NCBI GenBank assembly: GCA_015232395.1
Contig: JADFZT010000055.1
Location: 1 to 34,734, forward strand
Direction of reading: 5' to 3'
Length of the DNA: 34,734 nt
From: Magnetococcales bacterium
Lineage (GTDB): Bacteria > Pseudomonadota > Magnetococcia > Magnetococcales > JADFZT01
Positions 1 to 34,734 of the stretch are shown here, one piece after another. A program made the translations under genes and the position numbers. Numbering within the stretch: the stretch's first letter is position 1; each line of letters starts with the position of its first letter. The notes below the pieces were generated by a model. It was not told where the DNA came from. It ran no database searches and saw nothing but the letters and a program-made list of their open reading frames with translations.

Positions 1-3
1 AAA

Positions 4-91
4 TGGCGGATGGGGTGGGATTCGAACCCACGGAACCTTTCGATTCGACGGTTTTCAAGACCGTTGCCGTAAACCACTTGGCTACCCATCC
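4..91 (-). tRNA. tRNA-Ser (anticodon UGA)
   Basis: On the minus strand a complete class II tRNA folds. A 7-bp acceptor stem is formed by 85-91 and 8-14, with a G discriminator and an encoded CCA at 4-6. The anticodon stem carries the loop CU-UGA-AA. There is a long variable arm typical of serine tRNA and a T-arm with the GGUUCGAAUCC-type loop. The UGA anticodon reads UCA and, by wobble, other UCN codons. It lies on the same strand as serS, its charging enzyme, about 0.8 kb downstream of it, with the pentapeptide-repeat gene between them. Confidence 0.97.
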
Positions 92-178
92 TTTTGAGCT
101 TTGCGGGGATCAGAGGCGTATCATAGCAAAAGTTGGCGAGGGATAAAGGGGGATTTTGTTGATGAAAGAGAGCTGCAG

Positions 179-682
179 TCAGCTCAGCTCAACTCCCTGC
201 ATGTTGGTTTCTCTCAAGTCGGTTTCCGCAAGCTCGGCCTGGCGAAGGTCTGCGTTGCGGAGGTTGGCTTGGCGCAGGTCGGCTTTGGATAGATTGGCCC
301 ATCTCAGATCCACGCCGATCAGAATCGCGCCGGAAAGGTCTGCGCCGGAGAGATCCGCTCCCCGCATATCCGCACCCTTCAAGTTACACTCTTTCAGGTT
401 CGCCCCAGCCAAATTGGACCATCCCAGTCCCGTTTTGATCAGGTTGGAGCCTTCCAGGTTGGCGCCACTTAAATCTGCGCCCGCAAGGTTTGACCCATGC
501 AGATTGGATTCCATCAAGCTCACACCCGGTAGGCTAATTCCCTGCAAATCCCGGCTGGAGAGGTCCGCACCAGAGAGAGGGGTGCCTTCCTCCGCCACCG
601 ATTCCACAGCGCTGGTCAGAGCCTGGTAGTACCCTTCGATCAGGGTATCCCCATCAATAAAGTTGACTCGGTAGTGTGGCAT
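179..682 (-). CDS. pentapeptide-repeat protein
   Basis: This encodes a 167-residue soluble protein. From about residue 40 to the end it is almost entirely A(D/N)LXX-type pentapeptides, for example SGADLSGADLSGA, which fold as a right-handed quadrilateral beta-helix. The first 40 residues are a non-repeat cap. I see no signal peptide or membrane segment. I chose the ATG at 682 because GGAAGGGA lies about 7 nt upstream. The in-frame ATG at 745 has its purine-rich stretch abutting the start codon. Some pentapeptide proteins (Qnr, MfpA) mimic DNA and protect gyrase, and gyrA lies on the same strand two genes upstream. That link is only an inference, because most pentapeptide proteins have no known role. 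Confidence 0.85.
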   Translation of the reverse strand: MPHYRVNFIDGDTLIEGYYQALTSAVESVAEEGTPLSGADLSSRDLQGISLPGVSLMESNLHGSNLAGADLSGANLEGSNLIKTGLGWSNLAGANLKECNLKGADMRGADLSGADLSGAILIGVDLRWANLSKADLRQANLRNADLRQAELAETDLRETNMQGVELS

Positions 683-916
683 GTCCCAATCCCTTCCGCT
701 GGATGATCCTGGGCGGTGCGCCGGGGCAATAGGAAAAGTATCCATCCTCCCAAAGGGCCGTCTTCACCGTTTCGGGAAAACCTGAATGCATCCATCGGAA
801 AAAAACCGCAAACCTGATGCCAACAGACTATTCCTGAAGCCAATGCCGACTCAAGTCAACGAGTTATGACTCTCTACTTCACAGAGGCCAACCGCAACGA
901 TCAGGAAAGCAACCGC

Positions 917-2194
917 TCAACCAGGGCTGATTCGCTCCAAACCACCCATATAGGGGCGCAAAGCATCCGGTATGGTGACGCTGCCGTCGGCTTGCTGGAA
1001 ATTTTCCAAAATCGCTACCAGCGCCCGACCCACCGCCACACCTGAGCCATTCAAGGTATGCACCAATTCCGGCTTTTTCACCCCTTCCCGCCGAAAACGG
1101 GCCTTCAAACGCCTCGCCTGGAAGCTTTCGGTATTGGAGCAGGAGGAAATTTCCCGATAGCAGTTTTGACCCGGCAACCAGACCTCCAGGTCATACGTTT
1201 TGGCTGCAGCAAAGCCGATATCGCCGGTACAGAGATTGACCACCCGATAAGGTAGCTCCAACCCCTTGAGAATCGCCTCGGCATGACCAGTCAACTCTTC
1301 CAATGCCTCCCAGCTCGCCTCGGGTTTGGTCACCTGCACCAACTCCACCTTGTCGAACTGATGCTGACGAATCAACCCCCGGGTATCCTTGCCTGCCGAA
1401 CCCGCCTCTCTGCGAAAACAGGTGGTCCAGGCCGTCATCTTGATGGGTAGTTCCGACTCACCAAGGATCTGATCCCGCACCAGGTTGGTCAAAGGCACTT
1501 CCGCCGTTGGGATCAAATAATAAGCATCATCCCGGGTGCGAAAAAGATCCTCTTCAAACTTGGGCAGCTGGCCGGTACCAAACAGACTCCCGGCATTGGC
1601 CAGCACCGGGGGAAGCATCTCCGTGTAGCCGTGTTCCCCGGTGTGGAGATCCAGCATATAGTTGATCAAAGCCCGGGAGAGTCTGGCTCCAGCCCCGCGC
1701 AGCACCGTAAACCGGGCTCCCGCAACCGTCACACCCCCCTCAAAGTCCAACACCCCCAGCTTTTCCCCGACATCCCAGTGACCCTGGGGCTCAAAGGAAA
1801 ATTCCGGAGGCGTTCCCCACCGCCTGAGTTCCACATTATCGTTTTCATCCCGACCTTCGGGGACCGATTCATGGGGGGGATTGGGCAAGCGGGCGAGCTC
1901 CTCCATCACCGCGCTCTCTTTGTCTCGCAGCTCCACCTCCAGGGCTTTGAGCTTGGGGCCAACCTCTTTCATCTCCTGGAAGAGATCCGACGCATCGGCT
2001 TTGGTGGCCTTGCGCTTGCCGATCTCCTTGGAAATTTCATTGCGCCGGGCTTGAAGCTTTTCGGTCTCGGTACGCACCCCGCGCAGCTCTGATTCCAGCT
2101 GGCGAAAACGACCCAGATTGACCTGATCGCCTCGGCTTTTCAGGCGCTCTTCAATAACATCCGGTTGGGAGCGGATTGATTTGACATCCAGCAC
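917..2194 (-). CDS. serS: seryl-tRNA synthetase
   Basis: This is a cytoplasmic class II aminoacyl-tRNA synthetase that charges tRNA-Ser with serine. It has 425 residues, normal for the family. Residues 1-105 form the N-terminal tRNA-binding coiled coil (start [12 protein letters not shown]). The serine-binding TAEVPLTN loop is near residue 230. Motif 2 is [14 protein letters not shown] at about 260, followed by [10 protein letters not shown]. Motif 3 is [17 protein letters not shown] at about 382-398. The start codon is GTG at 2194, with AGGGAGG about 6 nt upstream lying inside the end of gyrA. Only 2 nt separate it from the gyrA stop codon, so the two genes are almost certainly co-transcribed and probably translationally coupled. 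Confidence 0.98.
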
Positions 2195-2196
2195 GG

Positions 2197-5064
2197 TCAG
2201 CCTCCCTGATCTTCAGAGGAGTCCGTGGCTGAATCCCCATCATCCGCACTGTCCACATCGGTTATTTCTTCACCATCGGGTAAAGCGGCATCAGCGACGA
2301 TTTCCCCATCGATGACATTTTCAAGATCCTCTTCTTCACCGATCTCATCACCGTTTTTGTCGCTCTCCTCAGGTTCTGCCATGCGAGCGACCGAAGCGAC
2401 CCGCTCGCCAGAGGCCACATTCAACACCTTGACCCCCTGAGTGGAACGTCCGGTCAAGCGGATGGTGGAAATATCGGTACGCAGCAGCGTGCCCCGGTCG
2501 GTGATCAGCATGATCTGGTCATCGGGCCACACCGTGAGGTTGCCCAAAACCTGTCCGTTGCGGGGGGAGGTGATGATACCGATCACCCCTTGGGTACCCC
2601 GGCTCTTGGTGGGGAAAAGATTTTCTTCGCTGCGCTTGCCGTAGCCATTTTCGGTGATGGTGAGTACCTGGCAATTTTCACCAGGGGGCAGGACATTCAA
2701 GGCGATGACCCGGTCGTCTCCCTTCAAACGCATACCCCGTACACCCCGCGCAACCCGGCCCATGCGACGAACCTGGTTGGTGCGAAAACGGACGGCTTTG
2801 CCGTTGCGGGAAAAAAGCATGATCCGCCCGGGTGGGGGAGCCTCCGAGGATTGGGAAGGGTCAACCTCCGAAGCCTCTTCCGCTTCCGGAATAATCTCTT
2901 CCTCTACACCCTCAGCACCCTCTTTAGCCGCCTCCGGGGTAGCCTCCTCTTCGTTCCCACTCTCCCCTTCCTCCACCTCCTCTTCCGGGGTGTAGGACAA
3001 GACCGGTAGCAGGGCTACACCGATCAGATCATCCCCTTCCAGAAGATCCACAGCGCGTATGCCGTTGACGCGAATGTTGGCATAGGCCGAAAGGGCGGTT
3101 TTTTTGATCAGACCACGGCTGGTGGCAAACAGCAATTCCCAAGCGTCCCACTCCTTGGAAGGAATGGGAGCGGGTAAAATTTGGCGGACTTTTTCTCCTG
3201 CTTCCAGAGAGAGCAGATTGACAATCGCCTTGCCTCGGGCGGTTCGGCCCGACTCCGGAAGTTCATATACCTTCAGCTTGAATACCCGTCCCCGGTCGGT
3301 AAAGCAGAGAATGGTGTCGTGGGTGGAGGCGACAAAAAGCTGGGTGATGAAATCTTCCTCCTTCATCCCCGCCGCAGCCTTGCCCTTACCCCCCCGCCGT
3401 TGGGCGCGATACTCTTCCGTAGCCCGCCGCTTGATATAACCGGCATGGCTCACCGTGACGACCATCTCCTCCTCTTCGATGAGGTCGGCGATGGAAAAAT
3501 CAGCGGTGCCGTCGATGATGTCGGTACGCCGGGGGTTGGCATACATCTCCTTGATGGTGGCCAGCTCCCCCTTGATCACTCCCATCAGCTCTTCGTCCGA
3601 GGCGAGGATACTTTTCAGGCGGGACATCTCCACCAAAATTTCTTCAAACTCCTTATGGATTTTGTCCTGCTCCAGGCCGGTTAAACGGTGCAGGCGCATA
3701 TCCAAAATCGCCTGGGCCTGCTCGGAGGTGAGCTTATAACCGCCAGCGACAAACTGGGGGGAGGCGATTTCACCCGGCTCCATGGCGCGCAGCAGCATCG
3801 CCTCCACCGGACCCCGATCCCACAGCTCCGTCAGCAGCCCCTCTTTGGCCACCGCTGGATTGGGGGCTTCACGGATCAGCTGGATGATGCGGTCGATGTT
3901 GGCCAGAGCGACCGCCAAGCCTTCCAAAAGATGGGCGCGGGACTGGGCTTTTTTCAACTCAAAGAGCGTGCGCCGGGTGACCATCTCCCGACGGTGATTG
4001 ATAAACTCTTCCAGATAGCGCTTGAGGTTCAATACCGTGGGACGGCCATTGACCAGGGCCAGGGCATTGACACCAAAATTGGACTGCATGGGGGTGTGTT
4101 TGTAGAGCTGATTCAGAACCACATCCGGATGGGCATCCCGTTTAAGCTCAATCACCACCCGCATGCCATCCCGGTCTGATTCGTCCCTCAGATCGGAGAT
4201 GCCGACGACTTTTTTATCCCGCACCAGTTCGGCAATGCGCTCCACCAGACGGGCTTTGTTCACCTGGAAGGGGAGTTCGCCGACGATGATCGCTTCCCGG
4301 TTATCCTTGCGGGTTTCAATTTCAATGCGCGCCCGCACCACCACCGAGCCCCGCCCGGTTTCGAGAGCGGAGAGAATGCCTGCCCGACCGTGGATGATGC
4401 CCCCGGTGGGAAAATCCGGGCCGGGGATATAGGCCATCAACTCCCGGATGGTCAGGTTGGCGTCGTCAATGAGGGCGATGGTGGCATCAACCACCTCGCC
4501 CAGATTGTGCGGTGGGATGTTGGTCGCCATACCCACGGCGATGCCTGATGAGCCGTTGACCAGGAGGTTGGGAAATTTGCCCGGCAGGACTTTGGGTTCT
4601 GAAAGGGAGCCGTCATAGTTGGGGCCAAAGGGGACGGTTTCCTTGTCGATGTCGGCCAGAAGCTCCCCGGCCAGGCGGGTCATGCGGACTTCGGTATAAC
4701 GCATGGCTGCTGCAGAGTCGCCATCCACGGAGCCGAAGTTGCCCTGACCATCCACCAGCAGGTGGCGCATGGAAAAGGGTTGGGCCATGCGGACAATGGT
4801 GTCGTAAACGGCAACATCACCGTGAGGGTGATATTTACCGATGACGTCACCCACCACACGGGCGGATTTTTTGTAGGCCCGGTTCCATTCGTTGCCCAGT
4901 TCGCGCATGGCGAAGAGCACTCGGCGGTGGACGGGTTTCAGTCCATCTCGGACATCTGGCAATGCGCGCCCCACGATCACGCTCATGGCGTAATCCAGGT
5001 AGGAGCGCTGCATCTCGTCTTCGATATTGATCGGGGTCTGTTTAGTGCTGGCAGGGTCAGTCAT
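2197..5064 (-). CDS. gyrA: DNA gyrase subunit A
   Basis: This is the DNA-cleaving and rejoining subunit of gyrase, which with GyrB introduces negative supercoils. It has 955 residues, somewhat longer than the usual 830-900. The catalytic tyrosine is Y123 in [10 protein letters not shown]. The quinolone-determining region ([12 protein letters not shown]) has Val84 at the position of E. coli Ser83, while the acidic residue at the Asp87 position (Asp88) is kept. The C-terminal wrapping domain begins with the GyrA box [11 protein letters not shown]. Two features add length. One is a strongly acidic Glu-rich insert at roughly residues 688-744 inside the beta-pinwheel, between the VALLPVLSY strand and [13 protein letters not shown]. 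The other is an acidic C-terminal tail of about 65 residues. The ribosome-binding site at the ATG start is weak. Confidence 0.98.
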
Positions 5065-5512
5065 AGAGTTTGAATCGGTTGCTCCGGGCTGGATTTCCGT
5101 ATCGAATGGACGCCGTTTTCATCTCGCTATTTTTGTAGCTCTGGGCGCCCCGGTGCAAAGCTTTCCAATACTAACGGATTTCACCCCCAATGCACACCCT
5201 TTCTAAACCACACCCCTCATCCAAACCACATCCCCCTCATCCGATGCCATTATTCTGATCAGCAAACCCGCTCACACCATTGTAGAGTGGCGTCATCTCT
5301 TTATATGAATAGTGTGTGCAGGCCGTAGCATCCTTTGTGGGTGTGTTTTAGAATGTCGGCGAATTTGAAAGGGGCAACGTCCCAAAAAACAGTACCTGGA
5401 GGGGTGGCTGGGTCAGGGATCTCTTTGGAATCAAACAAAATGATCCAGCACATTTTGGAATGGGCCTGGAATCATCGGAAGGAACCGAAGAAGGCGACAG
5501 GAGAAGGAATAT
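5065..5512. other. intergenic region between divergent gyrA and purB
   Basis: This 448-nt stretch has no convincing gene. It must hold the gyrA promoter on the minus strand and probably that of the purB unit on the plus strand. A minus-strand TACAAT (5284-5279) is a possible -10 box, but no good -35 lies at 16-19 nt from it. The region contains the adjacent imperfect direct repeat at 5205-5242. A 67-codon plus-strand ORF at 5335-5538 has no ribosome-binding site and no recognisable sequence, and is probably chance. Confidence 0.5.
5205..5242. repeat. adjacent imperfect direct repeat upstream of gyrA
   Basis: Two head-to-tail copies lie at 5205-5222 (AAACCACACCCCTCATCC) and 5223-5242 (the same with TC inserted after AAACCACA). 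They are otherwise identical. They lie about 140 nt before the gyrA start, in the divergent promoter region. A tandem operator or a recent slippage duplication would both explain them. Confidence 0.7.
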
Positions 5513-7067
<1,555 letters not shown>

Positions 7068-7398
7068 TGCTGATCGAAAGATTGGGTAGGTACTGGTAGC
7101 TGCGGGTTTGGCTTTAAGTAGCGGGATTGTCGGGTTTGTGCCGATGGTGGCAGCAAGTCCGATTTTTCCCGCGAAAATTTTGCCAGGGGTTGCCGGTTGT
7201 GGCTGATTTTGAGGCAACAAGCTGATATTAAGTTGTTTTTTCAGTTTTTGCGCCTGCTTTTTTCCCATAGCTCAAAGCCATGAATCAAGCCCAATAGGGG
7301 AAAAATTCCCCCTGACCGCTTGTCCCCACACCAAAAAACAGATAGAACTGGAAAATTTTAATGGTCCCCGAAACCAGGGAGATCCAGGGAGCCTCGTC
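7068..7398. other. intergenic region purB–leuC
   Basis: This 331-nt stretch has no supported gene. It should contain the end of the purB transcript and the leu promoter. It has a near-perfect palindrome at 7297-7311 and a weak 5-bp hairpin followed by T residues around 7219-7246. I looked for an attenuator leader peptide. The short reading frames here (for example ATG 7361 to TGA 7400-7402, 13 codons, overlapping the leuC start) contain no run of leucine codons, so classical leucine attenuation is not supported. Confidence 0.6.
7297..7311. promoter_or_regulatory. palindrome upstream of leuC
   Basis: GGGGAA AAA TTCCCC is a perfect 6-bp inverted repeat with a 3-nt centre, located 88 nt before the leuC start. 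No T tract follows, so it is not an intrinsic terminator on the plus strand. A protein-binding site or a small RNA hairpin is possible. Confidence 0.4.
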
Positions 7399-8811
7399 AT
7401 GAAATCGCGCACGCTGTTTGAAAAAATCTGGGACGCACACCTCATCCAATCCGAAGAGGATGGCACGTCTCTGCTCTATATCGACCGCCATCTGGTCCAT
7501 GAAGTGACCAGCCCCCAGGCCTTTGAAGGGTTGCGCCTGGCCAACCGCCGGGTACGCCGACCCCAGGCCACTTTTGCGGTCCCCGACCATAACGTTCCCA
7601 CCGCCAATCTGGAGTTGGGTATTCAAGATCCCATCGCCCGGTTACAGGTGGAAACCCTGGATAAAAATTGCACCGACTTTGGCATTACCCAGTTTGGTTT
7701 GGGAGATATTCGCCAGGGTGTGGTCCATGTGATGGCGCCGGAGCAGGGGCTGACCCTGCCGGGATTTACGGTCGTCTGCGGCGACTCCCACACCGCCACC
7801 CACGGCGCCTTTGGAGCGCTGGCCTTTGGTATCGGCACCTCAGAGGTGGAGCATGTCCTGGCCACCCAAACCCTGCCCCAGAAAAAACCCGGCACCATGC
7901 GGATTCGGGTGGAGGGCACCTTGCCAGAAGGATGCACAGCCAAGGATGTGGTGCTCTATATCATTGGCGAAATTGGGACGGCCGGAGCCACGGGGTATGC
8001 CATTGAATTTGCGGGCTCCACTATCCGGGAGTTGACCATGGAGGGGCGGATGACCGTCTGTAACATGGCCATTGAGGCGGGGGCGCGCTCCGGCATGGTG
8101 GGGGTGGATGGCAAGACCATCGACTATCTGGAAAATCGCCCCTATGCCCCCAAAGGCGCAGAGTGGGAGGCGGCGGTTGCTTCCTGGCAGGATTTGGTGA
8201 CCGATGAAGGGGCTGAATTTGATCAGGAGATCGTCTTTAACGCCGCTGACATCGCTCCCCAGGTTTCTTGGGGAACCAGCCCGGAAATGATGGCCCCTGT
8301 GGATGGTCGGGTACCTGATCCCGATCAGGAATCAGACCCGGTGAAGCGCTCCGCCATGGAAAAGGCCCTCAATTATATGGGGCTTGATGCGGGCACCCCC
8401 ATCGAAAAAATTTCGGTGGACAAGGTGTTTATCGGCTCCTGCACCAACGGCCGCATAGAAGATCTCCGGGATGCCGCCCGGGTGGCCCAGGGCAAGCGGG
8501 TAGCGGGAAACATCAAACTCGCCATGGTGGTCCCGGGAACCGGACTGGTCAAGGAGCAGGCCGAAGCGGAAGGGCTCGACAAAATTTTTACCGATGCAGG
8601 CTTTGAGTGGCGCAATCCGGGATGTTCGATGTGTCTGGCGATGAACGACGATGTGCTGGCCAGCGGTGAGCGGTGTGCCTCTACCTCCAATCGCAACTTT
8701 GAAGGACGGCAAGGGCAGGGGGGGCGGACCCATCTCGTCAGCCCGGCCATGGCGGCTGCCACAGCGGTGACCGGCACATTTGTTGATATCCGGCGCTGGG
8801 AGAAAAATTGA
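7399..8811 (+). CDS. leuC: 3-isopropylmalate dehydratase, large subunit
   Basis: LeuC is the iron–sulfur catalytic subunit that, with LeuD, isomerises 2-isopropylmalate to 3-isopropylmalate in leucine synthesis. It has 470 residues, typical of the bacterial two-subunit enzyme. The N-terminus [12 protein letters not shown] and the region [32 protein letters not shown] are family hallmarks (the latter split here only by description). The three cluster ligands are Cys348 in FIGSCTNGR and Cys409 and Cys412 in [11 protein letters not shown]. The ribosome-binding site is AGGGAG, 7 nt before the ATG. Its partner leuD is not adjacent: a glutathione-transferase-fold gene sits between them. Confidence 0.98.
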
Positions 8812-8824
8812 GGCTTTTCAGTCT

Positions 8825-8869
8825 CCAAGTTGCCAAGTCTACCCCTTTGGTGGATCCTTGCCAGCTTGG
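8825..8869 (+). terminator. hairpin just after leuC
   Basis: CCAAGTTGCCAAG (8825-8837) pairs with CTTGCCAGCTTGG (8857-8869). Twelve of 13 positions pair, one as a wobble, around a 19-nt loop. It begins 13 nt after the leuC stop. Only a broken T run follows (TTTGACTCTTT), so it may be a weak terminator or an mRNA-stabilising hairpin that sets leuC apart from the genes downstream. Confidence 0.45.
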
Positions 8870-9088
8870 TTTGACTCTTTCATAAATCCTTGGAGTTGGC
8901 TTGAAACCAATGGGGGGGCAGGCACAAATATCCTGGGTTCAGGATGGCATGGCGGTGGATGAAAAAGCGGTGTCTCCTGACAGTTTGCTGTTTAAAATCG
9001 AGAAGTTCTGGCAAGAAGTTGGCAAAAGAACTTAAAAATCTTTGTAAAAACAAGGAAGTGACGTAACAAGGAAAAGAGGTTGCAAAAA

Positions 9089-9757
9089 ATGGATCTGGAA
9101 CTCGTACTGTTCAAAGCTTGCCCCTATGCCCAGCGGGTGGTGATTACGCTACTGCATCACGACATCCCCCACACCCGCACCCATGTCATGCCCGCCAAGC
9201 GTCCCGAATGGCTTTTTGATGTCACCCCTTCGGGTTCGGTCCCGGTACTGCGGGTGGATGGTCAGACGGCTCTGGGGGATTCATCGGCCATCAACGAATA
9301 TCTGGATGAAATTTCAGGGGGCGGACTGATCCCCAAGGAGCCCCTGGCTCGGGCGCTCTGCCGCTCCCGGATCGACTTGATCGGCAGTGTGCAATCGGCC
9401 TTTGGTCGCATGACGGCGGCTCCTGAGGAAGAAAAATATCAGCAGGCACGCATCGATTTTCAGAAGCTTTTAGGCTTTCTGGAAAGTCACATTGATGCCG
9501 TCGGCCCCTATTTCAGTGGTGGCGAGATGACCGGGGTGGATGTTGCCCTGGCACCGCTCTTCATGCGGATGGAGGAGTTGCTGAAATCGGTCCATGTGTA
9601 TAAGCCCGGGGATTTTCCCAAGCTTTCTGCCTTGAGTGAGACACTGCTGGGGTTGCCTGTGGTACAAAATTCCATGGATGGCAACTTTTCTGAAATCTTC
9701 CGCAATTCTGTCAGAGCCCGGGGACGTGGCGGGTATGTGGATTCTCTGCTGGGTTGA
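9089..9757 (+). CDS. glutathione S-transferase family protein
   Basis: This 222-residue cytosolic protein has an N-terminal thioredoxin-fold domain with FKACPYAQRV, where Cys11 takes the place of the catalytic Ser or Tyr, as in omega-like and SspA-like members. The cis-proline loop is PSGSVPVL and the glutathione gamma-glutamyl site is LGDSSAINEYL. A helical C-terminal domain follows from about residue 85. I chose ATG 9089 over the in-frame TTG 9080 because AAGAGGT is 8 nt before the ATG. The gene lies between leuC and leuD on the same strand, with 277 nt before it and 87 nt after it. A cysteine-type member is more likely to act in thiol reduction, deglutathionylation or regulation than in detoxifying conjugation. 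Substrate unknown. Confidence 0.88.
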   Translation: MDLELVLFKACPYAQRVVITLLHHDIPHTRTHVMPAKRPEWLFDVTPSGSVPVLRVDGQTALGDSSAINEYLDEISGGGLIPKEPLARALCRSRIDLIGSVQSAFGRMTAAPEEEKYQQARIDFQKLLGFLESHIDAVGPYFSGGEMTGVDVALAPLFMRMEELLKSVHVYKPGDFPKLSALSETLLGLPVVQNSMDGNFSEIFRNSVRARGRGGYVDSLLG

Positions 9758-9844
9758 TTGAGAGGCAGAGCCCCTTTTGGATGGCCCGGTCTGCATGGCA
9801 GGTCGTCTGGCTTGCGCAACCGTTTTTAAACCTGGAGAAGCTTC

Positions 9845-10486
9845 ATGGAGCCGTTTGTCAAATTGACCGCCCTGGTGGCCCCGCTGGATCGGGCCAATGT
9901 GGATACCGATGCCATCATTCCCAAGCAGTTTTTAAAGTCGATCAAACGGACCGGGTTTGGTCCCAATCTGTTTGACGAATGGCGCTATCTGGACCGGGGT
10001 GAGCCGGGAAAATCGTCTGAAGGCAGGCCTTTGAACAGCGAATTTATCCTCAATCAGCCCCGTTATCAGGGTGCGGGCATTCTCTTGGCCCGGGATAATT
10101 TTGGCTGTGGCTCCAGCCGGGAACACGCCCCCTGGGCACTGCTGGATGCCGGTTTCAAGGTGATCATCGCCCCCAGTTTTGCGGATATTTTTTTCAACAA
10201 CTGCTTTAAAAACGGCATTCTGCCCATCAAATTGGATGCCGATAGGGTGGAGAGCCTTTTCCAGGAAACCCAGGCCACTGAGGGCTACGCGCTACAGGTG
10301 GATCTCACCGCCCAGACCATTACCACGCCGTCGGGGCAGGCGATCGCCTTTAAAATCGATGATTTCCGGCGTCACTGCCTGCTCAATGGGCTGGATGATA
10401 TCGGGCTGACTCTGGCAAAACTGGATCAGATTGAAGCCTTTGAGGAAAAACGCCGCAGCGCAGCCCCCTGGGCCATCGCCTCCTGA
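9845..10486 (+). CDS. leuD: 3-isopropylmalate dehydratase, small subunit
   Basis: This is the swivel-domain subunit that completes the LeuCD dehydratase. It has 213 residues, normal for the proteobacterial form. It starts [20 protein letters not shown] and carries the family signature of substrate-binding residues in [19 protein letters not shown], then [29 protein letters not shown] ribosome-binding site precedes ATG 9845. It ends 165 nt before leuB and is followed by a long hairpin. Confidence 0.98.
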
Positions 10487-10511
10487 GGGATGCTTCTGTT
10501 TAGCTGAAAAA

Positions 10512-10554
10512 TAACGCCCTGAGGATGGGGCTGAGGCGTCCTGCAAGGGCGTTA
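10512..10554 (+). promoter_or_regulatory. structured hairpin in the leuD–leuB spacer
   Basis: TAACGCCCT (10512-10520) pairs perfectly with AGGGCGTTA (10546-10554), and an inner stem AGGA/TCCT (10522-10525 with 10539-10542) continues it. The stem is GC-rich, but the sequence after it (ATTGGATC) has no T tract. It is therefore more likely an RNA-processing or stability element within the leu transcript than an intrinsic terminator. Confidence 0.55.
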
Positions 10555-10651
10555 ATTGGATCAAGCCACCAAAGACCAAACGAGGCGTGACACCGGCCAG
10601 GATTGGCGCTACATCTGCCGGTAGAGATCACCCCACAAGGAGTTTTGATTG

Positions 10652-11728
10652 ATGAGCGACAAGATTTTGCTGCTGCCTGGAGATGGTATCGGACTGGAAA
10701 TTACCGCAGAAGCCCGAAAAATTCTCGATTGGCTGACAGCCCAGGGGCTGGCCAAGCTGGAGTTGGAAGAGGGCTTGATCGGTGGCTCCGCCTATGACGC
10801 TACCGGCACCCCTCTGCCTGAGGATACCGTGGTCAAAGCCAAGGCGGCGAGTGCTGTCCTGCTGGGTGCGGTGGGGGGGACCCAGTGGGAATCCCTGGAG
10901 TATAAACATCGTCCTGAGCGGGGGCTTCTCGGCATCCGCAAGGCGTTGGATCTTTACTGCAACCTGCGGCCTGCCCAGGTGTTTGAGCAGTTGGCGGACG
11001 CTTCCACCCTGAAAAAAGAGGTGGTGAGCGGCATCGACATCATGGTGGTGCGGGAGCTCTCCTCGGGGATCTATTTTGGTGAGCCCAAAGGGGTGGAAAC
11101 CCTGCCCGATGGCCGCCGCCGGGGGATCAATACCCTGGTCTACACCACCGACGAAATCGAGCGGGTAGCCCGCTCCGCTTTCCTGATCGCCCAAAAACGC
11201 GGCAATCGGCTCTGCTCCGTTGATAAGGCCAATGTGCTGGAGACGACTGAGCTGTGGCGGGAAGTGGTGACCGAGATGCAGGCCCGGGAGTTTCCCAAGG
11301 TCGAGCTATCCCACATGTATGTGGATAACGCCGCCATGCAGCTGATCCGCAATCCCCGGCAGTTTGATGTGATTCTTACCACCAACATGTTCGGCGATAT
11401 TCTTTCCGACGAAGCCTCCATGTTGACCGGCTCCATCGGCATGCTCGCGTCTGCCTCATTGGGGGATGAAAATGCCCTCTATGAACCCATCCACGGCTCG
11501 GCTCCGGATATCGCTGGCAAAGGGGTTGCCAATCCCCTGGCGACCATTCTTTCGGTCTCCATGATGTTCCGTTACACCCTGAACAACCCCGAAGTGGCTG
11601 ACCGCATCGAGCGCGCTGTCAATCGAGTCCTCGACCAGGGCTTGCGCACAGCGGACATCCATCAGGACGGCATGAAGCTGGTGGGTACTGCTGAAATGGG
11701 CGATGCGGTGGTGGCTGCGTTGGCTTGA
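10652..11728 (+). CDS. leuB: 3-isopropylmalate dehydrogenase
   Basis: LeuB oxidatively decarboxylates 3-isopropylmalate with NAD in the third committed step of leucine synthesis. It has 358 residues, standard length. It begins with the nucleotide-fold sequence [17 protein letters not shown]. The substrate-specificity helix contains [16 protein letters not shown], and the metal-binding aspartates lie in [20 protein letters not shown]. The adenine-binding stretch is [20 protein letters not shown]. The start at ATG 10652 is fixed by AAGGAG nine nt upstream; the in-frame TTG three nt earlier is not needed. It is followed 103 nt later by asd. Confidence 0.98.
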
Positions 11729-11784
11729 TCAGGGAACAGCTACCAGATGGCAGCGAACAGTATCCGATGTAAGAAAACAGAACG

Positions 11785-11804
11785 GCAACCTCTCGGCAGG
11801 TTGT
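11785..11804 (+). other. small hairpin in the leuB–asd spacer
   Basis: CAACCT (11786-11791) and AGGTTG (11798-11803) pair around a 6-nt loop, extendable by a G·U pair. No T tract follows. It may be a processing element or incidental. Confidence 0.3.
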
Positions 11805-11831
11805 GGCTGACATTTATAAAAAGGAACGGCA

Positions 11832-12851
11832 ATGTCTCAGTATAATGTGGCTGTGGTGGGTGCGACCGGTAATGTGGGTCGGGAAATATTGAATATTCTG
11901 GAAGAGCGCAACTTTCCGGTGGGAAAGGTGACTCTGCTGGCTTCCAGCCGCTCGGCAGGGAGTCGCCTTACCTTCAAGGGCAAAGAGCTTTTGGTGGAGG
12001 ATCTGGAAAAGTTTGATTTTTCCGACACCCAGATCGGGCTTTTTTCTCCCGGCGGCAAAATATCCGCCGTACACGCTCCCCGGGCTGCCGCTGCCGGGTG
12101 TATCGTGGTAGACAACACCTCCCATTTTCGCATGGATCCGGATGTGCCCCTGGTGGTGCCGGAGGTCAACCCGGAAGCCATCGCGGGCTATACCAAAAAG
12201 GGGATCATCGCCAACCCCAACTGCTCCACCATCCAGATGGTGGTGGCCTTAAAGCCGATTCACGATGCTGCCACCATCAAGCGGGTGGTGGTCTCCACCT
12301 ATCAGGCGGTCTCCGGCGCGGGCAAATCTGCCATTGATGAGCTTTTCGAGCAGACCCGGGCGGTCTACACCATGAACCAGGAGGTACCTCCCGAGACCTT
12401 CGCCAAGGAGATCGCCTTTAACCTGATTCCCCAGATCGACGTCTTCCTGGATAATGGCTACACCAAGGAAGAGATGAAAATGGTCAACGAAACCGCCAAG
12501 ATCATGGATCCCGGCATCAAGGTGACGGCCACCGCCGTGCGGGTGGCGGTTTTCAACGCCCATTCCGAGTCGGTCAATGTGGAAACCGAAAAAAAATTGT
12601 CGGTGGCTGAGGCTCGGGAACTCTTCTCCAGGGCCCCCGGCCTTGAAGTGGTGGATGATCCGGCCAATCTGAAATTTATCACCCCCAAGGAGGCAGCCGG
12701 TAAGGATGCCACCTATATTTCCCGGGTGCGTGAAGATGAATCCATCGATAACGGCCTCAATTTTTGGGTTGTTTCCGATAACCTCCGCAAAGGGGCTGCA
12801 TTGAATGCCGTGCAGATTGCCGAAACCCTGGTCAAAAACCACCTCTCATAG
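11832..12851 (+). CDS. asd: aspartate-semialdehyde dehydrogenase
   Basis: Asd reduces beta-aspartyl phosphate to aspartate semialdehyde with NADPH, feeding lysine, diaminopimelate, threonine and methionine synthesis. It has 339 residues. The N-terminal Rossmann motif is VAVVGATGNVGREIL. The catalytic cysteine is Cys131 in IANPNCSTIQMVVAL, followed by STYQAVSGAGKSAIDEL. The substrate-binding arginine and histidine region is TATAVRVAVFNAHSESVNVE. The shorter length and the CSTIQM active site match the second subtype rather than the E. coli enzyme. The ribosome-binding site is AAGGAA ahead of ATG 11832. Asd directly before fimV-like genes is the arrangement known from Pseudomonas and relatives. 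Confidence 0.98.
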   Translation: MSQYNVAVVGATGNVGREILNILEERNFPVGKVTLLASSRSAGSRLTFKGKELLVEDLEKFDFSDTQIGLFSPGGKISAVHAPRAAAAGCIVVDNTSHFRMDPDVPLVVPEVNPEAIAGYTKKGIIANPNCSTIQMVVALKPIHDAATIKRVVVSTYQAVSGAGKSAIDELFEQTRAVYTMNQEVPPETFAKEIAFNLIPQIDVFLDNGYTKEEMKMVNETAKIMDPGIKVTATAVRVAVFNAHSESVNVETEKKLSVAEARELFSRAPGLEVVDDPANLKFITPKEAAGKDATYISRVREDESIDNGLNFWVVSDNLRKGAALNAVQIAETLVKNHLS

Positions 12852-12938
12852 TCTCCAGGAGAGAGATCGGTCGACATAGAACCGCATCAGGCGAAAGAGA
12901 AAGACTGAAATTTAACCCGCCTGAACAGGAATCCAAAC

Positions 12939-12980
12939 AAAGGGCTTTTCACCGCAACAGAGGGTGGGAAGCCCTTTTTT
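12939..12980 (+). terminator. intrinsic terminator after asd
   Basis: AAAGGGCTT (12939-12947) pairs perfectly with AAGCCCTTT (12969-12977) around a 21-nt loop, and the T run continues to 12980. It lies 88 nt after the asd stop and should end the leu–asd transcript. Confidence 0.75.
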
Positions 12981-13000
12981 GGTTGGAAAGCGGGAAAAAG

Positions 13001-13054
13001 TGGAAGACCCTGTTTTGAGAATGGTATAAAAAATGTTTGCATCATTTTTGCAAA
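13001..13054 (+). promoter_or_regulatory. possible promoter and inverted repeat before the fimV-like operon
   Basis: TATAAA at 13025-13030 is a good -10 box; the best -35 candidate is a weak TGGAAG at 13001-13006 with an 18-nt spacer. Just downstream, TTTGCA (13036-13041) and TGCAAA (13049-13054) form an inverted repeat with a 7-nt centre, which would sit near the transcription start and could be an operator. Confidence 0.3.
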
Positions 13055-13151
13055 GGATCCTAGCCTGTCTTGATATGGGATTGGGGGGTACCCTCTCTCC
13101 GGCTGGCTCGGAGGGGGTTGATTCAGCATTTTTTTTCAAGGAATGAGGGGC

Positions 13152-15731
13152 ATGGGCAACAACAACGGCACGAAAAGCGCGCGAATTGGCAAAGGGGGCG
13201 CCATTTTGGGGTTGGCCCTGCTGCTGGGCACCCCGGGAATCGCCTCGGGATTTTCCCTGGGTGGCATTCAGGTGGATAGCACCCTGGGCGAACCCTTCCG
13301 AGGGAAAATTCCCCTCTCCATCCGCAAAGGGGAGGCGATGGAGGATGTGGGGGTGAGCATAGGCTCCGCCACTGATTATGAGCTGCTTCAGCTGCACCGC
13401 GCCAACGCCGTCATGCGGATTGATCCCAGGATCTCCCAGGAAAACGGCCAGTGGCGCATCACCTTTGAGGGAGAGACAGCCATACGGGAGCCTCTTTTCA
13501 ACCTGCTCCTGAAAACCTCCTCCGGCAAAGGGGCCCGCTTTCGTAACTATTCGATCTCCCTGGAGATCCCCCAGGCCCCCTCGCTACCCCCGCCCCAGCC
13601 AAAGGCAAGCCAATCCCTGACCTCCTCCTCCAAGGCCGTCTCTCAACCCGCCACATCCATTACGGTCGCTTCCGTCCCTCCCGTTTCAGAGGTGGAGCTG
13701 GTCTATCCCCACAATTATGGCCCGGTTCGACCCGGGGAGACCTTGCTCGGGATCGCCAATAAATTGGCCAAAGGGACCGATTTTACCCCTTCCCAGGTTT
13801 CCGTTGCGGTTTGGAAAAAAAATCAAAAAAAGTTCATTCATGGCAACATGAACGCCTTGCCGGCGGGGGTGGAGCTGGCGGTGCCGACCCCTGAGGAGAT
13901 GGGCGCTCTCAGCAACAATGAAGCCTGGCAGATTCGCAAGTCCGAGCGCCAAGCCTGGCTGGATCGGGCAGGCCCCGGACCCCAGCCTCGCAAAGAGAGC
14001 AAAAAGGTCGTCGCCAAGCCCGTCAGCAAACCAAAAGCCCCGGCAGCCCAGGAGAGCGGCTTTGAAATGCGCATGACAGTGGTGGGGGAGGGAAGTGAGG
14101 GGGCTGCCACCAACAAGGCTGCCACCGAAAAGGCTGACACCGAAATATTGGCTGCCACTCCAAAAATTTCAGCTCCCCCGGCAGCCGAGACCCCGGCAGC
14201 CACACAAGCGGTTTCTTCCGAAGCCCCCATCGCCACCGCTGAAAATGCCCCGGCTCCCGCAACGGTGATCTCTTCGGAACTTACAGCCAAGCTCATGGAG
14301 AGTGAGGCCAACACCCGAATTCTCTCCGGCCAACTGAGCACCCTCTCCGATAAACTGGAAAAGAGCGAATCAGAACGCAAGCGCCTGGAAAGCGATCTGG
14401 CCGCTATTAAAAAACAGCTCCAGGAGCTGGAAAAACGTGCCAAACAAGGGGGAGGGGATTCCATCCTGGAACTCTATCGGGATGAGCTGACCTATGGTGG
14501 GGCGGGACTCGTGGTGCTGTTCCTGGCTGGTTTGATGTCCCGCTTCAGTCGCCGCAAGAAAGAGGACCAGTGGGAAACCGATCCCGCTGAAGGGGACGAC
14601 GGATTGGGAACAGCGGCTGGTGTTGCGGCTGGCGTTGCGGCCACAGCCGTAGCCCCTGAGCCTGCCAGGTCAGAGGAGCCCTCGGGTGAGACTCTTTCCC
14701 ACGATCAGGGAGATGGCGCTGATGGGACAGATCCTCTCGCGCCCATGGATGCATCCGATTCCGGTATCGATCTGCTGGCCCCCATGACAGAACTTGAACC
14801 CGGTGAAGAGACCCTTACCTATACGGAAGCCCCGCCGGAGTGGGCCCAGGCGATGGATAGTGGCCCTGATGAGGATGAGGGTGGCGATGAAATCGACCAG
14901 CCCATGACAGATTTGGGCGGTGAAGAGACCCCGCCAGGCCACTCCCCAACGGATTTGGGTGGGGAAGAGGGGGGAAGCATTTTCGATCTGGATGCCGAGG
15001 CCACCCTGCCACCGGGTGAAGTGCCTGAACTGGATGATGGCATGGAGATCGATGGTGGGGCAGATCTGGATACCGGGTTGGACCTGGATGGTGGCCCTGA
15101 GCTGGATGGTGGAGCTGAGCTTTCTGCCGGATTGGATCTGGATGGCGGCCCTGAGCTGGATGGTGGTGCTGAACTTTCTGCCGGATTGGATCTGGATGGC
15201 AGCCCTGAGCTGGATGGGGATGCCGGTTTGGAAATCGGGATTGATCTGGATGCTGGTGCTGACATCGGCTCCGAAAATGCCGGCCTGGGTGCTCAGGAGA
15301 TCGGTGTGGAAGAGATCGACATGGATTCCGCCGATGCCATGGATGAAACCCTGCCCTTGGGCGCTGTGATCCAAGATCTGGGGGGAGAAACAGAAACGGA
15401 TGATCTCGACGCCGATAGCGCTGGAGATACCGATATGGAAACGATCTCCTTCGATCTGCCGGAAGCGGATGTCGCCGGAGAAAAAGGGGTGATGGAGCTT
15501 GATGCCGGCTCTGATGATGGCGGGTTGGATTTGGAAACCATCTCCTTTGGTGGTGCCGAGCTGGATGAGGCCAGTTCCAATAAATCCATTTTGGAACTCG
15601 ACGCCGATGATGCTGATGCCTTGGATCTGGATAAGGGAAGTGCTGGCGGTGCCCAAGCCAGTTCCGAGTTGGATGAGGATGACATCTCTCTGGAGTTGGT
15701 GTTGGATATCGATGAACATAAGAAGGATTGA
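13152..15731 (+). CDS. FimV/HubP-like polar protein with LysM domain
   Basis: This is an 859-residue FimV-like protein, a family of inner-membrane polar landmarks that organise pili, flagella or chemotaxis machinery. A signal peptide ends near GIASG (residue 33). The FimV N-terminal domain, FSLGGIQVDSTLGEPFRGKI onward, runs to about residue 140. A FimV-type LysM domain (YGPVRPGETLLGIANKLA to PAGVELAVP, about 187-247) should bind peptidoglycan. A coiled coil follows (about 375-430), then one membrane span (about 445-463) with an RRKK stop-transfer. A cytoplasmic tail of about 390 residues is extremely Asp/Glu-rich and holds the 18-residue repeats. No FimV C-terminal TPR motif is visible. ATG 13152 has AAGGA nine nt upstream; ATG 13143 lies too close to it. 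Confidence 0.88.
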   Translation: MGNNNGTKSARIGKGGAILGLALLLGTPGIASGFSLGGIQVDSTLGEPFRGKIPLSIRKGEAMEDVGVSIGSATDYELLQLHRANAVMRIDPRISQENGQWRITFEGETAIREPLFNLLLKTSSGKGARFRNYSISLEIPQAPSLPPPQPKASQSLTSSSKAVSQPATSITVASVPPVSEVELVYPHNYGPVRPGETLLGIANKLAKGTDFTPSQVSVAVWKKNQKKFIHGNMNALPAGVELAVPTPEEMGALSNNEAWQIRKSERQAWLDRAGPGPQPRKESKKVVAKPVSKPKAPAAQESGFEMRMTVVGEGSEGAATNKAATEKADTEILAATPKISAPPAAETPAATQAVSSEAPIATAENAPAPATVISSELTAKLMESEANTRILSGQLSTLSDKLEKSESERKRLESDLAAIKKQLQELEKRAKQGGGDSILELYRDELTYGGAGLVVLFLAGLMSRFSRRKKEDQWETDPAEGDDGLGTAAGVAAGVAATAVAPEPARSEEPSGETLSHDQGDGADGTDPLAPMDASDSGIDLLAPMTELEPGEETLTYTEAPPEWAQAMDSGPDEDEGGDEIDQPMTDLGGEETPPGHSPTDLGGEEGGSIFDLDAEATLPPGEVPELDDGMEIDGGADLDTGLDLDGGPELDGGAELSAGLDLDGGPELDGGAELSAGLDLDGSPELDGDAGLEIGIDLDAGADIGSENAGLGAQEIGVEEIDMDSADAMDETLPLGAVIQDLGGETETDDLDADSAGDTDMETISFDLPEADVAGEKGVMELDAGSDDGGLDLETISFGGAELDEASSNKSILELDADDADALDLDKGSAGGAQASSELDEDDISLELVLDIDEHKKD
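15075..15217 (+). repeat. 54-bp tandem repeat within the first fimV-like gene
   Basis: There are two full copies (15075-15128 and 15129-15182) and a 35-nt partial copy (15183-15217). Each full unit encodes the 18 residues GLDLDGGPELDGGAELSA with few changes. Differences between copies are mostly synonymous, so copy number has probably changed recently by slippage or recombination. Confidence 0.9.
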
Positions 15732-15737
15732 GTTTGC

Positions 15738-18629
15738 ATGAGCCAAAGGCAGGGATGTTTTGATTCCCGCTCATGGGTTGCCCCCAGAGGGTGGCGGATA
15801 GGGTGGATCTGGCTGGGGTTGGTCGTGCTGTGGGGAAATCCCCAGATGGCCGAAGCCTTTTCTCTGGGCTATTTGAAGGTTTTGAATGCCGACAAGGCCC
15901 CCTTTTCAGCTGAAATTCCCTATTGGCTCTCACCTGGCGAGCGCTTGGATAGGGTATGGGTCACTTTGGGGCGCGCGACTGATTATATCTCTGACCAGGA
16001 ACAAAACCGGGAGTGGGCAGGCTCCATCAAGGTGTTGGCGCCTGACAGGAAGGGGCAACCGGGGCGACTGCTGTTGCGGGGAAGGGAGGCGGCACCCAAC
16101 CATTTCGACACCCTGCTGGTGCGGGTGAGGATTGGTGAGGTCCACTATTTTCGCAACTATGCCTTTGCCCCTGAATTACAGCCCATCCTGACCTATTCTC
16201 CCACTGCCAAATCAAAGAGCAGCAACTCCTCCAGCTCCTCCAAAACCCAACGCCAACGCATTAAATCAACCCAACATACCCAGTCAACCCAGCCTGCCAA
16301 ATCAGCCCACACATCACAGACGAAGCCGATCCGACACAAACAACCAAGCTCGGCTTCCAGGAGTTCCAGCCATTCCGGACAAGTGACGAGCGTTCCCCAA
16401 TGGGTGGTCTGGTTTCGCGCCATCCAAAAGATGGATCCATGGCGTCTGGCAGCGGGGGCCGGGGGAGGTTTGTTGGTGGTGGGCGGGGTGGTAGCCCTGG
16501 CTCTTAGGATCAAACCCAGAGTTAAGCCCAAACGCAAAAAGAAGTCCAAGACCAAGCGCCGCAAAGAGCCTCAAATCCAGGCTGTCACTGAAAAAGTCCC
16601 AAGCCCCACTCCCCCCAAACAAGAGAACTCCCAGGCCGCTCCAGAGGGAGGGAAGGGCGCTGCCAAACCAGCTCGTCCAGATGCCGGGGAAGAGAAAAAG
16701 TCGGAAATCCCCCCCCTGATCCCGCTACTCTCGCCCACCCCCGCCCAAGGGGCTGAAAAAGGGGCTGGGGAAGAGGCCGGGGAGCCCATTCAATCTTCCG
16801 GGCTTACTGAAGAGAAACCTGAATCAGCCGCCTCTACAGCTCCTGATCCTGCCATTGATTCCGAACCACTCTCAGAGTCCGCTTCCGCCGACACGCCCCC
16901 TGAACCGGATGATTCAGACGAAAACCCACCGGCAACCGGGAGAGAGGTGCCATCAAAATTTGCTTTTGTAAAGCCCGACATGGCTCTTTCCACCGCTCCC
17001 TTTCCCATAGAGGCGGTGGATGGATCGGATGCTGAAGAAGCGAAAAATGGCGATATCCCACCCGTCTGGTCTCCTGGGAAAGAGGAGGAGGAACTCCAAT
17101 GGCAGGATGCCAGAGCTGAGACCGAAGAAGAGATTGGAGCTGAGACCGAAGAAGAGACCGAAGAAAAGGCCGGAGTTGAAGCCGTTGGAGGAGAGGCGCC
17201 AGCGGAATCGGATGGTCCTGATTGGGGGCTCTCCACAGAGGGGTCCCAAGCAGAAGAGGAATCCGATCTTGATCTGCCCCCTGGCACATCTGGAGAAGAA
17301 GAGGATGCCTTTGCAAGCCTCTCCCCTGGTTCAGCCGAGGAAGAGTCTGATGGGCTTTTGAGTCTTCCGGAAGCATCTTCCGAGGAAGAGTCTGATGAGT
17401 TTTTGAGCCTTCCGGAAACACCTTCCGAAGAAGAGCCTGACGGGTTTTTGAGTCTGCCGGATGTCGCTTCAGAGGATGGTGGGGAGGAGTCGTCACTGGA
17501 GTTGCCCGGTGGGGTGTCGGAAAACCATTCAGAGACAGAGATTGCGGCATTGTCCCTGCCGGAAACAGCCGCAGCCAAGCTTGGTGACGCTGACAAAGAC
17601 CCATCACCCATTTCCAAACCCACTCCCCCTGCCGGTGGGTCCCCTTCAGTAAATAGCCGGGAAGAGGGAGAGGATATCGAGGTTTTGGCTTTTGATCCTT
17701 CGATGTTTGACACACCCTCCCAAGGGAATGGTTCGGGGGGCTCTTCGATTCCGACAAGGGATGCCAAATCGAGCAGCTCTCAACCGGCAGATGTCGAGTC
17801 GATCCCCTTTAGCCTGGAGGCGTTGGGTAGCCCCGATGGGGGAGAAGGCTTCGGAACCGATGGGCGTGGAGACAAAGGTTCCCAGGATAATGGAACCCCA
17901 CCAGCACACTCCCTGGAAATGGTCTCCATGGGTGCTGCTGAAAATCTCAACTCTTCCACGCTGGTTGCAAAAAAGCCTGAGGTGAGCCAGCAACCCCCTG
18001 ATATTGAAAAGTGGAAAGCCCCCTCCCTGGATCTCCCTGAAATAGAATCACCCGAAGCCGCCTCCCCCGGTGGCGATATCGGAGCCAAATCCCAGGGACT
18101 TGAAGTACCCTCAGCCGCTCCCCCCCCGAAAAAAGCCACTGAAGAGATCGACGGGGATGGCTGGGAGGGCTCCGGTTCCATGGGGGGCTGGGATCCCCTG
18201 GAAGATGATTATGCCATCGGAGAGACCCCCGACACGGCCAGCACGACCCCTGAACGATCAAAGTCCAATGGCTCTTCTGCCAAAAAAGATCTCGACTGGG
18301 GCTCTGAAGGCATGGCCGATATCGATGACCTTTTGAACGCCGCCGCTCCCTCACTGGAGCCGGTTGTCGCCACTGCCAAGGAGGAGCCAAACCGTCAAAG
18401 CCGGGCCAAGCCCAAAGGGGATAAAGACGGGTTGGCCAGTCCATCCCTGGAAGAGATGCTGCAATCGGTGGATATGGTGTTGCAGGAGGATGTGGGGGAG
18501 AGTGATGCCGGGCCTGGCCCACAACCAGGCAGCCCGAAGACCGCCTCAAAAGAGAACGATTGGGAAGGGGGGGAGGCTGATTGGGGGGGGGCTGAATTGG
18601 ATGGTGGGGCTGATGGCGACGCCTCATGA
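15738..18629 (+). CDS. second FimV-like protein, without LysM
   Basis: This 963-residue protein is a diverged paralogue of the gene 6 nt upstream. It has a signal peptide (to about AEA, residue 40) and a FimV-type N-terminal domain (FSLGYLKVLNADKAPFSAEI onward). A Ser/Thr/Gln-rich basic linker (about 155-225) replaces the LysM domain. One membrane span (about 235-258, GGGLLVVGGVVALAL) is followed by a strongly basic KPKRKKKSKTKRRK stop-transfer. The tail of about 690 residues is cytoplasmic, low in complexity and acidic, with 15-residue repeats. The extreme C-terminus has short conserved-looking blocks such as LEEMLQSVDMVLQED. It overlaps the next gene by 4 nt (ATGA). A role as a polar or envelope scaffold is inferred from the family; the partner is unknown. 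Confidence 0.8.
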   Translation: MSQRQGCFDSRSWVAPRGWRIGWIWLGLVVLWGNPQMAEAFSLGYLKVLNADKAPFSAEIPYWLSPGERLDRVWVTLGRATDYISDQEQNREWAGSIKVLAPDRKGQPGRLLLRGREAAPNHFDTLLVRVRIGEVHYFRNYAFAPELQPILTYSPTAKSKSSNSSSSSKTQRQRIKSTQHTQSTQPAKSAHTSQTKPIRHKQPSSASRSSSHSGQVTSVPQWVVWFRAIQKMDPWRLAAGAGGGLLVVGGVVALALRIKPRVKPKRKKKSKTKRRKEPQIQAVTEKVPSPTPPKQENSQAAPEGGKGAAKPARPDAGEEKKSEIPPLIPLLSPTPAQGAEKGAGEEAGEPIQSSGLTEEKPESAASTAPDPAIDSEPLSESASADTPPEPDDSDENPPATGREVPSKFAFVKPDMALSTAPFPIEAVDGSDAEEAKNGDIPPVWSPGKEEEELQWQDARAETEEEIGAETEEETEEKAGVEAVGGEAPAESDGPDWGLSTEGSQAEEESDLDLPPGTSGEEEDAFASLSPGSAEEESDGLLSLPEASSEEESDEFLSLPETPSEEEPDGFLSLPDVASEDGGEESSLELPGGVSENHSETEIAALSLPETAAAKLGDADKDPSPISKPTPPAGGSPSVNSREEGEDIEVLAFDPSMFDTPSQGNGSGGSSIPTRDAKSSSSQPADVESIPFSLEALGSPDGGEGFGTDGRGDKGSQDNGTPPAHSLEMVSMGAAENLNSSTLVAKKPEVSQQPPDIEKWKAPSLDLPEIESPEAASPGGDIGAKSQGLEVPSAAPPPKKATEEIDGDGWEGSGSMGGWDPLEDDYAIGETPDTASTTPERSKSNGSSAKKDLDWGSEGMADIDDLLNAAAPSLEPVVATAKEEPNRQSRAKPKGDKDGLASPSLEEMLQSVDMVLQEDVGESDAGPGPQPGSPKTASKENDWEGGEADWGGAELDGGADGDAS
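17337..17471 (+). repeat. 45-bp tandem repeat within the second fimV-like gene
   Basis: Three copies at 17337-17381, 17382-17426 and 17427-17471 encode variants of EEESDGLLSLPEASS. Looser versions precede it (about 17250-17336), for a total near five. It is analogous to, but not the same as, the repeat of the upstream paralogue. Confidence 0.85.
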
Positions 18630-19423
18630 GTGATGAGGTGAATCGAAAGGTTGGGGAGGGTGGGGATCAGAACCCTTTTTTGGAAAAGCGCGACCCAAGG
18701 GCCAAGCTTCTGGCGCTTTTATTGTTGGCTCCAGCCATCATGGCCGCACCGTTTTTTTCCAAAGAGTGGTCTTTGGCAGCGGCTTTTTCCCTGGGGGCTC
18801 TCTGGGGGGCTGCTCCGATGTGGTCCCAGTTGGGGGGGGTGCTCTATCGATTGCGTTGGCTTTTTTTGACCCTGATTCTTCTCCATGGATTTTTTACCCC
18901 GGGTCATCCCCTCTTCACCTTTCTGGCTTGGCCCACCGGGGAGGGTTTGATGGCAGGCGTTGTCCAATCCTTGCGCTTGACCCTGCTGGTGATGCTCTCC
19001 TGGGTATTGGTGCGCACCACCCCGGCTTGGCAGTTGATCGCCGCTTTCAGTGCGCTTTTGGGGGGGGTTGAAAAAATCGGAATCCCCCTGGGGCGCTGGC
19101 TGGGAATATTGGCTTTTACCCTGGAGCGCATTCCCCGACTGCTGGCCGAAACCGGTTCGGTGCGGGATGCGCTGCAACTGCGCGTGGCAAGCCAGAGTGA
19201 AAAAGGCCCCCTCGCCAACCGACTGGATCGCTTGGCTCTGGGGGGGGAGGCGCTGCTTTTTCGGGTGCTGGGAGATGTTCGGGATCAAGAGCAGGCATTG
19301 CGGGTGCGTGGCTTTGGCGATTCATTACCCACCCCGCCCCGATATGGTGGACAGTGGCAGGGGATGGATACGCTGATCCTGTCGGCACCGGTGGGGGTGT
19401 GGTTGATCTCCCTATTGGGGTGA
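18626..19423 (+). CDS. EcfT/CbiQ-like membrane protein, no ATPase partner nearby
   Basis: This 265-residue integral membrane protein starts, after a short hydrophilic leader, with DPRAKLLALLLLAPAIMA, the usual opening of the T component of energy-coupling-factor transporters. Five or so hydrophobic segments follow. The cytoplasmic coupling region contains a good second coupling motif (ALRVRGFGD), but the first is degenerate (DALQLRVAS instead of an A-R-G form). In complete transporters this protein couples EcfA ATPases to a vitamin- or metal-binding S subunit; neither is encoded in the window. The start overlaps the previous stop (ATGA), so it is made with the FimV-like proteins. It may use shared EcfA proteins encoded elsewhere or have a different role in this operon. 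Confidence 0.7.
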   Translation: MSDEVNRKVGEGGDQNPFLEKRDPRAKLLALLLLAPAIMAAPFFSKEWSLAAAFSLGALWGAAPMWSQLGGVLYRLRWLFLTLILLHGFFTPGHPLFTFLAWPTGEGLMAGVVQSLRLTLLVMLSWVLVRTTPAWQLIAAFSALLGGVEKIGIPLGRWLGILAFTLERIPRLLAETGSVRDALQLRVASQSEKGPLANRLDRLALGGEALLFRVLGDVRDQEQALRVRGFGDSLPTPPRYGGQWQGMDTLILSAPVGVWLISLLG

Positions 19424-19513
19424 GAGATGACCGATGGCCGGACTGTCGACAGATAGGCTGCTGACAAAAAAGAGGATGCACGCTTTTTTGGGTAGATTTT
19501 GACCGGGGGCAAG

Positions 19514-20332
19514 ATGACCGACAACCGTTCCTATGGCCCTTTGAATGCCCTGGCTGATACCCGCCTTGGCCACATGCTCTATAACCGCCACGATCTCTAT
19601 ATCGGTCGCTCCTTGCAACTTTATGGGGAATATTCCCACGGAGAGACCCTGATTTTTCAGATATTGGCCCGGCCTGACTTTACGGTACTCGATATCGGTG
19701 CCAACATCGGCTATCACACCCTCTTTTTTGCCCGAAAGGTGGGGCCAAGGGGGCAAGTGATCGCTTTTGAACCCCAGCGAATGATCCATCAGCTGTTGTG
19801 TGCCAACATGGCCTTGAACAGCATTCCCAACGTTTGGTGCCATCAGGCGGCGGTGGGAGCTGCTGCCGGGTCGATCACGGTTCCAGCGCTGGACTATGGC
19901 ACAGAGACCAACTTTGGGGGGCTGGGCCTGGATGTGGAGGGGACGGTGGGAGAGACGGTCGCGATGATGACGGTGGACAGCCTGAATCTGGCCCGTTGCC
20001 ATTTCATCAAAATCGATGTGGAGGGGATGGAATTGGCGGTCTTGGAAGGTGCGCAACAAACCATCCGAAAGCACCGTCCCATCCTCTATCTCGAAAACGA
20101 CCGGCAGGATAAATCACCCCCTTTGATCTCCTGGCTGCTGGGGGAAGGATATCGCCTGTATTGGTATCTGACACCGCTTTATAATGCGGATAATTACCTG
20201 AAAAACAAAGAAAACATCTTTGGAATCATCCGCTCTGTCAATGTGCTGGCCGTGCCTGGCGACTTTGGGCTTGAGTTGGATCAATTTCAGGAAATCAAAA
20301 CCCCTGGGGATTGGTATAAACCAACAGATTGA
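19514..20332 (+). CDS. FkbM-family SAM-dependent methyltransferase
   Basis: This 272-residue cytosolic protein has the class I methyltransferase fold. Motif I is VLDIGANIGYHTLFFA (Asp60 region), followed by an acidic residue after the second strand in VIAFEP. The FkbM hallmark FIKIDVEGMELAVLEGA is present, and then RPILYLEND. FkbM-type enzymes O-methylate sugars or polyketide-like products; the acceptor cannot be told. I prefer ATG 19514 to the in-frame TTG 19499; neither has a strong ribosome-binding site. It lies 90 nt after the EcfT-like gene and 400 nt before a sulfotransferase on the same strand. Confidence 0.88.
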   Translation: MTDNRSYGPLNALADTRLGHMLYNRHDLYIGRSLQLYGEYSHGETLIFQILARPDFTVLDIGANIGYHTLFFARKVGPRGQVIAFEPQRMIHQLLCANMALNSIPNVWCHQAAVGAAAGSITVPALDYGTETNFGGLGLDVEGTVGETVAMMTVDSLNLARCHFIKIDVEGMELAVLEGAQQTIRKHRPILYLENDRQDKSPPLISWLLGEGYRLYWYLTPLYNADNYLKNKENIFGIIRSVNVLAVPGDFGLELDQFQEIKTPGDWYKPTD

Positions 20333-20732
20333 ACATTATTTCTGCAATCAGTACGCCCAGTCGCTACACTGTTGGACTTAAGACCCATGGAGGCTCCACA
20401 GCAGGGGATGTTTACCGGTTGGCGGCGTTGCTCCTGACTGCTATTGAAAACAGCCGGGAATAGCCGGGTGGTTTTGAAAAAATCGTCGGCAAAAAAAGAA
20501 ATTTCTTGCATTGGTCGATGCTTCCAGATATGTCAGAGTGCGCTTTGTGTCCGTATCGTATCTCCACTTCCAGCCAGTTTCCCTCAGGGAAGGGGCTTTG
20601 GGGAAAGGTTTGCCAAACGGATATTCCGGTTTGACATCCTCTTTTTGGGCGCTTTACCGCTCTTGGCCAGCCCTGTTTGACAGGGGATGGGATGGCCACA
20701 ACTGAATTTAATGAAATGGTATCCGATCAAAC
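20333..20732. other. intergenic region between methyltransferase and sulfotransferase
   Basis: I see no gene, repeat or clear terminator in these 400 nt. A 78-codon plus-strand frame at 20444-20680 lacks a ribosome-binding site and protein-like composition. The sulfotransferase promoter is presumably here. Confidence 0.5.
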
Positions 20733-21548
20733 ATGATCGATTATCTCTATGATAAACTGCTGGAGCGGCAACCCACCCGGATCATCCTGATTCTTGGGTC
20801 GGGACGCTCGGGCACCAACTGGCTGGGTTATACCCTGGGGGCCCACCCGGATGTGCGCGTGACCATTGAGAACCAGAAAATTCTCAAATGGTCCGTAGAT
20901 CTGGCGCTCTGGCCCGAAAAACGCTATCAGTTGCTGCAAAAGCTGATCAGCCGCTACAAAAAAGAATATATTCTTTCATTTTCCAAGCACTATCTGGATA
21001 AATCCCATCCCAATATCTGGTCAGCCCCGGAACTGGCTTCTGCTCTGCCCAATGCCCGCTTTATCGGCATCCAACGCAATCCTTACGCTTCGGTCTCCAG
21101 TATGTTGCGCCATCCTACCCAGCCGGGCGTATTGGTCTGGCACGAACGCTGGAAGGAGTTTCCCATTCCCAACGCCTTTCTCGGCATTGATCAGGAGATG
21201 GCCGAGGAGTACGACAGCTTTTCCCTGACCAAACAGTGTGCCATCCGCTGGCAGGCCCATAAGGAGCGCATGGATCGTCTGCGCCAGTTGATGGGCAGTC
21301 GTCTGCTGGTGATCGACTATGATCGTTTTTTTCTCCAAAACGAGCTGCACCTGGAACAACTACGCCAGTTTATCGGCCTGAACAGCCCCATTCCCAGCCC
21401 CACCATCCGTCACGGCTCCCTCAATCGCTGGAAAAAACTCCTCACCCCGGAGCAGTGTCACGAGATCGCCACAGTGGTCGGTTTTGGACCCGAAGAGGTT
21501 GACTCTGAAAAGCATACCCCTCCCATACTCAGGGCCAGAGCAGGCTGA
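20733..21548 (+). CDS. PAPS-dependent sulfotransferase family protein
   Basis: This 271-residue protein has the two cofactor-binding elements of sulfotransferases. The 5'-phosphosulfate loop is LGSGRSGTNWLGY (residues 21-33), at the end of the first strand. The 3'-phosphate-binding region is IQRNPYASVSSML, with Arg115 and the following serines. The C-terminal part has SLNRWKKLLTPEQ, resembling the family's closing motif. It transfers sulfate from PAPS to a hydroxyl or amine of an unknown acceptor, perhaps a surface glycan given the neighbouring FkbM methyltransferase. The start ATG 20733 has a poor ribosome-binding site, but an in-frame stop 19 nt upstream leaves little choice. Confidence 0.85.
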   Translation: MIDYLYDKLLERQPTRIILILGSGRSGTNWLGYTLGAHPDVRVTIENQKILKWSVDLALWPEKRYQLLQKLISRYKKEYILSFSKHYLDKSHPNIWSAPELASALPNARFIGIQRNPYASVSSMLRHPTQPGVLVWHERWKEFPIPNAFLGIDQEMAEEYDSFSLTKQCAIRWQAHKERMDRLRQLMGSRLLVIDYDRFFLQNELHLEQLRQFIGLNSPIPSPTIRHGSLNRWKKLLTPEQCHEIATVVGFGPEEVDSEKHTPPILRARAG

Positions 21549-21627
21549 CTTTTTGACTGCTGATTTATTAGCTGATTCGGTGGCTGACCCGGTCGCTTGA
21601 AAATTTTTTCTCCGGGGGAAGGTATGC

Positions 21628-22848
21628 CTACCCTTGTCGAAACACTTCCAACACCCCGATTACCCGTTTGACCGGTGGAAACTGGTTGAATAAAAAGCCA
21701 TTTTTATCAAACCAAGGATCTTTTTCCAGCATTTCGCTGACTTCTTTTTCCTTGGACAGTGCCCGATCCACACCGATAATCAGGGGGGGCTTTTTTTTGG
21801 CCTGGCCCATGCTCTCCAGACGCCGGATAAGGGGAGCCTTGTGCCAAGCGTGAAAAAGTTCCAGATGGGTGAGGGTGCCATCGTCGTGCTGAAAGGAAAA
21901 ATCAGGGGCGGCGACCTCCTGTTTTCCCAGATCGAGGAGGGGAGCGTTGTTTTTGATGTGCCAGCCTTTGGCCCCCTTTTTAAAGCTTTTCTGAAACACC
22001 TCGAACTCTTCGGGGATATAGCCGCTCATCTGGGTCAGATGGGTCACCAGACCGCTTGTCTCATCCATGGAGAGGCTCAACTCCTGTCGCTGGCCCTTCA
22101 TTTTGATCCACGCCTCGATGCGCCAGCGGGACATCGCCACCAGAGCCGGGAAAAAAAGCGCCAGCTGGAAGCCATATTTGCGGGTATTTTGCAGCAGGCT
22201 CAAAGGGCCATCCAGGGTGAGATGATAGCTGCCATCCCCCATTTTTTGGATGCGCACCAGAAGCCGGTGAAAGCGCAGATAACGAAAAAGTTGGCGGCGC
22301 TTGCTCAAACCAGGCTCCTGAAATTCCACCTCCAGCCTGTCCGCATTCAAAAGCAGCCCCTGTACTTGAGCCATGTTGTAGCGATGGGCCAGGGCCTGGG
22401 GGGTGATGGTGCGAAATTGGGCCAGAGGTTGACGATCCGGCAGGTCTGAAAAGAGCCGCACCCCCAGCTGATCCGGATCGATGTTGACATCCCCGGCCAC
22501 TACCTCACGATATTTTTCCAGATCCCCCATGCCTTTTTCTGCCAGGCGTTTGGAGGCGGTCTCAAAAACCCCCAGTCGAAACAGATCCAACCCCTCTTCC
22601 GCCTCCTGAAAGTCACATCGATTGAGCAGGAGTTTATTGAGCCCCTTGGCGATCAGGGGGGAACGGTAGGCGTTCAGGATCGGCTGGATCACCTCTCCCA
22701 ACTCCTCCCGGCTCTGCCCTTTACCTTCGCTATATAGGCCGATCAACTCTTTGATCAGGTTGATGAGATTTTGATTTTTTGGATCCACAAAACGGGGAAG
22801 AATCCGACGGGATTGGGTGGCGTATCGGAGCAGGTCGCGGGTCAACAT
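21628..22848 (-). CDS. DUF790 / Bax1-type nuclease, partner of XPB helicase
   Basis: This 406-residue protein begins MLTRDLLRYATQSRRILPRF, the typical DUF790 opening. It contains the family's core stretch VRLFSDLPDRQPL followed by LAHRYNMAQVQGLLLNAD (Asp135 and Tyr157 are candidate active-site residues by position). The C-terminus has APDFSFQ and THLELFHAWHKAPL. The archaeal member, Bax1, is a structure-specific endonuclease that binds XPB helicase. Here the XPB-like gene lies 40 nt upstream on the same strand, so the pair is probably one operon and one complex. The frame stays open upstream to 23094, inside the helicase gene, but that extension is not family-like. The ribosome-binding site is weak, which suggests coupling to the helicase. 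The downstream sulfotransferase is convergent, 79 nt away. Confidence 0.85.
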   Translation of the reverse strand: MLTRDLLRYATQSRRILPRFVDPKNQNLINLIKELIGLYSEGKGQSREELGEVIQPILNAYRSPLIAKGLNKLLLNRCDFQEAEEGLDLFRLGVFETASKRLAEKGMGDLEKYREVVAGDVNIDPDQLGVRLFSDLPDRQPLAQFRTITPQALAHRYNMAQVQGLLLNADRLEVEFQEPGLSKRRQLFRYLRFHRLLVRIQKMGDGSYHLTLDGPLSLLQNTRKYGFQLALFFPALVAMSRWRIEAWIKMKGQRQELSLSMDETSGLVTHLTQMSGYIPEEFEVFQKSFKKGAKGWHIKNNAPLLDLGKQEVAAPDFSFQHDDGTLTHLELFHAWHKAPLIRRLESMGQAKKKPPLIIGVDRALSKEKEVSEMLEKDPWFDKNGFLFNQFPPVKRVIGVLEVFRQG

Positions 22849-22888
22849 GATGGAAAACAGCTTTGGTGGCCGAAGGGGAGGAGGGTGA

Positions 22889-24271
22889 TCACAGGGTCGC
22901 TTCTCCCCGTTGATAGGCGATATGCTGCCGACGCCGATCACTGGTGAAGGTTTCAGCGGTATCCTCTGAGACCAGTTCGTAGAGGGCGGCGACTTTTTCC
23001 TTGCCGGGCCTGAGAATGCGTCCGAGTCTTTGCACATGCTCCCGCACCGAGCCGCTGCCGGAGACGATGATGCCCACCGCCGCTTCCGGCACATCCACCC
23101 CTTCGTTCAACACCCGGGAGTTGACCATGCAGGAGATGGCCCCGGAGCGAAATGCCGCCATCAGGGCTTTGCGCTCCGGAGATTTGGTTTTGTGGGTGAT
23201 CACCGGCAGGAAGAAGGTCTCGCCGATGGTATAGGCCGTGGCATTGTCATCGGTAAAGAGCAGTATCCGCTCCCCCTGATGGCGTCGTAAAAGTGCCCAC
23301 ACTTGGCGCAGCTTGGCCCGGGAGGCTCTGGCCAGACGTTTTTGCATGCGGTAGGCCGCAAAGGCTTCCCGTCCCTCCCGGGTGCGGGCGCACACCATAA
23401 TGAACTGATTCCAACCATCCTTGCGGCTAAAATTGACCCCGCTATCCCGGGCAAATTGGCGATATTGAGCATAAGCGGCATCATAGGCCTCCCGCTCATC
23501 GGGGTCCAGCTGCACTGGTATTCGGTGGAGGTCGTAGGGGGCCAGATAGTCCCCTTCCAGGGCATCGATCTCCACCCGGAAGCAGATGGGGCCCAAAAGG
23601 TCAAAAAGCGCCTCCTCCTCACCGTCAGTACGCTCAGGGGTGGCGGTCAAACCCAGACGGAACGGCGCGATGGTCATCACTGCGGCCAGCCGGGTGGTCA
23701 AAGCGGGCAGGTGGTGGCACTCATCGCAGATCAAAAAGCCAAACCGATTGCCCAGCCGTTCCATGTGGATGAGAGCGGAGTCATAGGTGCTCACGGTGAT
23801 GGGTTCCAGCTGGTGCTCACCCCCTCCCATGAGGCCAATGGGCATCTGAAAAGCGGCGGCCAGTTGTTGGTGCCACTGGTGCAACAGGTCGATGGTCGGC
23901 ACCAAAATCAGGGTATCCCGACCGATCCGGCTGATGGCCAAGCGGGCGACCAGGGTTTTGCCCGATCCGGTGGGTAGCACCACCACCCCTCGCCCTTTGC
24001 TTTGGGACCAGGCTTGGAAGGCTTCCTGTTGGTGGGGTCGGGGCATAAACTCCCCGGGGGCTTCAAAACGATGGTTGGCAAATCCTTTGGCTTGATCTTC
24101 AAAAGGGATTTTCAGCCGATGCAGGGTGATGGCGAGGGGGCCATAATGGCGTGCCTCGGCGCGATAATCGCCGCTACGGTCATCCCATTTGAGATATTCC
24201 GCCACCGGTTCCAGTTCCTTGGGCTTGCCCGTAAGCCGCAAGGTGCCCTGGTCAAAGGAGAGGTGAACCAT
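22889..24271 (-). CDS. XPB/Ssl2-type superfamily 2 DNA helicase
   Basis: This 460-residue helicase is shaped like archaeal XPB. A short N-terminal damage-recognition-like domain (about 1-75) precedes HQQEAFQAWSQSKGRGVVVLP. Walker A is LPTGSGKT (Lys105) and motif II is DECHHLP (Asp183-Glu184). Motif III is TATPERTDG at 209-217, where the XPB RED element reads Arg-Thr-Asp. An insert with an alpha-helical thumb-like part spans about 255-310. The second RecA domain carries NSRVLNEGVDVPEA and motif VI QRLGRILRPGK (414-424). XPB enzymes unwind or translocate on DNA in repair or transcription. GGAG lies about 7 nt before the ATG. Immediately downstream is the DUF790 nuclease; a short ORF ends 1 nt upstream. 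Confidence 0.9.
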   Translation of the reverse strand: MVHLSFDQGTLRLTGKPKELEPVAEYLKWDDRSGDYRAEARHYGPLAITLHRLKIPFEDQAKGFANHRFEAPGEFMPRPHQQEAFQAWSQSKGRGVVVLPTGSGKTLVARLAISRIGRDTLILVPTIDLLHQWHQQLAAAFQMPIGLMGGGEHQLEPITVSTYDSALIHMERLGNRFGFLICDECHHLPALTTRLAAVMTIAPFRLGLTATPERTDGEEEALFDLLGPICFRVEIDALEGDYLAPYDLHRIPVQLDPDEREAYDAAYAQYRQFARDSGVNFSRKDGWNQFIMVCARTREGREAFAAYRMQKRLARASRAKLRQVWALLRRHQGERILLFTDDNATAYTIGETFFLPVITHKTKSPERKALMAAFRSGAISCMVNSRVLNEGVDVPEAAVGIIVSGSGSVREHVQRLGRILRPGKEKVAALYELVSEDTAETFTSDRRRQHIAYQRGEATL

Positions 24272-24272
24272 G

Positions 24273-24494
24273 TCAGGCTCCGGGAAAAGGGGAGTGGTGC
24301 ATGGGTGTTGTCATGGTCTGTTGGCTGGAAGCGGGGTGGATGGCATCTGTCGTCATGACCTGTTGGCTGGGAATCTTGTTGAATAAATTGTTAATTTCGT
24401 CCAGATGTGAAATGGCGTTGAATAATCTCCCGGTTCTTTTCCCCAATGATTGGATGTAATTGTTGACTTTTTTCGTCATAAGGGGGATGTTCAT
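24273..24494 (-). CDS. candidate small ORF directly before the XPB-like helicase
   Basis: A 73-codon frame starts at ATG 24494 (or ATG 24479) and its TGA lies one nt before the helicase ATG (TGACATG), a spacing typical of coupled genes. The N-terminal half (KKVNNYIQSLGKRTGRLF, then NAISHLDEINNLFNKI) is basic and helical-looking. The C-terminal half contains two SQQ-x-MTT copies produced by the DNA direct repeat. Ribosome-binding sites at both candidate starts are weak. It spans the divergent promoter region with the HD-GYP-like gene, so it may instead be untranslated regulatory DNA. I do not recognise the peptide. Confidence 0.3.
   Translation of the reverse strand: MNIPLMTKKVNNYIQSLGKRTGRLFNAISHLDEINNLFNKIPSQQVMTTDAIHPASSQQTMTTPMHHSPFPGA
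24310..24372. repeat. 21-bp direct repeat at 42-bp spacing in the divergent promoter region
   Basis: The copies at 24310-24330 (starting GTCATGGTCTGTTGGCTGGAA) and 24352-24372 match at 18 of 21 positions. The start-to-start distance is 42 bp, four turns of B-DNA, so both copies present the same face. It lies between the divergent helicase and HD-GYP-like genes and could be a tandem operator. It also overlaps the small ORF, where it encodes SQQ-x-MTT twice. Confidence 0.6.
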
Positions 24495-24530
24495 TCAGGA
24501 TTTGAAGTCCCCAGGGAAAGGTGCGACAGC

Positions 24531-26513
24531 ATGGCTGGAAATAACCCGACTGACGAGTCCCAGGATCAGCTTTACAGTCTGGATGATCCCGCTCTTCTCA
24601 ATAATATGAAGCTGGTCAAGGATGTCAAACGGTCAGACCGGGGAAACATCCTGCGAACCCGTGGCACAGAGCTTACTGCTGTGGTCGTGGAAGGGCTCAA
24701 ACGACGGGGGATCAAGGAGGTTTATGCCATACCGGTGGCCGCAGAAAAATTGACTGGTGCCACCGAAGAGATGGAAAAAATGTTCAATATTTTGGAATCG
24801 GTGGTTTCGGTTCCCGGCCAATCGGTTCAGGCAGCAGCTGAAACCTTTCAAAAAATGGAAGAGGTTCGGGCTCTGGAGGGGCTGGTCAAGACCCATATGC
24901 AGGAAATTTTCCATCTTTTCAATCCCCACGCTGCTGACGGCCTTATCCAGCTCCAGAGTCACCACCCCAACACCGCCAATCATTCCATCATCTCCGGTTT
25001 CAATGCCATGGCCATCGGCAAGGAGTTGGGCTGGGATGAGCCCAGAACCATCGAAGCGGCCATGGCCACCATGAAACACGATATCGGCAAGGTCAACGTC
25101 AAACTCGACACCTTGGATTGGCCGGGTCGCCTCAATAAAAAACAGTGGGCTGAGATCCAGCTCCACTCCCTTTTCGGTGGCCGGTTGCTGTTTCAGGGGC
25201 AGTGGGACAGCTCCGTTGTGACCGCTCTGACCCACCACGAATGGTATGCCAATGTCAAAGGCAAGGGGTATGGGGCGCTTACCCTTTTCCGGAAATATGT
25301 CGTCAAGGATATGGGCATTGAGATTGACGACTATCTGGCTACGGCTAAAAAGGCCGACCTGGAAATTCTCCACGTCAGCGCCATTGCCGATATGGTTTCA
25401 GCCCTGGAGGAGACGCGTTCCTACAAGGGCGAGTTGGTGCCCTTCAAGGTGCTGGTCATCATGAACAGCGATGCCGGACTGGGCCACTTCGAACCGAACA
25501 TCTATCGCGCCTGGCACCGGAGTTATTGTCGTAAACACCCCAACCTTCTCCCCCAGGGATTGCAGGTGCCCCTGCCAAGGGAAAAAGAGAAAAAGGTGTT
25601 CCAGAAGGGACGCGTCGTCAAGTTTGCCAAACCGCGGCCTTTTCTTTCCCTGCGGGATCTGAAAAGACTCAGGCTTCTGGAACCCTTGGCCCAGCGGCGG
25701 GTCGATCTGGATCGGCTGCGTCGCAATGGCGGCATCCTGAAAAAACAGCTGCTGGCCTATTTTGAAAAAGTAGGCCCCATTCCCAATCTTTCCGATGCCA
25801 ACCTCGAAAAAATGGGGGTCAAACCCCTCAAGAAGCAAGCTGTTTTGGAAAATCAGATGATCGGCCTGGACGTCAAGGAATCCCGCTTTTCCTTCGATGA
25901 GCTGGAAGAGTCAGGGCTTTTGCAAAAGATGAAATGCCGCATGTTTGACATCGACCTGGTACGTAAGGAGGGGGGTATTTCCCTGGATCGTCTGGTCAAA
26001 CGGGATGTGCAGATCAACTGGAAAAAACTGGAAAAACTGGGTATCGACCCCAACAAACAGCAGCAGATCACCCTGCCAGCCTTTGAAGAGCGTTTGACTT
26101 TGGCAGATCTGGAAAAGCTGGGATATACCAAAAAGAAACTACACGATTTTGGGGTGTACGACCGTTTGGAGCAGCAGAGAGGCGGGCTGCGGCTGGATTA
26201 TCTGGCCGAAAAGGGGATACATCCGAAAAAAACCGAGCTGCGGGAAAAGGGTATCAAAACGGAACAGAAAATTTTTTATGACATTCTGGTGGTGGAGAGC
26301 CTGGACCGAACCCGGGGCAGATTTGCCATCATGCGGGAGAGAGAAGAGTTTGCCGATCTGGAAAAAATCGCTGCATTAGGGGAGTTGGATACCCTGCAAT
26401 CGTTTTTGTATCACAAGATTGGCATCGTTGAGATCGACTTTTCAGATGTATTGGATCTGCCAGCCTCTCTGGATAGTCTGGAAATGGGAGATCACTGGCG
26501 GGTCTCTGCCTGA
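24531..26513 (+). CDS. HD-GYP-type phosphodiesterase variant with repeat-rich C-terminus
   Basis: This 660-residue soluble protein opens with the small domain common before HD-GYP modules (LVKDVKRSDRGNILRTRGTELTA). The HD-GYP-like domain keeps metal-ligand candidates: His151, His183-Asp184 in MKHDIGKVNV, Lys187, His212 and His235-His236 in THHEWY. The GYP triplet reads GYG (246-248). The trailing SAIADMVSALEETRSYK (about 283-299) and GHFEP align with the response regulator later in this window. So cyclic-di-GMP hydrolysis is possible but altered. Residues 370-580 are unlike known HD-GYP proteins: repeated pieces of the form L-x-x-L-x-x-x-G-(I/V/Y). ATG 24531 has GGAAAGG upstream; a TTG at 24450 is less likely. 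The stop overlaps the convergent vanZ-like gene by 22 nt. Confidence 0.8.
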   Translation: MAGNNPTDESQDQLYSLDDPALLNNMKLVKDVKRSDRGNILRTRGTELTAVVVEGLKRRGIKEVYAIPVAAEKLTGATEEMEKMFNILESVVSVPGQSVQAAAETFQKMEEVRALEGLVKTHMQEIFHLFNPHAADGLIQLQSHHPNTANHSIISGFNAMAIGKELGWDEPRTIEAAMATMKHDIGKVNVKLDTLDWPGRLNKKQWAEIQLHSLFGGRLLFQGQWDSSVVTALTHHEWYANVKGKGYGALTLFRKYVVKDMGIEIDDYLATAKKADLEILHVSAIADMVSALEETRSYKGELVPFKVLVIMNSDAGLGHFEPNIYRAWHRSYCRKHPNLLPQGLQVPLPREKEKKVFQKGRVVKFAKPRPFLSLRDLKRLRLLEPLAQRRVDLDRLRRNGGILKKQLLAYFEKVGPIPNLSDANLEKMGVKPLKKQAVLENQMIGLDVKESRFSFDELEESGLLQKMKCRMFDIDLVRKEGGISLDRLVKRDVQINWKKLEKLGIDPNKQQQITLPAFEERLTLADLEKLGYTKKKLHDFGVYDRLEQQRGGLRLDYLAEKGIHPKKTELREKGIKTEQKIFYDILVVESLDRTRGRFAIMREREEFADLEKIAALGELDTLQSFLYHKIGIVEIDFSDVLDLPASLDSLEMGDHWRVSA

Positions 26514-27127
26514 ACTTTTATATCCCCAACGGGAAAAAGAAACCGCCCCCACCAAAGTCCCAGCCCCCCACCCAGCGTATTCATCGCCACATCCCGAATA
26601 TCCCAATAGCGGGTAGGTAAAAACCACTGGATGATTTCGTCCGTCAAGCCCGCCAAAAAAAGCCACAACAGTGCCACCATGAGATCCCGAAACCCATGGC
26701 GCTCCAGAGTACGGAAAACAAGCACTCCGAGAATGGCATATTGCAAAAAATGAATCCGCTCTACCGGCTTATCCACGGTGGCCGCAATCACAAGAATGGC
26801 AAGGGTTGGCAGCAGAAGGGGAAACACGCTTGGAGCCTTTTCCCTTAGGCTGCTGTTCATCTGATAGAGCCTGTAAAAGGCCCCCAGCAAGGCCAATATG
26901 AGAACCGTATTCACCCCCCAACCAAACGTTTCAGGCCCTATGACGGCAAAAAAATAGTGTACGGCAACAGGTGTGAGAGGCAGCGTGAGATAGATCAGCC
27001 CCAGATAGAGCGCGATCCCGATCCAGAGGCGTGGGTGTTGACGAAAAGTGTTGGGGAGAGTCATTTTGAAAGTTTGCCACGATCCTGACCGGGGAGGAAG
27101 ACCGACTCTTTCCCGTTCAGCTGGCAT
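26492..27127 (-). CDS. VanZ-like family membrane protein
   Basis: This protein has up to 211 residues and about five membrane spans. The VanZ hallmark is near the C-terminus: AGLTDEIIQWFLPTRYWDIR followed by DVAMNTLGGGLGLWWG. Relatives include the teicoplanin-resistance accessory VanZ, but most members have no assigned function. The start at ATG 27127 overlaps the stop of the upstream gene (TGATG), consistent with coupled translation. An internal ATG at 27064 (MTLPNTFRQH) would remove a hydrophilic 21-residue leader and is a fair alternative. The 3' end overlaps the convergent HD-GYP-like gene. Confidence 0.8.
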   Translation of the reverse strand: MPAERERVGLPPRSGSWQTFKMTLPNTFRQHPRLWIGIALYLGLIYLTLPLTPVAVHYFFAVIGPETFGWGVNTVLILALLGAFYRLYQMNSSLREKAPSVFPLLLPTLAILVIAATVDKPVERIHFLQYAILGVLVFRTLERHGFRDLMVALLWLFLAGLTDEIIQWFLPTRYWDIRDVAMNTLGGGLGLWWGRFLFPVGDIKVQAETRQ

Positions 27128-27894
27128 CAGGCTGGTTCTAGCTGATAACAGCCGGTTTCAAAGCGGCCGTCATCATGGAGATGGAACCAGCGAAATCCTG
27201 GAAGCTCTTTTGAAACGGCCATCTCTTCCACCCGGGGGACAAATTGTACCGAGGTGGCTGGGGCTCCGAGGAGACGCAGACCATCGTGAGCTTCATCGAA
27301 GGCTTGATGGATGTGGCCGAACACAACGGCCTTAACTTCGGGATGGCGTTTGGTGATTTGAAAAAGATCGTGGGGATTTTGCAATCCGATGCGATCCATC
27401 CAGGTGGACTGGATAAGGGCTGGGGGGTGATGCAGGGCGATGAGGGTGGGGATTGGAGAAGAAGCGGCAAGGGAATCCTCAAGAGCTGCCAATTCCGCCA
27501 CTCCCAACACGCCTCCCGACTCATCAGGCTGGGTCGAATCGAGACAGATCAAGCGCCACCCCCCCATCTCCACCCGACGCTGCCAACCGATCCGCTCCCC
27601 GTCGAAAGCTTCCTGAAAGAGATCCAACCGATCATGGTTTCCAGGTATCAGCCGGATGGGGCAGGGAAGGGAGCAGGTTACTCTGGCAAAGTGTCCATAG
27701 GAAGCCATGGAGCTTTCCTGGCTGATATCGCCGCTCACCAGCAGAAGATCCGGCTCCCAGGTCACGACTCTTTCCAGCACCTGCATGAAGTTATGGAGGG
27801 GGTATTGGCCGTAGAGAAGCGCCTCCGGGTCGGCCAGAAGATGGATGTCGGATAGGTGTGCCAAGCGGAACATGGACTCTTTCCTACCAGTCAT
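27127..27894 (-). CDS. calcineurin-like metallophosphoesterase, CpdA-type
   Basis: This 255-residue cytosolic enzyme has the full set of dinuclear metal ligands: Asp16 and His18 in LSDIHL, Asp56 in VSGDIS, Asn86-His87 in PGNHD, His155-His156 in ALHHPP, and GHIH at 193-196. The arrangement matches class III cyclic-nucleotide phosphodiesterases such as CpdA, but the natural substrate (cAMP, another nucleotide or a phospholipid) cannot be read from the sequence. ATG 27894 has GAGGTG just upstream; ATG 27873, with AGGAAAG, is an alternative start. Its stop overlaps the start of the vanZ-like gene. Confidence 0.87.
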   Translation of the reverse strand: MTGRKESMFRLAHLSDIHLLADPEALLYGQYPLHNFMQVLERVVTWEPDLLLVSGDISQESSMASYGHFARVTCSLPCPIRLIPGNHDRLDLFQEAFDGERIGWQRRVEMGGWRLICLDSTQPDESGGVLGVAELAALEDSLAASSPIPTLIALHHPPALIQSTWMDRIGLQNPHDLFQITKRHPEVKAVVFGHIHQAFDEAHDGLRLLGAPATSVQFVPRVEEMAVSKELPGFRWFHLHDDGRFETGCYQLEPA

Positions 27895-27918
27895 TTTCGC
27901 ACCTCACAAGTCCTCCTG

Positions 27919-27947
27919 TTGACCGGAAGCGGTGTATTTGGTAATTT
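27919..27947 (+). promoter_or_regulatory. promoter candidate for tRNA-Leu
   Basis: TTGACC (27919-27924) and TAATTT (27942-27947) are separated by exactly 17 nt, and the -10 box ends 9 nt before the mature tRNA. The -35 is close to consensus and the -10 is weak. Confidence 0.4.
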
Positions 27948-27956
27948 CCCCCAAAA

Positions 27957-28043
27957 GCCGGGGTGGCGGAACTGGTAGACGCACCAGACTCAAAATCTGG
28001 CGTAGGCAACTACGTGTCGGTTCGACTCCGACCCTCGGCACCA
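27957..28043 (+). tRNA. tRNA-Leu (anticodon CAA)
   Basis: This is an 87-nt class II tRNA with encoded CCA (28041-28043). The acceptor stem GCCGGGG/CCTCGGC contains one G·U pair. The anticodon stem CCAGA/TCTGG has loop CU-CAA-AA, so it reads UUG. The variable arm is long and the T-loop is GGTTCGACTCC. The discriminator is A, as expected for leucine. Confidence 0.97.
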
Positions 28044-28057
28044 TCACGATAAAATCA

Positions 28058-28090
28058 AGCACTCAGCCAGCTCGGTTGGGTGCTTTTTTT
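28058..28090 (+). terminator. intrinsic terminator after tRNA-Leu
   Basis: AGCACTCAGCC pairs with GGTTGGGTGCT (28058-28068 with 28074-28084, allowing G·U pairs) around a 5-nt loop and is followed by a run of T to 28090. It starts 14 nt after the tRNA. Confidence 0.85.
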
Positions 28091-28225
28091 GTGCTGAAGT
28101 ATTCCATGCTGAAGTATCTCAATGGGCTGCTGCTGGGATAGGTCAGCATAAATATCCGCCCTCCACCATTTTTGGTCTATATTCACCCAGCTTCCTGGCT
28201 GCTTCAGGTTTAAGCTGGGACAGAA

Positions 28226-28252
28226 AGCCACCTTTTTGGTTTTGATGTGGCT
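28226..28252 (-). terminator. weak hairpin at the end of the peroxidase–kinase–HD-GYP operon
   Basis: On the minus strand AGCCAC and GTGGCT pair (28252-28247 with 28231-28226) around a 15-nt loop that includes an A-rich stretch. The stem overlaps the stop codon of the response regulator. The following sequence is T-poor, so termination efficiency is uncertain. Confidence 0.3.
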
Positions 28253-29297
28253 ATCCTTGAAATTTTTCCCGAATGGTTAATATTTCCGGCAAAATGGCCA
28301 CAAACAGCTCTGCCAAGTCCGGATCGAAGTGATTTCCCGCTTCCTCCTGGATCAGATCCATGGCCCGAGTGATCTCCCAGGCTTTCTTGTAGGGGCGCTC
28401 TGAAGTAAGCGCATCGAACACATCAGCAATGGCAACGATTCGACCGGACACGGGAATTGTTTCACCCTGCAACCCATTGGGATAGCCACGGCCATCCCAT
28501 TTTTCGTGATGGCTCACCGCAATTTCACAGGCCAGTTGCAGCAGAGGTGCGGATTGGTTGCCGAGAATTTCCGCACCCATGGAGACATGCTTTTGCATGA
28601 TCTGCCACTCTTCTTCATCCAACTTGCCCGGTTTGAGCAAAATGCGATCAGGAACCCCCACCTTGCCCACGTCATGCATGGGGGCGGCGTTTAAGAGCAA
28701 CTCTGACCATGCTTGATCTTTGCCTGCTGCCAGAGCCAGCTTTTGGGAATAGTGGGACATGCGCAAAATATGGGAACCGGTCTCCGGATCCCGAAATTCT
28801 GCTGCCCGTCCCAGGCAGTTGATGGTGCTGAGACGACTCTGCCAAAGGGCCTTGGTTCGTTCACGTACCTTCTCTTCCAAAATGACATTTTGATTTTTCA
28901 ATGTGCGCTGTGCATTTTGCAGAGTCAGATGGGTGTTCACCCGAGCCTGGACGATGGGTATGCTGATGGGCTTGGTGATATAATCCAGGGCACCCAGTTC
29001 AAACCCCTTGGCCTCATCCTTCACTTCGACCATGGCCGTGACAAAAATAATCGGAATATCAGCTGTGGCTGGCTCGGATTTCAAACGACGACACACCTCA
29101 TAGCCATCCATACCCGGCATCATGATATCGAGAAGGATCAAATCCGGTTTTTCGTCGGCAATGCTTTCGATGGCCCCTTCACCATCCATGGCCACACTAA
29201 CATCATAGTGATCCCCCAAAGCTTCCAGGAGCACATCAATATTGGCCTCGGTATCGTCTACCACCAGGATGGTCTGCTGGCTGAGATGATCACTCAT
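28251..29297 (-). CDS. response regulator with HD-GYP cyclic-di-GMP phosphodiesterase domain
   Basis: This 348-residue cytosolic protein has a receiver domain (about 8-125) with phosphoacceptor Asp57 in LILLDIMMPGMDG and Lys109 in the KP motif. A short coiled linker follows, then an HD-GYP domain (about 150-345). Its metal ligands and signature are intact: His176, His208-Asp209 in MHDVGKVGVP, His237, SHHEKWDGRGYP (His263-His264, GYP 271-273) and ADVFDALTSERPYK. It should hydrolyse cyclic-di-GMP when phosphorylated, in the manner of RpfG-like regulators. Its start lies inside the kinase gene (8-nt overlap), so it is the obvious output partner of that kinase. Confidence 0.95.
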   Translation of the reverse strand: MSDHLSQQTILVVDDTEANIDVLLEALGDHYDVSVAMDGEGAIESIADEKPDLILLDIMMPGMDGYEVCRRLKSEPATADIPIIFVTAMVEVKDEAKGFELGALDYITKPISIPIVQARVNTHLTLQNAQRTLKNQNVILEEKVRERTKALWQSRLSTINCLGRAAEFRDPETGSHILRMSHYSQKLALAAGKDQAWSELLLNAAPMHDVGKVGVPDRILLKPGKLDEEEWQIMQKHVSMGAEILGNQSAPLLQLACEIAVSHHEKWDGRGYPNGLQGETIPVSGRIVAIADVFDALTSERPYKKAWEITRAMDLIQEEAGNHFDPDLAELFVAILPEILTIREKFQG

Positions 29298-32200
29298 TTG
29301 TAGGCTCCTTTTTTTTCAGGTCTTGAATCATTTGTTCCAGCAGGATCAGGGCATCCTTTAATTTATATTTCCGTACCAGCTGCCGCAGCTGGGTGACCGA
29401 CTGGGATAACTCATCGGGCCAGGCGGCTTTTTGCATCTGATCGAGTATGGGCACACAGGGACGGGGTTTGCGTTTTTGCAGGTGAGGTTGCAACTGCAAA
29501 AGAAGAGCGAGAAGTCTCGCTGTATCCAGAGGCTCTTTTTCTTCAGCAGGTTCCTCCCGGGAGGTGGTAAAAGCCTGCTGCAAGGTTGGGAGCATGTGCT
29601 CCATGGCCTCGGCAAATGCTCGGGTTAAACTCTCCAGATCGTTTTCAGAATCAGAGTCATTGAGGGCAGCTTCCAAATCAGCCGCGGCGGTCTGGAGCCC
29701 TTTTGCACCCAAGCTGCCAGCAATTCCCTTGAGAGTATGTGCCTGGCGAAGCGCCTCTTCCCGATCCCCTTTTTCCAGTGCCTGCTCCATTTTGGAAACG
29801 GCATCGGTTTGGTTTTCCAAAAATTTTTCTACCAATTTTCGATAGAGCCTGCGGTTACCCCCCAGTTTGGCCAAGGCTTGTTGGAGATCGAAGCCGGGCA
29901 GATCTGGCAGGGGAGCGGAATCGTTTTCAACGCAGGTGAGGTTGGAGGTGGATATTCTTTGCAGGGATCGATCCCCCTCTGGGTGGATATGGCGAAGCAG
30001 GGATTGAAAAAGCAGATTGATATCGATGGGTTTTGATACATAGTCGTTCATACCAGCGTTGAGGCATCTCTCTTTTTCTCCGGTCATGGCGTTGGCGGTC
30101 ATGGCGATGATCGGCAGGGCGTGATGGATTTTTTCATTGCGAATACGCTCTGTGGCCTCCATCCCCCCCATCACCGGCATCTGCAAATCCATTAATACCG
30201 CTGCAAAAGTGCCTTCCCGAACCATTTTGACCGCCTCTTCACCATTAACGGCCAGCTGTACCGTAAGCCCCACCAACTCCAGCAGCTCCATGGCCACCTG
30301 TTGGTTGACCTCATTATCCTCCACCAGCAGAATTCGTTTGTTGGGAACCTCCTGAAACAGTTGGCTGAAATCGGATATGGAGCGACGGGTGCTTGCAGAG
30401 TGGCTCCCCTCCTTGCCAAAGGCCTGCATGAGCGCATCAAACAATTGGGAGTGGTTGACAGGCTTGGTCAAATAGCCATCCAGAGCCAGGGAATCCGCTT
30501 CCCGACGTGCCTGAGCATCATCGAAAGCGGTCAGCAAGACAATTTTGGGTTGTTGGGTGATGGTGGTGTTGGATCGAATATGCCGGGCAGCAGTCAGGCC
30601 ATCCATGCCAGGCATTTTCCAGTCCATGGTAATCAACTGGATAGGGGTGCCGTCCCGCTCCTTTTTTTCCAGCAGGGTGATGGCCGCATCCCCAGAGGTG
30701 ACCGACGAGACCTGAAAGGAGAAAGATTCCAGCATTTCCGTCAGGATTTCCCGGGCTGAGGCGTTGTCATCCACCACCAGGGCTTCCAGATGTCGCAAAT
30801 CCGGGGCGGGGGTCAGCTCTTTTTGAGGTACCAACTCCTGAACGCCAAAGCGGGCCGTAAAGGTAAAAAGGCTTCCCTTCCCAGGTTCGGTGACGACTTC
30901 AATGATTCCATCCATCATTTCCACAAGCCGCTTGGAGATGGAGAGTCCCAGACCCGTACCGCCAAATCGGCGGGTGGTGGAACTGTCGGCTTGGGAAAAG
31001 GATTGGAATAGATGCGCTTTTTGGGCTTCGGTCATACCAATACCGCTATCCCGCACCGAAAAACGTACCACAGCCTGCTCCTGGAGCGACTCTTCCAGCT
31101 CCATGGCAATCATCACTTCCCCCCGCTCGGTAAATTTAACCGCATTGCCAGCCAGATTGATCAAAACCTGTTCCAGCCTCAGGGGGTCTCCCACCAAAAC
31201 GGGGGGAATGCGGCGATCGGTCCGATAGAGAAATTCCAGGCCCTTCTCCTGGGCCTTCAGGGAGATGATGACCCCCAGATTGTCGAGTACGTTTTCCATC
31301 CGAAAAGGAATTGACTCCATCTCCAGACGGCCTGCCTCAATTTTGGAAAAATCGAGGATGTCGTTCAAAATACGCAGCAGTGAGTGGGAAGCGTTGTTGA
31401 TTTTTTCAAGATAATCCCGTTGCTTGGGAGTGGTCTCGGTTTGCAGGCTCAGGCCGGTCATGCCCATGATGGCGTTCATGGGTGTGCGGATTTCATGGCT
31501 CATATTGGCCAAAAAGTCGCTCTTGGCCCGATTGGCGCCCTCAGCGATTTTTTTGGCCTTTCTGAGTTCCTCTTCCATCTCCTTGCGCTGGGTGATCTCT
31601 TCCTTGACGGCGATAAAATGGGTTGTGGTTCCGTCCGGTGTGCGGATAGGGGAGATGGAGGCCGATTCCCAATAGAGAGCACCATCCTTTCTCTGGCTAC
31701 GAAACTCACCCCGCCATTCACCACCGTCCAGAATCGTTCGCCAGAGTCTTTTATACTCCTTCTGGGAAGTGTGTCCCGATTTTAACATGCGGGTGTGTTG
31801 GCCAATCACTTCATCGGGGCTGTAGCCGGTGATTTCAGAAAATTTGGGGTTAACGTATTGAACCGTGCCATCCAGATCGGTAATCACCACGATGGCAGGG
31901 CTCTGTTCCACCGCATAAGAAAGTTTTCGCAACTCATCCTCAACATACTTGCGTTCAATCAGGCCAGCCAAGGTATTGGTGACCACCTGCAGAAACTCCT
32001 CCTGGTTTGTTTCCAACCCCACCCCAGAGGTCAGATAGAGGTTGAGAACCCCCAACAGCTTGTCAGAAGAGAGGATCGGCAGACAGATATGCCCGTGAGG
32101 CTGAATGCCTTCATAGGTAATTTCATGTTGTTCGTCCAAATGGGTGGCAAGGATGGTTTTTCGCTCCAATGCCGCACGTCCACAATGGCAACGTCCCAAA

Positions 32201-33702
32201 GGCAGGCGGGCACATTGGGAGAGCAGTTCCGGATGGAGCCCGTGTTGGGCGGTCAGAATCAGATTTTGGCCGGAACCATCCAGGAGAAAAATGGCCCCCT
32301 TGGACTCGATTTTCAACCAGGGAATGGAAAGAATTTTATCGAGGGCTTGGGATAGTGAATCTTTAAGGGATTGGGTCTGGAGAGAAAGTTCCAGGATGAA
32401 ATTGACCACCTCTTTGGTGCGACTGGCTGATTCGGCCTCTTCCATGGCGTCGCGGAGATTTTCCTCCACCAATTTGATTTCAGTAATGTCGTGCTGAACA
32501 TTGACATAACCGTCCAACTTTCCCCGTTGGTCGAGGATGGGAGCGATGGCGGCCTGGCACCAGTAAAGCTCCCCTTCCAGGTCGGAATGGATTTTTTTTT
32601 TGCGATTGAGAAAGACCCCCCGCCACTGCCGCCTTTCACGCAAGGTGAGCCACAGGTCGTCATAAATCGACTGATCGGTGAGCCCACTTTTCAAAATACC
32701 CGGCGTTTTCCCCAAAGCTTCTTCACTGGACCAACCGGTGATGGTGGAAAAACCAGGATTGACATATTCGATGATACCCTTGGGATTGGTGATGACAATG
32801 GCGTCGGCCGAGGCCTCCACCGCCTGCATGAGACGCCGTTGCTGCATCAGGGATCGACGCAGTTGCCACATGGAAAAGATGAGTAAACCCAAGAGAGCCA
32901 ACGCCATTAAAAACAGAAGCGTGCGATAGTGTGAGGCCTCCTTCAGACGCGCTGAATGGACCTGCCGCGACAACTGCGTTACCCGTTCAAGCCAATCGCT
33001 TACCTGACGATTGAGAATGGTGTTGAGGAGGATATCCAGCTCAATTTTTAAATTCAGGATGACATGGGCGTGGTCGCGCAAGTTGCGAATATGTCCTGAA
33101 AGTGGCTCTGGGGCCTCCCGGGTATCCTTCAAAAGCAGCCATAAACGATCCCGAGCGATCTGCTCGGCATTCGAATCGACACCGGTTCCCCCCATAGTGA
33201 CCAGGTCGATCAATAATTCCCGGGCATTATAGGCTGCCAAGTGGCCTTTTTTTGCACCATCTTGTTCCCACTTTTCCAACTCTTGCAGCATCTCCTTCAT
33301 GCCGATGGGAAAGTAGGTCAAGGAGTTTTTCAAAACCGCATTCATCGATTTAAACTGTTCGATCTCAGCGGATTTTATCTTGAACAGCTTATGCAGTCGA
33401 TCTGTGGCGGCGGCGACTCTGTGACCGTTGCCATAAAAGTTTTCCGAGAGTTTGTGCAAACCTGCCAACTCTTGGCCCATGGCTCGTACATGGATGACGG
33501 TCGTGTCGTAATGTTTCAATAGGCCGTGCCGAATCAAAACCAGATCCTGATTGAGGTTGGCGTCATGTTTGGCAAGCTGGGTGATGGAACGCTCCAGCAG
33601 ACGAAGCTCCCCATCATCCACTTCACTCATCACCGCCAAAAAGGTCATGATAACGGCAAAGGCTATGCCGACGCCCCAGCGCAGGAGTCCGGAAGCGTTC
33701 AT
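29290..33702 (-). CDS. hybrid sensor histidine kinase (sensor–PAS–GAF–PAS–HK–REC–REC–HPt)
   Basis: This is a 1470-residue inner-membrane kinase. A membrane span at about 9-26 and another at about 259-280 enclose an all-helical periplasmic sensor, with NQDLVLIRHGLLKHYD near residue 51 resembling DAHL-type sensor domains. Then come PAS (about 290-410), GAF (about 435-585, with Cys497, Cys505 and Cys507) and PAS (about 595-705). The dimerisation domain has His736 in NMSHEIRTPMN. The ATPase domain has NAVKF, DSGIGM and GGTGLGLSISK. Two receivers carry Asp1027 and Asp1172. An HPt domain has His1322 in AHTLKGIAGSLG, and a helical tail follows. The built-in phosphorelay should pass phosphate to the downstream HD-GYP regulator. 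It overlaps the upstream peroxidase by 4 nt (ATGA). Confidence 0.95.
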   Translation of the reverse strand: MNASGLLRWGVGIAFAVIMTFLAVMSEVDDGELRLLERSITQLAKHDANLNQDLVLIRHGLLKHYDTTVIHVRAMGQELAGLHKLSENFYGNGHRVAAATDRLHKLFKIKSAEIEQFKSMNAVLKNSLTYFPIGMKEMLQELEKWEQDGAKKGHLAAYNARELLIDLVTMGGTGVDSNAEQIARDRLWLLLKDTREAPEPLSGHIRNLRDHAHVILNLKIELDILLNTILNRQVSDWLERVTQLSRQVHSARLKEASHYRTLLFLMALALLGLLIFSMWQLRRSLMQQRRLMQAVEASADAIVITNPKGIIEYVNPGFSTITGWSSEEALGKTPGILKSGLTDQSIYDDLWLTLRERRQWRGVFLNRKKKIHSDLEGELYWCQAAIAPILDQRGKLDGYVNVQHDITEIKLVEENLRDAMEEAESASRTKEVVNFILELSLQTQSLKDSLSQALDKILSIPWLKIESKGAIFLLDGSGQNLILTAQHGLHPELLSQCARLPLGRCHCGRAALERKTILATHLDEQHEITYEGIQPHGHICLPILSSDKLLGVLNLYLTSGVGLETNQEEFLQVVTNTLAGLIERKYVEDELRKLSYAVEQSPAIVVITDLDGTVQYVNPKFSEITGYSPDEVIGQHTRMLKSGHTSQKEYKRLWRTILDGGEWRGEFRSQRKDGALYWESASISPIRTPDGTTTHFIAVKEEITQRKEMEEELRKAKKIAEGANRAKSDFLANMSHEIRTPMNAIMGMTGLSLQTETTPKQRDYLEKINNASHSLLRILNDILDFSKIEAGRLEMESIPFRMENVLDNLGVIISLKAQEKGLEFLYRTDRRIPPVLVGDPLRLEQVLINLAGNAVKFTERGEVMIAMELEESLQEQAVVRFSVRDSGIGMTEAQKAHLFQSFSQADSSTTRRFGGTGLGLSISKRLVEMMDGIIEVVTEPGKGSLFTFTARFGVQELVPQKELTPAPDLRHLEALVVDDNASAREILTEMLESFSFQVSSVTSGDAAITLLEKKERDGTPIQLITMDWKMPGMDGLTAARHIRSNTTITQQPKIVLLTAFDDAQARREADSLALDGYLTKPVNHSQLFDALMQAFGKEGSHSASTRRSISDFSQLFQEVPNKRILLVEDNEVNQQVAMELLELVGLTVQLAVNGEEAVKMVREGTFAAVLMDLQMPVMGGMEATERIRNEKIHHALPIIAMTANAMTGEKERCLNAGMNDYVSKPIDINLLFQSLLRHIHPEGDRSLQRISTSNLTCVENDSAPLPDLPGFDLQQALAKLGGNRRLYRKLVEKFLENQTDAVSKMEQALEKGDREEALRQAHTLKGIAGSLGAKGLQTAAADLEAALNDSDSENDLESLTRAFAEAMEHMLPTLQQAFTTSREEPAEEKEPLDTARLLALLLQLQPHLQKRKPRPCVPILDQMQKAAWPDELSQSVTQLRQLVRKYKLKDALILLEQMIQDLKKKEPTNE

Positions 33703-34658
33703 AACGGCTCTCCGGCATACTCACCGGTGAGGGTGTTTAAAAAGGCTGTCAGGCGGTCGACTTCGCTTTTGGAGAGGGTCCGGCCCAATTGATATTTTCC
33801 CATCAGAAGGACCGCCATTTCCAAATCATCGACAAAACCGTCATGGAAATAAGGGGCGGTCAGGGCCACATTACGCAGGCTGGGTACCTTGAAATAAAAT
33901 TTATCCCGTTCCAGGCCGGTCACGTTGAACCGACCCAGGTCGTCTGGCTTGACGTTGCCGTGATCCTGAAGAAAATCATCGTAAAAATCACCGAAAAGGC
34001 CAAATTTTTGGTACATGTTGGCCCCCAAAGCAACCCCCTGATGGCAGCTGGCACAACCCAGCTGTTTGAATAGCTCATACCCCGATTTTTCGAAATCGGT
34101 CATGGCTTGCTTGTTACCACGCAAAAACTGATCAAATCGGCTGTTGGGCGTGTAGAGAGAGCGTTCGAATTCAGCGATGGCATCCAAAATATTGGCAGGC
34201 TGGATACCGTCGTCGTAGATTTTCTTAAATTTTGCAACATAATCGGGGTCGTTTTTCAGTTTGACCAATACCTGGGGCCAGTTGGAGCCCATTTCAAGGG
34301 GATTGTGTATTGGGGCTGCCGCCTGCTCCTCCAAGGTAGCCGCACGACCATCCCAAAATTGTCGAAAATTGAAACTGGAATTGAAAACCGTGGGGCTGTT
34401 CATGATTCCCTCCTGCCCATCGATTCCCACGGAACGACGCAGACCATCTACCCCACCCATGGTCAAATCGTGGCAGGTGGCACAGCTGATGGTGTTGTCC
34501 CTGGAAAGACGAGGATCATGAAACACTCTTTTTCCCAGTTGAACCTTCTCCCGATCCAATAAAATGTTCTGGGGAATGGGGCGGGCCGGTTCGTTGATTA
34601 AAGGGGTCGTCGCCGCCACCACTGGCCAAGTGGCGATCACCATCGCCACAGCCAGCAC
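33699..34658 (-). CDS. di-haem cytochrome c peroxidase (N-terminus uncertain)
   Basis: This periplasmic enzyme reduces hydrogen peroxide using electrons from small c-type cytochromes. Two haem-binding sites are seen, CATCH (Cys59, Cys62, His63) and CASCH (Cys202, Cys205, His206). Family motifs are SPTVFNSSFN, FWDGRAATLEEQA, VPSLRNVALTAPYFHDG, and MGKYQLG (Met286). Met286 is at the place of the distal ligand of the high-potential haem; MauG has Tyr there, so a true peroxidase is favoured. The hydrophobic N-terminus ending PVVAATT is a signal peptide. The start given is GTG 34658, but the frame is open to the window edge (upstream codons read SRLSRENSLFSRVSV), so the real start may lie further upstream or outside. 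It is the first visible gene of the operon with the kinase. Confidence 0.92.
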   Translation of the reverse strand: MLAVAMVIATWPVVAATTPLINEPARPIPQNILLDREKVQLGKRVFHDPRLSRDNTISCATCHDLTMGGVDGLRRSVGIDGQEGIMNSPTVFNSSFNFRQFWDGRAATLEEQAAAPIHNPLEMGSNWPQVLVKLKNDPDYVAKFKKIYDDGIQPANILDAIAEFERSLYTPNSRFDQFLRGNKQAMTDFEKSGYELFKQLGCASCHQGVALGANMYQKFGLFGDFYDDFLQDHGNVKPDDLGRFNVTGLERDKFYFKVPSLRNVALTAPYFHDGFVDDLEMAVLLMGKYQLGRTLSKSEVDRLTAFLNTLTGEYAGEPL

Positions 34659-34734
34659 CGAGACCCGAGAAAAAAGGCTGTTTTCCCTGGAGAGCCTGCT
34701 GCAATAGGCCGCTTTTGGCCTGGATACGGCGTTG

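Follow-up and report, generated by a model that had tools for sequence, protein, structure and literature searches.

Archaeal-type XPB helicase and Bax1 nuclease genes paired in a Magnetococcales bacterium that also encodes UvrABC

The stretch of DNA analysed here, a Magnetococcales contig of 34,734 nucleotides (hereafter the window), carries a helicase gene and a nuclease gene side by side and raises the question whether a bacterium can encode an XPB–Bax1 helicase–nuclease of the archaeal type, and what such a pair would do in a cell. In archaea, XPB binds where duplex meets bubble and separates the strands with its thumb, while Bax1 makes its cut close to that junction (PMC7293015, PMC7672443), and the Bax1 enzymes vary in strand choice and in their effect on XPB (PMC7293015). 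According to a 2012 study (PMC3353954), hardly any proteobacteria or cyanobacteria, if indeed any, possess XPB, and a bacterial complex of XPB with Bax1 had yet to be identified; as late as 2026 a review describes XPB–Bax1 as archaeal (PMC13024598). In D. radiodurans, DR_A0131 has been catalogued as XPB/ERCC3 (PMC2587704). A search of the open literature, with subscription papers outside its reach, returned no later paper on a bacterial XPB–Bax1 pair.

Both genes were confirmed on the minus strand, with the helicase gene upstream. The helicase gene (22889..24271) encodes 460 amino acids and the nuclease gene (21628..22848) 406 amino acids, with an intergenic spacer of 40 nt between them (22849..22888) where many relatives have a short overlap of both genes instead. 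An earlier note on this DNA had seen a longer DUF790 frame, which extends without a stop to 23094, but homology begins only at the ATG at 22848. The gene therefore spans 21628-22848 and does not overlap with XPB. The remainder of the window encodes seryl-tRNA synthetase, gyrA, purB and genes of the leucine and aspartate pathways, as well as FimV-like, CbiQ, VanZ and sensor genes. These surroundings are core chromosome with housekeeping genes, and no mobile element, prophage or defence island was seen in the window. The gene adjoining XPB is divergently transcribed (24450-26513, plus strand) and encodes a 687-aa protein with weak similarity to HD-type phosphodiesterases, repeated C-terminal segments and no Pfam family; its relatives lie close to the pair in just two other genomes. 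A VanZ-like gene (26492-27127, minus strand) is located close to XPB or Bax1 in seven examined Magnetococcales loci, window included, and was rejected as a third partner because it recurs in only these seven. Further away, 13143-18629 (plus strand) encodes an 862-aa FimV-like protein followed by a very acidic, low-complexity protein of 963 aa without a Pfam match.

The helicase has all the elements of an archaeal-type XPB, namely an SF2 core with the XPB C-terminal lobe, a damage-recognition domain (DRD), a RED motif and a thumb with an aromatic wedge. Pfam matches were obtained to XPB_DRD (57.2 bits, cut-off 26), ERCC3_RAD25_C (70 bits, cut-off 27) and ResIII (94 bits). Among solved structures, phmmer matched the protein nearly end to end to AfXPB (6p66_A/2fwr_A, E 1.7e-104) and colinearly, thumb included, to StXPB2 (6p4f_A, E 1e-91). 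The Pfam domains and the AfXPB match thus bear out the proposal that the helicase is an XPB, and not a member of another SF2 branch. The DRD comprises residues 4-61 (24089..24262, minus strand, as are all features of the two genes). Walker A (LPTGSGKT, residues 99-106; 23954..23977) has G104 and K105 in all 97 relatives aligned, and the same holds for D183, E184 and H186 of motif II (DECH, residues 183-186; 23714..23725) and for Q414, R415, G417 and R418 of motif VI (QRLGR, residues 414-418; 23018..23032). A RED-like motif, R214-T215-D216 (23624..23632), aligns to R205-D206-D207 of StXPB, which is itself RDD (chain index = paper number + 1); its R-x-D form recurs in the relatives, with R in 91/97 and D in 88/97. 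The thumb (ThM, about residues 255-310; 23342..23509) aligns without gaps to AfXPB and StXPB, and W287 aligns with the StXPB wedge F278 at a position that is aromatic in 97/97. The protein falls below the actinobacterial XPB equivalog NF045503 (229 bits, cut-off 610). What looked like in-frame stops in the XPB of three relatives proved to be the ordinary stop at the C-terminus, which the search had read past. Several cyanobacterial XPBs (L130-L139) have a C-terminal extension and measure about 490-530 aa, compared with about 460 aa elsewhere.

The downstream protein was assigned to DUF790/Bax1 in the earlier note, and family, profile and fold agree on this placement. It matches Pfam DUF790 with 247 bits (cut-off 28.8) and the NCBIfam models of endonuclease Bax1 with E 5e-27 and 6e-23, under the equivalog cut-offs. 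Its scores on the narrow archaeal Bax1 equivalogs NF053695 and NF053694 are 94.8 and 81.4 bits versus 500, which bars the narrow archaeal label only and not membership of the DUF790/Bax1 family. Among solved structures, phmmer matched it to 6p4f_B (E 4.8e-16) and a nuclease profile matched Bax1 chains with E 2e-54 to 3e-48 (8gy8_A 1.7e-54; 6p66_B 2.1e-50); sequence and profile searches returned Bax1 chains and nothing else. The entry 8gy8 is Bax1 from P. furiosus; its deposited molecule name is IF-2-like. An AlphaFold2 model of the nuclease reached pLDDT 93.6 and pTM 0.86, and Foldseek against the PDB gave eight significant matches, all Bax1 (E 5e-23 to 3e-20, TM normalized to the query 0.64-0.70), with about 21-22% identity to the archaeal chains in the structure alignments. 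Judged by sequence, the family matches of both proteins are far beyond chance.

The main Bax1 nuclease site looks largely intact. The residue aligned with catalytic D305 of AfBax1 is D316 (21901..21903), conserved in 60/60 relatives, and AfBax1 E318 corresponds to E330 (21859..21861), which is E in 56/60 and D in 4/60. AfBax1 E275, the first glutamate of the nuclease motif, is not kept in place, and the position is E in 14/60. A second, N-terminal site has been described for A. fulgidus, at the XPB interface and with a role for D133 (PMC7293015). In the alignment to 6p66_B this residue is D135 (22444..22446; D in 60/60) and AfBax1 E135 corresponds to P137, so that the acid is not kept; as aligned, the second site is only half there.

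The earlier note regarded such a pair as unusual in a bacterium and proposed a survey of co-occurrence as a check. The survey, set as a test beforehand, gave a strong result: co-occurrence is conserved. DUF790 was found in 37/41 Magnetococcales genomes, including 26/26 of high quality, and the same 37 genomes carry a full XPB match, so that both genes are present in 37/41. The remaining four comprise one 69%-complete genome with a partial XPB only and three with neither gene. One of these three (G010, 93% complete, 8% contaminated) has UvrC and lacks XPB and Bax1, which may be a joint loss. In a phylum-wide sample of Pseudomonadota (n=299), DUF790 was found in 27 genomes, all Magnetococcales, and in none of the about 269 genomes sampled outside the order; a scan of a genome collection found sporadic occurrences of the pair in other Pseudomonadota. 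The same scan with an XPB alignment recovered 459 relatives, the best 80 of which span at least ten bacterial phyla, many of these 80 being metagenome bins and some maybe mislabelled. The groups among these 80 are Magnetococcales, Lentisphaerota, Verrucomicrobiota, Fibrobacterota, Myxococcota, Acidobacteriota, Poribacteria, Planctomycetota, Bacteroidota, Gemmatimonadota, Latescibacterota, Cyanobacteriota and others. The rarity claimed for the pair thus stands for the sampled Pseudomonadota outside Magnetococcales but not for bacteria as a whole, and within the order the pair is general.

The presence of the two genes is tied together even where the genes are apart. Bax1 lies in the XPB locus in 66 of the best 80 relatives and elsewhere in the genome in 13 of the other 14. 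Of 146 cyanobacteria, 55 have DUF790 and 54 have XPB; 53 have both, two only Bax1, one only XPB and 90 neither, counts that, like the other co-occurrence counts, are inflated by phylogenetic clustering. The genes are neighbours in 23 of the 53 and unlinked in about 30. In at least three Magnetococcales genomes (G003, G026, G040) XPB and Bax1 lie on separate long contigs and both are kept. Linkage does not explain these counts. At other loci the arrangement varies: gene order is reversed in L106:2769-5350, with Bax1 upstream of XPB, and in two Pyrinomonadaceae (L135, L141) Bax1 adjoins XPB on the opposite strand. Plasmids of Deinococcus and of haloarchaea also carry an XPB–Bax1 pair.

Unlinked genes in part of Magnetococcales and in many cyanobacteria are what would be expected if XPB and Bax1 were two co-inherited repair proteins that do not form a complex. 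Other observations argue against this explanation, starting with the near-perfect co-occurrence of the unlinked genes itself. Repeatedly, in unrelated phyla, the stop of one gene and the start of the other overlap by 7 to 14 nt. Distances in the XPB and Bax1 trees correlate (r 0.79 over 77 pairs, with 0/999 permutations as high), a correlation that, like the common distribution, comes in part from shared species history. A joint model was built for a Magnetococcales relative (L006) in which the two genes lie in one frame, with the intervening TGA codons set to Trp as a modelling device only; read-through in the cell is not claimed. The alignment for this model had 13 joined rows and otherwise unpaired ones, and plasmid rows were left out of all structure-model alignments. 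The model, of 899 residues and run without a negative control, reached pLDDT 89.1 and pTM 0.79, with a disordered linker at 456–487. By our own estimate from the definition of the score, a pTM near 0.5 would be the outcome for two unrelated halves as large as these. Since the joint model lies above this value, a defined mutual placement of the two proteins is likely, and the model is consistent with an XPB–Bax1 interface. In addition, the archaeal homologues form stable heterodimers (PMC7293015). We therefore consider it unlikely that the two proteins act without forming a complex. Of the complex proposed in the earlier note, the partnership of XPB and Bax1 is well supported by co-occurrence, gene overlaps and the joint model, while the physical heterodimer is something we infer.

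The trees suggest how Magnetococcales came by the pair. In the XPB tree the Magnetococcales sequences make up a single clade (SH-aLRT 100), which is joined (98) by Lentisphaerota, one Verrucomicrobiota and one Fibrobacterota sequence and stands apart from other Pseudomonadota; in the Bax1 tree they share a group with Lentisphaerota and Poribacteria. Both are quick trees without bootstrap. As far as can be read from these sequences, this fits a single acquisition before Magnetococcales diversified, followed by vertical inheritance of both genes. The XPB of L062 is identical to that of G007, both from Magnetococcales. Across phyla, XPB and Bax1 of a Myxococcus locus (L076) and a Comamonas locus (L086) are nearly identical, which points either to contamination or to a recent joint transfer of both genes. 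The Bax1 of a Zetaproteobacteria bin (L107:5373-6611) has a very long branch of 2.0 changes per site and still matches DUF790 with 122 bits.

An SF2 helicase together with a PD-(D/E)XK nuclease is a frequent architecture of defence systems, and the pair could accordingly be an anti-phage or anti-plasmid module. The helicase is generically similar to PADLOC PbeA and others, and restriction-modification genes lie about 1 kb from a Deinococcus plasmid copy of the pair. Against such a role, the nuclease has no PADLOC match, the genes around the pair in the window are housekeeping ones, and the loci examined show neither a recurrent partner nor an island. No third conserved gene was found across 84 loci; a third gene cluster at these loci consisted of antisense shadow frames. 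As to a viral origin, there was no match in phage records and one weak viral contig, so the pair is essentially absent from viral sequences. Finally, its presence in all high-quality Magnetococcales genomes and vertical inheritance there do not suit a defence module. Defence, one of the roles considered in the earlier note, is thus very improbable.

The note had also assumed UvrABC as the usual repair background of a proteobacterial host, and this proved correct, as the same genome has genes for UvrA (1410 bits), UvrB (1055 bits) and UvrC at other places. UvrC occurs in 38/41 Magnetococcales genomes, and a role of Bax1 as replacement of UvrC is thereby ruled out. We consider it probable that the two-gene module encodes a structure-specific, archaeal-type XPB–Bax1 helicase–nuclease heterodimer that works beside UvrABC in chromosomal maintenance and not in defence. 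XPB would engage distorted, bubble or forked DNA and travel on the duplex by its two RecA lobes, with the thumb and its aromatic wedge W287 separating the strands. Bax1 would dock at the thumb/HD2 side of XPB, and its PD-(D/E)XK/VRR-Nuc-like domain (D316, E330) would then incise the junction of single and double strand. The pair would in this way serve maintenance of the chromosome at lesions, stalled forks or bubbles next to an intact UvrABC. The activity and substrate supposed here are taken from the archaeal enzymes, and the cellular role and pathway are likewise suggested by analogy. Points that count against this reading are the acids of two archaeal sites that are only partly conserved, the differences among the archaeal Bax1 enzymes themselves and the absence of an SOS-type box ahead of XPB at the loci searched.

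Because UvrABC already covers excision repair, the pair may mainly process replication forks, recombination intermediates or R-loops instead of excising lesions. The Uvr genes of the window's genome and the UvrC genes of the order speak for this, as does the preference of archaeal XPB–Bax1 for bubbles and forks (PMC7672443), but the loci examined showed no recombination or replication genes linked to the pair. We give it somewhat less than an even chance, as a narrower version of the heterodimer in chromosomal maintenance with which its probability overlaps. Regarding regulation, none of six patterns of SOS-type boxes recurs upstream of XPB at 27 Magnetococcales loci, and dyads above shuffle level in this region look like common coding sequence of close relatives.

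The XPB–Bax1 pair represents a machine that is already known, in a bacterial setting that is widespread and has drawn little notice, and not a new kind of system; its bacterial spread appears under-described. Tentatively, we suggest that a large share of bacterial diversity (Magnetococcales, Cyanobacteria, Myxococcota, Acidobacteriota, Planctomycetota, Lentisphaerota, Deinococcus and others) may have kept a second, UvrABC-independent pathway of damage or fork processing that, according to the literature searched, is unstudied in bacteria. If the bacterial pair works like the archaeal one, Deinococcus and cyanobacteria, which also have UvrABC, would be tractable hosts for gene deletion, and this would address the role of XPB–Bax1 in the cell, a question left open by the archaeal work. 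It also bears on how far an XPB-based machine for opening and cutting DNA has spread beyond archaea and eukaryotes.

Compared with known systems, the pair most resembles the archaeal XPB–Bax1 of A. fulgidus (6p66) and Sulfurisphaera tokodaii (6p4f/6p4o/6p4w). It shares with these both families, the pairing of the genes, the domain order of DRD, HD1 with RED-like motif, thumb and HD2, a Bax1 with nuclease domain, and the key catalytic D and E, and the joint model would be consistent with their complex. In contrast to them, its host is a bacterium with all of UvrABC, its genes are unlinked in some genomes, and its Bax1 has P137 in place of the second acid at the N-terminal site and is only about 21-22% identical. 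The XPB of Mycobacterium and other actinobacteria (NF045503) has the XPB helicase core in common with that of the window, but has a longer N-terminal domain, no thumb and no known Bax1 partner (PMC3353954), whereas the window's XPB has DRD, thumb and Bax1. UvrABC is alike in combining unwinding and incision in excision repair; UvrC, however, belongs to another nuclease family than Bax1, and the UvrABC genes of this genome lie apart from the pair. Lastly, the nuclease belongs to the same family as COG3372/DUF790 of archaea and cyanobacteria, for which a link with COG1061 (SSL2) helicases had been pointed out as early as 2005 (PMC1189080). This family was described there as almost exclusively archaeal and cyanobacterial, whereas here it turns up in a wide range of bacterial phyla and as a general feature of Magnetococcales.
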